From Clavibacter sp. (GTDB lineage Bacteria > Actinomycetota > Actinomycetes > Nanopelagicales > Nanopelagicaceae): DNA of 64,000 nucleotides. The notes below the pieces were generated by a model. The model saw only the letters and a program-made list of their open reading frames with translations. It was not told the origin of the DNA and did not search any database. The DNA lies in the NCBI GenBank assembly GCA_003569145.1, contig BGOH01000003.1, positions 1 through 64,000 of the forward strand, given 5' to 3'. Shown piece by piece: positions 1 through 64,000 of this stretch (the stretch's first letter is position 1; the number at the start of each line of letters is the position of its first letter). Both the position numbers and the translations under genes were made by a program.

Positions 1-102
1 AGCTTTAATATGCCAGAGGTTAAACGAAATGAACTACTTTCAATCTACAAGAGTCATCGAGAGAGCTTGAGTAAAAATCTGAAGTTGCTTAAGAAATGGT
101 AA
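1..102 (+). CDS. C-terminal end of an unidentified gene
   Basis: An open frame runs in from the left edge without a stop and ends with TAA at 100-102. The visible tail is about 33 residues, rich in Lys, Leu and Ser, ending in LKKW. I do not recognise the family from so little. An internal ATG at 10 exists, but the frame is open to the window edge, so this is more likely the end of a longer protein than a 30-residue gene. Its last bases overlap the end of the convergent gene at 89, in keeping with the tight packing of the whole window. Confidence 0.4.
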   Translation, partial: SFNMPEVKRNELLSIYKSHRESLSKNLKLLKKW

Positions 103-894
103 TGCTAAGAGCTCTGTGATCACTTAAGCCATTGTGCTTATGAATCAAAGGCTTAACCTGATCTGCATCAATATCTCTACTTAAGATGTAATCAAATTCG
201 ATATTTGGCTTCCATGATGGATATGTAGCACCTGGGGCAAGATCTCGCCATCCGAGATCTTTGCTGCAACTCCCCAAGGAAGATTAAAGTCTCCGGTGAG
301 GATATGTTTACCAGAAATACTTGGAAGCCATTTAATTATCTTTCTAAGCTGAGTGACATTCTTGCCTGGAACAAATGAAAGATGAGTGGTACTAATTGAA
401 AGACCATTTTCAAGTTCTGCAACTAAAGCGCTCCTTGGTTCATCGGAGACATAGATAATTTGCGCTCTTTTTTCGCCTGGAACCAAAGTGGCATACCGAT
501 AGCTGATCTTCCAAGATTTATTCGATGCCAGGATTTAACTTTTACTTTTGAAACAATTCCAATTCCATACATCGCCTGATTTGGAATCAATGAGTCTTGC
601 GTGTAGATCAGATTGCTATCAACTGCGCTCCATTTCTCACCTGGTGTTCCAATCAGTGATGGAGCAAAGGCCCAATAATTTGCGCCAATTAATTTAGCGA
701 TATGACTTACCTGATTAACTCCTGCCGATCGATCTTGATTGAGATCAACTTCTTGAAGCGTGATTACATCGCTACTAACTTCTTGGAGTATCTGACTTAC
801 CGCGCTTTGAAGCGTTGCCCCAGAATTTGGCGGAATTGCCATGCCATGTAGGGTGTTCCAGCAGGTCAGGCTAAAGCCCTGGGGTAGATGCCAT
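89..894 (-). CDS. Endonuclease/exonuclease/phosphatase-family protein (frameshifted in this sequence)
   Basis: A metal-dependent phosphodiesterase fold of the EEP superfamily (exonuclease III / DNase I / sphingomyelinase-like). Reading along the minus strand, three frames join into one protein: a start region with CWNTLHG, then ITLQEVD (the metal-binding Glu), then HLSF and LTGDFNLP (the DFN motif), and finally GLSDHRAL (the catalytic SDH near the C-terminus). These are the family's motifs in the right order. Breaks lie near 490 and near 262; the second is repaired by one A in a short A run. The start is chosen at ATG 894 because a -10-like TAGCCT ends 6 nt before it; this needs one further indel at about 880. 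An alternative without that indel is an upstream start near 986, but that would overlap nudC. The substrate cannot be told from sequence. Confidence 0.7.
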
Positions 895-900
895 GAAGGC

Positions 901-913
901 AGGCTAGTAGGGT
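901..913. promoter_or_regulatory. Back-to-back -10 boxes for divergent leaderless genes
   Basis: TAGCCT on the minus strand (901-906) ends 6 nt before the ATG at 894, and TAGGGT on the plus strand (908-913) ends 6 nt before the GTG at 920. Neither start has a Shine-Dalgarno sequence. The two -10 hexamers sit side by side, and the start codons are only 25 bp apart. This spacing recurs at other genes in the window, which supports transcription starting at or next to the initiation codon in both directions. Confidence 0.55.
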
Positions 914-919
914 CGCCCC

Positions 920-1792
920 GTGCTGCTAAACCTTCCGCTCTCGCGCTCAAAGCTAGATCGAGCGGCTCACTTGCGCAGTGATTCTGCATCACTTGATGAG
1001 CTCTTTTCCAAGGCAAAGATAATTTCTATGGTCGCTGATCGCTTTGAATGTAGCCAGAGTGGGCTGACCTTCATCCCGCCCGGGCTTGCTAAAGGTGAGC
1101 GATATTTTCTAGGGCTTTCAAGTAGCGGCGAGCCATATTTTGTAGTTCATCAGGTGAGTGATCAAAAAGAGTTTGGAGAGAACTTTCAATCTTTAAGAAC
1201 GCTGGGTGCTCACCTAAATGATCTAGAAATTGGAGCAGCAGTTCATAGCCTTGCCTTATCGCAGTGGCATCAGAGCCATATGAGATGCTCTAAATGCGGC
1301 GAGGAGACTAAATCAATTCTTGGTGGCTCTGTAAGAAAATGTTTGGTCTGTAGCGCTGAGCATCATCCAAGAACGGACCCGGCAATTATTGTTTTAGTAA
1401 AAGATAGTAATGATCGAATCCTGCTTGGGAGACAGAAAGTCTGGCCAGAGAAGCGCTTCTCAACTTTTGCAGGTTTTGTGGAACCAGGTGAATCATTTGA
1501 AAGTTGTGTTATCAGAGAAGTTGCTGAGGAGTGCGGCGGGATAGTTACTGAGATGAAATATCTTGGCTCACAGCCATGGCCATTTCCAGCATCAGTGATG
1601 ATTGCTTATGAAGCAGTGATTTCAAATTCAGACTCAGTTGTGGCAGATGGGCAAGAGATTGAAGAGATAGTTTGGCTAACTCGAGAAGATCTAAGGTCAA
1701 AATGTATAAGCGGCGAGTTACTGCTGCCACCAATTATTTCAGTTGCTCGAGCGATGATTAATGCTTGGTATGGCCCAGCTTGCAGAGAGTGA
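920..1792 (+). CDS. nudC: NAD(H) pyrophosphatase NudC (Nudix, zinc ribbon)
   Basis: Hydrolyses NAD(H) to NMN(H) and AMP; family members also remove NAD caps from RNA 5' ends. The 290-residue protein has an N-terminal domain (LPLSRSKLDRAAHLR), a four-Cys zinc ribbon (CSKC around residue 122, CLVC about 18 residues later), a complete Nudix box (GFVEPGESFES followed by REVAEECG), and the diagnostic SQPWPFP downstream of it. Length and order fit actinobacterial NudC. The GTG at 920 keeps the conserved N-terminus and has a -10 box 6 nt upstream. It lies just before uvrD2, as is common in actinobacteria. Confidence 0.92.
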   Translation: MLLNLPLSRSKLDRAAHLRSDSASLDELFSKAKIISMVADRFECSQSGLTFIPPGLAKGERYFLGLSSSGEPYFVVHQVSDQKEFGENFQSLRTLGAHLNDLEIGAAVHSLALSQWHQSHMRCSKCGEETKSILGGSVRKCLVCSAEHHPRTDPAIIVLVKDSNDRILLGRQKVWPEKRFSTFAGFVEPGESFESCVIREVAEECGGIVTEMKYLGSQPWPFPASVMIAYEAVISNSDSVVADGQEIEEIVWLTREDLRSKCISGELLLPPIISVARAMINAWYGPACRE

Positions 1793-1807
1793 ATTGTCAG
1801 GTCAGTC

Positions 1808-3430
1808 GTGGCGCAATTAGCTGATGAGATTCTTTCATCACTTGATCCCCAGCAGCGAAGTGTTGCAACTGCTCTAAAGGGGCCAGTATGTGTAATTGCT
1901 GGAGCTGGAACTGGAAAAACGAGAGCGATAACTCATCGACTGGCCTATGGCGTTGATATTGGAGTTATTGACCCTAAGCGAGTGCTCGCTCTTACTTTCA
2001 CCGCAAGGGCAGCGGGTGAGATGCGCACCAGGCTTAGATCACTGGGAGTTGCAAGTATTGCGGCAAGGACCTTTCATGCGGCGGCCCTAAAGCAGTTAAT
2101 TTACTTCTGGCCTGAGACGCTAGGGGGCGCTTTCCCTCGTTATTAACTAGTAAAACTGGTTTTTTTAAGTGAGGCAATGAAGCGGGCAAATATCTCAAGT
2201 AGTAAAAAAGCTCGCTGCTTCGAGATTTAGCAGGAGAGATTGAATGGGCAAAAGTTCTAGCACTTGCTCCTGATCAATACCTGCAAGGGCTTAGCGATTA
2301 CTTCAGAGTCTTTAACCCTAGTAGCAAGATAAGCGCTGAGCAGGTTGCAAAAGTTTATGAAGCTTATGAATCATTAAAGAAGCAAGAGCGCGCCATTGAT
2401 TTTGAAGATGTCTTACTACTAACTGTTGGAATGCTTGAGGAAGAACGAGAAGTTAGGGAGAGGGTAAGAGATCAATATAGATACTTCACAGTTGATGAAT
2501 ATCAAGATGTATCACCGCTACAACAAAGACTATTAGATCTCTGGCTAGAAAAAGAGATGATATCTGCGTTGTAGGAGATCCAGCTCAGACGATTACTCTT
2601 TTGCTGGAGCAAGCCCAGCCTTTCTACTTAACTTCACTGCGAAATATCCAAATGCTGAGGTAATTAGGCTGAGTGCTGGATACCGCTCAACTCCTGAAAT
2701 TATTAATACTGCAAATACTATTTTGCGAAGCGCCAATCTTGGACATGAGCTAGATGCGATAAATGGCCATGGCGAAAAGCCAATGGCGAAGGGCTATAAA
2801 TCACAGAGCCAAGAGGCGCAGGCTCTAGTTTCACTAATTAAAGAAGATATCGCAGGCGGCCTTGCAACAAATGAGATAGCAATTCTTACTAGAACAAATA
2901 GTCAGTTAGAGCTTCTTGAGAGCGCCCTTGATGCTGCAGGTATTGAGAATCAAATAAGAAATTCAGAGCGCTTCTTTAATAGGCCGCAGGTTAGAGAGAT
3001 AATTGGAGCAATTAGAAGTGCCTCAGTTTTATCTGAATCTGATTGGCTATCTGACTTGCGAGATTGTCTAAAACCATTTGGACAGAGTGAATATGTACGC
3101 TCATTTATGCAATTAGCAGGAGAACTTGAGGCAGAGGGACTCACCTCTCTTCGGGCATTTCTAAGAGAACTTGAAGAGCGCTCAGAGACTAATAACCCCC
3201 CGATCCTTCCTGGAGTGGCTCTTGCAACTCTACATGCTGCAAAGGGCCTGGAGTGGCGAAAGGTTTATCTCGCAGGGGTTAGCGCTGAGGTTCTCCCCTG
3301 GCAGGCTAGCTCAATTGATGAAGAGAGACGTTTGTTTTATGTGGGGGTAACTAGAGCGCAGCAGAGCCTGGCTCTTACCTACTACGGAGTAGCAAGCCCA
3401 TTTTTAGCAGAGGCTGGGTTAGTAAATTAA
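1808..3430 (+). CDS. uvrD2: UvrD2-like superfamily 1 DNA helicase (frameshifted in this sequence)
   Basis: ATP-dependent 3'-5' DNA helicase of the UvrD/PcrA family. Motifs appear in order across several frames: Walker A AGAGTGKT (residue ~32), LTFTARAA, RTFHAAAL, the DE box VDEYQDV (~2490), VVGDPAQT (~2580), SAGYRSTPEII, LATLHAAKGLEW and VGVTRAQQSL. About five indels break it: near 2141 and 2593 (one T missing in each), 2161-2167 (one T too many), 2213, and 2556 (one A missing in an A run). Restoring them gives a continuous normal protein, so I regard them as read errors. About 540 residues; no HRDC domain is visible after the helicase core. GTG start 16 nt after nudC. Position directly upstream of whiB7 supports the UvrD2 assignment. 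Confidence 0.85.
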
Positions 3431-3473
3431 TTAGTTTGCATCATTTGCTAGCGATGCATTACTCTTGCCAAAC

Positions 3474-3618
3474 CATGACAGCAGCAAGAAGTACTTCACT
3501 AACGATGAGCGCATATCGCACTCATCGCAATTGGAGCATGCCTGCATTTGGTTACAAGTATTTTGCAACCAAGTCAACCAAGGCCGATGGATTCGGCACC
3601 TGGAGCGCTATCGGATAA
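3474..3618 (+). CDS. Possible leader ORF upstream of whiB7 (uncertain)
   Basis: A short open frame of about 48 residues (starting MTAARSTSL; an upstream ATG at 3436 would give 60) lies between uvrD2 and the hairpin upstream of whiB7, and stops 18 nt before that hairpin. I find no family match. In mycobacteria whiB7 has a leader containing a small upstream ORF and an intrinsic terminator, so a regulatory leader peptide is possible. A chance ORF is equally possible: there is no obvious ribosome binding site, and another overlapping frame is open too. Confidence 0.22.
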
Positions 3619-3636
3619 CACCGATTAAGCAAAGCC

Positions 3637-3677
3637 CAGGGCCTAGAATCCAAAAGGATTCGGGCCCCTTTTTCTTT
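3637..3677 (+). terminator. Intrinsic terminator / possible attenuator before whiB7
   Basis: A G+C-rich hairpin with GAATCC pairing to GGATTC around an AAAA loop, extended by GGGCC/GGCCC, followed immediately by CTTTTTCTTT. It lies after uvrD2 but about 40 nt upstream of the whiB7 start, with a possible leader ORF before it. It can act simply as the uvrD2 terminator, or as an attenuator of whiB7 as known in mycobacteria. A separate small stem (3503-3509 with 3521-3527) lies upstream and might take part in alternative folding. Confidence 0.65.
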
Positions 3678-3717
3678 ATCCAGGTAATTAAAAATGAGAT
3701 GAAAAAGGAAGGCAGAG

Positions 3718-4110
3718 GTGAGAACGATGAGCGTTCTCTTTAGCGAACTATTAATTCCAGGCTGGGCCGAGGGCGAAGGCGCAATGATCGGACTAGATGC
3801 AGTCACTGGCACATACGGCAGCGAGCAAGCATTTAGCTTGCCATGTCACACTTCAAATCCTGAAATCTTCTTCTCTGATAAGAGCGATGAGATCGCTTAT
3901 GCCAAGAGCCTCTGCAGTGCATGTCCGGTAAAGAAGGAGTGCTTACAAGGAGCGCTCTCTCGAAAGGAACCTTGCGGTATTTGGGGCGGGGAGCTATTTG
4001 AAGATGGAGTGGTTATCGCTGCCAAAAGACTTCCCGGAAGACCGAGATTAATTCAAGAAGTTGTCACGTCTGAATTAATTGATGAAAAGGTTTTGGTAGC
4101 AACTGCTTAA
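3718..4110 (+). CDS. whiB7: WhiB7-type iron-sulfur transcription regulator
   Basis: A WhiB-family protein that carries a 4Fe-4S cluster and partners the principal sigma factor. The four cluster cysteines are visible (LPCH, then CSACPVKKEC), followed by the GIWGGELFEDG turn and, near the C-terminus, LPGRPR, an AT-hook of the kind that distinguishes WhiB7 from other Wbl proteins. In mycobacteria and streptomycetes WhiB7 activates intrinsic antibiotic-resistance genes in response to ribosome stress. The neighbourhood (directly after uvrD2, with a terminator-like leader) matches mycobacterial whiB7. Start is either GTG 3718 (AAGGAAGG upstream) or ATG 3727 (AGAGGTGAG upstream); I cannot decide. 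About 127-130 residues, with an N-terminal extension of ~35 before the first Cys. Confidence 0.85.
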   Translation: MRTMSVLFSELLIPGWAEGEGAMIGLDAVTGTYGSEQAFSLPCHTSNPEIFFSDKSDEIAYAKSLCSACPVKKECLQGALSRKEPCGIWGGELFEDGVVIAAKRLPGRPRLIQEVVTSELIDEKVLVATA

Positions 4111-4134
4111 ACAGCGCTGTAACTAGGGTGTTAA

Positions 4135-4211
4135 TGGGGTGAGCGACGGGGCTTGAACCCGCGACATCCCGGACCACAACCGGGTGCTCTACCAGCTGAG
4201 CTACGCCCACC
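4135..4211 (-). tRNA. tRNA-His (GTG)
   Basis: Read on the minus strand, a cloverleaf with acceptor GTGGGCG/CGCTCAC, an extra G-1 opposite C73 (the histidine identity pair), D-arm AGCTCAGCTGGTAGAGC, anticodon loop centred on GTG, T-arm with GGGTTCAAGCCCC, and an encoded CCA. The 3' end lies 24 nt from the whiB7 stop. Confidence 0.95.
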
Positions 4212-4293
4212 ATGCAAAAAATTTCGTACTGGAGAAGTATAGCCATCTACGGAGATGGTTGATGCTGAATTAATTCTTATCAAGCGTCAGCAC

Positions 4294-4299
4294 TATCCT
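4294..4299 (+). promoter_or_regulatory. -10 box of leaderless prfB
   Basis: TATCCT ends 6 nt before the prfB ATG at 4306, and there is no Shine-Dalgarno sequence between. The same TAnnCTTAAnCC-RTG arrangement is seen at smpB, which argues for transcription starting at the initiation codon. Confidence 0.55.
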
Positions 4300-4305
4300 T
4301 AACCC

Positions 4306-5409
4306 ATGGCAGAGCGCGATATTAATGGTGAGATAGCTGCCCTTGATGCTACTTTGAAATCAATAGAAGCCGTTTTAGATTTAGGTAAGTTAAGAAAAGA
4401 GCAGGTGGAGCTAGAGACGCAAGCAGGAGTTCCTGATCTTTGGAGCGATCCAGAAGCAGCGCAGAAAGTTACGAGCGCACTCTCAAGAGTAAATAGCACT
4501 ATAAATAAGGTAAGCAGTCTTAGATCAAGAGTGACTGATCTTCCGATTATGTTAGAACTTGCCAATAATGAGTCAAGCGATGGAGCAGAACTGGAAATTC
4601 TAAAAGAGTTAGATTCTTTGACTTCAGCAATATCAGATCTTGAAATACAGACGCTATTAAGTGGTGAATATGACCATCGAGATGCGCTTATAACTATTCG
4701 ATCAGAAGCTGGCGGTGTTGATGCATCTGATTGGGCTGAGATGGTCTCAAGAATGTTTTTCAGATATTGCGAGCGCCACAATTATGGAGTTAGTGTTCTA
4801 GAAACCTCTTATGGTGAGGAGGCTGGAATCAAGTCAACTACCTTTAAGGTAAGTGGCCCCTATTGTTATGGCACCCTCTCTGTTGAGCAGGGGACTCATC
4901 GATTGGTGAGAATTTCGCCATTTGATTCACAGAATCGGCGCCACACATCCTTTGCTGGCGTTGAAGTTGTCCCAGTTGTTGATCAAAGCGATGACATTGA
5001 AATTGATGAGAAAGATATTCGAATCGATGTATATCGATCATCAGGGCCTGGAGGGCAGGGAGTTAATACCACTGATTCTGCAGTTCGAATTACTCATATC
5101 CCCACCGGAATTGTCGTTTCGTGCCAGAATGAAAGATCTCAAATTCAAAATAGAGCAACTGCAATGGCAGTTCTACAATCAAAATTGCTGGAAAGACGTA
5201 ATGCACAGGAGAGGGCAAAAATTGATGCGCTCCGCGGTGATACATCAGGTTCTTGGGGGAATCAAATTCGATCCTATGTGCTTCATCCCTACCAAATGGT
5301 CAAGGATCATCGCACTGATTTTGAAACTGGCAATACCCAAGCGGTTCTAGATGGTGATCTTGATGGATTTATCTCCGCTGGAATTCGATGGCGTAGAGAG
5401 AGAAAATAA
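4306..5409 (+). CDS. prfB: Peptide chain release factor 2
   Basis: Recognises UGA and UAA stop codons and triggers peptide release on the ribosome. The 367-residue protein has the GGQ catalytic motif ([16 protein letters not shown]) and the RF2 anticodon-mimic tripeptide SPF ([15 protein letters not shown]), which separates it from RF1 elsewhere in the window. The frame is continuous from the ATG, so the programmed +1 frameshift that controls RF2 in many bacteria is absent. PrmC, which methylates the GGQ glutamine, is encoded near 35.3 kb. It sits upstream of ftsE, as in many actinobacteria. Confidence 0.97.
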
Positions 5410-5511
5410 AGCAGGATTTATACGCTCAATTGGTAATTCTGCGTTATTTCTCACCCTAATTCCGCGGGTTTATCCGCAGCTTTCTCACTAGCTCTACCTA
5501 AAATCACACCC

Positions 5512-6202
5512 GTGATTCGTTTCGAGAACGTAACTAAAGGGCTACGCCAAAAACGACCGACCCGCTTTAGATAACGTCTCGATTGCAATCGAGAAGGGCG
5601 AGTTTGTCTTTTTGGTAGGACTCTCCGGCTCTGGAAAATCTACATTCCTTCGACTTGTCTTAAGGGAGGAGCGACCAACTTCTGGAACGATCCATGTTGC
5701 TGGAAAAGATTTGGGAACACTTTCTAGTTGGAAGGTTCCTGAGCTAAGACGCCAGGTTGGCACGGTATTTCAAGATTTTCGTCTGCTACCAAATAAAACA
5801 GTTGCCGAAAATGTGGCCTTCACCTTGCATGTACTAGGTTTTTCAAAGAAAGAAATTGCTCGTGAAGTTCCAGAAGTTCTAGAGCTAGTTGGTCTTGAAG
5901 ACAAATCTGATCGAAAGCCTGGAGAGCTCTCAGGCGGGGAGCAACAAAGGGTTGCGATAGCAAGGGCTTATGTGAGCAATCCTGCGATTCTTATTGCTGA
6001 TGAACCAACCGGAAACCTAGACCCTGCAACCTCTGTTGGAATTATGAAGCTACTTGATCGAATCAATCGTGAGGGAACTACTGTGGTTATGGCTACTCAT
6101 GACTCTGGAATTGTTGATCAGATGCGCAAAAGAGTTATCGAATTAGATAAAGGTCAAGTTATCCGCGATCAGGTTCGTGGAGTTTATGGATATACGGGGT
6201 AG
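5512..6202 (+). CDS. ftsE: Cell-division ABC ATPase FtsE (frameshifted near the start in this sequence)
   Basis: ATPase of the FtsEX complex, which links the divisome to peptidoglycan hydrolases outside the membrane. The N-terminus VIRFENVTK begins at GTG 5512; an extra G in the GGG at about 5537-5539 shifts the frame, after which the normal protein follows: Walker [22 protein letters not shown], signature LSGGEQQR, Walker [14 protein letters not shown], switch His in ATHD. Removing the extra G gives about 229 residues, the usual FtsE length. It is followed 2 nt later by ftsX. Confidence 0.93.
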
Positions 6203-6204
6203 CG

Positions 6205-7107
6205 ATGCGCGCTGGATTTATTCTTAGTGAAGTAGGCATTGGCCTACGAAGAAATCTAACTATGACCTTTGCTGTCGTAGTAACGGTTGCTATCTCGCTA
6301 TCACTTCTTGGTATTGGCCTACTTTCAAATTCTCAAGTTCGAGTGATGAAGGATTACTGGTATGACAAGATTGAAGTCTCGGTCTATCTCTGTGGCTCTC
6401 TTTCTGACTCACCCTCTTGCGCTGGTGGAATTATTACCTCAGAGCAGAGACTTGAGATTCAGGCAGATCTTGAAGAACTTCCAGTTGTTGAAACGGTTTA
6501 TTACGAATCACAGTCTGAAGCATATGAGCGCTTTCAGGAAAGATTTAAAGATTCAGCTATTTCGCAAAATGTCACTGCAGATCAATTGCCAGAGTCATTT
6601 CGCGTAAAGCTAACAGACCCTACGCAATTTGCAGTAGTGCAGAGCGCCTTCTCAGGTCGGCCTGGAGTAGATGTAGTTCAAGATCAAAGGTCAATTCTAG
6701 AGAAATTCTTTAGGTTACTAAATGTTTTGCGCGATGGAGCGTTAGCAATTGGATTTGCCAGCGTGCTAACCGCTGCGCTCTTGATTAGTAATACTCTAAG
6801 AATTGCTGCCTTTAATCGAAGACGAGAGACCAATGTAATGAAATTAGTTGGTGCAAGTTCTTTCTCGATACAACTTCCATTTATTCTCGAAGGTGTTTTC
6901 TCGGCAATTATTGGTTGGGGGTTTTCAGTTGGCCTACTCTCTTCGTTAAAGTATGTAATCGATGATCGAATAGCGCCACTTTTGACCTTCACTAACTTCT
7001 TTACCTGGAATGACGTTTGGGTTGTATCTGCTTACCTTCTTGGAACCGGACTTTTAGTTTCATCCTTAGCTTCTATATTGACTCTTCGAAAGTACTTAAA
7101 AGTCTAA
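6205..7107 (+). CDS. ftsX: Cell-division protein FtsX
   Basis: Membrane partner of FtsE. The 300-residue protein has the expected topology: a short cytoplasmic N-terminus, a first membrane span (MTFAVVVTVAISLSLLGIGL), a large extracellular domain of about 120 residues with two cysteines (CGSLSDSPSCAGG), then three C-terminal spans including the region around NVMKLVGAS. The ATG start is 2 nt after the ftsE stop, so the pair is one operon. The extracellular loop probably binds a wall hydrolase or its regulator; none is encoded next door, although a PDZ protease follows. Confidence 0.93.
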   Translation: MRAGFILSEVGIGLRRNLTMTFAVVVTVAISLSLLGIGLLSNSQVRVMKDYWYDKIEVSVYLCGSLSDSPSCAGGIITSEQRLEIQADLEELPVVETVYYESQSEAYERFQERFKDSAISQNVTADQLPESFRVKLTDPTQFAVVQSAFSGRPGVDVVQDQRSILEKFFRLLNVLRDGALAIGFASVLTAALLISNTLRIAAFNRRRETNVMKLVGASSFSIQLPFILEGVFSAIIGWGFSVGLLSSLKYVIDDRIAPLLTFTNFFTWNDVWVVSAYLLGTGLLVSSLASILTLRKYLKV

Positions 7108-7233
7108 CTTCTACTTGCCCTATCGCTGAGCGCTAATTAGCTCTTAGTTGAGTTCTAATGTGCTTCTGGGCTACCGTTACCGCCTTGCAATTAGAACGCT
7201 TTATCAAATAAGGAAGCAATAGGAGATTTTCAA

Positions 7234-8505
7234 GTGAGTGAAAAGAAGAAATCACCTGCTTCCAAGCGCGCTGTAATTGGTGGAAGAGCAAGAAAGCCAG
7301 ATTCAACTGCTACAAGGTCGAAAACTGTCAGCGAAGTTAATCCTTCTAAAGTTATTGATTCTCCTGAGGCAATAAATAGTCGGCAGAGGATAACTAACCC
7401 AGATCAGCTTCGAAAAGCCGTCCTAGCAATATTGATAACTTCGCTAGTTTTTGCAATAGGAATTCAGGTCGGTGAGTCTAGAAATAGTAGTTCAGTAGAT
7501 GAAGCGATAAAGAGCGTAGTTGAAAGTGGCGCCAAAAACATAGATCGCGATGTATTAGAGCGAGCTGCTATTGAAGGAGTTCTAAAAGCATCAGGTGATG
7601 AGTGGGCCAATTACTTTCCAAGAGAGGCCCTAGAAACCTTCGAAGCTCAGAGCTCTAATTCATTTACTGGAATTGGTATCTACTTGAGTAAATCCCGAGG
7701 GGGAGTAATAAAAATTACTTCGATTCAAGAGGGATCACCTGCAGCAAATTCTGATCTTGCAATAGGAGATGAGCTAGTTGAAGTAAATGGCACTCAAGTA
7801 ACGGGCGCATCTCTTGCTTCCACTATTGCACTTATTCGAGCAGATATTGGAAAGCGAGTTGATTTACTTGTAGTTAGGAATGAGCAAAGAATTCTCGCAT
7901 CAATAAAGACTGGCAAGGTGCAGGCAAAGAGTGTTGAACTCACACAAGTTAGTAGCTCGGTAGCGCTAGTTGAAATTGCCTCATTTATTTCAGGAACAGC
8001 GAACGAGGTTTCAGAGGCTCTAAAGAGTGCTAATTACAAGTCTGGCGTGATAATAGATTTGAGAAATAACTCTGGGGGCTTAGTCAAAGAGGCAGTTGCT
8101 GTGGCTGAGCAATTTATTGGTAGTGGCATCATAGTTTCTTACAAAGTCAACGAATCAGAAAAGGTATTTCGTGCAGTAAATTCAAATCCAATAAAGGTTC
8201 CAGTAGTTGTAATTATCAACCGAAACACTGCAAGTTCTGCTGAGATATTAGCTGGGGCATTCCAGGATAGAAATCGAGGCGTAGTTATTGGAGAACGCAG
8301 TTATGGCAAAGGTTCAGTTCAAGAGCTCATTTCACTTGATGATGGTTCAAAACTTGAGCTAACTGTTGCACTCTTTCTAACTCCTTCGGGTCGCATCATT
8401 GAGGAAGTTGGAATAACTCCTGATCTGGCAGTAGCCCCTGCTGAGATTGGCCTTAAATCACTCCAGGTCTTAGGCGGTTTAGCATCCTTTATCTCAAAGG
8501 ATTAA
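7234..8505 (+). CDS. C-terminal processing peptidase (S41, PDZ), membrane-anchored
   Basis: A tail-specific serine protease acting outside the membrane. The 423-residue protein has a basic, Ser/Lys-rich cytoplasmic N-terminus (~70 residues), one membrane span (AVLAILITSLVFAIGIQV), an S41 N-terminal helix region, a PDZ domain (~130-215) and the S41 catalytic core with the Ser in NTASSAEILAG and the Lys in GERSYGKGSVQ, the Ser-Lys dyad of the family. GTG start with AGGAGA 8 nt upstream. It lies between ftsX and smpB, a typical actinobacterial arrangement. The substrate is unknown. Confidence 0.92.
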   Translation: MSEKKKSPASKRAVIGGRARKPDSTATRSKTVSEVNPSKVIDSPEAINSRQRITNPDQLRKAVLAILITSLVFAIGIQVGESRNSSSVDEAIKSVVESGAKNIDRDVLERAAIEGVLKASGDEWANYFPREALETFEAQSSNSFTGIGIYLSKSRGGVIKITSIQEGSPAANSDLAIGDELVEVNGTQVTGASLASTIALIRADIGKRVDLLVVRNEQRILASIKTGKVQAKSVELTQVSSSVALVEIASFISGTANEVSEALKSANYKSGVIIDLRNNSGGLVKEAVAVAEQFIGSGIIVSYKVNESEKVFRAVNSNPIKVPVVVIINRNTASSAEILAGAFQDRNRGVVIGERSYGKGSVQELISLDDGSKLELTVALFLTPSGRIIEEVGITPDLAVAPAEIGLKSLQVLGGLASFISKD

Positions 8506-8547
8506 CTCAAAGCAGTTAGTTAGCAGGGATATCTTGGCCAGGAGAGA

Positions 8548-8553
8548 TACCCT
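8548..8553 (+). promoter_or_regulatory. -10 box of leaderless smpB
   Basis: TACCCT ends 6 nt before the GTG at 8560, with no ribosome binding site between. The flanking TTAAGCC resembles the prfB start region (TTAACCC). Confidence 0.55.
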
Positions 8554-8559
8554 TAAGCC

Positions 8560-9066
8560 GTGGTAAAAGAAATAGGAAAGAAATTAATTGCCCAGAATAA
8601 GAAGGGGCGACATGACTATTTCATCGATGAGGTCTTTGAAGCAGGCTTGGTTCTTGTCGGCACCGAAGTTAAATCTCTAAGAGCTGGAAGAGCAACACTT
8701 ACTGATGGTTATGGAATGATTCAAGATGGCGAGATATATCTAAGCGGTGTTCATATTCCTGAATATAACGAGGGCTCTTGGACCAACCATGAACCAAGGC
8801 GAAATAGAAAACTCTTAATGAGTAAGCGCGAGATAAATCGCCTAATTGGAACCTTAAAGGAAAGTGGACTTACTCTCATTCCACTCTCACTTTATTTTAA
8901 AGATGGCAAAGCAAAAGTTGAGATTGCACTAGCCAGAGGCAAGAAAGCTCACGATAAGCGCGCAACGCTGATGGAAAAACAGGCAAACCGCGAGATTGAT
9001 CGAGAACTCTCTCATCGCTCAACTGGAAAAAGTAGTAGGGGTAAATCAAAGAGATATGAAGATTGA
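8560..9066 (+). CDS. smpB: SsrA-binding protein SmpB
   Basis: Binds tmRNA and brings it to stalled ribosomes for trans-translation. The 168-residue protein shows the family motifs ARHDYFI-like [39 protein letters not shown] and, towards the end, the basic tail that enters the mRNA channel ([10 protein letters not shown] and following Lys/Arg-rich residues). GTG start supported by the -10 box. The tmRNA gene follows 97 nt downstream. Confidence 0.97.
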
Positions 9067-9126
9067 TTCTCAGTTATAGCGCTACTGAGCGTATCTGCTA
9101 GGTTTTTTGAAGTCCTATCTCTGCTC

Positions 9127-9132
9127 TATAAT
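9127..9132 (+). promoter_or_regulatory. -10 box of ssrA
   Basis: A perfect TATAAT lies 32 nt before the mature tmRNA 5' end, consistent with a short 5' extension removed by RNase P. A T-rich stretch (TTTTTTG, about 9102-9108) lies 18 nt upstream and is a poor -35 at best. Confidence 0.6.
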
Positions 9133-9163
9133 TTGCACACAGCTTCTAATCCACGTTAATCGC

Positions 9164-9539
9164 GGGGGTGAACGGTCTCGACTTCGTTTGTTGAGCCAGG
9201 GGAAGCGGGCCGAGGAAGCCGGGATGATCTCGTTAACCACAAAAACCCGTGCACACATACAGACGCAGATAAAACTTCGTCTGATTACCGCCTCGCTGCC
9301 TAAGCGAGCTAAGTAATCCGTTGGCCTGAGCGCGCTCCCCGCCTCAGAATCCAACGTCGATAGGGGGGCTTACTAACCGAAGTTGTTGTGGCTATCGGTA
9401 AGGAAATCTTTCACAACTGAGTCTGTCGGTTACTAGCGTGCGAGAGAACCGGGACAGAGAAAACGAATAGCGCGCTACGCCCGTAGAAGCCCTGTTTCAG
9501 TGTCGAAGGACCCGGGTTCGATTCCCGGCACCTCCACCA
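9164..9539 (+). ncRNA. ssrA: Transfer-messenger RNA
   Basis: Releases stalled ribosomes and tags the incomplete protein. The tRNA-like half is visible at both ends: GGGGGTG at the 5' end pairs with CACCTCC (one G-U), followed by A and an encoded CCA; the T-arm GGGTTCGATTCCC and the 5' GGTCTCGACTTCG are typical. The tag reading frame from GCA at 9265 to TAA at 9301 encodes ADKTSSDYRLAA, 12 residues like the mycobacterial tag and ending in the -LAA recognised by proteases. It follows smpB. Confidence 0.97.
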
Positions 9540-9542
9540 GAG

Positions 9543-9577
9543 AAACTCCTTAAAGAAAATTTAAGGAGTTTGTTTTC
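9543..9577 (+). terminator. Intrinsic terminator of ssrA
   Basis: A perfect 12-bp stem (AAACTCCTTAAA with TTTAAGGAGTTT) with a 5-nt loop, followed by GTTTTC, begins 4 nt after the tmRNA CCA. Its right arm contains the stop codon of the convergent gene at 9561. Confidence 0.85.
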
Positions 9578-9833
9578 TATATCTCTTCAATTGCCAGAGC
9601 GATCCAAGGCCAGTGCTTAAACCAAGTGCTCCAATTACATTTGCTCCTCTGCTGACATTTTCAATAAGCAGAAAAATTCCAACGATGCTTGAGAGAATTG
9701 CAAACAAAATAATGAAGATTCTGCGAAAGTTCGACATACCCGCTGGTCGATAAAGTGATAGCAAGAGCGCAATCGGTCCACCAAACATTGCTGGAAAGAC
9801 AATAATTGAAACTAGAAGAGCTAATGACTCCAT
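9561..9833 (-). CDS. Small membrane protein of unknown function
   Basis: A 90-residue protein with three likely membrane spans (LALLVSIIVFPAMFGGPIAL, RIFIILFAILSSIVGIFLL and GANVIGALGLSTGLGSLW) and a short basic tail. I do not recognise a family. A TACTAT -10 box ends 6 nt before the ATG at 9833, the same leaderless arrangement as its neighbours, which supports it being a real gene. Its stop lies inside the ssrA terminator stem. It is separated from pntB upstream by only 34 nt. Confidence 0.65.
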   Translation of the reverse strand: MESLALLVSIIVFPAMFGGPIALLLSLYRPAGMSNFRRIFIILFAILSSIVGIFLLIENVSRGANVIGALGLSTGLGSLWQLKRYRKQTP

Positions 9834-9839
9834 GGCTAG

Positions 9840-9845
9840 ATAGTA
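9840..9845 (-). promoter_or_regulatory. -10 box of the small membrane protein gene
   Basis: On the minus strand TACTAT ends 6 nt before the start codon at 9833; no ribosome binding site is present. Confidence 0.5.
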
Positions 9846-9867
9846 GACCTACTCTTACTTAATTGTT

Positions 9868-11256
9868 TTAGAGGGCTTTAAGTGCGCTCACAACTTTTGT
9901 TAGCGAGGCCTTGGCATCGCCAAAGAGAAGCGTAGTCTTAGGATCAAAGAGAAGTTCATTCTCAATTCCAGCAAAGCCTGGTCTCATAGATCTCTTTAGG
10001 AAAATTACATTGCCAGCTTGCGCTACATCAAGAATTGGCATGCCATAGATTGGACATCCTGGAGTTGTTTTTGCAGCAGGATTAACCACATCATTTGCTC
10101 CAATAATTAGCGCAACATCAGTTTGTGGAAATGTTGGATTAACTTCATCCATCTCAGATAACTGCTCATATGGCACATTGGCCTCAGCCAGAAGAACATT
10201 CATATGACCCGGCATGCGACCTGCAACCGGGTGAATTCCATAAGCCACATCAATTCCCTTGGCAGATAAGAGGTCTGCAAGCTCTCTGACTGTGTGTTGA
10301 GCTTGGGCAACTGCCAGACCAAAGCCTGGAACGATTACAACTCTGCGCGCATAGTTAAGCAAAATAGCCACATCATCAGGAGATCCTGATTTAACGGGCC
10401 GATCTTCCCCAGCGCCAGAACTATCTTGAGGTTTTGCAGTAAATGCTCCAAACAGAGTTCCAAAGAGTGAGCGCCCCATAGCCTCTGCCATCAAGCGAGT
10501 AAGAATTGTTCCCGAGGCGCCAACTAGAGTTCCAGCAATAATTAGAAGCGTTGAGTCAAGAACATAGCCGCCAGCGGCAACAGTTAAACCAGTGAAAGCA
10601 TTTAGTAATGAGATAACAATAGGAACATCGGCGCCGCCAACTGGAAGCACAAATAAAATACCAAAGGCAAGTGAAAGACCTGCAAGAACTAGCAGTGGGG
10701 TAGTGCCAAGTGATGAGACAACCCAGCCAGCGCATCCAAGTGTGGCAAGAAGAGTTCCAGCGATAACAAATCTTCCTCCTGCAAAAACCACAGGGCGAGT
10801 GGTCATCAACTCTTGAAGCTTGAGAAAGGTGACAATTGATCCAGAAAATGAAGTTGAGCCAACGATAACTGTAAAGACTGTTGCAATAACAACTGTAGTT
10901 GATGCGCTCTGGCCTAGCTTTAGATATTCAACAATTGCCACAAGGGCTGCTGCTCCGCCGCCAACGCCATTAAAGAGCGCAACTAATTGCGGCATCGCCG
11001 TCATCTGAACTCTTCTTGCTGCAGGAACTCCAATAATTAAACCAAATGCAATTGCTCCTAAGATCCAGCCAAGATTATTTAAGGGTAGCTCGCCATCGCT
11101 GCTATAGAAAAAGACTGCAACGGTTGCAATTGTTGCTCCCGCTGCTCCTAGAAGATTTCCTCGCCTTGCAGTTCTTGGATGAGATAGCCCCTTAAGTGCC
11201 AGAATGAACATAACGCCAGCGCTAAGACCGATTAATTCATATAAAAAGCGGCTCAT
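9868..11256 (-). CDS. pntB: Proton-translocating NAD(P) transhydrogenase, beta subunit
   Basis: Couples proton entry to hydride transfer from NADH to NADP+, supplying NADPH. The 462-residue protein has about nine membrane spans over residues 1-260 and a C-terminal NADP(H)-binding domain III starting near VVIVPGFGLAVAQAQHTV, with GIHPVAGRMPGHMNVLLAEA and LIIGANDVVNPAA, all standard PntB signatures. It abuts pntAB directly (11256/11257), forming a three-gene operon with split alpha subunits. In a rhodopsin-bearing cell the transhydrogenase could turn light-generated proton motive force into NADPH; that link is inference. Confidence 0.96.
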   Translation of the reverse strand: MSRFLYELIGLSAGVMFILALKGLSHPRTARRGNLLGAAGATIATVAVFFYSSDGELPLNNLGWILGAIAFGLIIGVPAARRVQMTAMPQLVALFNGVGGGAAALVAIVEYLKLGQSASTTVVIATVFTVIVGSTSFSGSIVTFLKLQELMTTRPVVFAGGRFVIAGTLLATLGCAGWVVSSLGTTPLLVLAGLSLAFGILFVLPVGGADVPIVISLLNAFTGLTVAAGGYVLDSTLLIIAGTLVGASGTILTRLMAEAMGRSLFGTLFGAFTAKPQDSSGAGEDRPVKSGSPDDVAILLNYARRVVIVPGFGLAVAQAQHTVRELADLLSAKGIDVAYGIHPVAGRMPGHMNVLLAEANVPYEQLSEMDEVNPTFPQTDVALIIGANDVVNPAAKTTPGCPIYGMPILDVAQAGNVIFLKRSMRPGFAGIENELLFDPKTTLLFGDAKASLTKVVSALKAL

Positions 11257-11562
11257 TTACTTATCACCAGAGCCTTTATTCTTTGCGCCTTTGCCTTTAA
11301 ACATCTCAAGCATGCGATCTGTGACGACAAATCCACCAACCATATTGATGGTGGCAAGAACAATTGCAGCCAGTGATAAACCAAGTTCTAGCGAGTTATC
11401 GCTATGGTCGGCCACAATGATTGCGCCAACCAAGATAACGCCGTGAATTGCATTAGCACCGCTCATAAGTGGGGTGTGAAGAGTGGATGAGACCTTGGAA
11501 ACTACCTCAAATCCAACAAATATAGAGAGCGTGAAAATGGAAATTATCGCCATTGCTTCCAT
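11257..11562 (-). CDS. pntAB: NAD(P) transhydrogenase, alpha-2 (membrane) subunit
   Basis: The small membrane part of the alpha subunit, 101 residues with three to four hydrophobic spans and the conserved LHTPLMSGANAIHGVILVGA segment that contributes to the proton path. It lies 4 nt after pntAA and directly before pntB. The separate small subunit is normal for actinobacteria, unlike the fused PntA of E. coli. Confidence 0.95.
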   Translation of the reverse strand: MEAMAIISIFTLSIFVGFEVVSKVSSTLHTPLMSGANAIHGVILVGAIIVADHSDNSLELGLSLAAIVLATINMVGGFVVTDRMLEMFKGKGAKNKGSGDK

Positions 11563-11566
11563 TGCT

Positions 11567-12681
11567 TTAGGACCCCTTCCTTAGATTTCCGCCATGGGTT
11601 AAGGCTGAGGCGTCAATAATTTCATCAGAGAAATCCAGAGCAATTGCGCCATCTTTAATCATCAAGAGTAGAAGGTTGACCATATTTCTTGAGAGCAAGT
11701 AGGAAGAGTGAAATGGCAATTGACTTGGAACATCTTTTCCGCCCCAGAGTAAAACTGAATTTCCAACTGTAATTACTTCACCCGGCTTTGATCCTTCAAC
11801 ATTTCCACCGCTTTCAGCAGCTAGATCAACAATTACTGAACCAGGAGCCATTGCTTGATACATCTGCTTTGTTACTAGCATCGGAGCAGCTCTTCCTGGC
11901 ACTGCTGCTGTAGTAATCAAAACATGAGATTTTGTGATGTAAGGAGTGAGAAGTTCTCGTTGTTTTGCCGCGCGCTCCTCACTCATCTCTCTGGCGTATC
12001 CTCCAGAGCCTTCAAGTGCTTCTAACTCTAAATCAATAAAAGTAGCGCCCATCGATTTAACTTCATCAGCAGAAGATGGGCGAACATCATAGGCAGAGAC
12101 AACTGCTCCTAGCCTTCTAGAAGTTGCAATTGCTTGAAGCCCTGCAACACCTGCGCCAAGAACTAAAACATTTGCAGGAGTAACAGTTCCGGCCGCAGTC
12201 ATAAGTAATGGGAAAAAGCGCGGAGAAAGCTCGGCTGCCACAAGCGCTGCTTTATAGCCAGCGCAGAGCGCCTGGGAAGTTAGCGCATCCATCGATTGCG
12301 CTCTTGAAATTCTAGGTAGCGCCTCTAGTGAAAAGGCTGTTGCTCCAGATTTAGCAAGTGCATCAATGCTCTCCTTAGCGCTAACACTTGAGAGAAATGA
12401 AATAGTAATCGCGCCACTTTTTAGATTACTTGCCTGATCTGGCTTAGTGGCTGAACCGAGAGGATCACATCAGCGCCAGCTAATTCTTTTCTCTGATCAC
12501 TTGCGCCAAAAATTGTTGCGCCTTGCTCTATATAGCTCTCATCACTTGCCCCAGCATGTATACCGGCCCTTGATTCGATAGAGACGCTAAGCCCTGCTTT
12601 AGTTAATTTAGAGATGATGTCTGGAAGGAGTGCTACTCGCTTTTCGCCAGCCTTACCTTCAGCAGGAACCACTACGCGCAT
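11567..12681 (-). CDS. pntAA: NAD(P) transhydrogenase, alpha-1 (NAD-binding) subunit (frameshifted in this sequence)
   Basis: The soluble NAD(H)-binding domain I. The N-terminal part (VPAEGKAGEKRVALLP, an alanine-dehydrogenase-like signature) and the C-terminal part with the Rossmann motif VLGAGVAGLQAIATSRRLGA and YDVRPSSADEVKSMGA are in different frames. One missing base near 12438 causes this; with it restored the linker reads QASNLKSGAITISFL, giving a full-length ~370-residue subunit. The ATG at 12681 has a TAGGCT -10 box 6 nt upstream and is probably the first gene of the pntAA-pntAB-pntB operon. Confidence 0.93.
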
Positions 12682-12687
12682 ATCAAA

Positions 12688-12693
12688 AGCCTA
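12688..12693 (-). promoter_or_regulatory. -10 box of the pnt operon
   Basis: TAGGCT on the minus strand ends 6 nt before the pntAA ATG, in the leaderless configuration. Confidence 0.55.
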
Positions 12694-12750
12694 TCTCTTT
12701 GGCTAAAAAGCTGGCCACTTCAAATGGGCGAACCGATAATGAAATTAGAT

Positions 12751-13692
12751 TCAATTCCTTCCCTTTAATTCGCCACGCAGGCAGTGATAGAGGATGGCTT
12801 GAATGGTAGTTCGGCGATGAAAAGCCTGACGCCAGATCTTTGAAGCAGGACCATCCATGACAGATGCGCTGACCTCTTGGCCGCGATGAGCTGGCAAGCA
12901 GTGCATGAAGATTGCATCTTTACTAGCAAGGCCCATCAACTCATCATTTACAGAGTAACTTGAAAGGGTTTTCTCTTTCTCAATCCGGTCAGCTTCAGGA
13001 TCTCCCATCGACATCCAGACATCGGTATATAAAACACTAGCCCCGCTTGCGGCAGACTTGGCATCACTTGTTACTTCAACTTTTCCGCCGCTTTCTAAAG
13101 CTAACTTGCTTGCAAGCTCGACAATTTCTTTTTTAGGAGCAAACTTTCCCTCAGGAGTTGCTGCAACCACATGAGCGCCCATAATCGCACCCATCATTAA
13201 CCAAGCAGTAGTGACATTATTTCCATCACCGAAATATGCAAATTTTCTTCCCGAAATATCTTTTCCAAATACTTCACGGATAGTTAGCCAATCAGCAAGT
13301 GCTTGGGTGGGATGGTCATAATCGGTAAGGCCATTAATTACCGGAATGCTGGCATTAGCTCCTAATTCATCGACATCGCTCTGAGCGAAGGTGCGAATTA
13401 TTAGTGCTTGGGCAAACTGGCTTATTACCTTGGCAGTATCTGCAATTGTCTCTCCTCGACCAATTTGGAGATCATCGCCGCGAAGAAATATAGGAGTGCC
13501 ACCAAGATGAGCTACTGCGCTCTCAGATGCCAGACGAGTTCTAGTTGATGGCTTAGACATATAGATTGCAACAGTTTTGTTGGCGAGAAGATTTGATGCC
13601 TTAAGTGGCTCACTTGCAAACTCGGATGCGGTAGCAAGAAGCATCTCCACATCAGATTTGAGCAGATCTTGGCTGCGCAAGAGATCTTTCAT
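12751..13692 (-). CDS. argF: Ornithine carbamoyltransferase
   Basis: Transfers the carbamoyl group to ornithine to make citrulline in arginine synthesis. About 313 residues, with the carbamoyl-phosphate loop SKPSTRTR (~50), HPTQ (~130) and the ornithine-side HCLPAHRG (~265), which marks ornithine rather than aspartate carbamoyltransferase. The start is set at ATG 13692 rather than 13698 because TAAGAT (13699-13704) ends 6 nt before it, as at other genes here. No other arginine genes lie nearby except argS at 25.6 kb. Confidence 0.95.
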   Translation of the reverse strand: MKDLLRSQDLLKSDVEMLLATASEFASEPLKASNLLANKTVAIYMSKPSTRTRLASESAVAHLGGTPIFLRGDDLQIGRGETIADTAKVISQFAQALIIRTFAQSDVDELGANASIPVINGLTDYDHPTQALADWLTIREVFGKDISGRKFAYFGDGNNVTTAWLMMGAIMGAHVVAATPEGKFAPKKEIVELASKLALESGGKVEVTSDAKSAASGASVLYTDVWMSMGDPEADRIEKEKTLSSYSVNDELMGLASKDAIFMHCLPAHRGQEVSASVMDGPASKIWRQAFHRRTTIQAILYHCLRGELKGRN

Positions 13693-13698
13693 CTGCAT

Positions 13699-13704
13699 AT
13701 CTTA
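13699..13704 (-). promoter_or_regulatory. -10 box of argF
   Basis: TAAGAT on the minus strand, 6 nt from the ATG at 13692. It overlaps the alternative upstream ATG, which therefore is probably not used. Confidence 0.55.
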
Positions 13705-13744
13705 CGGCCCCAGAGTTATTACCTGGAGCTCTGCCTACTCGCCC

Positions 13745-13750
13745 TATTAT
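13745..13750 (+). promoter_or_regulatory. -10 box of the DUF3039 gene
   Basis: TATTAT ends 7 nt before the ATG at 13758; no ribosome binding site is present. Divergent from argF. Confidence 0.55.
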
Positions 13751-13757
13751 TAGCGCT

Positions 13758-14072
13758 ATGAAGCAAGCTTTTGAGCTAAAGCAGGTGATGGGGCTATTTG
13801 GCATAGGAAAACCAAGTAGCGATGGCGATACCTTGATTGATACTCGCACTCAAGAGCAGCTGGATTCAGGCGATCACGAAAGATTCTCACATTATGTTAG
13901 AAAAGAAAAAATAGTTGAATCAGCTGTATCTGGAAAACCAGTAACAGCGCTCTGTGGCAAGCGATGGATTCCATCTCGTGATCCAAATAAGTTTCCAATC
14001 TGTCCAACATGTAAAGAGATTCATGCCGGCCTTCGCAAAGGGCCAGATGATCAATCCAATAACGAACTTTAG
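13758..14072 (+). CDS. DUF3039 family protein
   Basis: A small (104-residue) conserved actinobacterial protein of unknown function. The family core SHYVRKEKIVESAVSGKPVT, then LCGKRWIPSRDPNKFPICPTCKEIHAGL, is complete and carries three cysteines (LCGK, CPTC) plus His, suggesting a small zinc-binding fold. It heads a run DUF3039-clpS-DUF2017 that is conserved in actinobacteria and is followed here, after the inserted rhodopsin, by murI-rph-rdgB. Confidence 0.85.
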   Translation: MKQAFELKQVMGLFGIGKPSSDGDTLIDTRTQEQLDSGDHERFSHYVRKEKIVESAVSGKPVTALCGKRWIPSRDPNKFPICPTCKEIHAGLRKGPDDQSNNEL

Positions 14073-14076
14073 GTAA

Positions 14077-14370
14077 GTGATGGCGCTAGGCACCGCTACG
14101 CAAGTAGATAGCGAAGTTAATTTAAAAGCAGATCGACCATGGGTCTGCATAGTTTGGGATGATCCAGTTAATTTAATGACCTATGTTACTTATGTCTTTA
14201 TGGTGCTCTTTGGCTACTCAAAAGAGAAAGCAACTGAGTTGATGTTAAAAGTTCATAATGAAGGAAGAGCTCAAGTTTCAAGTGGTACTCGCGAGGAGAT
14301 GGAGCGAGATGTGCAGCGGCTTCATGAATATGGCCTCTGGGCAACGCTACAACGAGATAATGAGTATTAA
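14077..14370 (+). CDS. clpS: ATP-dependent Clp protease adaptor ClpS
   Basis: Delivers N-end-rule substrates to the ClpCP protease. The 97-residue protein shows the family core: [19 protein letters not shown], where DDPVN precedes the conserved helix, then [20 protein letters not shown] and the closing ATLQRD. The actual start may be the ATG at 14080. It follows DUF3039 by a few nucleotides and precedes DUF2017 by 4 nt, so the three are probably co-transcribed. Confidence 0.94.
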
Positions 14371-14374
14371 TTAA

Positions 14375-15001
14375 ATGTCATCATTTAAACGGGAAGAAAA
14401 TGGCGAGATCTCAATTGAGATCTCAACTCAAGAATCTCATGTATTAATTAGTTTGACCGAGCAACTTCTAGAGCTTCTCTCTCAAGGTGACTCTCTTGCT
14501 GAGGCGCAAGATCCACTAATGCACATCGTAGGAATATCTGATTCTGATGCACTTCCTGATGATCCCGTTCTTCGCAGGTTGTTTCCTGATGCTTATGAAG
14601 ATTCAGCCTCCTCTAGTGAATTTCGCCGCTATACCGAATATGGGCTTCGCGAAAAGAAGAAAGCACATGCTCGAATCATTTATGAAGCTCTAACTAGCCA
14701 AGGAGAGCCCGAGGAGATTACCGGCGGCAATACTCCAATTGATAAAGGCTCTTTTAAGCTGATTATCAATAGCGCAGAGCTACTTGATTGGCTCTCAGGG
14801 CTTAATGATTTAAGGCTTGCACTTGCGGTGCGACTTGGAATTGGTGGCAACAGGCAAGAGAGCGCAGATATTGATACCAAGGCTATTCATAATAAATATG
14901 AGCTCATGTTAGAGAGCGATCCAATGAAAGCTGTCTACGCAGTTTATTCCTGGATCGGCTGGCTACAACAAGGCTTATTGGAAGAAATCTCTCCAGAATA
15001 A
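14375..15001 (+). CDS. DUF2017 family protein
   Basis: A 208-residue soluble protein of a conserved actinobacterial family found next to clpS. Visible features are an acidic N-terminal half (LLELLSQGDSLAEAQDP, then DDPVLRRLFPDAYEDSASS), the conserved FRRYTEYGLREKKKA, and a helical C-terminus (LRLALAVRLGIG; AVYSWIGWLQQGLLE). No catalytic motif is apparent. A role linked to ClpS/ClpCP is only suggested by constant neighbourhood. It ends at a bidirectional terminator shared with the rhodopsin gene. Confidence 0.82.
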   Translation: MSSFKREENGEISIEISTQESHVLISLTEQLLELLSQGDSLAEAQDPLMHIVGISDSDALPDDPVLRRLFPDAYEDSASSSEFRRYTEYGLREKKKAHARIIYEALTSQGEPEEITGGNTPIDKGSFKLIINSAELLDWLSGLNDLRLALAVRLGIGGNRQESADIDTKAIHNKYELMLESDPMKAVYAVYSWIGWLQQGLLEEISPE

Positions 15002-15004
15002 AAA

Positions 15005-15034
15005 AATCAGGGCCCGGTCTCCCGAGCCCTGATT
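15005..15034. terminator. Bidirectional terminator between DUF2017 and rhodopsin
   Basis: A 9-bp stem, AATCAGGGC with GCCCTGATT, encloses an 11- to 12-nt GC-rich loop and is preceded by an A run on the plus strand, which becomes the T run for minus-strand transcripts. It sits between two convergent genes. The plus-strand T run is weaker (TTCCTACTTCTTT). Confidence 0.75.
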
Positions 15035-15050
15035 CCTACTTCTTTACTTC

Positions 15051-15827
15051 TTAGTGATCGTCCTTCATTCCTTCAGCAATTGACTTCATGCGTGCGATCT
15101 TAAGAATTGTTAGACCGAATACGCACTTAGCTGCTACGTCAGCGATGGTGTAACCAACTTGACGTCCAACGAATGCTCCAGAGCTTGCTGCTCCATCTGC
15201 ATCGATGATTGGTAGGAGGTAGGCGATTGGATATACGCCCCATGTAGCAATCAGTAGAAGGCGGAGGCGACCAACAGTGGCTGCAACTCCTTCAGGCTGA
15301 CGATCTAGGGACTTACCAAGCTCTACGAATAGAACATAAAGGATGTAGAGGAAAGGAATTGTGGAGAGAACGCCCCACATAATCTTCTCACCCTGGTCTG
15401 CAGAAACTTCTCCTGGATAACCAAGTGCGATCATTGCTGCTGATGCAGGAACGAGGCGTGTGATTAGTGAGCGAGCTGCTTCTTTTGCAAGAGCTAATAC
15501 TGCGATTACCTCAACAAGAAGTAGTGGCACGGTAAGGATCCAGTCAACATAGCGGTATCCCTCGTTGAATGCCATTGAACTTACGTTGTAATCGGTTACA
15601 ACTTTAAAGGTGCCTTCTTCTGTTGCATCCTTGAAAGAATCAAAGATTCTCAAGTAGTGATAAGCAGCAATGAAGGTAACCATTGATGAAAGAACAAGCG
15701 CGTTGCGATACTTAGGTAGAACGCGGTTCTGTGAAACCAAGGTATAGACGGTTGTTGCGAGCATGGATACAAGTCCAAAGGAGAGGATGTTGTAGACCGT
15801 GCTCCACTGAGATGCGTCTAGTTGCAT
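15051..15827 (-). CDS. Actinorhodopsin, light-driven proton pump
   Basis: A seven-helix retinal protein that exports protons on illumination. In helix C, RYVDWILTVPLLLVE has the Asp proton acceptor, the Thr, and Glu 11 residues after the Asp as proton donor, as in proteorhodopsin; the residue 8 after the Asp is Leu, the green-absorbing type. Helix G carries the retinal Lys in DVAAKCVFG. The start is taken as ATG 15827 (MQLDASQW) because GGAGG lies 8 nt upstream; the longer frame from TTG is unlikely. About 258 residues. The gene is inserted on the opposite strand between clpS-DUF2017 and murI. No retinal (blh) or carotenoid genes are in this window. Confidence 0.95.
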   Translation of the reverse strand: MQLDASQWSTVYNILSFGLVSMLATTVYTLVSQNRVLPKYRNALVLSSMVTFIAAYHYLRIFDSFKDATEEGTFKVVTDYNVSSMAFNEGYRYVDWILTVPLLLVEVIAVLALAKEAARSLITRLVPASAAMIALGYPGEVSADQGEKIMWGVLSTIPFLYILYVLFVELGKSLDRQPEGVAATVGRLRLLLIATWGVYPIAYLLPIIDADGAASSGAFVGRQVGYTIADVAAKCVFGLTILKIARMKSIAEGMKDDH

Positions 15828-15835
15828 TCGATAAG

Positions 15836-15840
15836 CCTCC
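15836..15840 (-). promoter_or_regulatory. Strong ribosome binding site of the rhodopsin gene
   Basis: GGAGG on the minus strand, 8 nt before ATG 15827. It decides the start codon and contrasts with the leaderless starts of argF and murI nearby, suggesting a longer, efficiently translated mRNA. The region 15841-16095 upstream contains no further gene that I can see. Confidence 0.7.
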
Positions 15841-16095
15841 GTGGGCAATTAGGTTTGCTCGACTCAATTAGGGCCAAGCGATCGCGCCTTCCGTAGGCCC
15901 ATATGAAGCCTCGGGTGGTGCGACTAGATGAAAGGGTGCTCTCTACTCACCGGTAATTCAAGCCAACGCCTCGGCAATTCTTAAGAAATGTTAGTCTTTT
16001 TCTGATCTTTTATTAGGGCAAATCGGACATTTATCTTTGAGCGTGAAGAGCTTTTCATTAAATCCAAAGGATCTAACCATCGCAGCTAGCACCTT

Positions 16096-16101
16096 TAGAC
16101 T
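16096..16101 (+). promoter_or_regulatory. -10 box of murI
   Basis: TAGACT ends 7 nt before the ATG at 16109 (MANPDSS). This fixes the start inside a longer open frame that begins at 16037. Confidence 0.55.
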
Positions 16102-16108
16102 TACCGCT

Positions 16109-16912
16109 ATGGCCAATCCGGATAGTTCAGCTCCAATTGGCATCTTTGATTCGGGCCTTGGCGGCCTAACAGTGGCTAGAGCAGTAATCGATCAACTGCC
16201 TAATGAGGCCCTGATTTATTTTGGCGATACCGCTCGCGGCCCCTATGGACCAAGGCCCCTTGCTGAAGTTCGCTCCTTCGCCCTAGAAATTATGGACTCG
16301 CTAGTTAACGCCGGGGTTAAGGCAATTGTTATCGCGTGTAATACTGCAAGTGCTGCGACGCTAAGAGATGCCAGGGAGCGCTACTCAATTCCTGTTATTG
16401 AAGTGATTCAACCTGCAGTTCGAAGAGCTGTTGCTGCCAGCAAGAGCGGCAAGGTTGGAGTTATTGGAACCCAAACCACAATAGATTCCAAGGCTTATAA
16501 CGATGCCTTTGCTGCAGCCCCACACCTTGAGCTAACAGCACTTGCCTGTCCAAAATTTGTCTCATTTGTTGAAAGCGGAATGACCTCAGGAGATGAGGTA
16601 ACCAAGGTTGCCCAGGAATATCTAGCCCCGCTAAAGGCAGCTGGGGTTGATACCTTGGTTTTAGGTTGCACCCATTATCCGCTCCTTACCGGAGTCATCT
16701 CCTATGTGATGGGTAGTGAGGTCAACTTAGTATCCAGTGCGGAGGAGACCGCAAAAGAGCTCTACAAAGTCTTAGTAGAAAATTCACTTCTAAGAGTTGA
16801 GAAGAGCGCGCCAAGTCATCAATTCATTTCAAGTGGCGACACCGATACCTTTGCCCATCTAGCACGGCGCTTTCTTGGCCCTGAAGTTAACTTTGTTAAG
16901 GGTCAGATTTAA
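16109..16912 (+). CDS. murI: Glutamate racemase
   Basis: Makes D-glutamate for peptidoglycan. About 267 residues from ATG 16109. The opening [16 protein letters not shown], the first catalytic Cys in [14 protein letters not shown] and the second in [11 protein letters not shown] are all present. The upstream 24 codons of the open frame are discarded because a -10 box sits within them and the family N-terminus begins at IGIFDSG. It is followed by rph and rdgB, a common actinobacterial order. Confidence 0.95.
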
Positions 16913-16936
16913 TTTAAATGAATGGAGAGTATTTAA

Positions 16937-17668
16937 GTGTCTGAGGTAAAACGCAGCGATAAGCGCAGCCCTGAGCAACTTCGACCAATTACCTTTGAGC
17001 GTAATTGGCTCAATAATGCGGAAGGCTCTGTACTAGTTTCATTTGGTAATACTCGAGTTCTTTGCGTCGCCTCATTTACCCCAGGAGTTCCACGCTGGTT
17101 AGTGGGAAGTGGAAAAGGCTGGGTGACTAGCGAATATGCGATGTTGCCAAGAGCCACACATAGCCGCTCAGATCGCGAGAGCGTTAAAGGAAAATTGGGC
17201 GGTAGAACTCAAGAGATCTCAAGATTAATCGGTAGATCACTTCGAGCAATTGTGGATTTCAAAGCTTTAGGTGAGAACACAATTGTTTTAGATTGTGATG
17301 TGCTTCAAGCAGATGGCGGAACTAGAACAGCAGCGATTACTGGGGCATATGTTGCGCTAAGTGATGCAATTTCTTGGGCGATGAAAGCCGGACATATCAC
17401 TGGCAAATCGCCACTCATCGGCTCAGTTGCGGCAGTTAGCGTGGGAATAATCGATGGTGAGCCAATGATTGATCTCTGCTATGAAGAAGATGTCAGAGCC
17501 CAGACTGATATGAATATTGTCTGCACTGGTGAGGGAAAATATATTGAAGTTCAAGGAACAGCAGAGGGAGAGCCCTTTGATAGAGCTCTTCTTGATAAAT
17601 TGTTAGATCTTGGAGCAAATGGCTGTAAGCAGATTGCATCGCTTCAGGCTCAAGCGCTAGCAAGATAG
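16937..17668 (+). CDS. rph: Ribonuclease PH
   Basis: Phosphorolytic 3'-5' exoribonuclease that trims tRNA 3' ends. The 243-residue protein matches the family throughout: [20 protein letters not shown], then [20 protein letters not shown], the phosphate-binding RSDRE...[17 protein letters not shown] region, and [17 protein letters not shown] start with GGAGAG about 8 nt upstream. It lies 24 nt after murI and 7 nt before rdgB. Confidence 0.96.
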
Positions 17669-17675
17669 AAAATTA

Positions 17676-18287
17676 ATGTCGAAAGAGAAAAAGACTTTAG
17701 TACTAGCAACTAGAAATAAAGGCAAAGTTTTAGAGGTTGAGCGGATGCTAAAAATTCACGCTCCAGAAATTTCACTTATCTCTATGGCAGATCTAGATAT
17801 CGGCGATATTGACGAGACGGGAAATAGTTTTGAAGAGAACGCTCTTCTTAAAGCGCGCACAGTTACCCAGATCTCAGGCCTTGCTGCCTTAGCTGATGAC
17901 AGCGGGCTAGCAATAGATAGCCTTAACGGCGAACCTGGTATCTACTCGGCTCGCTATAGCGGAGTACATGGTGATGATGCAGCAAACAATGCCAAAGTCT
18001 TAAAGCTGATGGCGGGGATAACTAAGCGATCAGCCTCATTTATTGCAGTATTGGCACTTACCAGGCCTGATGGGCAGAGCATTATTTCTAGGGGTGAGCT
18101 CTTGGGTCAGATAATTGATAGCCCCAGAGGAGATCAAGGTTTTGGCTATGACCCAATATTTCAACCAACGGGCTTTGACATCACAACTGCGCAGATGAGC
18201 CCTGAAATGAAGGATTCAATTAGCCATAGAGGCAAAGCTTTAGCGCAGATAGCCCCAAAAATTTCACCTTTTCTCTCCCTTTCATAA
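17676..18287 (+). CDS. rdgB: XTP/dITP diphosphatase (RdgB/Ham1)
   Basis: House-cleaning pyrophosphatase that removes dITP and XTP from the nucleotide pool. The 203-residue protein has the N-terminal LATRNKGKVLEVERML, the catalytic core ALADDSGLAIDSLNGEPG followed by IYSARYSG, and the C-terminal QGFGYDPIFQP and SHRGKAL. Usual length. Probably co-transcribed with murI and rph. Confidence 0.96.
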   Translation: MSKEKKTLVLATRNKGKVLEVERMLKIHAPEISLISMADLDIGDIDETGNSFEENALLKARTVTQISGLAALADDSGLAIDSLNGEPGIYSARYSGVHGDDAANNAKVLKLMAGITKRSASFIAVLALTRPDGQSIISRGELLGQIIDSPRGDQGFGYDPIFQPTGFDITTAQMSPEMKDSISHRGKALAQIAPKISPFLSLS

Positions 18288-18390
18288 CCGTTGAAAGTGC
18301 ACACTCGCAGGTAGGCTTGGAATAGAAAAGCGCGCTCCTAGTGAGATTACTAAGAGTAAGTGCCCAAAGTTTTAGAGCGAAGGAGTAATA

Positions 18391-19143
18391 GTGGCGGCAA
18401 AGAAGAAAGCTTCTGCAAAGCGGCGCGTTAAGAAAGCCCCTGCAAAGCGCCCAGCTAAGAAAGCTGCGAAGAGAGTTGTTAAGAAGGCAAGTAAGCGTGC
18501 GCCTAAGAAAGCTGCAGCTAAGCGCCCTGCAAAGAAAAGCGCGAAGAAAGCAAGCTCAAGAAATGATCTTTCAAAGATTGTAATTCCACCTGTTCCAACA
18601 AGAGGTGCAACTTCAGTTTCATCAACACCGGCTCCAGCAAAGAGCGCGAGCGCACCAGCGGCGCAAGCTCCGGCAAAGAAGTCAAATAGCGTTCTATTTC
18701 TAGTTATTGCAGGAGTTGTTCTCCTTGCAATTTTTGCACTCACCAACTCATCAAGTGATGATGATGACGCAATGCCAACTCCAACAGAGACAGTTTCTGA
18801 GGAGCCAAGTGCTGAACCATCAGAGAGTGAAAGTGAAGAGCCTGCAATTACAGCTTATGAAGCTCCTACTGGCTTTGTTGCAATTAGAAATGCATCTGGG
18901 GGAGTAACACTTCGCTGGAAGGCACCTGCTGCAAGTGATGGATTAACTGGTTATGCCGTATCTGTCTCCTATAACGCCGTTGACTTTGTTGAAGTTTCAA
19001 CAGTTGGAGCAGATCAGCTCTCATTTGATATCGCACTTGCAAGTGATGAAGGCGGAACTCAGTTCCTACTCCAATCTGTCTATGCAGATGGCACAAAAGT
19101 TGATGCTGCTAAGTTCTCACTAAAGGGCAAGTATCAGAACTAA
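18391..19143 (+). CDS. Histone-H1-like basic tail + membrane span + fibronectin-III-like domain protein
   Basis: No known family in full. The 250-residue protein has three parts: residues 1-60 are a Lys/Ala/Pro-rich tail built from PAKKA/PAKR-type repeats, like bacterial histone-H1-like proteins; a linker leads to one membrane span (VLFLVIAGVVLLAIFAL, ~110-127); then an acidic Asp/Glu/Ser/Thr/Pro stretch and a ~90-residue domain with fibronectin-III character (APTGFVAIRNASGGVTLRWK, TGYAVSVSYN). Orientation inferred from charge: basic tail inside, FN3 outside. GTG start with AAGGAG 5 nt upstream. It could tether nucleoid or RNA to the membrane, or the tail could bind acidic lipids; this is speculation. 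Confidence 0.75.
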   Translation: MAAKKKASAKRRVKKAPAKRPAKKAAKRVVKKASKRAPKKAAAKRPAKKSAKKASSRNDLSKIVIPPVPTRGATSVSSTPAPAKSASAPAAQAPAKKSNSVLFLVIAGVVLLAIFALTNSSSDDDDAMPTPTETVSEEPSAEPSESESEEPAITAYEAPTGFVAIRNASGGVTLRWKAPAASDGLTGYAVSVSYNAVDFVEVSTVGADQLSFDIALASDEGGTQFLLQSVYADGTKVDAAKFSLKGKYQN

Positions 19144-19159
19144 TTAAATTACTAAAAGG

Positions 19160-19196
19160 GACCGCCTCTTTAAAAAAAAGAGAGGCGGTCTTTTTA
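19160..19196. terminator. Bidirectional intrinsic terminator
   Basis: GACCGCCTCT pairs with AGAGGCGGTC across an A-rich loop, followed by TTTTTAT. It lies between the basic membrane protein gene and the convergent acyltransferase, whose stop codon is at its edge. Confidence 0.9.
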
Positions 19197-20941
19197 TTTC
19201 TGTAAAACTTCGCGAATTGCAGAGACATAAGCATTAACTCCTGGCGGATTTAGATGAACTCCATCGGAGGCAAAGAACTCTGGATGATTTGCTGATATGG
19301 AATCCCAATCAACCAAGATTGTATTGGGATATCGCGAGGTGACACTCTTTATTAGTGCGTTATTTTCACCCTTCCAAGATCTTGGAACAGCAGTATTTAC
19401 TACAATGATTTTTGGCTGATTCTTAACTACTTCCATGAGCTCCACAACATCGCGCTCGACCAAGCGATTATTATTTCCAAGATTTAGTACCACTGGGGAG
19501 GCTCCAACGAATTGCTGATCCGTTCTTGCAACTTCAATCAGCTCACCAATTTGTCTGCCAACTCTGGCATTTATTAATTCAATTCGCTCAAATTGAGCTA
19601 GAACATTTCTGATGCCAAGAATTACCGAATCTCCTGTGACCCAGAGCCCAGGGCTATCAGGGTTGGTGATTACTTGATCAACGGGTTCTGAAACCTCAGC
19701 TGCTAATTTCTCTTGCGCTGCAATTTCATCAGCTTTTCTTATTCCATCATTTGCAACCAGAGTCGTTGCGCCAAGTAAAGCAACTACCGTTAATATCGTT
19801 GAGAGTTTTTGTCTGATTCGCACTGCCTTGGTGCGATATTTCATGCCGCGGAACCATAGTTCGAAATATCCACGTCTTACTGGTATTTCGATGTAGCGAA
19901 GCGAAATATCGGCAAGGGCAAACACAATCAATACTCTTAAAGCATAAAGAGCCCAATCATCTCCAACTAAATCAAGGGATGGCCTGGTTAACTGAAAGAC
20001 AATCCAGTGCCAGAGATAGATTCCGTAGGATCTCTCTCCAATCCAAATCAGCGCCTTAGTGCTCAGTATTGGTGCAAATCTAGATGCGGGATGAACAACT
20101 GAGATTAGCGTGGCACATCCAAATAGAGCAGATAGTGGGAATGCGATTCGATAGAGCGTTGGATCACTTTCATTGATGAAGAGAAATGTTCCAAGTAGCC
20201 CAAGCAAACCAACTACCCCAATTAGATCAATGAAGTCTTGAGCTCTCTTGCTTATCTCTCTGGTGAGATTTGCTGGTTTCCAACTGACAGCTAATGCAGA
20301 TCCAATAAATAATCCAATAGAGTGAGTATCAGTGCCAAAGTAGACATGGCTAATTGCTGATGCTTGAGTGTCAATTTGCACTGAGTAGGCAAAGAGAGCA
20401 ACCCCTGATGCAATGGCGATGGCAAGGGCGACAATTGAAACTCTCTTTTTTCCGAAGTACTTCAAGATAAAAAGAAGGACTAGCGGCCAGATCAGATAAA
20501 ACTGTGCTTCAACTGCTAGCGACCAGGTGTGCTGCAATAAAGGAGGGCGGCCAATGCTTTCAAAATAATCTTGCTGCCTTGCAACTAGGGCCCAGTTCAT
20601 CGAACCAGATAAAACATATCCAATATCAGAGACGAATCTTCTGACTGTCTCTGGTGCATAAACGCCGATAAAGAGAAGGGTGAAGATAATCATGGCAACT
20701 AGAGCTGGAAGTAATCTTCTTATGCGACTTAAATAAAAGGCTCTTAGATCAAGAGTGCCTGATCTTTCGATCGAGTCAAGAATAAGCCCAGTAATTACAT
20801 AACCTGAGATAACAAAGAATAGATCAACTCCAAGAAAGCCCCTGGAATCCAATCAATGCCTAGGTGATAGAGCAGAACTGCTAGAACTGCAACGGCGCGA
20901 AGGCCATCAACTGAATGGATATAGCGAGCGCTAGAAGACAT
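19194..20941 (-). CDS. AT3-SGNH membrane O-acyltransferase (OafA/OatA-like; frameshifted in this sequence)
   Basis: Transfers acyl (usually acetyl) groups to cell-surface glycans. Restoring one G in the GGGG at 20839-20842 joins the N-terminus (YIHSVDGLRAVAVLAVLLYH, then GGFLGVDLFFVISGYVIT) to the rest. The N-terminal ~360 residues carry about ten membrane spans and the AT3 motifs (R/E..DGLRA, FVISGY); residues ~430-580 form an extracellular SGNH esterase domain with WVTGDSV, LNLGNNN and the catalytic DGVHLNPPG. The ATG at 20941 overlaps the stop of the preceding coiled-coil gene (TGATG), so translation is probably coupled. The acceptor is unknown; peptidoglycan or surface polysaccharide are the usual targets. 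Confidence 0.9.
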
Positions 20942-21756
20942 CACCGACGTTTCTTAGTTGCGCTCTTCTTACTTGGAGCTTTCTTTGCTGCACTCTTGGC
21001 TTCACCATTTTTCGCAGCGCTAATCTTTGCAGCCACCTTGGTATCCGCACTTGGTGTGCCATCTGCAGAAATTGCTGAAACAACCTGCTTTTGTAGCTCT
21101 GCTAGTCGATTAAATGCGCTCTCAAGTCTTTGTCTAGATTGAGAAATCGCATTTTCGGCTGAATCAAGTGATTGACTCTGAATTCGATATAAGCGCTCAG
21201 CCTCTGAAATAACTCCCGCGAGCCAGTTTCTATACTCTGAAACTTCAGTGCTGGCATCAAGAATTAAACGCTCCGCCTCTCTTTTGGCATTAGCTGTGAT
21301 TGCGCCACCTTCGCGCTTCTTGCTGGTAAGAAGATCTTCAGCTTCAGAAGTTGCTTTTGAAATGATATCTGAAGCATCACTTTCTGCTGCTTCAATGTAT
21401 TTACGACCACGCGACTCAGCCTGAGAGAGAAGTGATTTAGCTTTTGCTTCAGCTTGCTCTAAAGTCGAACTTGCTAGTTTCTTACTCTCGTTTAAAACTT
21501 TCTCAGCACTTGAGTTTGCTTTAGCTTCGCGCTGTTGAGCAGTGCGAATAATAGACATCGCAGTCTCGGTGGCCAGAATTTCAAACTCTTCCTTGCTTAA
21601 ACCTGTTATGTCACGGCGGGAACGAAGATCGTTTAACTGGGATTCAAGTTCGCGGATGCGGTCTAGCGAGGCTGACCCGGTGGCAAGATTTGTTTTACTG
21701 GCATCACTTTCTTCGCCCTTAAATCCAACCCATGATAAAAAATTCTTATCTGCCAC
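20941..21756 (-). CDS. DivIVA-like coiled-coil protein with basic tail
   Basis: A 271-residue soluble protein, Ala/Glu/Lys/Ser-rich and predicted coiled coil over residues ~30-230 (LDRIRELESQLNDLRSRR; AEAKAKSLLSQAESRG), ending in a Lys-rich tail (AAKKAPSKKSATKKRR). This looks like the DivIVA/Wag31-type or ATPase-b-like scaffolds of actinobacteria, but the N-terminal DivIVA membrane-binding motif is not clear, so the family is tentative. GTG start with GAGGAG about 9 nt upstream. Translationally coupled to the AT3-SGNH acyltransferase. A role in positioning envelope synthesis is a plausible inference. Its basic tail resembles that of the H1-like protein at 18.4 kb. Confidence 0.6.
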   Translation of the reverse strand: MADKNFLSWVGFKGEESDASKTNLATGSASLDRIRELESQLNDLRSRRDITGLSKEEFEILATETAMSIIRTAQQREAKANSSAEKVLNESKKLASSTLEQAEAKAKSLLSQAESRGRKYIEAAESDASDIISKATSEAEDLLTSKKREGGAITANAKREAERLILDASTEVSEYRNWLAGVISEAERLYRIQSQSLDSAENAISQSRQRLESAFNRLAELQKQVVSAISADGTPSADTKVAAKISAAKNGEAKSAAKKAPSKKSATKKRR

Positions 21757-21859
21757 TTTATTCAGCTCCTCATTAGTTCAGCACTTCTGGTAAGTACTTT
21801 CGGGGGGCGTGAATCTTCCCACGACTGGCTCTAGCTTGAAAATGGGGTGAAGCCCTTGA

Positions 21860-21985
21860 TTATGGGTAGAGGCCGCGGAGGCGATGGGCCTGGGCTACGC
21901 GGGCCACACCGATCATATTGGCCGCTTCGCGCCAAGTGAGCTTCTCATCCTTGGCCTTATCGGCTACTTCAGTGATAGCTCGCAT
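21860..21985 (-). pseudogene. C-terminal relic resembling glutamate dehydrogenase
   Basis: A 41-codon stretch ending in TAA reads RAITEVADKAKDEKLTWREA and then a segment ending AQAHRLRGLYP. It resembles the last helix of hexameric glutamate dehydrogenases (typically ...AAYxxAVxRVAxAxxxRGxYP). A full enzyme is above 400 residues, but tRNA-Leu begins only 100 nt upstream, and the frame in between is not dehydrogenase-like. So only the tail is present. It may be a deletion remnant, or a junction created by mis-assembly. Its bases are more G+C-rich than the surrounding noncoding DNA, as expected of coding sequence. Confidence 0.5.
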
Positions 21986-22084
21986 CAAGATGCTGATCTT
22001 GAGAAAGGTTTTGCAGCAGCAAAGGTTTGAGAAATCATTATTTAGGCTTTTTAGCTTTATTTTTTATTTATCTAGAGGTGCTAC
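21986..22084. other. A+T-rich gap between the dehydrogenase relic and tRNA-Leu
   Basis: A very A+T-rich stretch (TTTTTTATTTATC and similar) with stop codons in most frames. On the minus strand it would be the immediate downstream flank of tRNA-Leu, and its T-rich parts could help tRNA transcription to end, although no clean stem is seen. I find no gene here. Confidence 0.4.
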
Positions 22085-22166
22085 TGGTGCGGGAGGTGGG
22101 ACTTGAACCCACACGCCGAAGCACAGGTTCCTAAGACCTGCGTGTCTGCCATTTCACCACTCCCGC
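22085..22166 (-). tRNA. tRNA-Leu (TAG)
   Basis: Minus-strand cloverleaf with acceptor GCGGGAG/CTCCCGC, anticodon loop CTTAGGA (anticodon TAG, reading CUA/CUG-type Leu codons), a long variable arm typical of leucine tRNAs (GTGCTTCGGCGT), T-arm GGGTTCAAGTCCC, and an encoded CCA. Confidence 0.95.
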
Positions 22167-22241
22167 AAGAGTTGGAGGCGTAAGGATACCCAGTAATTGC
22201 CAGAGTCAAAAACCGCTGGAAAGTACTTAAATACTTAGCCT

Positions 22242-23452
22242 TTAGGTCGTGCTCGCTCCTCGCCTAGATACAGCATCAATAGTTGCTGAGATTAGAAGAA
22301 CTGCGCCAGTAACCATGAACTTAATTCCAGCTGGATAGCCAAGTAGCGCCATGCCATTATCAATTACTGCTACAACAAGGCCGCCGAGGATTGCATCACT
22401 AACTTTTCCTTTACCGCCAAAAAGACTCGTTCCGCCAATAACTGCAGCACCTACTGCATAAAGAAGGGTTGAACTTCCACCAGTTGTTGGAGTAACGGAA
22501 TTTGCACGAGAAACAAAATCATTCCAGCAACTGCTGCAAAGCCAGTACAGATCATGAAAGCTGTAATTCTTACCATCTTGACATTGATACCAGCTCTGCG
22601 AGCAGCTTCAGCATTTCCACCAACTGCATAGATATGAAGGCCAAATGAGGTGCGAGAAAGAACGAAAGTGGCACCAACTAGAAGAACCAGAATTACTGGC
22701 ACTACATAAGGAATTCCTCGAAGACTTACTAAATCTGGATTATTGCTTCGCTCTACAGTTAAGGCCCAGGTAGCTATAGTTCCAATAGCAATCAAAATAA
22801 AAGTCTTTATCACCCATAGTTTAAATAAATTATCCACTAGACCAGCTTTTCTGCGCTTTCTAAATTTCAGTAAGCCAGAGAGGAGATAAGCGCCAGCGGT
22901 GAGAAGGAAGAAAATCCAGCTGTAGGAAACCGAGAGATTCTTATTTTCGACGGCCAGAATTACTGGATCTTCAATTCGAATTGTTCCACCCTCTCCAACC
23001 AAGACAAGTAATAGCCCTTGGAAAGCCAGAAATGTTGCAAGAGTTACTACGAATGAAGGAATCTTTAATTGGGCAACTAAATATCCAATAACTGCTCCAA
23101 GTAGAACTCCAGCAAGAACACTGATGGGAAATGCCAGATACCAGGGATAATCCATCTCCGTAATCATGATTACCAATAGGGCGCCACAAACTCCTGCGGC
23201 ATAGCCAGCTGAGAGATCAATTTCTCCAAGCAAGAGCACGAAAACTAGGCCCATCGCAATGACAATTACTGCTGCTGCCTGAGTGAGTAAATTAGCTAGA
23301 TTTCCTGGCGTTAGAAATACCGAGCTCTGAACGCCAAAAACTATGCAGAGAACAAATAATCCAAGAAGCGCTGGAAGCGCTCCAACTTGGCCAGCCTTTA
23401 CCTTGCTCCACCAATCATTAGCTGATTGTTTAATATTTAAGTCTTGGCTCAT
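22242..23452 (-). CDS. xylH: Xylose-type sugar ABC transporter permease (frameshifted in this sequence)
   Basis: Membrane component of a CUT2-family sugar importer. About 400 residues with about ten or more spans, including the conserved GEIDLSAG (NLANLLTQAAAVIVIAMGLV before it), the EAA-like AVGGNAEAARRAGI, and, after one base lost near 22497, SRANSVTPTTGGSSTLLYAV and AAVIGGTSLFGGKGK. These last motifs are characteristic of XylH/RbsC. Its start overlaps the ATPase stop by 4 nt. Together with the ATPase and binding protein it forms a complete importer. Confidence 0.9.
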
Positions 23453-24186
23453 TTTTGCGCTCCAGAAGTAATGAGACGCACTACATCATTTTGATTTACT
23501 GAGTTCTTCTCCACTTGCGCAGCCATACTCCCGAGATACATCGCGGCGATGTTATCTGCTACTTGGAAAACATCATTGAGATTATGGCTAATTACAATAA
23601 CGGCCAGCCCATTATCAGCTAGTTGTCTTACTAGTTTGAGAACTTGTTCAGTTTGAGCAACGCCGAGTGCGGCAGTTGGTTCATCAAGAATTACTACCTT
23701 GCTGTTCCAGAGCACCGCTCTTGCAATAGCAACAGTTTGTCTCTGGCCCCCGCTAAGTGAGGCAACCTTTTGTCTTATTGATTTAACAGTTCTAACACTC
23801 AAGCCATCTAGAGTTTTCTTTGCCAAAGATTCCATGCTGGATTCATTTAGCGTAATCCCACTTATCTCTTCTCTTCCTAAAAACATATTATGGACAATAT
23901 CTAAATTGTCACAGAGAGCTAGATCTTGATAAACAATTTCAATTCCAAGTGCTGTGGCATCCCTGGGTCCTGAGATGGTCACTGGATTTCCTTCAAAAAT
24001 AAACTCCCCAGTCTCTGGGGTATAGATGCCGGCGATGCACTTGATTAGCGTGCTCTTTCCTGCACCGTTATCTCCAACTAGGGCGGTTACCTTTCCAGCA
24101 TAGGCAGAGAAATCAACATCCTTTAATACATGGACGGGGCCAAAAGATTTGTTTACTCGCTTAAGGGAGAGAATCGGTGATGCCAC
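23449..24186 (-). CDS. xylG: Sugar ABC transporter ATPase, single ABC domain
   Basis: Energises the CUT2 sugar importer. The 245-residue protein has one complete nucleotide-binding domain: Walker A GDNGAGKST, the Q-loop region VYQDLALCDNL, signature SLSGGQRQ, Walker B KVVILDEPTAALG and the switch His in VISHNLND. Ribose/xylose ATPases of proteobacteria have two fused ABC domains (~500 residues); the single-domain form occurs in several actinobacterial systems and presumably works as a homodimer. GTG start; a strong hairpin lies in the 100 nt between it and the binding-protein gene. Confidence 0.92.
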   Translation of the reverse strand: MASPILSLKRVNKSFGPVHVLKDVDFSAYAGKVTALVGDNGAGKSTLIKCIAGIYTPETGEFIFEGNPVTISGPRDATALGIEIVYQDLALCDNLDIVHNMFLGREEISGITLNESSMESLAKKTLDGLSVRTVKSIRQKVASLSGGQRQTVAIARAVLWNSKVVILDEPTAALGVAQTEQVLKLVRQLADNGLAVIVISHNLNDVFQVADNIAAMYLGSMAAQVEKNSVNQNDVVRLITSGAQK

Positions 24187-24215
24187 TTTATTCCTAGCCT
24201 TAGTGGGGTTTAATA

Positions 24216-24249
24216 GTTCAGCCCGAGTAATTTAATACTCGGGCTGAAC
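24216..24249. terminator. Strong intercistronic hairpin between binding protein and ATPase genes
   Basis: A perfect 14-bp stem (GTTCAGCCCGAGTA with TACTCGGGCTGAAC) and a 6-nt loop. For the minus-strand operon it follows the binding-protein gene but has only a weak downstream T run (TATTAAA), so partial termination or protection of the upstream mRNA from 3' decay is more likely than a full stop. That would give more binding protein than membrane parts, as in many importers. Confidence 0.75.
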
Positions 24250-24289
24250 TCTTTTACTTCTTTTTAGCTAACTATTCCTCTAAGAATTC

Positions 24290-25360
24290 TTAGATTCCGT
24301 TAGCTTTGCAGAGGTCTTCGATGCCTTCGCATACTGCTTCACGTGTCTGGAAGCCATCAGCAATTACATCCTTGACGTTTGCCTTGGTGATTGAGACAGG
24401 AACTAGAAGAACTGATGGAACATCGGTTACACCGTTGTTTACAGATCCGGTAGCTGTGCTTGCCTTCTCACCCTTTAGAAGAGCAATAGCAAGTGCTGCA
24501 GCAGCTTCTGCTTCAGCCTTGATTGCCTTGTAAACGGTGTTTGAAAGATCACCAGTAAGAATTGCACGGAGACCATCAACGGTTGCATCCTGTCCGGATA
24601 CGCAAACCTTTCCATTGAGTCCGTTCTTCTTTAGAACAGCAACAGCTGCAAGGCCAAGGCCTTCGTTAGCTGAGACTACGGCGTCAAGCTTGCCGCCAGC
24701 CTTTGATAGTTGCTGCTCAAATATTGTTCCACCCTTGACGTTATCCCAGTCTGGAACAGCCTGGTCATCAACGAGTGTGTAATCGCCTGCATCGATTGAT
24801 GGGCGAAGTACTGAGTCATAACCAGCCTTGAACAAGGTTGCGTTGTTATCAGTTGGTGAACCATTTAGGTAGACAAGACGTGCCTTTGTCTTTCCTGCTC
24901 CATCAAGGCAAGCCTTGATTCCTTCACCTTGTAGACGACCAACAGCTTCGTTATCAAATGAAACGTAGTATGAGGCTGAACCGTTAAGTGTTAGACGGTC
25001 ATAATCAATTGTTGGTACACCTTGTTCTGCTGCCTTATCTTGGACAGCCTTTGCTGACTCTGAGTCAAGGTTTACAAGAATGAGAACCTTGGCACCAGCA
25101 GACAACATTCCATCAGCAATTGTCTGGAATGCAGCAGCATCACCATTTGCGTTCTGGATATCAACTTTTACTCCAGCAGCATCAAATGCAGCTTGTAGGA
25201 ATCCGCGGTCAGCGGTTTCCCAACGTGCTGAAGATGCAGCATCTGGAAGGATGACTCCGACGAAACCATCAGATGAACCTTCATCTGATGAGGAGCAACC
25301 GGTGAGAATTAGTGCGAACGATGCAACTAGTGCAGAGATCGCGAGACGGCGCTTTGACAT
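24290..25360 (-). CDS. xylF: Xylose-type sugar-binding lipoprotein
   Basis: Substrate-binding subunit of the importer, anchored outside the membrane. The start is ATG 25360: MSKRRLAISALVASFALILT is a lipoprotein signal with lipobox LTGC, followed by a Ser/Asp/Glu/Gly-rich linker. The mature part is a periplasmic-binding-protein type I fold (VGVILPDAASSARW, then IDYDRL, YYVSFDNEAVG and VSGQDATVDGLRAI), with the features of D-xylose-binding XylF. The open frame extends upstream, but only this start gives an export signal. TATCTA ends 6 nt before it. Actual substrate (xylose or another pentose/hexose) not certain. Confidence 0.9.
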   Translation of the reverse strand: MSKRRLAISALVASFALILTGCSSSDEGSSDGFVGVILPDAASSARWETADRGFLQAAFDAAGVKVDIQNANGDAAAFQTIADGMLSAGAKVLILVNLDSESAKAVQDKAAEQGVPTIDYDRLTLNGSASYYVSFDNEAVGRLQGEGIKACLDGAGKTKARLVYLNGSPTDNNATLFKAGYDSVLRPSIDAGDYTLVDDQAVPDWDNVKGGTIFEQQLSKAGGKLDAVVSANEGLGLAAVAVLKKNGLNGKVCVSGQDATVDGLRAILTGDLSNTVYKAIKAEAEAAAALAIALLKGEKASTATGSVNNGVTDVPSVLLVPVSITKANVKDVIADGFQTREAVCEGIEDLCKANGI

Positions 25361-25568
25361 ATCTATTAGATACCTTTCGAAAGTAGTTAATAAATGAACC
25401 GCAAGGGCGGCCCACCTGGGGTGAAACCTACTTTTACTAGCCCCTTGCGCGGTAGTCGGATATCTCAAATTCTGAGCGCTAGCAGATAACACTTTGATAA
25501 CAAGGCCCCTTTTTGCGGTCAAAATTAAGGCCTTTTACTTGTTGACGCAAGAAAGAAGGTGGTGTCGG

Positions 25569-25574
25569 TAGCCT
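25569..25574 (+). promoter_or_regulatory. -10 box of the argS-lysA-hom-thrC-thrB operon
   Basis: TAGCCT ends 7 nt before the GTG of argS at 25582, with no ribosome binding site. The 220-nt divergent gap from xylF contains no other gene; it holds a small CCGC/GCGG stem in the xylF leader. Confidence 0.5.
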
Positions 25575-25581
25575 TATCTAG

Positions 25582-27291
25582 GTGTCGGCCTCTAATTCAC
25601 CAAATTCTCCTGAGCTTGCCCCTCATGAACTCCTTGCCGGTGCAATTTTGGAATCTGTCAAATCCGCTATTGCAAAAGGTGAGCTGCCCGCAGAGTTGAG
25701 TTCAAATGCAGCTCTTGATGAAATTACTTTGGAGCGACCAAAGAATCGTGATCATGGTGATTATGCAACTTCAATTGCCCTCGCACTTGCTAAGCAGGCC
25801 GGGAAGTCACCAAGGCAGGTCGCAGAGATTATTACTACTTCACTAAAGTCAAATGAGATTATTGAAAGAATTGACATTGCTGGGCCAGGATTTATAAATA
25901 TTACTTTAGTAAAAGCTTCACAAGGCGCTGTAGTTAATACCATCTATGCTCAAGGCGATAAGTTTGGAGAGGTCAAGATTCTCTCTGGAGTAAAAATCAA
26001 TTTAGAATTTATAAGCGCTAATCCCACCGGTCCTCTGCATCTGGGTCATACCAGGTGGGCAGCAGTTGGTGACGCCCTTGCAAGAGTTTTAATCGCAGGT
26101 GGAGCAAAAGTAGCTCGTGAGTTTTATATAAATGATCGTGGTAATCAGATGGATCTCTTTGGAGCATCACTTGCTGCATCCGCTCTTGGCCAAGATAAAC
26201 CTGAAGATGGTTATCAAGGTGAATACATTGATGAGCTGGCTCAAGAAATTCTCATAAAGAACCCAGAATATAAAAAACTCAGCGGGCCGGGGGCAATTGA
26301 GGCTTTCCGCGAAGCTGGATATGAATTGCAATTAGCGCAGCAGAAAAGAGTTTTAGACAACTTTGGAACCCACTTTGATATCTGGTTTTCAGAGCGTTCA
26401 CTTCATAGCGGTGATGGCATTGATAAAGCATTAGCAACGCTTAAATCGCAAGGTCATACCTATGAAAATGAAGGGGCTATCTGGCTTAGGACAACTGATT
26501 TTGGTGATGATAAAGATCGAGTCCTGGTTAAATCTGGCGGAGAATTAACTTACTTCTCATCTGATACTGCTTATTATCTAGATAAGAGAAGGCGGGGCTT
26601 TGATATCTGCATCTATATGCTCGGAGCAGATCATCATGGCTATGTCGGCCGCCTTAAAGCAACGGCTGCTTGTGCTGGAGATGATCCGGAGTACAACATC
26701 CATGTATTGATCGGCCAATTAGTCAAGATTATTGAAGGTGGCCAAGAGATTAAACTTTCGAAAAGAGCGGGAACAATTATCACTCTAGAGGAGTTGGCAG
26801 AGAAAGTTGGCGTTGATGCAGCACGTTATACCTTGATTCGCTATCCAGTTGATACTCCTATGGTTTTAGATATTGATCTACTTAAGAAACGCACTAACGA
26901 TAATCCTGTCTTTTATGTGCAATATGCTCATGCCAGAATTTGCGCAGTGCTAAGAAATGCTAAAGATCTATCTATTCCTTATGGAATTAACCACTACCAA
27001 GCAGATCTTCTAACTCATGATCGCGAGCGCGAGCTATTAGGTTCTCTTGCAGAATTTCCTAGAGTTGTTGCAAGCGCTGCAGAGCTTCGTCAACCTCATC
27101 GCATCGCTAGGTATATTGAAGAGTTAGCAACTCTGTATCACGGCTTCTATAACGATTGTCGCGTCCTGCCGCTAGGCGATGAATCACCAAGTGCAATACA
27201 TTCATCTAGAGCATCACTTTGTGATGCAACGCGTCAGGTGATAAGTAATGCATTAAATCTATTGGGCGTAAGCGCTCCGGAGAAGATGTAG
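25582..27291 (+). CDS. argS: Arginyl-tRNA synthetase
   Basis: Charges tRNA-Arg. The 569-residue class I synthetase has the N-terminal Arg-specific additional domain, NPTGPLHLGHTRWAAVGDAL (the HIGH-type motif), MLGADHHGY, the lysine-containing KLSKRAGT and a helical DALR anticodon-binding domain at the C-terminus (YAHARICAVLRNA). GTG start, and lysA follows 2 nt after its stop. The argS-lysA-hom-thrC-thrB order is a classic actinobacterial operon. Confidence 0.96.
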   Translation: MSASNSPNSPELAPHELLAGAILESVKSAIAKGELPAELSSNAALDEITLERPKNRDHGDYATSIALALAKQAGKSPRQVAEIITTSLKSNEIIERIDIAGPGFINITLVKASQGAVVNTIYAQGDKFGEVKILSGVKINLEFISANPTGPLHLGHTRWAAVGDALARVLIAGGAKVAREFYINDRGNQMDLFGASLAASALGQDKPEDGYQGEYIDELAQEILIKNPEYKKLSGPGAIEAFREAGYELQLAQQKRVLDNFGTHFDIWFSERSLHSGDGIDKALATLKSQGHTYENEGAIWLRTTDFGDDKDRVLVKSGGELTYFSSDTAYYLDKRRRGFDICIYMLGADHHGYVGRLKATAACAGDDPEYNIHVLIGQLVKIIEGGQEIKLSKRAGTIITLEELAEKVGVDAARYTLIRYPVDTPMVLDIDLLKKRTNDNPVFYVQYAHARICAVLRNAKDLSIPYGINHYQADLLTHDRERELLGSLAEFPRVVASAAELRQPHRIARYIEELATLYHGFYNDCRVLPLGDESPSAIHSSRASLCDATRQVISNALNLLGVSAPEKM

Positions 27292-27293
27292 AT

Positions 27294-28667
27294 ATGAGCC
27301 AAGATCTAAATCCTCTTATTTGGCCACTTAGTGCAAGACGAGTAAATGGTGAAATCACAATTGGCGATATTTCAGTTAGAGATTTAGCAGATGAGTTTGA
27401 AACGCCAGCTTTCATTCTTGATGAATCAGACTTTAAAGCCAGAGCAAGCCTCTGGGCTAAAGCGCTACAGGAGGTATTTGGCGCAAATGCTGGAACTGCT
27501 TACTACGCAGCAAAGTCATTTATCTCAACTCAAGTTGCGCGCTGGATTGAACAGGCCGGCCTTGGACTTGATGTCTGCACTGATGGTGAATTAGCGGTAG
27601 CAATTGCAGCCAATTTCCCAGCTAAAAAAATAGAATTACATGGAAATAACAAGTCAGAGTCAGAAATTGCTGCAGCCATTGATTATGGGGTTGGAGTAAT
27701 TGTTATTGATTCACTACAGGAAATAGATCGTGTGGCCAGAATCGCACATGAAAAGTCAGTCACCCAAGGAGTATTACTCCGTCTAAATCCTGGAGTTGAT
27801 GCTGACACCCATGAAGCTATTTCCACTGGACATGAAGATGTGAAATTTGGGTTTTCAATTGCATCTGGGGCGGCGTGGGATGCGATCTTGTCTGTGAAGA
27901 AACATGATTCACTTGAGCTAAGGGGACTACATGCTCATATTGGTTCGCAGATATTTACGCCAGATTCTTTTGAATTAAGCGCTTCAAGACTTATCGCAGT
28001 CCTTGCTAAATACCGAGATGAGTTTGGAGTCGAACTAGCAGAATTAGACCTTGGCGGTGGCTATGCAATTGCATACATCGAGGGAGATAAACCAAGTTCT
28101 GCTAATGAAGTTTTAAGTGTGATTGCAAGTAGAGTTAAGACGGAGTGTGAAAAAGCTCTGCTAAAGATTCCAAGAATTTCTATTGAACCTGGTCGAGTAA
28201 TTGTTGGCCCCGCTATGGTGACAATTTATAAAGTTGGAACAACTAAAGAGGTAACTTTGGCAGATGGCTCAACGCGTTGGTATGTATCAGTTGATGGTGG
28301 AATGAGCGATAACATTCGACCAGCTTTATATGAAGCGCAGTATTCAATTGCACTTGCAAATCGCGATAGCAGCGCTCCACTTAGAAAATCTCGAGTTGTT
28401 GGAAAGCATTGCGAGACAGGGGACATCATCATTAGAGATGTGCAGCTGCCTAGCGATATCTCTCCGGGTGATCTACTAGTTGTTCCTGCTACCGGCGCAT
28501 ATGGGCGCAGTATGGCTAGCAACTACAACCATATGACAAGGCCGCCAGTGATTTGTGTCCTTAATGGCAAGGCGCGAAGCATTATTCGCCGCGAAACTCA
28601 TCGCGACCTTCTAGCCTTGGAGATTGAGGAAGAACCAAGACAGATCGGTAAAGGTGGGTCAAAATGA
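27294..28667 (+). CDS. lysA: Diaminopimelate decarboxylase
   Basis: Last step of lysine synthesis, decarboxylating meso-diaminopimelate. The 457-residue PLP enzyme of fold III has the PLP lysine in YYAAKSFIS, HGNNKS, HIGSQ, LDLGGGYAI, EPGRVIV and the Cys-containing CETGDII near the C-terminus. Starts 2 nt after argS and overlaps hom by 4 nt (ATGA). Confidence 0.96.
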   Translation: MSQDLNPLIWPLSARRVNGEITIGDISVRDLADEFETPAFILDESDFKARASLWAKALQEVFGANAGTAYYAAKSFISTQVARWIEQAGLGLDVCTDGELAVAIAANFPAKKIELHGNNKSESEIAAAIDYGVGVIVIDSLQEIDRVARIAHEKSVTQGVLLRLNPGVDADTHEAISTGHEDVKFGFSIASGAAWDAILSVKKHDSLELRGLHAHIGSQIFTPDSFELSASRLIAVLAKYRDEFGVELAELDLGGGYAIAYIEGDKPSSANEVLSVIASRVKTECEKALLKIPRISIEPGRVIVGPAMVTIYKVGTTKEVTLADGSTRWYVSVDGGMSDNIRPALYEAQYSIALANRDSSAPLRKSRVVGKHCETGDIIIRDVQLPSDISPGDLLVVPATGAYGRSMASNYNHMTRPPVICVLNGKARSIIRRETHRDLLALEIEEEPRQIGKGGSK

Positions 28668-29959
28668 TTAGCGCGCAGCAGAGCTTTAATGTCGCCATGC
28701 TTGGCTGCGGCGTTGTGGGCTCAGAGGTAGCTCGATTGCTATTGGCAGATGATGGCGATTTTGCCGCTCGATCTGGCGCTAAATTGAATTTAACTCGTAT
28801 TGCAGTTAGAGATAGCAAAGCAGGGCGCGAACGGATTCCAAAAGAACTTCTTACTCAAGATGCTGAATCTGTAGTTAGCGATCCATCAGTAGACATTGTT
28901 ATTGAAGTGATGGGCGGAATAGAGCCGGCTAGAACTCTAATATTAAAAGCAATTAGCAACGGAAAATCTATTATCACTGCTAACAAAGCACTGCTTGCCC
29001 AACATGGCGCAGAGTTATTTAGTGCAGCCGATAAAGCTGGGGTTGATCTTTACTATGAAGCATCGGTTGGCGGCGCAATCCCAATACTTCGCCCAATGCG
29101 CGAATCAATTGTGGGAGATCATGTAAATCGAGTCATGGGAATTGTAAATGGCACCACTAATTACATTCTTACCAAGATGGATGAAGAGGGATCATCTTTT
29201 GAAGAGGTATTAAAAGAAGCGCAGTATTTAGGTTTTGCTGAAGCAGATCCAACAGCTGATATTGCAGGCCATGATGCTGCGGCAAAAGCTGCAATTCTTG
29301 CAGGACTTGCTTTCCACTCAAGAATTACTGCAAGTGATGTTTACTGTGAAGGTATTAGCCAGATCAGCGCTAGGGATGTAGCAGTAGCAAGAGATATGGG
29401 TTGTGTGATTAAGTTATTAGCAATTGCAGAGCTCACCAAAGAAAATGAGATATCAGTGCGAGTTCATCCCACACTAATTTCTCGCAGGCATCCACTTGCA
29501 GCGGTTCGTCTAGCATTTAATGCCGTCTTTATAGAAGCCCAATCTGCTGGGGAGTTAATGTTCTATGGCAGAGGTGCGGGAGGCGAGCCAACAGCGAGTG
29601 CTATTTTGGGTGATTTAATTGCAATTGCTCGCAATAAAATTAGAGGTGGCCAGGGCCATGGCGAGAGTGATTATGCAGATTTGGCGATTGCGTCAATTGA
29701 TAACGTGAAATCACAGTATCTAATAAGACTAGATGTGGCTGATAAGCCAGGAGTTTTAGCAAATGTGGCCCAGCTATTTGCTGCCAATAGCGTCTCCATC
29801 GAAACAGTAAGACAGACAGGTCGAGGCGATAGCGCAGAGTTAATTGTTGCAACTCACTACGCCCCAGAGTCGGCGCTAAAGAAAACTGTTAAATCGCTTG
29901 CAGATAGCGATGTAGTCAAAAGCGTTGAGAGCGTGCTTCGCATCGAAGGAAGTAAATAG
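28664..29959 (+). CDS. hom: Homoserine dehydrogenase
   Basis: Reduces aspartate semialdehyde to homoserine, the branch point to threonine and methionine. The 431-residue protein has a Rossmann motif [27 protein letters not shown], the catalytic region [12 protein letters not shown] and [17 protein letters not shown], and a C-terminal ACT domain ([18 protein letters not shown]) through which threonine usually inhibits it. Overlaps lysA at the start and thrC at the stop. Confidence 0.96.
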
Positions 29960-31038
29960 TGAGCTTATTTAAGAAGTCTGGCGCACATCAATGGCGGGGC
30001 GTGATAACAGAGTATAAAAAGCGTCTACCCGTTAGCAGTAAAACTCCAATTGTTACGTTAAATGAAGGCGGTACTCCTCTGATCTACGCCTGCGTGCTTT
30101 CAGAGATGTTAGGAAATGATGTCTGGCTCAAATTTGAAGGCGCAAATCCAACTGGATCTTTCAAAGATCGCGGAATGACGATGGCTATTTCAAAAGCTGC
30201 AGAAGATGGCGCCAAAGCCGTTATCTGTGCCTCGACCGGCAATACCAGTGCAAGCGCTGCTGCTTATGCCACTAAAGCGGGAATGGTTCCTGTCGTTTTA
30301 GTTCCACAAGGAAAGATTGCGATGGGAAAGCTTGCCCAAGCAATTGCCCATGGCGCGAAGTTATTACAAGTAAAGGGTAACTTTGATGATTGCCTAACTC
30401 TTGCAAAGCAATTATCTGAGCAATATCCAGTATCACTTGTTAATTCAGTAAATCCTTATCGAATTGAAGGACAAAAGACCGCATCATTTGAAGTAATTGA
30501 TGCACTTGGTTTTGCCCCAGATATCCATGTGCTGCCAGTTGGAAATGCCGGAAACATAACGGCTTATTGGAAAGGATATAAAGAGTATTACGCTGATCGA
30601 ATTTCAAAATCACTTCCAGCTATGTGGGGATTTCAAGCAAAGGGAGCAGCTCCTATTGTTCGCGGCAAGATTGTTAAAAACCCAGAGACGTTAGCCACTG
30701 CCATTCGTATTGGAAATCCTGCTTCCTGGAAGCAGGCTGAGCAAGCTAGAGATGAATCAAAAGGTTTAATCGATATGGTTAGCGATGCTGAGATATTAAG
30801 CGCCTATCGCTTGGTTGCAGCTAAAGAGGGAGTCTTTGTTGAACCATCAAGTGCAGCAGGACTTGCTGGGTTAATTAAGTATAAAGCCGCGAAGAAACTA
30901 CCAAAAGGCAAGAAGATTGTAATTACTGTTACTGGAAATGGTCTCAAAGATATTCAATGGATATTAAATGGAGCCGATAAACCAATTACTGTCCCAGTAG
31001 ATGTGAAAAAAGCTGCCAAAGTGATTGGACTTAGCTAA
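29959..31038 (+). CDS. thrC: Threonine synthase
   Basis: Converts O-phosphohomoserine to threonine. The 359-residue PLP enzyme has the PLP lysine in GSFKDRGMT, the phosphate-cradle [27 protein letters not shown] and [13 protein letters not shown] start overlaps the hom stop (TAGTG). Length is that of the short threonine synthase class found in actinobacteria. Confidence 0.96.
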
Positions 31039-31040
31039 TT

Positions 31041-31988
31041 ATGTCTAGAGGATTTAAAGATCGCCTCACTTATAAGGCAACTCCGATGCAGGCAAGCGTT
31101 CCGGCAAGCTCTGCCAATTTAGGCCCTGGTTTTGATTGTCTAGCGCTGGCTCTTGAGCTTCGTGATACCTACGTTGCTCAAATTTTGGATGATGAGATTT
31201 TTGATGTTGATGTAACAGGCCAGGGCGCAGATGATGTGAAAAAAGATGGCAAGCATCTAGTAATTAAAGCAATGATGGCTGGTTTTGAGTTTATGGGAGG
31301 TAAACCAAGAGGTATAGCACTTAGATGCCTAAACGAAATCCCTCATGGAAGAGGACTTGGATCATCAGCTGCTGCAATTGTTGGTGGCCTAAGTCTTTCT
31401 AGATCTCTAGTTCTTTCTGGAAGTAATTTGATGAGCGATGATGACCTAATTGCTCTTGCTACAGATATTGAAGGACATCCAGATAATGTTGCCGCTGCAA
31501 CTTTTGGCGGTGCAACAATTTCCTGGATGGAAGATAGGGCAAAAGTTGTAACTGGTTGTGCTTCAGGCTTTAGCGTTGACCCAAATATTCGAGCTCTTTT
31601 ATTTGTGCCAGATACTCAACTTTCAACGGGCAAGGCGCGCAAGATGCTTCCCGAGCAGATATCTCATAAAGATGCCAGCATTAATTCTGGAAGATCAGCC
31701 CTTTTAGTTCATGCTTTATCTTCCAGACCAGAGCTACTTTTTGCTGCAACGCAAGATCTTCTTCACCAGAGTTATCGCAGAGAGGCTATGCCAAAATCAA
31801 TGGATCTAGTCAATAAATTTAGAAAAGCTGGGGTAGCGGCAATGATCTCTGGGGCAGGGCCCTCAGTTCTGGTTTTACACACTGCAACTAAGGCCGAGCA
31901 TGACGATTTGATTCGAAGCGGGGGCGATTACTTCAAGGCAATGGATCTTGAGATTTCTCCAACCGGCGTAAGGATTGCAGCGGTATAA
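31041..31988 (+). CDS. thrB: Homoserine kinase
   Basis: Phosphorylates homoserine for threonine synthase. The 315-residue GHMP kinase has VPASSANLGPGFDCLALAL, the ATP-binding PHGRGLGSSAAAIVGG and the C-terminal MISGAGPSVLVL. Starts 2 nt after thrC and ends the operon; no clear terminator follows, only a small GCCTT/AAGGC stem. Confidence 0.95.
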   Translation: MSRGFKDRLTYKATPMQASVPASSANLGPGFDCLALALELRDTYVAQILDDEIFDVDVTGQGADDVKKDGKHLVIKAMMAGFEFMGGKPRGIALRCLNEIPHGRGLGSSAAAIVGGLSLSRSLVLSGSNLMSDDDLIALATDIEGHPDNVAAATFGGATISWMEDRAKVVTGCASGFSVDPNIRALLFVPDTQLSTGKARKMLPEQISHKDASINSGRSALLVHALSSRPELLFAATQDLLHQSYRREAMPKSMDLVNKFRKAGVAAMISGAGPSVLVLHTATKAEHDDLIRSGGDYFKAMDLEISPTGVRIAAV

Positions 31989-32167
31989 ATAGCCTTAAAA
32001 GGCGGGCCAAGCCCTGGATTTGTCGGTTAAGTCGAGGCAGTGGTAGATTTCCATCTCGTAGGGCATGCATATTGAGCCCACAATCTGATACTTCCCGTAA
32101 GACCAGATAAAAAAAATCACAAATTCAAACTAAAAGATCTCACCTAAGGTCTAGAAAAGAACCATAA

Positions 32168-33774
32168 ATGGCAGAAACAAGCACACGTGCTCGGAGAGAA
32201 TCTGGCGATCTATCTGCATTGCTACTTCCTGAGTTAAGAAAAATTGCAACTAATCTAGGTATCGAAGGCGCAGCAGAGTTAAAAAGCCTGACCTAGTAAC
32301 AGCAATCACCGACCTGCAGGCCGCTAACCGCGAAGCTGCTAAAGCTGAACGCGAAGCAAAGCGAGCTGCAAGGAATCAAAAGCGACGCGACAACAATTCA
32401 AATGAGACAGCATCATCCGATAGTGATGATGATCAAGATGAGGATGAAATGCCTTCAGATAATTCAAGTAATAACTCTAATAATTCAAACAACAATAATT
32501 CACGAGATAACTCGCGAGGCGATAGAGAGTGGCGCAGAGATCGCCACCGCGATAGAGGCCGTGATCGCTTTAGAGATAGGGATCGCTCAAACCGCGGAGA
32601 GCGCGAGATAGTTTTAAGTGAAGATGATGTACTTCTTCCAGTCGGGGGCTTGCTAGATATTCTCGATAACTATGCATTCCTTCGAACCGCCGGATATCTT
32701 CCTGGTCCAAATGATGTTTATGTATCGCTACAGCAAGTACGCCGATATGGCCTTAGAAAAGGCGATGTAGTAACCGGACAGGTACGTCAAGCGCGCGAAG
32801 GAGAAAAGAGAGAGAAATTCAATGCTCTAGTTCGCCTCGACACTATCAATGGCATGGAGCCAGATAGTTCAAAGGAAAGAGTAGATTTCTCAAAACTTGT
32901 TCCACTCTATCCGCAGGATCGTCTACGTCTTGAAACTCTTCCAAATATCTTGACTACTCGCGTTATTGATTTGATTGCCCCGATTGGTAAAGGTCAACGC
33001 GGATTAATTGTCTCCCCACCAAAGGCTGGAAAAACTATGGTGCTGCAGGCAATTGCTAATGCCATTACAACTAATAATCCAGAGTGTCACTTAATGGTTG
33101 TTCTAGTTGATGAGCGCCCAGAGGAAGTTACTGATATGCAAAGATCAGTAAAGGGCGAAGTAATTGCATCAACTTTTGATCGCCCTGCAGATGATCACAC
33201 CACCGTTGCTGAACTTGCTATTGAGCGCGCGAAGCGATTGGTCGAGCTAGGTCATGACGTTGTTGTTTTACTTGATTCAATTACTCGTCTTGGTCGTGCT
33301 TACAACATCGCAGCTCCAGCATCAGGAAGAATTCTCTCCGGCGGTGTTGATTCCGCAGCTCTTTATCCGCCAAAGAAATTCTTTGGAGCGGCAAGAAATA
33401 TTGAAGATGGCGGATCACTAACTATTTTGGCAACAGCTCTAGTTGAAACTGGCTCAAAGATGGATGAAGTTATCTTTGAAGAGTTTAAAGGAACTGGAAA
33501 CATGGAGCTTAAGCTGGATCGCAGATTTGCTGATAAGCGCATCTTCCCAGCAGTTGATATCGATGCATCTGGAACTCGTAAGGAAGAAATTCTTATGGGT
33601 CCTGAGGAGCTAAATATTGTCTGGAAGCTACGTCGAGTTCTACACGCCCTTGATTCCCAACAAGCACTTGAACTTCTCCTTGAGAAGATGAAGGGCACAA
33701 AGTCGAATTCTGAATTTTTGATGCAGGTTCAAAAGACCACCGTTGGTCCTGATCAATCCCCGAAGGGGGAGTAA
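32168..33774 (+). CDS. rho: Transcription termination factor Rho (frameshifted in this sequence)
   Basis: Hexameric RNA helicase that ends transcription. The first ~40 residues ([20 protein letters not shown]) are in a different frame; restoring one A in the A run at ~32281-32285 gives [13 protein letters not shown] and joins them. Then comes an ~90-residue low-complexity insert rich in Asn, Asp and Arg, the RNA-binding domain ([18 protein letters not shown]), Walker [33 protein letters not shown] and the Q-loop region. A long acidic/basic insert between N-terminal subdomain and primary RNA-binding site is common in actinobacterial Rho. It is followed by rpmE-prfA-prmC. Confidence 0.95.
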
Positions 33775-33881
33775 GGGCCAATTGGCTCAAATGTGGGGGC
33801 GTTAGGTAGCCTTCGCACCTAAGTGGCTGGTTCACCGAAATTCCTCGGACCCAGCTAGATGAAAAATAAGGAGCAATGAAG

Positions 33882-34139
33882 ATGCGTAAAGATATTCATC
33901 CTGAATATGGATATGTGATATTCCGCGATACCTCTGCAGATTTTGCAATTTTGACTCGCTCAACGATGAAAAGTGACCAGAAGATGGTTTGGAGCGATGG
34001 CAAGGAGTATCCGCTAGTTACTGTGGAAATTTCCTCAGCTAGCCATCCTTTCTACACTGGCAAGCAGCGCATCCTTGATACTGGTGGACGTGTAGCTAAG
34101 TTCGAAGAGAGAGCTAAGAAACAACAGACCAAGAAGTAG
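33882..34139 (+). CDS. rpmE2: 50S ribosomal protein L31, type B (zinc-free)
   Basis: Bridges the two ribosomal subunits. About 85 residues starting [14 protein letters not shown], with [18 protein letters not shown], the type B signature, and no cysteine at all, so it cannot bind zinc. ATG 33882 is chosen because AAGGAG lies 8 nt upstream; the in-frame ATG at 33876 is only 2 nt from it. It occupies the position after rho where many actinobacteria carry the zinc-binding type A paralogue. Confidence 0.93.
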
Positions 34140-34150
34140 CTTTTAAAGTA

Positions 34151-34195
34151 AAGGCCGTTGCCCCTTTGAGTAATTGGGGTGCGGTCTTTTCTTAT
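34151..34195 (+). terminator. Likely terminator after rpmE2
   Basis: GGCCG..GCCCC can pair, with mismatches, to GGGGTGCGGTC, followed by TTTTCTTATTT. It lies between rpmE2 and prfA. The stem is imperfect. Confidence 0.6.
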
Positions 34196-34236
34196 TTATC
34201 GAACCAGATTGATTTTGAAGAGAAGGGAGTACGTAA

Positions 34237-35331
34237 ATGGCTGAGAAGAATGCCAATCGTTTCTCCACCATGCCTGAAATTCTTAAAGAGTATGAGCAAC
34301 TTGAAAAAGATATGGCAGATCCATCGATTCATGCTGATCAAGGAAAAGCTCGCCAACTAGGAAAAAGATATGCCCAACTAGGACCTGTAATTGCTGGCTA
34401 TCGCGCCTTTAAAAAGTCTGAAGAGGATCTAACTGCTGCTCGCGAACTAGCAGAAGTGGAACCAGATTTTGCTGCAGAGATACCTGCGCTAGAAAAAGCT
34501 TATGAAGAATATGCAAGCGCGATGGAAGAGTTGCTATTACCAAGAGATCCCAATGATGATCGAGATGTTATTTTAGAAATTAAAGCTGGAGCTGGCGGCG
34601 ATGAATCAGCTCTATTTGCTGGAGACCTATTGAGAATGTATCTACGTTATGCCGAGAAGCAAGGCTGGAAGACGGAAATTATCGATGTCACTGAAAGTGA
34701 TTTGGGTGGCTATAAAGATATTTCTGTTGCAGTAAAGGCTCGCGGCGGAGCAGCTGCGGGGTCAGCCCCATTTTCAAAGCTTAAATTTGAAGGCGGAGTT
34801 CATAGAGTTCAAAGAGTTCCAGAGACTGAATCTCAGGGGCGAATCCACACCTCGGCTGCAGGAGTTCTAGTTCTTCCAGAGGCAGAGGAAATTGATGTTC
34901 AGATCAATATGAACGAGCTACGCATCGACGTTTATCGCTCATCAGGTCCTGGCGGACAGAGCGTTAACACCACTGATTCAGCAGTACGTATCACTCACAT
35001 TCCAACTGGCATCGTAGTTTCTTGCCAGAATGAGAAGAGCCAATTACAGAATAAAGAATCAGCACTTCGCATTCTTAGAGCCAGAATGTTGGCCGCTGCT
35101 CAAGAGGCAGCAGATGCAGCCGCATCTGCAACAAGAAAAAGCCAAGTTCGAACTGTTGATAGATCTGAGCGAATTCGCACCTATAACTTCCCAGAAAATC
35201 GCATTAGCGATCATCGAGTAAATTTCAAGGCAAATAATCTTGATGCAGTATTAAATGGCGAGCTTGATGAAGTAATTGGAGCGCTGCTTGAGGCTGATAA
35301 GGCAGAGAAGCTCTCAGCTGCTGAAGCATAA
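34237..35331 (+). CDS. prfA: Peptide chain release factor 1
   Basis: Reads UAA and UAG stop codons. The 364-residue protein has GGQ in [16 protein letters not shown] and the PxT codon-recognition motif as PET in [14 protein letters not shown], distinguishing it from the RF2 at 4.3 kb. AGGGAG lies about 7 nt before ATG 34237. It precedes prmC by 5 nt. Confidence 0.97.
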
Positions 35332-35336
35332 AAATA

Positions 35337-36206
35337 ATGAGCATCAAGCAGGTTCTAAAAGATAAAAAGACGCAATTTGCATCTGCTGGAATTTCAGAGG
35401 TGGATGCTGAATTAATCTTGGCATTTGTACTAGGCGTTGAACGTATGGAACTTCATGCAAGAGATTTTGATTTAGAGCTTGAGCAAGTCGAACTCCTTGA
35501 TGAGCTAATCACAAAGCGAATTTCAGGAAAGCCAACCCAATACTTAATTGGGCATGCTCCATTTAGGTATCTAACTTTTCAGGTAGGACAGGGCGTCTTG
35601 ATTCCAAGGCCGGAGAGTGAGGCTTTAGTTGAAGCAGCACTTATTGAGATTGAAAAAATTCACTCAATGCAGGGCCAATCAAGTAAAACGCCAGTAAGCG
35701 TTGTTGATTTAGGTTCAGGTAGTGGCGCACTTGCCATCTCCGTTGCCCATGAGGCAGAGCAGAAGAATTGGCCAGTCACTGTTGTCGCTGTGGAAAAATC
35801 AGATGAAGCTATTAAGTGGCTTAAGCGCAACATTGCAGCCTGCGATGTCTCGGTTCGCGTTATCTCTGGCGATGTTTTGGAGGTTCTAGAAGGGGTTAAG
35901 TGCGACATTGTTATTGCAAACCCTCCCTATGTCCCAGATGGCGATAAATTGCCAGAGTTAGTCATTGAAAATGAACCAAGAGAGGCGCTCTTTGGTGGTG
36001 GAGCTGATGGTCTTGAGATTCCGAGAAGATTTATTAAGGCTGCATCTATCTTATTAAAGCCTGGCGGTCTACTGATTATGGAACACCACGAGAGTCAATC
36101 TCTCCTACTTGAGGCTGAGTTAGCAAAGGGCTACTCTGAGATAAATCTGAATCGTGATTTAAATAATCGTCCAAGATGGATCAGCGCTAGGCGAGAGGCA
36201 GAGTAA
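35337..36206 (+). CDS. prmC: Release factor glutamine methyltransferase PrmC
   Basis: Methylates the glutamine of the GGQ motif in RF1 and RF2. The 289-residue protein has the family's N-terminal helical domain, the SAM-binding VVDLGSGSGALAIS and the NPPY catalytic motif in IVIANPPYVPDGDK, preceded by PRPESEALVE. Its TAA stop overlaps the ATG of the next gene (TAATG), suggesting coupling. Confidence 0.96.
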   Translation: MSIKQVLKDKKTQFASAGISEVDAELILAFVLGVERMELHARDFDLELEQVELLDELITKRISGKPTQYLIGHAPFRYLTFQVGQGVLIPRPESEALVEAALIEIEKIHSMQGQSSKTPVSVVDLGSGSGALAISVAHEAEQKNWPVTVVAVEKSDEAIKWLKRNIAACDVSVRVISGDVLEVLEGVKCDIVIANPPYVPDGDKLPELVIENEPREALFGGGADGLEIPRRFIKAASILLKPGGLLIMEHHESQSLLLEAELAKGYSEINLNRDLNNRPRWISARREAE

Positions 36207-36859
36207 TGGCAGAGAGATACTCGCTAACCGATGGCCTAATTGATAGTAATGAGTTAATCGAAAGAGCAGTTGCCTCTCTTCGAGATGGCAAGCTAATCAT
36301 CGCCCCACTTGAACATGGATATGTGTATTTAGCAGATGCCTTCAATCATGGCGCAGTAAAGAAAATTCATAAACTACGTCAATCTCCACCAGCAACTGCG
36401 GCGCAGGTAATAGTTGGAGATGTAAAAACTGTAAAAGGTATTTCTCTCCAATTCGGTGAAACAATTACTGCGCTTGCAGAAAAATTCTGGCCCGGTCTTT
36501 TAACTATTAATCTCACCCCTGCTCAAGGTTTAGTCTGGGATTTGGGAGATGCAAGAGCCTTAAATGAAATTTCAGTTCGAGTGCCAAATGCAGAATTTGT
36601 TCGAAGCGTTGCACTTGCCTCAGGTCCACTAGCTGTTGGAGCAGCCTGCCTATCTGGAAGACCTGTTCCAAGAAAATCTACTTTCTTTCCAGCTTTAGAT
36701 AGTGATTATGCAGCGCTCTTTGATCTAGGTGAACTGCCAGAGGGGCCAAGCTCTACCGTTATTGCCATTGAGCAAGAAGGGGCAAGGCTTGTTCGCGCGG
36801 GAGCAATATCACTTGCCGACTTGCGCTCTGTTTCTGCCAATATTTCAGTTCCCGCCTAG
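36206..36859 (+). CDS. Divergent TsaC/Sua5 (YrdC)-family protein with altered active-site motifs
   Basis: Sua5/TsaC makes threonylcarbamoyl-AMP for tRNA t6A. The position after prmC and the length (217) match the actinobacterial gene, and VWDLGDARA, FWPG and SSTVIAI align with it. However, the usual PTDTVYG is PLEHGYVY, the KGR..MP segment is KLRQSPPAT, and the SSANISG ligand loop is GAACLSG. Three substrate-contacting motifs are thus changed without frame disruption; the DNA reads smoothly. Either a canonical enzyme exists elsewhere and this is a paralogue with another role, or the lineage tolerates an unusual active site. I therefore give no gene symbol. Confidence 0.7.
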   Translation: MAERYSLTDGLIDSNELIERAVASLRDGKLIIAPLEHGYVYLADAFNHGAVKKIHKLRQSPPATAAQVIVGDVKTVKGISLQFGETITALAEKFWPGLLTINLTPAQGLVWDLGDARALNEISVRVPNAEFVRSVALASGPLAVGAACLSGRPVPRKSTFFPALDSDYAALFDLGELPEGPSSTVIAIEQEGARLVRAGAISLADLRSVSANISVPA

Positions 36860-36862
36860 GAT
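36857..36862 (+). promoter_or_regulatory. -10 box of glyA overlapping the upstream stop codon
   Basis: TAGGAT starts with the TAG stop of the upstream gene and ends 7 nt before the glyA ATG at 36870. This gives glyA a possible leaderless transcript independent of the rho-prfA operon. Confidence 0.5.
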
Positions 36863-36869
36863 TTAGGCC

Positions 36870-38135
36870 ATGTCAGAGACTTTCTTCGGTCCAGATTTCC
36901 AAGCCCTACAGGGACAAGATCCAGAAATTGCTGCAATTTTAATTTCTGAACTTGATAGGCAGCGCCAGAACCTGCAATTAATAGCCAGTGAGAATTTCAC
37001 ATCTCCAGCTGTTCTTGCTGCTCTTGGTTCAACTCTTTCAAATAAATACGCTGAAGGCTATCCAGGAAAGCGCTATTACGGAGGATGCGAAGAGGTTGAT
37101 AAGGCTGAAGTAATTGGAATTGCAAGAGCTAAAGAATTATTTGGGGCTGAACATGCAAATTTGCAACCACACTCAGGAGCAAGTGCCAACGTTGCGGTTT
37201 ATCAAGCTTTCACAAAGCCTGGAGATACCGTTCTTGCTATGTCTCTTCCACATGGTGGTCATTTAACCCATGGATCTAAAGTTAATTTCTCTGGTAAGTG
37301 GTTTAACGTTGAATCATATGGAGTAAGGCAAGATAACGAGTTAATTGATTATGACGAGCTTCGCGATATCGCGCTACGAGTAAAACCAAAGATGATCTGC
37401 TCAGGAGCCACTGCCTATCCAAGCTTGATTGATTTTAAAACAGTTAGAAGTATCTGTGATGAAGTTGGGGCAATTATGTGGGTTGATGCAGCTCACTTCA
37501 TTGGTTTAGTTGCTGGAAAAGCTATTCCTTCGCCAGTTGAATATGCAGATGTTGTTTCATTTACTACCCATAAAGTTTTAAGAGGTCCTCGAGGTGGAAT
37601 GATTTTGAGTAAAGCTGCTCATGCATCCGCCATTGATAAAGCAATATTTCCAGGGATGCAGGGCGGACCAATTATGAGCGCGGTAGCTGCAAAAGCTATA
37701 GCCCTAAAAGAATGTGCCACACCGCAGTATCAGGCCTATGCCAAGCAAGTAATTGTTAATGCGAAAGCACTCGCAAAGTCCTTAGAGGATGAAGGAATGA
37801 GAGCAGTATCTGGGGGAACAGAGACCCACCTAGCCCTCATAGATATTCGCTCAACTGGGGTTAATGGAAAAGTAGCAGATGAAAGATGCGGCCGAGCTGG
37901 AATTTCACTAAATAAAAATGCCATTCCTTATGATCCAGAATCACCTGCGGTAACAAGTGGAATAAGAGTCGGAACGCCAGCAGTGACTACGCAAGGCATG
38001 GGCACCGAGCAGATGCCAGTGATTGCTTCTTTAATCGCTCGCGCCATTAAAGATGGAGAAGATGAGGCAAAGATTGCTCAGATTCGTAAGGAAGTAAATG
38101 CACTAACTGCAAAGTTCCCTGTCTATCCAGCCTAA
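36870..38135 (+). CDS. glyA: Serine hydroxymethyltransferase
   Basis: Interconverts serine and glycine while charging tetrahydrofolate with one carbon. The 421-residue PLP enzyme has [42 protein letters not shown] and the PLP lysine in [14 protein letters not shown]. Length and motifs are standard. The ATG of the next gene starts at the last base of its stop codon region, so the wecA-like gene is co-transcribed. Confidence 0.97.
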
Positions 38136-39214
38136 TGCGCGAATACCTCTTAACTCTTTTAATCGCTGCAGTACTTACTTATATGTGCACTCCTCTGGTT
38201 CGCTCTCTTGCGCTGCGCTCAAAGGCTGTTGCATCAGTTAGAGAGCGCGATATTCATACGCTAGAAACCCCGCGTTGGGGTGGGGTAGCGATGTGGCTAG
38301 CCATGGGAGCAACATTAGTAATGGTAGGTAGCCTTAATTTAGTCGGTAAGGCTTACTCTCAAGAACTACTAGGAATATTTCTTGCTTCAACTTTTGTGCT
38401 ATTAATTGGCGCTTTCGATGATCGCTATGAATTAGATGCCATTACAAAGTTAGCAGGTCAAGGCCTGGCGGCAGCAATACTTTTGATTTTTGGAATTCAA
38501 ATTCTCTGGCTACCAATCGATGGAATCATTGTTCTTCCGACAAATATCGGTCAGCTATTAACAGTAGTTGTGGTTGTTGTAATTATTAATGCGGTTAACT
38601 TCATAGATGGTCTAGATGGTCTTGCTACCGGAATTGTTGGTATCTCTGCGGCAGCATTCTTTGGCTTCTCATATCTATTAGCTGTTGAAAATGGCTTTAG
38701 TCGAGCTGGCGCGCCATCTCTTGTTACGGCAATTGTCATTGGCTGCTGCCTAGGTTTTCTGCCACATAACACCCATCCAGCAAAGATATTTATGGGTGAT
38801 TCTGGATCGATGTTTCTAGGTTTACTACTTGCAGCATCAGCTATTACTTTGATGGGCCAAATTGATGCTAACGCGCTATTTGCAGAAAATATTGGACCTG
38901 CCGCTCTTCCACTTCTCTTGCCATTTGCAGTTCTTGCTATTCCATTACTTGATCTAGCGCTGGCAGTTCTGCGCAGAGTTAAATCGGGACGCTCGCCCTT
39001 TGCTCCCGATCAAGAGCATCTCCATCATAAGTTAATGGCATGGGGAAACTCGCAACAAAGAAGCGCAGTAATTCTCTATTTAGTCACCGCCATGCTTGCT
39101 CTTCCTGCGATGCTCTCAGCATTTATTCCATTATGGGCAGCGCTTTTAGTTGGCGCTCTACTGCTACTTAGCGCCATGATTACCACTAAGCGAGAGAAGA
39201 AGGTCAAGGCATAG
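38135..39214 (+). CDS. wecA: WecA/TagO-type polyprenyl-phosphate sugar-1-phosphate transferase
   Basis: Starts lipid-linked glycan synthesis by putting a sugar phosphate (commonly GlcNAc-1-P) on decaprenyl phosphate. The 359-residue protein has about eleven spans and the family motifs: [33 protein letters not shown] and DQEHLHHKL (the HxHH loop that separates WecA/TagO from MraY). Mycobacteria likewise carry this gene (rfe) directly upstream of the atp operon. The linkage product, arabinogalactan-like or another surface polymer, cannot be told. Confidence 0.92.
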
Positions 39215-39640
39215 ATGGATATTGCATCATCTAATAAGCAGATGTGGCGCGGAGCTTTAAGCGCATCACTTGTTGCAACTGTAATCGCAATTGTCTTTTT
39301 TACTATTTATTTAGGCGCTCCAGGTTTTTTTGGAAGCGCACTTGCAAGTTTTGTGGTTTTGATATTTTTTTCCGTTTCAATCCTCGTTGGGATATTAAGC
39401 AGAAACTCAGATCCAATTTCAGTCATGGCCCTTGCCTTAATGTCTTATTTCACCAAGCTCTTGCTAATTGCCCTCTTTCTAATTGCGGTCACGCGTTTAA
39501 GTGAGCCTGACTCACTTGATAGGTCTGCCTTTGGGATAAGCGCTCTGGCAATCTCTGCCGCATGGCTATCTGGCGAGGTTCGGGCTTTCTTTAAACTACG
39601 ACTAGAGTTACCTCAACCTAAGAGCCAATCAAAGGAGTGA
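39215..39640 (+). CDS. ATP synthase protein I-like membrane protein
   Basis: A 141-residue protein with four membrane spans, at the position of the AtpI-like gene between wecA and atpB in mycobacteria. Such proteins are thought to aid c-ring assembly or ion handling. No catalytic motif is visible. It abuts the wecA stop and overlaps the next small gene by 4 nt. Confidence 0.7.
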   Translation: MDIASSNKQMWRGALSASLVATVIAIVFFTIYLGAPGFFGSALASFVVLIFFSVSILVGILSRNSDPISVMALALMSYFTKLLLIALFLIAVTRLSEPDSLDRSAFGISALAISAAWLSGEVRAFFKLRLELPQPKSQSKE

Positions 39641-39849
39641 TGATGAGCAGTAATGAGCCAAAAAGACCGAGCGAAGACAATGCCTTCTGGACCATCTTTG
39701 GATACATGCTCTCAGGGCTTCTAATCTGGGGCGGCATTGGCTGGGGGCTTGATCAATGGCTTAATACCGGCTTCTTCCTTCTGGCCGGCCTTCTTTTGGG
39801 AATGGGATCAGCTCTTTATCTAGTCTGGCTCCGTTTTGGGCGAAAGTAA
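39637..39849 (+). CDS. AtpZ/AtpI-like small membrane protein
   Basis: A 68-70-residue protein with two spans (FGYMLSGLLIWGGIGWGLDQ, then FLLAGLLLGMGSALYLVW) and the GxGxGxxLD-type turn typical of the AtpZ/AtpI family, which accompanies F-type ATP synthase operons. The real start may be the third Met at 39643. It overlaps the preceding gene by 4 nt. Confidence 0.75.
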   Translation: MMMSSNEPKRPSEDNAFWTIFGYMLSGLLIWGGIGWGLDQWLNTGFFLLAGLLLGMGSALYLVWLRFGRK

Positions 39850-39935
39850 GTAAGCCCCCTCGAATTTAAGTAAGGCAAGTAACCCTTTTGACCCCTATTT
39901 TGGCTAAATTGAATTTCTCAACCTGGCCTCTTGCC

Positions 39936-39961
39936 CATAGGGTTACCCCGTCTTCCCTATG
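39936..39961 (+). promoter_or_regulatory. Leader hairpin upstream of atpB
   Basis: CATAGGG pairs perfectly with CCCTATG around a 12-nt loop. It lies 35 nt before the atpB start and 22 nt before its ribosome binding site, in the 147-nt gap after the AtpZ-like gene. It has no T run, so it is more likely an mRNA-stability or translation element than a terminator. Confidence 0.4.
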
Positions 39962-39996
39962 AAATAAGGTCCAATAACGCTTCAAGGAGTTCTTTC

Positions 39997-40785
39997 TTGC
40001 TTAGTTATGCAGCCGAGGTTGGCAAGGATGAGGGATTTAATCCCCCCGATGCCGGAGACTTCAACCTCCCTCCATTCATTGAAGGTAATGAGTTTGCAAC
40101 TAAGCCAATTCTTCTAGTTTTTCTCTCAGTAATTTTGATTTCAATCTTCTTCATACTCGCCTCAAGAAAGGCAGCATTAGTTCCCTCAAAACTCCAATTT
40201 GCAGGAGAGTCGGTCTATTCATTTGTAAGAAATGATTTAGGTCGCGAAGTAATTGGCCATGAGTTTATGCGCTTTGTCCCATATCTATTTACTCTCTTCA
40301 CTTTCATTTTAGTGAACAACGTATTTGGAATTGTTCCTATGCTGCAATTTCCAACAATGTCTAGAATCTCATTTCCTTATGTTCTAGCCGCGTTCACATT
40401 CTTTATCTTTCATTATGTGGGAATCCGCAAACAAGGTTTCTTCAAATATATGAAAGAGATCATGTTCCTGCCAGGAATTCCAAAACCTGCCTACATCTTG
40501 ATCACCCCTCTTGAGCTTGCCACTTACTTCTTAGTTCGCCCACTGACTTTAAGTCTTCGTCTCTTTGCCAATATGTTTGCTGGTCACCTACTACTTTTGG
40601 TATTTATCTTGGGCGGAGAGCACTTGCTGCAAGGAGTAATTGGACTTAAATTGATTAGCCCATTTGCCTTTGCCATCGGTATTGCGCTGACATTCTTTGA
40701 ATTTATGGTCCAATGCCTGCAGGCCTATATCTTTACGCTTCTAACCGCTCTATATATCGCCGGAGCGTTAGCAGATGAGCATTAA
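39997..40785 (+). CDS. atpB: ATP synthase F0 subunit a
   Basis: Forms the proton half-channels against the c-ring. The TTG at 39997 is chosen because AAGGAG (39984-39989) lies 7 nt upstream and the longer frame has neither signal nor conservation. The ~262-residue protein has five to six spans, EFMRFVPYLFTLFTFILVNN, and the essential Arg in FVRPLTLSLRLFANMFAGH. It begins the structural part of the atp operon a-c-b-delta-alpha-gamma-beta-epsilon. Confidence 0.95.
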   Translation: MLSYAAEVGKDEGFNPPDAGDFNLPPFIEGNEFATKPILLVFLSVILISIFFILASRKAALVPSKLQFAGESVYSFVRNDLGREVIGHEFMRFVPYLFTLFTFILVNNVFGIVPMLQFPTMSRISFPYVLAAFTFFIFHYVGIRKQGFFKYMKEIMFLPGIPKPAYILITPLELATYFLVRPLTLSLRLFANMFAGHLLLLVFILGGEHLLQGVIGLKLISPFAFAIGIALTFFEFMVQCLQAYIFTLLTALYIAGALADEH

Positions 40786-40853
40786 ATAACCAGATTTACT
40801 CACGATAACGCTCGGTTATTGTGAAGGATAAAGAAGAAGGAAAGGTAAGAAAC

Positions 40854-41601
<748 letters not shown>

Positions 41602-41603
41602 AA

Positions 41604-42443
41604 ATGAGTAGAGCAATGGCAGCACTGGGTGGGGCGTCACGCCAATCACTTATCGCTGCTCGCAAATCACTTGATGAGCTCTTAAAGGGCTTATCTGCAG
41701 CAGAAGCATCTGCGCTCTCTGCTCATTTATTTGCCGTTGTTGCAACTCTTGATTCCTCAACTCCACTTCGCCGCGCGCTAACTGATAACTCAAGGGATGC
41801 TAATTCCAAAGCAGAACTTGCAAAAGAACTCTTTGCTAAGAGCACATCTGATCTGAGCATCAAGCTGCTAATTAGCCTCACCGCCCTTCGTTGGTCGAGC
41901 CCATCGAATCTTGGCGATGTAATTGAGCAATTAGCCGTTGAAGCTGAGGCATCAGTTGCTAATCAAAATAACGAGCTAGATCGACTTGAGGAGGAGATTT
42001 TTCAGTTCTCAAGAATCGTGGCTAGTGATCTCGAACTTCGTCAGATTCTCAACTCTTCAAAATATTCAAGTGAGGGCAAGCGAGTTCTTGTTGCAAAATT
42101 ATTGGCATCAAAGGTATGTCCTTCAACTTCAAGACTACTTGCCTCATTGGTAAGTGGAATGCGGGGAAGAAGTATTGAAAAAACCATCGCCTTTTATGCC
42201 AGCGCCGCTGCTGCAAGAAAGATGAGAGTAATTGCTCATGTTAAGAGCGCAGTTGAGTTAAGCCAGGCGCAGAAAGATAAATTAGCAAGCAGCCTCTCTG
42301 GCAAGATCGGACAGCCAGTGAGATTAAATGTTGAACTTGATCCAAAAGTTTTGGGTGGTCTATCCATCCGATTTGCAGATGAATTGATTGACGCCACAAT
42401 CGTCAATCGTTTGGCCGACGCGGGCAGAGCGCTCGCAGTATAG
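41604..42443 (+). CDS. atpH: ATP synthase F1 subunit delta
   Basis: Joins the peripheral stalk to the alpha3beta3 head. At 279 residues it is longer than the E. coli protein (~177) but close to other actinobacterial delta subunits, which have an extra N-terminal half. The family C-terminus is clear: [17 protein letters not shown] and [20 protein letters not shown]. Starts 2 nt after atpF. Confidence 0.94.
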
Positions 42444-42457
42444 GGAGAGAAAAAATC

Positions 42458-44083
42458 ATGGCGGAATTAACGATTCGACCTGAAGAGATTCGTGATGCCT
42501 TAGCAAACTTTGTTAAGTCATACGATCCAGGTAGCGCATCACGCGATGAGATAGGTACCGTCGTGGTAGCTGGCGATGGCATTGCTCGCGTGGAAGGACT
42601 TCCATCGACAATGACTAATGAGCTTCTAAAGTTTGAAAATGGCACCTTAGGACTTGCGCTAAACCTTGATGTGCGCGAAATCGGTGTTGTTATCTTGGGT
42701 GAATTCACCGGAATTGAAGAGGGAACAACAGTTCGCCGCACTGGAGAGATTCTCTCGGTTCCAGTTGGTGATGGATTTTTAGGAAGAGTTGTTGACGCCC
42801 TCGGTCGCCCAATTGATGGCAAAGGCGAAATCAAGGCAGAAACTACTCGCGCACTTGAACTACAAGCCCCATCAGTTGTTCAAAGACAGCCAGTTAAAGA
42901 GCCATTAGCTACTGGAATTAAAGCAATTGATGCAATGACTGCAATCGGCCGCGGTCAGCGTCAGTTGATTATCGGCGATCGTCAGACTGGAAAGACTGCG
43001 GTTGCAATTGACACCATTATTAACCAGCGCGATAACTGGAGAAGTGGTGATAAGAAGAAGCAGGTTAAATGTATTTATGTAGCAATTGGTCAGAAGGGTT
43101 CAACTATCGCATCTGTTAAAGGAGCGTTAGAAGAAGCTGGAGCGATGGAGTACACAACAATTGTTGCAGCGCCTGCATCTGATCCAGCAGGATTTAAATA
43201 CCTCGCTCCTTACACCGGCTCTGCTATTGGTCAGCACTGGATGTATGGCGGGGGACATGTACTAATTGTTTTTGATGATCTCTCCAAGCAAGCCGAGGCT
43301 TATCGCTCAGTCTCACTCTTGCTTCGCCGTCCACCAGGTCGTGAGGCATATCCTGGCGATGTCTTCTACTTACACTCTCGTCTTCTTGAGCGCTGCGCAA
43401 AACTCTCTGATGAGTTAGGCGGCGGCTCAATGACTGGTCTTCCAATTATTGAAACAAAAGGTAATGACGTTTCAGCCTTCATTCCAACAAACGTTATTTC
43501 AATTACCGATGGACAGTGCTTCCTTGAAACCGATCTCTTTAACTCAGGAGTTCGCCCTGCTATCAACGTTGGTATTTCAGTTTCTCGCGTTGGTGGTTCG
43601 GCTCAGACTAAAGCGATGAAGAAAATCGCTGGTCGCCTCCGTCTTGACCTTGCACAATTTCGCGAGCTAGAGGCATTCGCTGCCTTCGGTTCAGATCTTG
43701 ATGCAGCTTCTAAGGCACAACTAGAGCGCGGCGCACGTTTGGTGGAGCTACTCAAGCAGCAGCAATACACACCATTCTCACTCGAGAGAATGATTGTCTC
43801 GATCTGGGCTGGAACCACAGGACAGCTAGATTCAATTCCAGTTGCTGATATCCGCCGCTTTGAATCAGAGTTTCTTGATTATGTTGGGCGCGAACAAAAG
43901 GCCATCTTTGATGTTATCGCTGAGAGCAAAGAGCTAACCGATGACACTGTTGCCAAATTGACCGCAGCTATTAATACCTTCAAAGAGCAATTTGCTTCTT
44001 CATCAGCATCTGCTGTTAATGAGGCCCCTGCTCAAGCAGAAGGCAGCGATGGCACCGAGCAGATTACGAAATATAAGAAGTAG
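42458..44083 (+). CDS. atpA: ATP synthase F1 subunit alpha
   Basis: Non-catalytic nucleotide-binding subunit of F1. 541 residues with Walker [12 protein letters not shown], the [20 protein letters not shown] region, and [23 protein letters not shown] ~25-residue Ser/Ala/Glu-rich extension follows the conserved C-terminus, as in other actinobacteria where such tails restrain ATP hydrolysis; the effect here is inference. GGGAGA lies upstream of the ATG. Confidence 0.97.
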
Positions 44084-44087
44084 ATAA

Positions 44088-46423
<2,336 letters not shown>

Positions 46424-46426
46424 AAG

Positions 46427-46690
46427 ATGTCAGATAAAACGCTAACCGTTGAGTTCGTAACGCCAGAGAAGCGAGTCTTCTCTGGCAAAGCGATCTCCCT
46501 CTCTGCTAGAACGCTAGAAGGTGATCTTGGAATATTGGTAGATCACGCACCACTTCTAGGGGTTTTAGTAGATGGCAAAGTCAGTATTGAGGGCGTTGAC
46601 GGCAGCGTGCAAGAGTTTGAAGTAAGTGGCGGATTCATCTCAGTTGCTAATAATCGCATTTCAGTTTTAGGTGAGAGTGCGACGCAATAG
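46427..46690 (+). CDS. atpC: ATP synthase F1 subunit epsilon, short form without C-terminal helices
   Basis: The 87-residue protein contains the whole N-terminal beta-sandwich (VEFVTPEKRVFSGKAISLSA; GDLGILVDHAPLLGVLVDG; FEVSGGFISVANNRISVLGE) that holds the rotor. It stops just after it, with no C-terminal helix pair; full epsilon subunits have about 120-138 residues. The next gene begins inside its last codons, so the shortness is built into the gene order rather than caused by a lost frame. The missing helices are those that brake ATP hydrolysis in other bacteria. Confidence 0.93.
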   Translation: MSDKTLTVEFVTPEKRVFSGKAISLSARTLEGDLGILVDHAPLLGVLVDGKVSIEGVDGSVQEFEVSGGFISVANNRISVLGESATQ

Positions 46691-47423
46691 CTTTTTCTTA
46701 ATCGCCCTTGCGCTCACATTGAGTGCTGGGCCAGCACTTGCGCATTACCCAGTCAATCTAAAGGCTTCACATAACACTGTCTCAAAGAGTCCAATTCTGC
46801 TTGATGGCACTATCTCATTTGCTGTTTATGCAGACTTTGCTAAGGCTAAAGATCAGCGAAGCGTTCGTTTTGCCTTGAAAGAAGGCGATGAATTAAACGT
46901 CGAATACTTGATTGTTGATGCGGCCCCAACTAATAAGTTAAAGAGCTCCCAACTTCCAGGAGTCACTATAACTACGCCATCGGGAAAGAAAATTATGATG
47001 AAGATTAATGAGCGTTCACCTTTTTATGAACCATATGGCAAGAAGAATTACTTCTTCCTCTCAAGAATCACCCAGAGCGCTGAAGCTGGAATTTACTCCA
47101 TCACAGCTACTGCAAAGAGAAAGTCATCTGCTGTCTTGGCAATTGGCAGAACTGAAACCAGGGGCGAGTATCTAGAAGTTGGAAGTAGCGCCAGAACTTG
47201 TCCAATAACATTGAAGAACGAGGATTTAATCTCAGAAGGTAGAGCAAACCAGTTGATCTCCATGAGCGAAGTAGAAGCAGAGGTTTGCGCAGCTGCTAAC
47301 TCTTGGATTTATCGTATTGGCAAAAAAGATGGTGAAGAATTTATGCTGACTAAGGATTATCGAACCAATCGAGTCACCGTAAGTGTTGAGTCAGGTTTTA
47401 TTACTAAAGTGAGCGTTGGCTAA
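46671..47423 (+). CDS. Secreted protein with an I78-inhibitor-like C-terminal domain
   Basis: Not a recognised named gene. The 250-residue protein begins with a signal peptide (RRNSFFLIALALTLSAGPALA, cut before HYP). Residues ~25-175 look like a beta-rich domain (ILLDGTISFAVYADFAKAKD, AGIYSITATAKRKS). The last ~60 residues (EVEAEVCAAANSWIYRIGKK, then FMLTKDYRTNRVTVSVE and ITKVSVG) resemble the peptidase-inhibitor I78 fold (DYRxxR followed by strand and G end). The GTG start lies inside atpC (overlap 20 nt), so it is translated with the atp operon. The function may be extracellular; a link to ATP synthase is only positional. Confidence 0.7.
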   Translation: MRVRRNSFFLIALALTLSAGPALAHYPVNLKASHNTVSKSPILLDGTISFAVYADFAKAKDQRSVRFALKEGDELNVEYLIVDAAPTNKLKSSQLPGVTITTPSGKKIMMKINERSPFYEPYGKKNYFFLSRITQSAEAGIYSITATAKRKSSAVLAIGRTETRGEYLEVGSSARTCPITLKNEDLISEGRANQLISMSEVEAEVCAAANSWIYRIGKKDGEEFMLTKDYRTNRVTVSVESGFITKVSVG

Positions 47424-47427
47424 AGCT

Positions 47428-48723
47428 TTAATCAACTCTAGTTACATCTGCTCCAAGTCCTTGAAGTTGCTGGGCAAAATCTGGATAGCCACGATCTATG
47501 TGATGGCCACCTTCAATAAAGGTTATTCCTTCGCTAACTAAACCTGCAAGAACAAGGCCCGCTCCAGCTCTAATATCTGAGGCAACGACAGGGGCTGAAG
47601 ATAGCTCTTTGATTCCAGTAATTGATGCGTGATGGCCATCAACTCTAATCTTTGCTCCAAGGCGCAAGAGTTCATTGACAAACATGAAACGTCCTTCAAA
47701 GACATTTTCAGTCACTAGTGAATCACCTTCGGCGATTGCATTTAAGGTGATTACAAAGGGCTGTAGATCAGTTGGAAATCCAGGGTAGGGCAGGGTTGCT
47801 ACATCGATAGCTGTTGGCCTTCTATCCATTTTCACTCTTATTCCATCGGAAATACTGGTGATTACCGCCCCTGCTGAAACTAGTTTTTCTAAAGGTAGCT
47901 CTAAATGTTCAGGCCTTGCGCCATGGATGCTGATGTCACCTAAGGTCATAGTCGCTGCAAATGCCCAAGTTCCAGTAACAATTCGATCAGAAATTGCAGT
48001 GTGAGTCGCGCCTTTAAGTGATTTAACTCCAGTAATAGTGATTGTTGAGGTGCCAAGTCCTTGAATATCTGCCCCCATGGCAATTAAGAAGTTTCCAATA
48101 TCAACAATATCTGGCTCTCTTGCAGCATTTTCAAGCGTGGTTACTCCTGATGCTAGAACTGCTGCGCTCATAATGTTTTCAGTAGCGCCAACGCTAGGAA
48201 ATTCAAGTTCAATCTGCGTTCCAGTTAATCCTTTTGCAGCGCTTGCAATGATGTAACCATGTTCGTTGTGAGCTTCAGCTCCAAGTGCGACAAGGCCCTT
48301 AGTATGAAAATCAAGTCCTCTTGAACCAATGGCATCACCGCCAGGAAGAGCAACTTCTGCTTTGCCAAGTCTTGCAACCAGTGGACCTAAAACATTTATT
48401 GATGCGCGAAGTTTTCTAACTGATTCATACTCCGCGCGATGACCTGGTGTTTCTGGCACATCAATTGTGATGCTCTTACTTTCAAAATCTCTAGATATTT
48501 TGCAACCTAGCGTCTCTAGTAGCTCTGCCATCATGGCAACATCTGCAATGTCTGGAACATTTCTAATCGTTGAGCTTCCTGGCGCAAGCAGTGAGACTGC
48601 CATTAACTTTAAAACCGAGTTCTTAGCACCAGAGATATAGACATCGCCAACTAATCGCGCGCCACCAACGACGCGGAAGCGATCGGGGTTTATCTGCCCG
48701 GCTATGGGATAGAGCTTGGCCAT
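47428..48723 (-). CDS. murA: UDP-N-acetylglucosamine 1-carboxyvinyltransferase MurA (Asp variant)
   Basis: First committed step of peptidoglycan synthesis, transferring enolpyruvate from PEP. 431 residues, two-domain EPT fold, with [15 protein letters not shown], the conserved [15 protein letters not shown] region, and the active-site loop [19 protein letters not shown]. The loop has Asp where most bacteria have Cys (GGCAIGxR). Mycobacteria and Chlamydia have the same change, which removes the thiol alkylated by fosfomycin. ATG start with GAGGAG close upstream. Convergent with the secreted-protein gene, 4 nt apart. Confidence 0.95.
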
Positions 48724-48805
48724 AAACTCCTCTTAATTCCTTCCCAATTCCAAGTATTTGCCTACCTAAGTGGCTACATCGTAACGACTCTATTAGGGTG
48801 AGCCC

Positions 48806-49378
48806 ATGGTAAATCTGACTCGTATTTATACAAAAACTGGCGATGATGGCACGACATCACTTGGGGATATGAGTCGAACCTCTAAAAATGACCCACGTCT
48901 TGAGGCATATGCCACCGTTGATGAGGCAAATTCCTATATCGGAGTAGTGCTAGCTAGCGCCAATTTAGATAAAGAAATCTCAAAATTATTAGTTCGAATT
49001 CAGAATGATTTATTTGATGTAGGAGCAGATCTCTGTACCCCAGTAGTAGATAACCCAGAGCATGAACCGCTGAGAGTTTTGCAATCTCAAGTTGATTACA
49101 TTGAAGCCCAAATCGATCATTACAACGCAAGCCTTGCTCCTTTGAAGTCCTTTGTTCTTCCTTCAGGAACTCCAGCTTCGGCTCACCTGCATGTTGCAAG
49201 AACTGTGGTTAGGCGCGCTGAGCGCAGAACCTGGCAGGCAATCCACTCATTTGGAGAGGGCGTAAATAAACTAACAGCAAAGTATTTGAATCGTTTATCA
49301 GATTTACTCTTCGTCCTTGCTCGGTATGAAAATAGAGAGAGTGGCGATCAACTCTGGGTTCCAGGAAAGAATCGCTAG
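48806..49378 (+). CDS. Cob(I)alamin adenosyltransferase, PduO type
   Basis: Makes adenosylcobalamin from cob(I)alamin and ATP. The 190-residue helical protein has the ATP-binding N-terminus RIYTKTGDDGTTSLGD, the DEANSYIG helix, FDVGADLCTP and the conserved RTVVRRAERRTW plus LNRLSDLLFVLARYEN. PduO-type genes beside murA and the atp operon are common in actinobacteria. TATTAG ends 9 nt before the ATG, a looser leaderless arrangement. Its TAG stop shares the CTAG palindrome with the stop of the convergent gene. Confidence 0.93.
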   Translation: MVNLTRIYTKTGDDGTTSLGDMSRTSKNDPRLEAYATVDEANSYIGVVLASANLDKEISKLLVRIQNDLFDVGADLCTPVVDNPEHEPLRVLQSQVDYIEAQIDHYNASLAPLKSFVLPSGTPASAHLHVARTVVRRAERRTWQAIHSFGEGVNKLTAKYLNRLSDLLFVLARYENRESGDQLWVPGKNR

Positions 49379-49695
49379 CTCCTTAAGATTGCTTGAGCAA
49401 CGCTAATCTCTTTTTCAAAAACGAGTATTTTTGGACCACTCTTAGTTTGAGTCAAAGTTGCTTTAATTCCATGTTCACCTAATTTCAACCTCAACATTTC
49501 GCCCTCTACAAAGTTACTTGGTGAGGCAACAACCTTTAATAAACCATATTCGTCTTCATCGCCAATCTTCTTAGGTTTTTCAACTAAAGATGAGCCACGA
49601 GAAAAAGCCCATTTAAGCAAAATAATAAATAAGCCCATTACTGCAAAGCCAGCAAATGATGTGAAAAAGAGAGTGTTATTTATTCCACCAAGCAT
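49375..49695 (-). CDS. Membrane-anchored DUF2007-like protein
   Basis: A 106-residue protein: one N-terminal span (LFFTSFAGFAVMGLFIILLKW), a charged linker, and a ~55-residue C-terminal domain (YGLLKVVASPSNFVEGEMLR, then GIKATLT, ILVFEKEISVAQAIL) that resembles DUF2007, a small ferredoxin-like fold suggested to bind regulatory ligands. Function unknown. It may form a pair with the secreted protein gene just upstream (9 nt apart). Confidence 0.6.
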   Translation of the reverse strand: MLGGINNTLFFTSFAGFAVMGLFIILLKWAFSRGSSLVEKPKKIGDEDEYGLLKVVASPSNFVEGEMLRLKLGEHGIKATLTQTKSGPKILVFEKEISVAQAILRS

Positions 49696-49704
49696 TACTA
49701 CCTC

Positions 49705-50277
49705 CTACGAATTACTTGGGCTAGCAGTTGGAGTGGGGGCAACAATGGGTGAGTAGATATTGCCTGGTTTTGGTTTATTTGTTGAATCCCTATGGCAAAT
49801 TACCTTTATTGCGCCGATAGAAGTTCCTGGAGTTACTTCGGCTCCACTGATAAGAAAGATAGTGGCTTGCTCCTTTGCTTTACTGCTGGTGTGATAAGTA
49901 GCTAGTGTTCCAATTTTTTCCTTACTCAAATCTGAGGCTTTTAGGCTAAATACTGAGGAATTAACCTCCCACCACTTACATCCGGTTTCAGAGGCAACAA
50001 AAACTGCGCCGCAAGCAAATTCTTCACAAGTTTTAACTAGAGGTTGAAGTGACTTCTTGGCAGAGAGTAAGCCGATTACATCTTTGCTACTTGGAACTTT
50101 GGCATAGACACCTTCTTTGCCTTTAAAACCTTCAGGGGGCCATTTAGCTGCAGGAGAGGGGATGGGCTTAGCGGTTTTCTTTGCAACGACTTTGACCTGA
50201 TCTGCTTGGCCAGTTGCAGGTGAAAGCAGAGCTGCGACAAGGCAGGTGATTAATATTGTTACAAGCTTTGAGTTCAC
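49705..50277 (-). CDS. Predicted exported protein, unknown function
   Basis: 190 residues. A signal peptide (SKLVTILITCLVAALLSPATG) leads into a Lys/Pro-rich stretch and a globular region with four to five cysteines (TCEEFACGAVF, ETGCKWWEV, VICHRD) that could form disulfides outside the cell, then a Pro/Thr/Ser-rich end (PIVAPTPTASPSNS). I recognise no family. Its start codon region overlaps the beginning of the open frame of the divergent zinc-ribbon gene, whose likely start (50315) is just outside. Confidence 0.6.
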   Translation of the reverse strand: MNSKLVTILITCLVAALLSPATGQADQVKVVAKKTAKPIPSPAAKWPPEGFKGKEGVYAKVPSSKDVIGLLSAKKSLQPLVKTCEEFACGAVFVASETGCKWWEVNSSVFSLKASDLSKEKIGTLATYHTSSKAKEQATIFLISGAEVTPGTSIGAIKVICHRDSTNKPKPGNIYSPIVAPTPTASPSNS

Positions 50278-50314
50278 GGAGGTAATCTTGCCTCAATTGC
50301 GAGAGAATATCCCT

Positions 50315-50632
50315 GTGAGTCCTCGGAGAAATAGACCAAAGCAGCGTGGTCGCAAGATAAAAAGCGATGAAGAAAGTGATTCCCCCTCGCATCAAAGCAT
50401 TGAAGAGCATAGCGAAGGCATCTATATGGTCCGCAAAATCACTGGATCATCGTCTAATAAGCCATATCGCTGCCCAGGTTGTGATCAATTAATTCCTATG
50501 GCAACACCACATATCGTTGCTTGGATCGAACATGATGTGGAGTCTCGTCGTCATTGGCATAGCGCTTGTTGGAGTAAGAAAGATAAGAGAAAACCAAAAA
50601 TCGAGAGAAGTAGAAACGCTCCTAGGTTTTAG
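50315..50632 (+). CDS. Small actinobacterial zinc-ribbon protein
   Basis: About 105 residues from GTG 50315 (SPRRNRPKQRGRK). A basic N-terminus is followed by a compact conserved block, PYRCPGCDQLIPMATPHIVA, then RRHWHSACW, giving CPGC, two His and a final Cys as zinc ligands, and a basic tail. This is a conserved actinobacterial family often labelled 'ATP/GTP-binding protein' without evidence; a nucleic-acid-binding role would suit the charge. The frame extends upstream to 50246, but the conserved sequence begins at PRRNRP. Its stop overlaps the convergent aldehyde dehydrogenase. Confidence 0.75.
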   Translation: MSPRRNRPKQRGRKIKSDEESDSPSHQSIEEHSEGIYMVRKITGSSSNKPYRCPGCDQLIPMATPHIVAWIEHDVESRRHWHSACWSKKDKRKPKIERSRNAPRF

Positions 50633-52098
50633 CGTCTGCGACGTTTATGCAAAATCTTTGTTAACAACATAACTATTCGATCAGCTCTCTGGCTTCTATC
50701 AAAAGTTGTGAAATTAATTGGAATTCTAAATCTAGGCTTGATTATTGCTCTTGGATAGGTGAATTCAAGAAGGCCCTCTGCGCCATGAGTTCTTCCATAC
50801 CCACTATCTTTAATGCCACCAAAGGGGAGAGAACTTACTGCAGTATTTGAAAAAGCTGAGTTAATTGAAACCATTCCACACTTAAGTAGCGAGGCGATTC
50901 TCTTGCCATTCTTCTTTGACCAGACGGCAGCACCAAGGCCATAGTTACTAGCATTTGCTAGATCAACTGCCTCATCCATATTTCTAACTGTATTGATGAT
51001 TAAAGTAGGGCCAAAAGTCTCATCACTTATTGCTTTTGAATCCTCAGGCACATCAGCCAAAATCACAGGGCTAACAAAATTGCCTTTTACAGCAGACCTA
51101 TCGCCAAAGAGAAAGCGTCCGCCGCGTTTTTCAGCATCATCGATATGGGCTTTGATGACCTTTAGTTGAGAAGGCATAGTGGCAGGTCCATAGTTGGCGC
51201 CATCTTCATAACCTGCTTTGATTTTTGTTGCCTGCTCCACAATTAAAGAAGAAAATTTCTCAGCAACATCTCTATGGACATAAACCCGCTCGGCTGCAAT
51301 ACAAGATTGACCAGCATTAGCCATAGCGTGCCAGAGCGTTACTTCAGCAGCTTTCTTCAAATCAGCATCGCGATCAATTAATACTGCATCTTTTCCACCA
51401 CATTCAAGTAGCACTGGAGTCATATTAAGAGCGCAAGCTGCTGCAACTAATTTTCCAGTTTTAGTCGATCCAGTAAAGGAAATTTTGCCCACTTTTGACT
51501 TTGTAAGTGCAGCTCCAGTTTCAGCTCCACCTGTTATTACTGTGAAGATATCTGCAAAGGGAGCGATACGTTTCCAACTCTCTCCAAGCCATGCACCAAC
51601 TGCTGGAGTAAATTCACTTGGCTTAAAAACTACGGTATTTCCAGCGGCCAAGGCATAGGCAATAGAGCCAACAGGAGTAAAAAATGGATAGTTCCAAGGT
51701 CCAATGATTCCGATTACACCAAAAGGGGATCTCTGAACTTTTGCTGCCATATTAAACATCAATAAACCTGAAGGGCGTGATTGATCACTTAACACTTTTG
51801 GCGCATATTTTGCTGCCCAGCCAATATGTTCTATTGCAATGCTGACTTCAAGGCGAGCATCACTTAAAGGCTTTCCCGTCTCGCGATGGATTAAATCTGC
51901 GCTGCTTTCAATCTCGCGTGTTAATAAAGATGCCCAATCACGCAGGATTATTCCGCGTTTTCTAAAACTTAACGAAGCCCAATGCTCACTTGCGATACTT
52001 GCTTTAGCAACAGCCTCATCAACTTCTTTGGCAGATGTTTGGGAAAAAACGCCAATTACATCGCCAGTTGCTGGATTTAAGGATTCGAAGGTTTTCAT
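50629..52098 (-). CDS. NAD(P)-dependent aldehyde dehydrogenase (succinate-semialdehyde type)
   Basis: Oxidises an aldehyde to the acid. About 489 residues from ATG 52098 (MKTFESLNPATGDVIG). Conserved features: IIGPWNYPFFTPV, FTGSTKTGKLVA, the general base in LLECGGKDAVL, the catalytic Cys in NAGQSCIAAERVYV, and EEFGPTLIINT-like SDETFGPTL near the C-terminus. Related to succinate-semialdehyde / benzaldehyde dehydrogenases; substrate unresolved. An ORF reaching 52227 exists, but that part is antisense to the divergent hydrolase and not conserved. A weak TTATCC lies 6 nt before the start. Confidence 0.88.
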   Translation of the reverse strand: MKTFESLNPATGDVIGVFSQTSAKEVDEAVAKASIASEHWASLSFRKRGIILRDWASLLTREIESSADLIHRETGKPLSDARLEVSIAIEHIGWAAKYAPKVLSDQSRPSGLLMFNMAAKVQRSPFGVIGIIGPWNYPFFTPVGSIAYALAAGNTVVFKPSEFTPAVGAWLGESWKRIAPFADIFTVITGGAETGAALTKSKVGKISFTGSTKTGKLVAAACALNMTPVLLECGGKDAVLIDRDADLKKAAEVTLWHAMANAGQSCIAAERVYVHRDVAEKFSSLIVEQATKIKAGYEDGANYGPATMPSQLKVIKAHIDDAEKRGGRFLFGDRSAVKGNFVSPVILADVPEDSKAISDETFGPTLIINTVRNMDEAVDLANASNYGLGAAVWSKKNGKRIASLLKCGMVSINSAFSNTAVSSLPFGGIKDSGYGRTHGAEGLLEFTYPRAIIKPRFRIPINFTTFDRSQRADRIVMLLTKILHKRRRR

Positions 52099-52104
52099 AC
52101 TCAG

Positions 52105-52113
52105 GGATAAACT
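52105..52113. promoter_or_regulatory. Overlapping divergent -10 boxes (aldehyde dehydrogenase / hydrolase)
   Basis: On the plus strand TAAACT (52108-52113) ends 7 nt before ATG 52121. On the minus strand TTATCC (52110-52105) ends 6 nt before ATG 52098. The two hexamers overlap by three bases, and the start codons are 22 bp apart, so RNA polymerase can hardly serve both at once. Confidence 0.5.
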
Positions 52114-52120
52114 TACAGGC

Positions 52121-52834
52121 ATGGCGGAGTTGATACGACCCAGCACAGTTCTGCCCGCCGAGCGCAGCGCTATTACCTTTCTCACCAGCGATGGGCTCAA
52201 GTTGATAGGTGAAATTGCAAGACCCATCCAAGATAACCAGGGAATCGGCCTGCTCTGCCTTCATCCTCTTCCAACCCATGGCGGGATGATGGATAGCCAC
52301 ATCTATAAAAAAGCTGCAAATCGCCTTCCACACCTAGCAGGAATTAATGTGATTCGCTTCAACACTCGTGGCACCAAAAGTGATCAAGGAATAAGTGAAG
52401 GTCAGTTTGGGGAGGGAATCACTGAGAGAGAAGATGTAATTGCTGCAATAAATTACTCTTTCGATCAACTTGGAATAAAGAATCTATGGGTTAGCGGATG
52501 GTCTTTTGGAAGTGATTTAGCTTTGAAGTATGCGCGAGATAAGCGAGTAATGGGTCTAATACTTCTCTCACCGCCACTTAGATTTTCAACCGATGAAGAC
52601 CTTGCTTTCTGGGGGCAAGACGGCAGAGGTATCACTGCGCTAATTCCAGAGTTTGATGATTACTTAAAGCCAGATCAGGCTAAGCAGCGATTTGCTCCAA
52701 TTCCTCAAGCAGAACTCATCGCCATCAAAGATGGCAAACATTTATGGGTAGGTGAGCCCTTTGTTCATAGAGTTTTGAGTGAAATAGTTAAAGTCATTTC
52801 TCCTGAACGATTGCCTATACCGCTTGAGATTTAA
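52121..52834 (+). CDS. Alpha/beta-hydrolase family protein
   Basis: About 237 residues from ATG 52121, chosen by the -10 box and because the conserved fold starts at FLTSDGLKLIGEI. Visible features: LLCLHPLPTHGGMMDS (oxyanion-loop region), FNTRGTKSDQGIS, and the nucleophile elbow GWSFGSD with Ser. The acid and His (GKHLWVGEP) follow in order. It resembles small dienelactone-hydrolase/X-Pro-peptidase-like esterases; the substrate is unknown. Its stop lies 1 nt from the stop of the convergent AI-2E-type permease. Confidence 0.82.
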   Translation: MAELIRPSTVLPAERSAITFLTSDGLKLIGEIARPIQDNQGIGLLCLHPLPTHGGMMDSHIYKKAANRLPHLAGINVIRFNTRGTKSDQGISEGQFGEGITEREDVIAAINYSFDQLGIKNLWVSGWSFGSDLALKYARDKRVMGLILLSPPLRFSTDEDLAFWGQDGRGITALIPEFDDYLKPDQAKQRFAPIPQAELIAIKDGKHLWVGEPFVHRVLSEIVKVISPERLPIPLEI

Positions 52835-52835
52835 T

Positions 52836-53963
52836 TCAAGAATTATCAGTTTTTGGAAAGACCACTTCATCCATTATTAGCAATATCGCAGCAGCGATTG
52901 GAACAGCAAGGATTCCGCCAACTAAACCAAGAAGTGATGTTCCAAGAAGAGCTGCAACAATTGTTACTAAGCCTGGAATGGCAAGTGAGCGTTTCATAAT
53001 TCTTGGTGTGATAATGAAATTCTCAATCTGAACATATGCGGTATAAAGAATTAGAGCAAGAAGAGCCTTACTTGGAGATTGGGTAAGGGCGACCAAAATA
53101 ACAATGCTGGCACCCAGAAAGTGACCAATTAAAGGAATTAAAGCAACAAATAAAATGACCATGGATAGGGCTGCCGCATAGGGCAGAGCAAGTCCAAGGG
53201 CTAGTGCAAAAACAAATAAAGCAGCAAGGCCAGCGATTAATACCTGACTTCCCACAAAGCTTCCAACTCGAGAGATTATTGCATCGCCAATGCTTGATAC
53301 TCGTGCTCTTCTTGATGCTGGAGCTAGGCGATAAAAGATTTTGGTCACTGATGGCAGAGAGGTAAGAAAGTAGAGAGTGAGAACTAAGACAGTTAGAGCT
53401 GAAAAAGCTCCAGATAAAACTGTTCTACCTACGCCAAGAACTCCTCCAAATGCGCCAGTTAGTATCTTTCCATCTGATATCCACTCTTCGAATTTCTTCT
53501 CGAGTGAATCAATAAACCCATAATCAACATTAAGTTGATTTAAAGTGGCATTACTTCTTAGTGAATCAAGTAATTGTGGGGCGCTTTCGATTAAATCATT
53601 GGCTTGAGTCGCAACTGGTGGTATTACAATCAAGGCAAATAAGGCAATAATTGCCAAGGCGACTACAACCACAACAGCTACAGCTGATGATCTCTTTAGT
53701 TTTCTTGATTGCAGGGCATCGACTGTGGGATTAAGTCCCATGGCAAGGAAGAGGGAGATAATTATTAAGACAAATACTTGGCTTGCCGATTGAAGTGCTC
53801 GAAGCAGGGTTATGGCTACTAAGGCACCTGAGGCTGCAAGAAAGCCAAAATAGAAGGGGTGTTGCGTGTTAAGTGGAGCACCTTTTTTTCCAAAATCTTG
53901 AACTTCTTGAACTTTAGATGGTCTTGCTCCAACTTTTTTAAGAACTCCTCTAATTTTCGCCAT
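52836..53963 (-). CDS. AI-2E-family transporter
   Basis: A 375-residue membrane protein with about eight spans and the family marks: a paired N-terminal hairpin of spans, VVVVALAIIALFALIVIPPVA, a central soluble region (LLDSLRSNATLNQLNVDYGF), and the C-terminal LIPLIGHFLGASIVILVAL and QIENFIITPRIMKRSL. Family members export autoinducer-2 or exchange Na+/H+ ions; which applies here is unknown. ATG 53963 has TAGACT 6 nt upstream (leaderless). Confidence 0.88.
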   Translation of the reverse strand: MAKIRGVLKKVGARPSKVQEVQDFGKKGAPLNTQHPFYFGFLAASGALVAITLLRALQSASQVFVLIIISLFLAMGLNPTVDALQSRKLKRSSAVAVVVVVALAIIALFALIVIPPVATQANDLIESAPQLLDSLRSNATLNQLNVDYGFIDSLEKKFEEWISDGKILTGAFGGVLGVGRTVLSGAFSALTVLVLTLYFLTSLPSVTKIFYRLAPASRRARVSSIGDAIISRVGSFVGSQVLIAGLAALFVFALALGLALPYAAALSMVILFVALIPLIGHFLGASIVILVALTQSPSKALLALILYTAYVQIENFIITPRIMKRSLAIPGLVTIVAALLGTSLLGLVGGILAVPIAAAILLIMDEVVFPKTDNS

Positions 53964-53969
53964 ACATCT

Positions 53970-53975
53970 AGTCTA
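53970..53975 (-). promoter_or_regulatory. -10 box of the AI-2E-type permease gene
   Basis: TAGACT on the minus strand ends 6 nt before ATG 53963. Its complement forms part of TAGTCT on the plus strand (53969-53974), a possible divergent -10 for the DUF4032 gene starting at 53996. Confidence 0.5.
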
Positions 53976-53995
53976 AAGCCTGAAAGAATGCAGCA

Positions 53996-55231
53996 GTGGC
54001 AGCGACAGATAAACAACTACATATAAAGGGACTTGGCGAGGAAATCTCAGCCCTATATAACCTGCCCTGGCATACTCCATTGGAGCAGTGGCCAGAAGAT
54101 GAAACTCTGGCAGCGCAACGCGGTATTTCTCGTCATATTGTCAGATTGGTTCGCTCAACACCGGATCCTGCTAGTGAAATATATGCAGTAAAAGAAACAG
54201 TTGAAGAGTTTGCTGTGCGGGAATATGAAGCCTTGCGTGAATTAAGTCTTAGGGGAGCGCCAGCCGTTGCTCAGGTAGCAATTGTCACTAATCGCTATAG
54301 TCAAAACGGTGAAGAACTTCCTTGCGCAATAGTTACTAGATTCTTGCCTTATTCACTTCCCTATCGAGTTATATTAAGTGGTCAGATAACCCAACATGAG
54401 ATTACAAATATGGCCAATGCTCTGGCATATTTATTAGTCCGCCTTCACTTACTAGGATTTTGGTGGGGAGATTGTTCTCTTTCAAACACTTTGTTTCGAA
54501 GAGATGCTGAGGGCTTTGCTGCTTATTTAGTTGATGCTGAAACTGGAGAATTTCAAAAAAAGTTAAGTGATGGGCAGCGAGAGCATGATTTAGAGCTTGC
54601 AAGATTTAATGTAGCCGCAGAGCTTGAAGATTTAAAGATTGCTGGCGTTCTATTTCCAGCCATGGATCCAATTAGAGCGAGTGAATCGGTAATTACTCGC
54701 TATCGAAAAATATGGAAATCCTTAAGTGAACCGCAGATCTTGCCAGCTGGAGATAGACATGCAGTCGAAAGAGCGATGCGATCGCTTCAAGATATTGGTT
54801 TTGCAGTTGAAGAAGTTGATATTCAATTAGCAGGGGATAAATCAACGGTTACCTTTATTCCAAAGCTAGTGGCTCCTAACTATCACTCACAAAGATTAAT
54901 TGAACTGATGGGCCTTGAAACGGAAGAGCTACAAGCAAAACGGATATTGGCCTCGTTTGATCGCTTTAGATCCCGCGAAATTGAAAAGACTCCTAAGAAA
55001 GAAGAAGCTGCCAAACGCTGGCTTAATGAAGTTTTCTATAAGGTCATAAATGCAGTTCCAACTGCAATGCGCGGGCGAGTAGAGGATGCACAGCTATTTC
55101 ATGAAGTACTTGAACATCGCTGGTATTTGGGGGAAAAGGCAGGGCGAGATTTAGGCCTTGAATTTGCCACCAATGACTACATTTCAAAGGTATTGCCAGA
55201 GAGAATGGATTCTGGTGCTCCAACTCTTTGA
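53996..55231 (+). CDS. DUF4032 protein with a kinase-like catalytic loop
   Basis: A 411-residue actinobacterial protein. Residues ~45-210 resemble lipopolysaccharide/aminoglycoside-type kinases: EIYAVKETVEEFAVREYEAL (Lys/Glu pair), then HLLGFWWGDCSLSNTLFRR with the catalytic Asp-Asn pair, and YLVDAETGE in place of the DFG-type metal site. The C-terminal half is the DUF4032 extension (QRLIELMGLETEELQAKRI). Substrate unknown. GTG start. It is followed by a CnoX-like gene 12 nt later, with which it may function. Confidence 0.75.
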   Translation: MAATDKQLHIKGLGEEISALYNLPWHTPLEQWPEDETLAAQRGISRHIVRLVRSTPDPASEIYAVKETVEEFAVREYEALRELSLRGAPAVAQVAIVTNRYSQNGEELPCAIVTRFLPYSLPYRVILSGQITQHEITNMANALAYLLVRLHLLGFWWGDCSLSNTLFRRDAEGFAAYLVDAETGEFQKKLSDGQREHDLELARFNVAAELEDLKIAGVLFPAMDPIRASESVITRYRKIWKSLSEPQILPAGDRHAVERAMRSLQDIGFAVEEVDIQLAGDKSTVTFIPKLVAPNYHSQRLIELMGLETEELQAKRILASFDRFRSREIEKTPKKEEAAKRWLNEVFYKVINAVPTAMRGRVEDAQLFHEVLEHRWYLGEKAGRDLGLEFATNDYISKVLPERMDSGAPTL

Positions 55232-55243
55232 GAGAATAACGCT

Positions 55244-56116
55244 ATGAGCATGCCTCCTGCTGGTTTTGGTAGAGCTTTTGATTTGAGCTCGCTGACTAAA
55301 CCAAAAGTTGAAGTAGGGGCCACTTCAAGTGATGAGGCAACTGTTGAAAACTTTATGGCTGATTATGTTGGCCGTTCTAAAGAAAAGCCTGTTGTCCTTC
55401 TGGCCTACTCACCAAGAAGCGCGGCAACGGTTGAATTAAGACAATTAATGGCAAGTATTGCAAAGGAAGATAACGATAGCTGGATTTTTGGAGCAATTAA
55501 TGCCGATACTCAAGTGCAATTGGTGCAAGCGCTTAAAATTACTGCTGTTCCATTTGCAATTGCATTTATAAATGAGCAACCTGTAGCGCTCTTTGATCGA
55601 GTCTATCCAAGAGAACAGATTGTCATGGTGATTACTAAGTTATTTGAATTAGCCAAAGAGCAGGGTTTAAATGTTGATGTCCCAGAAGTTAAAGAGATTC
55701 CAATGGAGCCAGAGGAGGCAGCTGCTCTAAGTGCTTTAGAGAAGGGTGATTACTCAGGAGCTGCAATGGCTTATCGAAATTGGCTCATGAGAAAACCTGA
55801 TGAATCAGTTGCCAAAATTGGACTTGCACAGTGCGAGTTAATGATTCGTATCTCAGCCCTCAATCCATCTCTTACTATCAAAGATGCCGATAGTGATCCC
55901 ACTTCGATAGAGAAGGCGGTAATGGCAGCCGATGTTGAGATTGCACAAGGGCTACAGAAAAACGCATTTGCAAGGCTAATAAATTTTGTTAAAAACTCCA
56001 GTGGGGATGAGAAGAAGAGAGCCAAAGAGCACCTATTATTGCTCTTCCAGTTAGTAGATCCTGCCGATCCTGATTTGATCCGTTCTAGAAATGAGTTAGC
56101 GAGCGCCTTGTTTTGA
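55244..56116 (+). CDS. CnoX/YbbN-like thioredoxin-TPR protein lacking the CxxC motif
   Basis: A 290-residue protein: a thioredoxin-fold domain (residues ~30-155; VVLLAYSPRSAATVELRQLM, then INADTQVQLVQALKITAVPF with the cis-Pro) followed by TPR-like helices (ALEKGDYSGAAMAYRNWLMR; AKIGLAQCELM). The redox site, normally WCxxC, is YSPRSA, so no dithiol chemistry is possible. E. coli CnoX protects proteins from chlorine stress as a holdase; the same chaperone role is a reasonable guess. Its stop overlaps the start of the MFS gene. Confidence 0.85.
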   Translation: MSMPPAGFGRAFDLSSLTKPKVEVGATSSDEATVENFMADYVGRSKEKPVVLLAYSPRSAATVELRQLMASIAKEDNDSWIFGAINADTQVQLVQALKITAVPFAIAFINEQPVALFDRVYPREQIVMVITKLFELAKEQGLNVDVPEVKEIPMEPEEAAALSALEKGDYSGAAMAYRNWLMRKPDESVAKIGLAQCELMIRISALNPSLTIKDADSDPTSIEKAVMAADVEIAQGLQKNAFARLINFVKNSSGDEKKRAKEHLLLLFQLVDPADPDLIRSRNELASALF

Positions 56117-57312
56117 ATAAACCTCTAGAACGTAGCGAATTACGCCACCTACAAGCCTTCTTCTTCCTATTTGGACTTGGAATTATGTGCCTGGCTCCCA
56201 GGCTTCCTGATATCAAAGCAAATCTTGATGTTTCCACCTCCTACTTTGGGTTCTTGATGAGCACAGGCTCAATTGGTGCTTTATCTGCTCAATTGGTTAT
56301 GGGCCACATCGTTCATCGACTAGGGGTTTATAGAGTTTTGATCTATAGCTCAACACTTACATATTTAACTCTTGGCATCTTGATTGAATTAAAAAGCGCA
56401 CCGATTTATCTAGTGGTTAATGTCCTCTGTGGTTTTGCTTGGGCTTCCTATCACATCGCAATCAATGCCCAGGCACTACATCGTCAGCATGAAAGCGGCA
56501 AACAGATAATTCCTATGCTTCATGGCCTTTGGAGCGCGGGAGCCGTTACTACAGCATTTATTGCTCTCTTAATTTCATCATTTGTTTCATTGAACTGGCA
56601 CATTCTGACTTTAATCTCCCTGGTTTATTTACTTACTCTTCGTTCAATAAAGGCATCTAAGGCATATCTACTTGCAAGGCCATGAGGTTACTGAAGATGA
56701 TGAGGTCATAACCTTTAAAAAGATGATTACCTCGTTTCAAATTGATTGGGTTGTCAGCCTTGGCTTTTTATGTGCTTGCTTCTTGAGGTTTCAATCGGCG
56801 ATTGGGCAACAATTATGGCCCGTCAAGAATTTGGCGTGAGTAAATCCGTTGCAGTTACGCCTTATTTCTTATTTATGGGAGCGATGATTATTGGTCGCCT
56901 GACTTATAGTCGAATCAAAGGTAATCGCAGTGATAAAGAGCTTGTTCAACCCTTCGTAGTTATGGGCGGAACAGTATTTCTTACCTGTCTGGCACTTAGC
57001 ATGCAGATAAAAGAGAGCAACTTAGTTCTTGGATACACCATCTTTTGTCTAGGATTTTTACTTACAGGCTTTGGAATTTCATTTGTTGGTCCTTTATTTT
57101 TCGGCTATGCCAGCGCCCGCTCCAACAAACCAGGTGGAGTTGCAGTGGCAGAACTTGGCGCAATGAATCAGGTGCTCACTTTCATCTGCCGCGGAGTAAT
57201 CTCCCTTGTTGCAGGGGCTGCAACTCTGCCTATTGCGATGGCAATTCCTGGTCTGATGTTGATTCTCGTGGCTTTCTTTGTATCAGCAGCAAGTCAGCCT
57301 AAGCGAGGCTAA
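56113..57312 (+). CDS. MFS transporter (frameshifted in this sequence)
   Basis: A 12-span major facilitator protein of unknown substrate. The first half (QAFFFLFGLGIMCLAPRLPD; GHIVHRLGVYRVL, the inter-helix basic motif) is in one frame. A middle piece, GHEVTEDDEVITFKKMITSF, is in a second frame after an indel near 56685. After another near 56783 the second half follows (LEVSIGDWATIMARQEFGVS; PGGVAVAELGAMNQVLTF). Restored, it is about 400 residues, the usual size, and looks like the sugar/Bcr-type DHA subfamily with G-D-W after span 7. The TTG start overlaps the upstream TGA. Confidence 0.8.
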
Positions 57313-59248
57313 TTAAGCTTTAGCCAGATAGTTGCAAGAGGAGCTAGGCGAATAACTGCCGAATAATCAAAACCTCTGTGTTGAATCTGGTCAACTTTTA
57401 TCTGATTATTTATTACGCCAGATCCACCATATTTAACATCATCTGTGTTTAGCGCCTCTATCCAATTTCCTGATTTAGGAATCGGAAGGTGATATTGCTC
57501 GTGGGGAACTGGGGAGAAATTTGTAATTGAGATTATTTGAGATCCATCATCAGCCAAGCGCTGATATGCCAGAGTATTTCCTGCTCCATCATCTCCAACT
57601 AACCAGGTAAAACCATCGCTTGAACTATCTCTCTGCCAGAGAGCTGGGATTTCTTTATAGAGAGCATTTAGATCTTTGACTAAATCTTGAACTCCCTTAT
57701 GTTCGCCATATTGAGTCAAATGCCAATCAAGTGATTTGTCATGGCTCCACTCATCATTTTGGGCAAATTCAGAGCCCATAAAAAGTAATTTCTTTCCAGG
57801 GTGAGACCACATATAGCCATAGAGCGCGCGAAGTGTTGCAACTTTCTGCCAGCGATCTCCAGGGAATTTATTTACTAGGGCTGCTTTACCATGAACAACT
57901 TCGTCATGAGAAAGTGGAAGTAAGAAGTTTTCGCTAAAGGCATAGAGAATTGAAAAGGTAATCTCATTATGGTGATAGAGGCGATGAATTGGGTCATGAG
58001 AGAGATATTGCAAGCTGTCATGCATCCATCCCATATTCCACTTAAACCCAAAACCTAAACCGTTCTCAGAAGTTGGTTTAGTCACTCCAGCCCAGGCCGT
58101 TGATTCTTCAGCAATCATCATGATTCCTGGAAAGCGTTTATAGGCTGTTGCAGTTGCTTCTTGCAAAAACCTCACTGCTGCTAGATTCTCACGTCCCCCA
58201 AATTCATTAGCAATCCATTCTCCCTCTTTGCGTGAGTAATCCAGATAGAGCATCGATGCCACAGCATCGACTCGAAGCCCATCAATATGAAAGCTCTCGA
58301 GCCAATAAAGAGCGCTAGCTACTAGGAAATTGCGCACTTCGTTTCTTGAGTAATTAAAGATCAGCGTCCCCCAATCAGGGTGCTCACCTAAACGAGGATC
58401 TTCATGTTCATAGAGACAAGTGCCATCAAAGCGAGCTAGTGCCCATTCATCTTTCGGAAAATGGGCAGGAACCCAATCTAAAATGACTCCAATTCCAAGG
58501 CTGTGTAGGTGATCAATCAGATATCTAAAATCATCAGGGCTTCCAAAGCGCGAAGTTGGAGCAAAATATGAAGTTACTTGATAGCCCCAAGAAGGATCAT
58601 AGGGATATTCACTAACTGGCATAAATTCAACATGAGTGAATTTATATTCAATTAAGTATTGACCAAGCTCTTGAGCAAGTTGGCGATATGAAAGTCCAGC
58701 TCGCCATGAACCTAAATGAACTTCATAGATAGATACCGGACTCTTCCAGGGTTGAAATAAGCCACGGCTATCCATCCACTTACTATCACTCCATTGGTAA
58801 TTGCTCTCATTAACAATAGATGCAGTGTGTGGCGGTCGCTCGCTCTGCCTAGCTAACGGATCTGCGTGATCAACCCAGCGAGAATCCCTGCCTTGAATAG
58901 CAAATTTATATTTAAGTCCCGGGCCAACATCTTTGATGAAAACTTCCCATAACCCGTTAGAACCAAGAGGAATCATCGGATTAATCTCTTTATCCCAGAA
59001 ATTTGCATCACAAATCAAACTCACTCGTTTTGCATTAGGTGCCCAAAGGCTAAAAGCAGTTCCTATCAACTCACCATTTCATCTCTTTTAACATGAGCTC
59101 CCAGTACTTCCCAGAGTGATTCATGCCTTCCTTCGGTGATTAAATACATATCTAACTCACCAAGGGTGCTATGCGGATTTAAATATCCAGCAGGAGGTGA
59201 TTGAAAAGCGCTTCGCTTTGAAAATAAATTCTTAAACAAGCGGCGCAT
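57309..59248 (-). CDS. glgB: 1,4-alpha-glucan branching enzyme GlgB (frameshifted in this sequence)
   Basis: Introduces alpha-1,6 branches into glycogen-like glucan. Restoring one A in the AAA near 59078 joins the N-terminus ([20 protein letters not shown]) to [17 protein letters not shown]. The GH13 core then has [22 protein letters not shown], the nucleophile in [14 protein letters not shown], the acid Glu in MIAEESTAW and the HDE of [12 protein letters not shown]. About 645 residues. The first N-terminal beta domain of longer GlgBs is missing. It follows glgE and has TAGGCT 8 nt before its ATG. Neighbouring GlgE points to the maltose-1-phosphate route. Confidence 0.93.
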
Positions 59249-59263
59249 AGGGCTTAAGCCTAA

Positions 59264-61008
59264 TTACTTCTTGACGCGTGCGATATGGGCAACTCTTCCC
59301 ATAGGACGTGTGGGATCAAGGCGAATGAAAGTATCGCTACTCCAGCTGTATTTTGCTTGATCTAGAAGGTCGGTAACCTCAAATCCCTTATCTGAAAGGC
59401 CGAGCGCTGAAAGATTCCAATGGACCATGGTTTCAATGGCTTTGAATGGATCTAAATTAACAACCACCAGAATGAGATTATCGCCCTCTTTCTTTGAATA
59501 GGCGATTACTTGATCAGAGTCGCTCTGATGAAAAGTAATATTTCTTAGGCGCTGAAGGGCAACATTTTGATTCTTTATCTCATTTAACTTGGTGATAAAT
59601 GGCGCAGAGTTAGAGATTTCTTGGCTGCAGCCTGCCAGTCGCGTACTTTAATTTCATACTTCTCACTATCTCGATACTCCTCTTTACCCTCACCAATAGG
59701 GATGTGTTCATAGAGTTCATATCCGGCATACATTCCCCAAGATGGGCTAAGAGTTGAAGCTAGAACTGCTCGAAGCGCAAAGGCTGCAGGATTTCCGCTC
59801 TGCAAATGAAAGGGAAGAATATCTGGGGTATTAACCCAGAAATTTGGGCGAAAGAAAGCGCTGGTTTGATAGGCAACTTCCTTGGCATATTCCTCTAATT
59901 CAGACTTGGTAACTCGCCAGGTGAAATAGGTATAGGACTGCTGAAAACCAGCTTTCCCAAGGGCATGCATCATCGCAGGAGTTGTGAAAGCCTCTGCAAG
60001 AAAAACAACTTGAGGATATTTTTGATTTATCTTTGCAATAAAATCTGCCCAGAAATTAATTGGCTTAGTATGTGGATTATCAACTCTAAAGATATTGATT
60101 CCAAGTTCTATCCATAGCGTTACTACTCGATAGATTTCTGCAAAGAGCCCTGGATAATCATTATCAAAATTTAGGGGATAGATATCTTGATATTTCTTTG
60201 GAGGATTCTCGGCATAAGCAATTGAGCCATCAGCCCTCTTTGTAAACCACTCTGGATTTGTCTTCACCCACGGATGATCGGGGGAGCATTGCAGGGCTAA
60301 ATCAAGTGCAACTTCCACATTGTTTTTCTTGGCAACTTTAAGAAAGTATTTAAAGTCATCAAGGCTGCCAAGCTCAGGATTTATTGCATCATGGCCTCCT
60401 GATTCATTGCCAATAGCCCAAGGAACCCCTGGATCTAGTGGGCCTGCGGTAAGTGAATTATTTCTTCCCTTGCGATGGGAGTATCCAATTGGATGAATCG
60501 GCGGGAGATATAAAACATCAAAACCCATTTTGGCTACATCTTCAATTCGTTCTGCTGCGCTTCTAAAGTTTCCAGAACTTATTGAGCCATCACTATTTTT
60601 CTTAGCGCCCTCGCTTCGAGGAAAGAATTCATACCAATTGCCAATTAGAGCTCTCTCACGCTCGACTTTAATTGGATAACTCTCTGATTTTGTCATTAGA
60701 GTTTTAGCAAACTCTCCAGGATTTTCTGCACTTACCTCAATATAAAAACTCCAATTACCTAAAGCCTTTGGTCTTAGAAAGGCCTCAAATCTCTGGCTAT
60801 TTGGCCAAATCTCAACCATCTTTTCGCGCGAGGCAATCTTGCCACTTTCATCAACTAAAACAGCAAATGCATCAAAGCCTTCATGACCTTCTCTGATTAT
60901 GGTTGCAGAGATTGCAACTGCCTCATTAACTACAGCTTTGGCACCGATAAATTCTCCACCAAAGAAAGTTGCTGGAGAGATATCAATTATTCCAAAGCGA
61001 GAAATCAT
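59264..61008 (-). CDS. glgE: Maltose-1-phosphate maltosyltransferase GlgE (frameshifted in this sequence)
   Basis: Extends alpha-1,4-glucan using maltose-1-phosphate. The first ~470 residues show the family N-terminal beta domain, NWYEFFPRSEGAKK, LPPIHPIGYSHRKGRNN, the nucleophile Asp in GINIFRVDNPHTKP, and the Glu in VVFLAEAFT. One A missing near 59620 puts the C-terminal beta domain (LILVVVNLDPF; FIRLDPTRPMGRVAHI) into another frame. Restored length ~580, somewhat short for the family (~660). Its ATG overlaps the aceE stop (ATGA). Genes for making maltose-1-phosphate (treS, pep2) are not in this window. Confidence 0.92.
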
Positions 61009-63740
61009 CCAGAGCCTTCAGTATTTCCTGGATCTGCAGCAGTGACATTATTCAACTGATACTTTTCAATGGCTTTCTTTACAACTTTAGGAGAGATTTT
61101 GCCTTGATTAGCAAGTTGTGAAAGAGCTGCGACAACGATTGACTCGGCATCTACTTTAAAGTGGCGACGTAGTGCGCCTCTGGTATCAGATAGACCAAAG
61201 CCATCGGTTCCAAGGAGGCAAAGTTCTGCTCCACCCATGGCGCAATTTGATCTTGAACCGTTCTCATGTAATCACTAACTGCAAGAACGCTTCCTTTATA
61301 GTTTTTAAGTTTTGTTGTGAGGTAAGCGCTCTTTTTATCTAGAGGGTTTAGCAGGTTATGGCGATCAACTTCTAGGCCATCTCGCCTTAGCTCATTCCAA
61401 GAAGTGACGCTAAATACGTTAGCGCTAATCTTCCAATCACTAGCAAGCAGATTCTGCGCTTTAAGGGCCCAATTAAGAGCTACTCCTGAAGCCAACAGAT
61501 TAACTTGGCGCTTAGCTCTGCGCTGCTTTTTAGCCTTTGAATAGAGATAGATACCTTTTAATAACCTTCAACATCTAGATTCTCTGGCTCTGCTGGTTGA
61601 ACATAAGGCTCGTTGTAGACAGTGAGGTAGTAGAAAATATTCTCGCTATTTTCGCCATACATTCTCTTCAAACCATCTTTAACAATATGGCCTAGTTCAA
61701 AGGCAAATGCTGGATCATAGGCAACGACGGCTGGATTGGTTGAGGCTAGAAGTTGTGAGTGTCCATCTTCATGCTGCAAACCTTCGCCATTAAGAGTTGT
61801 TCTTCCAGCGGTTGCTCCCATAACAAAACCGCGGGCCATCTGATCTGCTGCTGCCCAGAATGCATCTCCAGTTCTCTGGAAACCAAACATGGAGTAGAAA
61901 ATATAAACGGGAATCATTGGTTCATCATGAGTTGAGTAGGAGGTACCAACAGCGGTAAATGAAGCAGTTGATCCAGCCTCATTAATACCTTCATGCAGAA
62001 TTACTCCAGAGGTAGATTCTTTATAAGAGAGCATCAACTCTCTATCTACTGCTAGATATTGCTGGCCATGTGGTGAGTAGATTTTCATTGTTGGAAAGAG
62101 TGAATCCATACCAAAAGTTCTAGCTTCATCAGGAATGATTGGAACAATTCGATGTCCAAGTCCCTCAACTTTTGCTAGATCTTTAAGTAGGCGAACAAAG
62201 GCCATTGTGGTGGCAATTTCTTGCGCTCCAGAGCCTCTTGTCATTACTGCAAAATCTGAATCTTGCGGCTGGGGAAGGGGTTTTGACTTTGATCGTCTTC
62301 TTGGGACTGAACCACCAAGTTCTGCTCTCTTCTCCATCATGTATTGGAATTCTGGAGATTCTTTTCCGGGATGGAAATATGGTGGAAGTTTTTCATCTAA
62401 TTTCTCATCATCTATTTCTAGATAGAGACGATCTCTTAGCGCTTTAGATCGTCAAGCTTTAGCTTCTTCATCTGATGGGTGGCATTTCGTCCTTCAAAAT
62501 GTGATCCCAGGGTCCAGCCCTTAATGGTTTTAGCAAGAATTACAGTGGGCTGGCCTTTATGGTTCATCGATGACTGATAAGCAGCGTAGAGCTTCTGATA
62601 ATCATGGCCGCCGCGTTTTAGATTCCAAATATCATCATCGCTCCAATTAGCCACCATCGCAGCTGTTCTTGGATCGCGATTAAAGAAATTCTCTCTCACA
62701 AAGGCGCCGCTTTCTGCCTTATAAGTTTGGAAATCTCCATCCGGCGTCTTATTCATAAGCTCAACCAGCGCGCCTTCTTTATCCATAGCAAAGAGTGGAT
62801 CCCACTCTCTTCCCCAAACTACTTTGATTACATTCCATCCAGCGCCAGTAAATAGGGCTTCAAGTTCTTGAATAATCTTTCCATTGCCACGCACCGGTCC
62901 ATCAAGTCTCTGTAGATTGCAATTAACAACAAAGGTTAAGTTATCTAGATTCTCTCTAGCAGCAAGAGTTAGCGCTGAAACGCTCTCTGGTTCATCCATC
63001 TCGCCATCGCCAAGAAATGCCCAGACATGTTGGTCCGAGGTATCTTTAATTCCGCGGTTAGCAAGATAGCGATTAAAACGGGCTTGATAAATTGAATTAA
63101 TCGGACCAAGTCCCATAGAGACAGTTGGAAATTCCCAGAACTCTGGCATAAGTCTTGGATGTGGATAGGAGGAGAGTCCGCCACCTGAGTGTGAGAGCTC
63201 TTGTCTAAATCCATCTAATTGGTGCTCGCTAAGTCGTCCTTCAAGAAATGCTCTGGCATACATTCCAGGTGATGCATGTCCTTGGAAAAATATCTGATCG
63301 CCGCCGCCCGGATGATCTTTTCCTTTAAAGAAGTGATTAAAACCAACTTCATATAACGCAGCAGATGATGCAAAGGTTGAAATGTGTCCACCAACGCCAA
63401 CTCCAGGGCGCTGGGCGCGATGGACCATGATCGCTGCATTCCATCTGATGTATGCCCGAATTCTTCGCTCTAGAAATTCATCACCAGGAAATTGCGGTTC
63501 ACTCTCAGGTGGAATGGTGTTCATGTAATCGGTAAGACGTAGATTTGGAAGTTGAATATTTGCCTCATGAGCACGCTTAATTAGTGAGAGCATTAGGTAG
63601 CGAGCCCGCGCTGGTCCGGCATGCTTAATTAAGGAATCAAGGCTCTGGTGCCACTCGGCGGTCTCATCGGGATTGGCATCGATTAGCTGATCCACATGGA
63701 GGTCTTGGAGATTATTCATATTCTCTGGGCCTGGGCTCAC
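61005..63740 (-). CDS. aceE: Pyruvate dehydrogenase E1 (homodimeric AceE; frameshifted in this sequence)
   Basis: Decarboxylates pyruvate for acetyl-CoA formation in the PDH complex. The N-terminal 430 residues hold [49 protein letters not shown] and the thiamine-diphosphate motif [12 protein letters not shown]...[24 protein letters not shown]. Three one-base losses (near 62443, 61562 and 61216) split the rest. Restored, it includes [45 protein letters not shown] and a C-terminal [14 protein letters not shown]. About 905 residues, normal. The divergent DUF3052 gene is its usual actinobacterial neighbour. Confidence 0.95.
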
Positions 63741-63891
63741 AGGGCTATCTTTGCCTTAAATGGCGCTTTGAGTGAAATCCAAGGAGTGTGAGTTTGCCCC
63801 TTTTACCAAGTTGCTTTCTAGCCCTTAAGAGTGTGGACTTAGCCCATAAGGCTCAACTTTTGAGCGAGCTAAGAATGTTAAGGAGAAGGCA

Positions 63892-64000
63892 TTGAGCACC
63901 CCGCCGGTGGGGCCAGGGCAACTGGCATCCCGAATGGGAATCCAGAGCGGTTTTCTCGTATTAGAGCGAGGCTTTGGAAGTGATTGCGATGAAGCAATTC
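63892..64000 (+). CDS. DUF3052 protein, N-terminal part (runs off the window)
   Basis: A TTG start with AAGGAG 7 nt upstream opens a frame (STPPVGPGQLASRMGIQSGF, then LVLERGFGSDCDEAI) that continues past the right edge. The LGIxxG...GxxxDxDE pattern fits DUF3052, a small conserved actinobacterial protein usually divergent from aceE. Function unknown. The 150-nt gap to aceE holds the divergent promoters; I could not assign clear hexamers there. Confidence 0.75.
   Translation, partial: MSTPPVGPGQLASRMGIQSGFLVLERGFGSDCDEAI

Follow-up and report, generated by a model that had tools for sequence, protein, structure and literature searches.

TC-AMP synthase occurs almost universally, and the described forms closest to the gene analysed here are the single-domain TsaC, in actinobacteria linked to prmC, and the two-domain Sua5 or TsaC2. 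In yeast Sua5 the catalytic residues are stated as required, and few species had both TsaC and Sua5 in a survey whose hits were filtered on the KxR/SxN tetrad (PMC10321239). A TsaC paralog, YciO, lacks TsaC function in vivo, and its role is unsettled (PMC12506659).

The window, i.e. the whole stretch of 64,000 nucleotides analysed, comes from the family Nanopelagicaceae (acI), an abundant freshwater bacterial group; among the papers searched, none mentions Nanopelagicaceae together with Sua5. The protein under study (window protein) shares with TsaC the prfA-prmC-TsaC-glyA/wecA locus, a similar length, the fold and the kept FWPG, WDLGD, VRxP, ST and RxG motifs. Unlike TsaC, however, the copies of the family have the equivalents of T33, K56, R58 and N145 replaced (in the window protein S143 as well), and the window protein scores below the equivalog cut-off and co-occurs with a complete Sua5. 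Its fold is also that of the catalytic domain of Sua5/TsaC2, which provide the closest solved structures, whereas the Sua5_C domain and the catalytic tetrad are absent and the true Sua5 of the genome is encoded by a separate gene. Like YciO it is a TsaC paralog of the same fold with modified active-site motifs, maintained beside a working TC-AMP synthase; unlike YciO it belongs to a separate clade and has other motifs, another gene neighbourhood and no markedly basic charge. YciO is the nearest precedent, and the window protein may work like such a paralog outside the YciO clade.

With a probability of roughly 75%, the window gene is the ancestral actinobacterial TsaC, still at its original prmC-glyA locus, whose job has been taken by a two-domain Sua5. 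That the window protein is not the main TC-AMP synthase of the genome can be regarded as very probable, and displacement of the positional TsaC by a long Sua5 as probable.

The positional gene and its altered active site

The genes and motifs concerned are, in window coordinates:

35337..36206, + strand, prmC (release factor glutamine methyltransferase), TIGR03534 220.7 bits, over cut-off; ancestral synteny
36206..36859, + strand, divergent TsaC-fold protein (probably a displaced positional TsaC), 217 aa; open reading frame, PF01300, AlphaFold2 model
36305..36325, + strand, PLEHGYV, residues 34-40, in place of PTDTVYG; catalytic T33 gone
36368..36406, + strand, H55-x-L57-R58-Q-S60 ... A65-A66-Q67, in place of KGRGRDMPxP
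36479..36496, + strand, EKFWPG, residues 92-97, holding the kept structural motif FWPG
36635..36658, + strand, VGAACLSG, residues 144-151, in place of VSSANxSG; SxN half of the ATP tetrad gone
36752..36757, + strand, S183-T184, kept, S181 equivalent, substrate pocket
36794..36796, + strand, R197, kept, R195 equivalent, substrate pocket
36870..38135, + strand, glyA, 10 bases downstream of the 36206-36859 gene; ancestral synteny

The reading frame at 36206-36859 starts with ATG, is uninterrupted and shares one base (36206) with the end of prmC. Its product matches PF01300 with 81.5 bits (E 6.8e-23; curated cut-off 25.1), which together with the coordinates bears out the sequence-only reading of a TsaC-fold gene between prmC and glyA. 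In the profile search PF01300 was the only domain above cut-off and PF03481 (Sua5_C) was absent, and with TIGR00057, the NCBIfam TC-AMP-synthase equivalog, the window protein reaches 106.3 bits versus a cut-off of 123.2 bits. Elsewhere in the window, rho (32168-33774) apparently starts at 32168 rather than at the listed ATG 32449; near 32280-32285 an A-run is one base short compared to five close relatives (L361-L365) and the frame is broken, which suggests that this genome has an error of assembly or sequencing here.

The seven catalytic residues are those listed in PMC10321239, in Pa-Sua5 numbering. They were assigned in the window protein by alignment to solved Sua5/TsaC2 sequences and relatives, and the pocket contacts likewise derive from sequence homology. 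Five of the seven are changed (T33 to H37, K56 to R58, R58 to S60, S143 to A146 and N145 to C148) and two are kept (S181 as S183, R195 as R197); in the family, four or five are lost. Instead of the KxR/SxN tetrad and T33, R58-Q-S60, A146-A-C148 and H37 are present. In the PLEHGYV segment E36 and Y39 are near-invariant in the family and position 37 is H or N in most members, whereas in the KGR-equivalent segment R58 and Q67 are near-invariant and position 60 is mostly D, being S in the window protein.

The sequence-only reading had described three altered motifs amid otherwise preserved fold motifs. Of the latter, FWPG, WDLGD and ST are kept, and the former hold in substance, but the register of the KGR motif has to be corrected: KLR is two residues off, the true equivalent being R58-Q-S60. 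An alignment that preserves length and includes T. maritima TsaC2 (KLKERP) rules out K56-L-R58 as KxR; the catalytic Lys aligns with R58 and the catalytic Arg with S60, and K56 is not conserved in relatives.

Occurrence of the two copies in Nanopelagicaceae

The window genome (G000; 1.08 Mb, 8 contigs, 81% complete) encodes a second, canonical long Sua5 (G000:C7:26638-27186) with the motifs PTETVYG, KNRPASHP and APSANRYG, a Sua5_C domain, 171-173 bits for PF01300 and 180.7 bits for TIGR00057, over the equivalog cut-off. TsaE, TsaB and TsaD are grouped on contig C6, each over its NCBIfam cut-off, so that every gene that had been proposed for a genome-wide search was found. Since two-domain Sua5 and TsaB/TsaD/TsaE are present, t6A can be synthesized without the window protein, and a missing t6A pathway is ruled out. 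The earlier suggestion of a different route to t6A in this lineage is right insofar as a two-domain Sua5 at another locus is present, but not beyond that, TsaB, TsaD and TsaE being ordinary.

PF01300 is present in 192 of 201 family genomes and in all 99 with at least 90% completeness and at most 5% contamination. Complete genomes of the family are available (e.g. IMCC25003, CP015603), and in each of the 17 single-contig genomes a weaker copy accompanies a high-scoring long Sua5. This weaker copy is found in the order prfA-prmC-X-glyA-wecA in nearly all family loci fetched, and prfA-prmC-X-glyA/wecA synteny likewise holds for nearly all family and outgroup loci. Altered motifs occur in the positional copies of 17 of 17 genera, and seven other assemblies of the same genus encode an identical or near-identical protein (96-100%). 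Both observations rule out chance and also a sequencing error, the objection that had been raised in advance. Nor is the change special to this genome: the whole family has the altered copy, and partial versions occur in several further Actinomycetes families that carry long Sua5.

In some well-covered but fragmented assemblies (G007, G121, G133, G139, G145, G176 and others) the weaker copy only was detected. The usual neighbour gene of long Sua5 is also missing in 13 of the 14 such assemblies tested, which points to assembly gaps; given in addition the position of the locus beside variable glycan-type genes and the uniformly positive single-contig genomes, a gap is judged likelier than true absence of long Sua5. 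G054 does have the neighbour gene, with island-type genes after it, and in G003 of the same genus island-type genes lie between the neighbour gene and long Sua5. At L346-L357 the family long Sua5 usually adjoins a conserved small secreted-type gene and also lies beside highly variable genes (epimerases, glycosyltransferases, polysaccharide-type ABC); the locus would seem to be the edge of a variable island. At one locus (L205; G011, genus g12) a single contig carries long Sua5 right next to the short copy, which is among the most divergent (PFLHTHI, FANANLIG).

Long Sua5 and motif loss across Actinomycetes

As outgroup, 66 genomes were searched with PF01300. TsaC was scored as intact or broken on T33, K56, R58 and N145 together, and presence or absence of long Sua5 was entered by hand, 30 genomes with the long copy unfound but possibly missing being left unscored. 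TsaC is intact in 34 of 34 genomes scored as lacking long Sua5, with none broken, and broken in 75 of 84 scored as having it; these figures count genomes rather than events, Nanopelagicaceae being one clade. They fit enzyme displacement. Nine genomes (families f14, f17, f19, f27 and f31) keep an intact TsaC beside long Sua5, so that displacement is permissive and not obligatory. On a proxy species tree from PrfA and PrmC, which has many weak branches, four supported independent pairs are available; 2.6 of them agree on average and none runs in the opposite direction, and the sign test of long Sua5 versus motif loss is not significant with so few independent pairs.

Outgroup genomes with short TsaC only keep the canonical motifs, and families with long Sua5 show partial erosion, e.g. 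f27 (PTESxYA, variable R58 position), f23, f32 and f5. The displacement is thereby traceable stepwise across Actinomycetes, from intact TsaC over partly eroded copies to a new family-wide consensus. In L327 (G341, family f14), where long Sua5 is present too, TsaC is canonical except that the catalytic Arg is lost (KGGGREAP); this may represent an early stage of the same process. In family f22, two genomes (L194, L344) carry a further short TsaC-type gene right next to the canonical one; its motifs are KGRPGSK and LVPG.

A tree calculated without the motif columns places the family positional copies outside the YciO clade (support 100) and outside long Sua5. Most of them form one group, with genera g6 and g15 nearer to outgroup positional TsaC. 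Long Sua5 of the family makes up a single clade (99). A further group (95) unites the long copies of f1, f5, f23, f27, f31, f32, f19, f25 and f2, and those of f14, f17 and f30 lie apart from it. This topology would fit one early gain of long Sua5 in part of the class followed by later separate gains elsewhere, or transfer among lineages.

The AlphaFold2 model of the window protein (pLDDT 93.4, pTM 0.90) predicts an intact TsaC-like fold. Its best structural match is T. maritima TsaC2 (9dsq, Z 26.8), and the Sua5/TsaC2 structures 9dsq, 9dsv, 3aje and 6f87 (T. maritima TsaC2, archaeal Sua5) range from Z 25 to 27, followed by YciO (1k7j, 22.2), TsaN (22.0) and YrdC (19.6). Tree and model, both suggested along with the sequence-only reading, thus separate the protein from YciO and put it closest to Sua5/TsaC2. 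The name L-threonylcarbamoyladenylate synthase, which automatic annotation gives to these genes, is probably incorrect, and a filter on the KxR/SxN tetrad would miss displaced copies like the window protein.

Conservation of the pocket and alternative readings

The median dN/dS of the positional copy is 0.070 (60 same-genus pairs; Nei-Gojobori, own script), compared to 0.101 for prmC and 0.026 for glyA, and this ratio indicates strong purifying selection on the copy. Apart from a few poor assemblies (in G048 prmC and glyA are split as well), the copies examined have an open frame. Continuous frame, low dN/dS and retention throughout the family confirm that the gene is maintained and not decayed, as had been stated from the window.

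The prmC-glyA copy has acquired a new family consensus, P-x-E-[HN]-x-Y, R-G-D...A-A-Q-V and A-S-A, in which E36, Y39, H55, L57, R58 and Q67 are near-invariant across genera, Y39 being conserved in canonical TsaC too. The equivalent of T33 is H or N in 79 of 83 family sequences, that of K56 is R in 78 of 83 and that of R58 is D in 60 of 83, and R195 is represented by Arg (R197) in all 81 sequences that reach this position. Column entropy within the family is 1.29 for the pocket versus 1.97 for the background (P about 0.001), whereas in canonical TsaC, where the pocket is far more conserved, it is 0.25 versus 1.45. The columns equivalent to R58 and N145 are fairly variable in the family (entropies 1.77 and 2.26), and part of the pocket change could therefore be simple relaxation. 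Charge was considered as a hint of RNA binding: its mean is about -5 for the family positional copies, which are less acidic than canonical TsaC (-10) but not basic.

With a long Sua5 in an ancestor, TsaC would have become redundant for t6A. Its TC-AMP synthase activity would then have been lost and the ATP half rebuilt (E36, H37/N, H55, R58, usually D60, Q67), with two of the three substrate-half residues (S183, R197) kept, and the native TsaC would have remained in its operon, maintained by selection and with its pocket rebuilt in part. As the catalytic residues stated as required in yeast Sua5 (PMC10321239) are lost, the window protein is most likely no longer a TC-AMP synthase. Judged from its sequence, its most likely present role is that of a YciO-like paralog whose old cavity takes up a nucleotide or a small molecule with a carboxylate group, although any particular new ligand could be named with low confidence only. 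The new ligand proposed by the sequence-only reading is plausible in view of the family-wide pocket consensus, and has the standing of a suggestion. More tentatively, and with slightly less than even odds, the displaced TsaC may constitute a PF01300 subfamily of its own, the rebuilt pocket of which (E36, H37/N, H55, R58, D60 and Q67 plus the retained S183 and R197) would bind or transform a ligand other than ATP and threonine, and this function would be universal in acI.

Alternatively, a catalytically dead TsaC could be kept without any new ligand as a partner of Sua5, of TsaB/TsaD/TsaE or of another translation factor, regulating t6A. The fold predicted as intact, the partly kept substrate pocket, the full t6A machinery in the same genome and the overlap of the start codon with the prmC stop codon would agree with such a role, yet much of the new conservation (E36, Y39, H55, R58, Q67) is at or beside the active-site motifs, and the operon position, being ancestral, is uninformative on a new partner. 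This alternative is considered unlikely.

It is still less probable that the window protein is an active TC-AMP synthase in which R58 and new residues replace the KxR/SxN tetrad, which would give two enzymes per cell. YciO weakly makes TC-AMP in vitro, yet is without TsaC function in vivo (PMC12506659), and the window protein has retained the fold and many residues of TsaC, the equivalents of S181 and R195 included. Against this, the five changed catalytic residues are reported as required (PMC10321239), they are kept wherever the positional enzyme is the only one, and the score is below the TIGR00057 equivalog cut-off.

Relaxed decay, i.e. a redundant gene drifting to loss and conserved by shared ancestry and operon position only, would account for some variable catalytic columns and for faster evolution between genera than in Sua5 or prmC (44% identity versus 62% and 54%, respectively; glyA 83%). 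It is nevertheless very improbable: besides the median dN/dS of 0.07 and the frame open in closed and nearly all other genomes, the gene is kept in 17 of 17 closed genomes of a lineage with small, streamlined genomes, pocket columns are above background conservation and the new residues are near-invariant.

A YciO ortholog moved into the TsaC locus would share the PF01300 paralogy, the altered motifs and the fold seen in 1k7j, but this identity is ruled out by tree and motifs, the actinobacterial YciO-like copies forming their own clade (100) with PTDSGYA and RxLDxKHHF, unlike the window protein, and the family keeping FWPG, WDLGD and positional TsaC synteny.

Some family genomes contain a third, still more divergent single-domain PF01300 copy away from prmC (L198, L199, L200, L201, L202, L204). 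These third copies carry the motif [AG][ILV]E[NS]xYV, and six of them form a fully supported clade.
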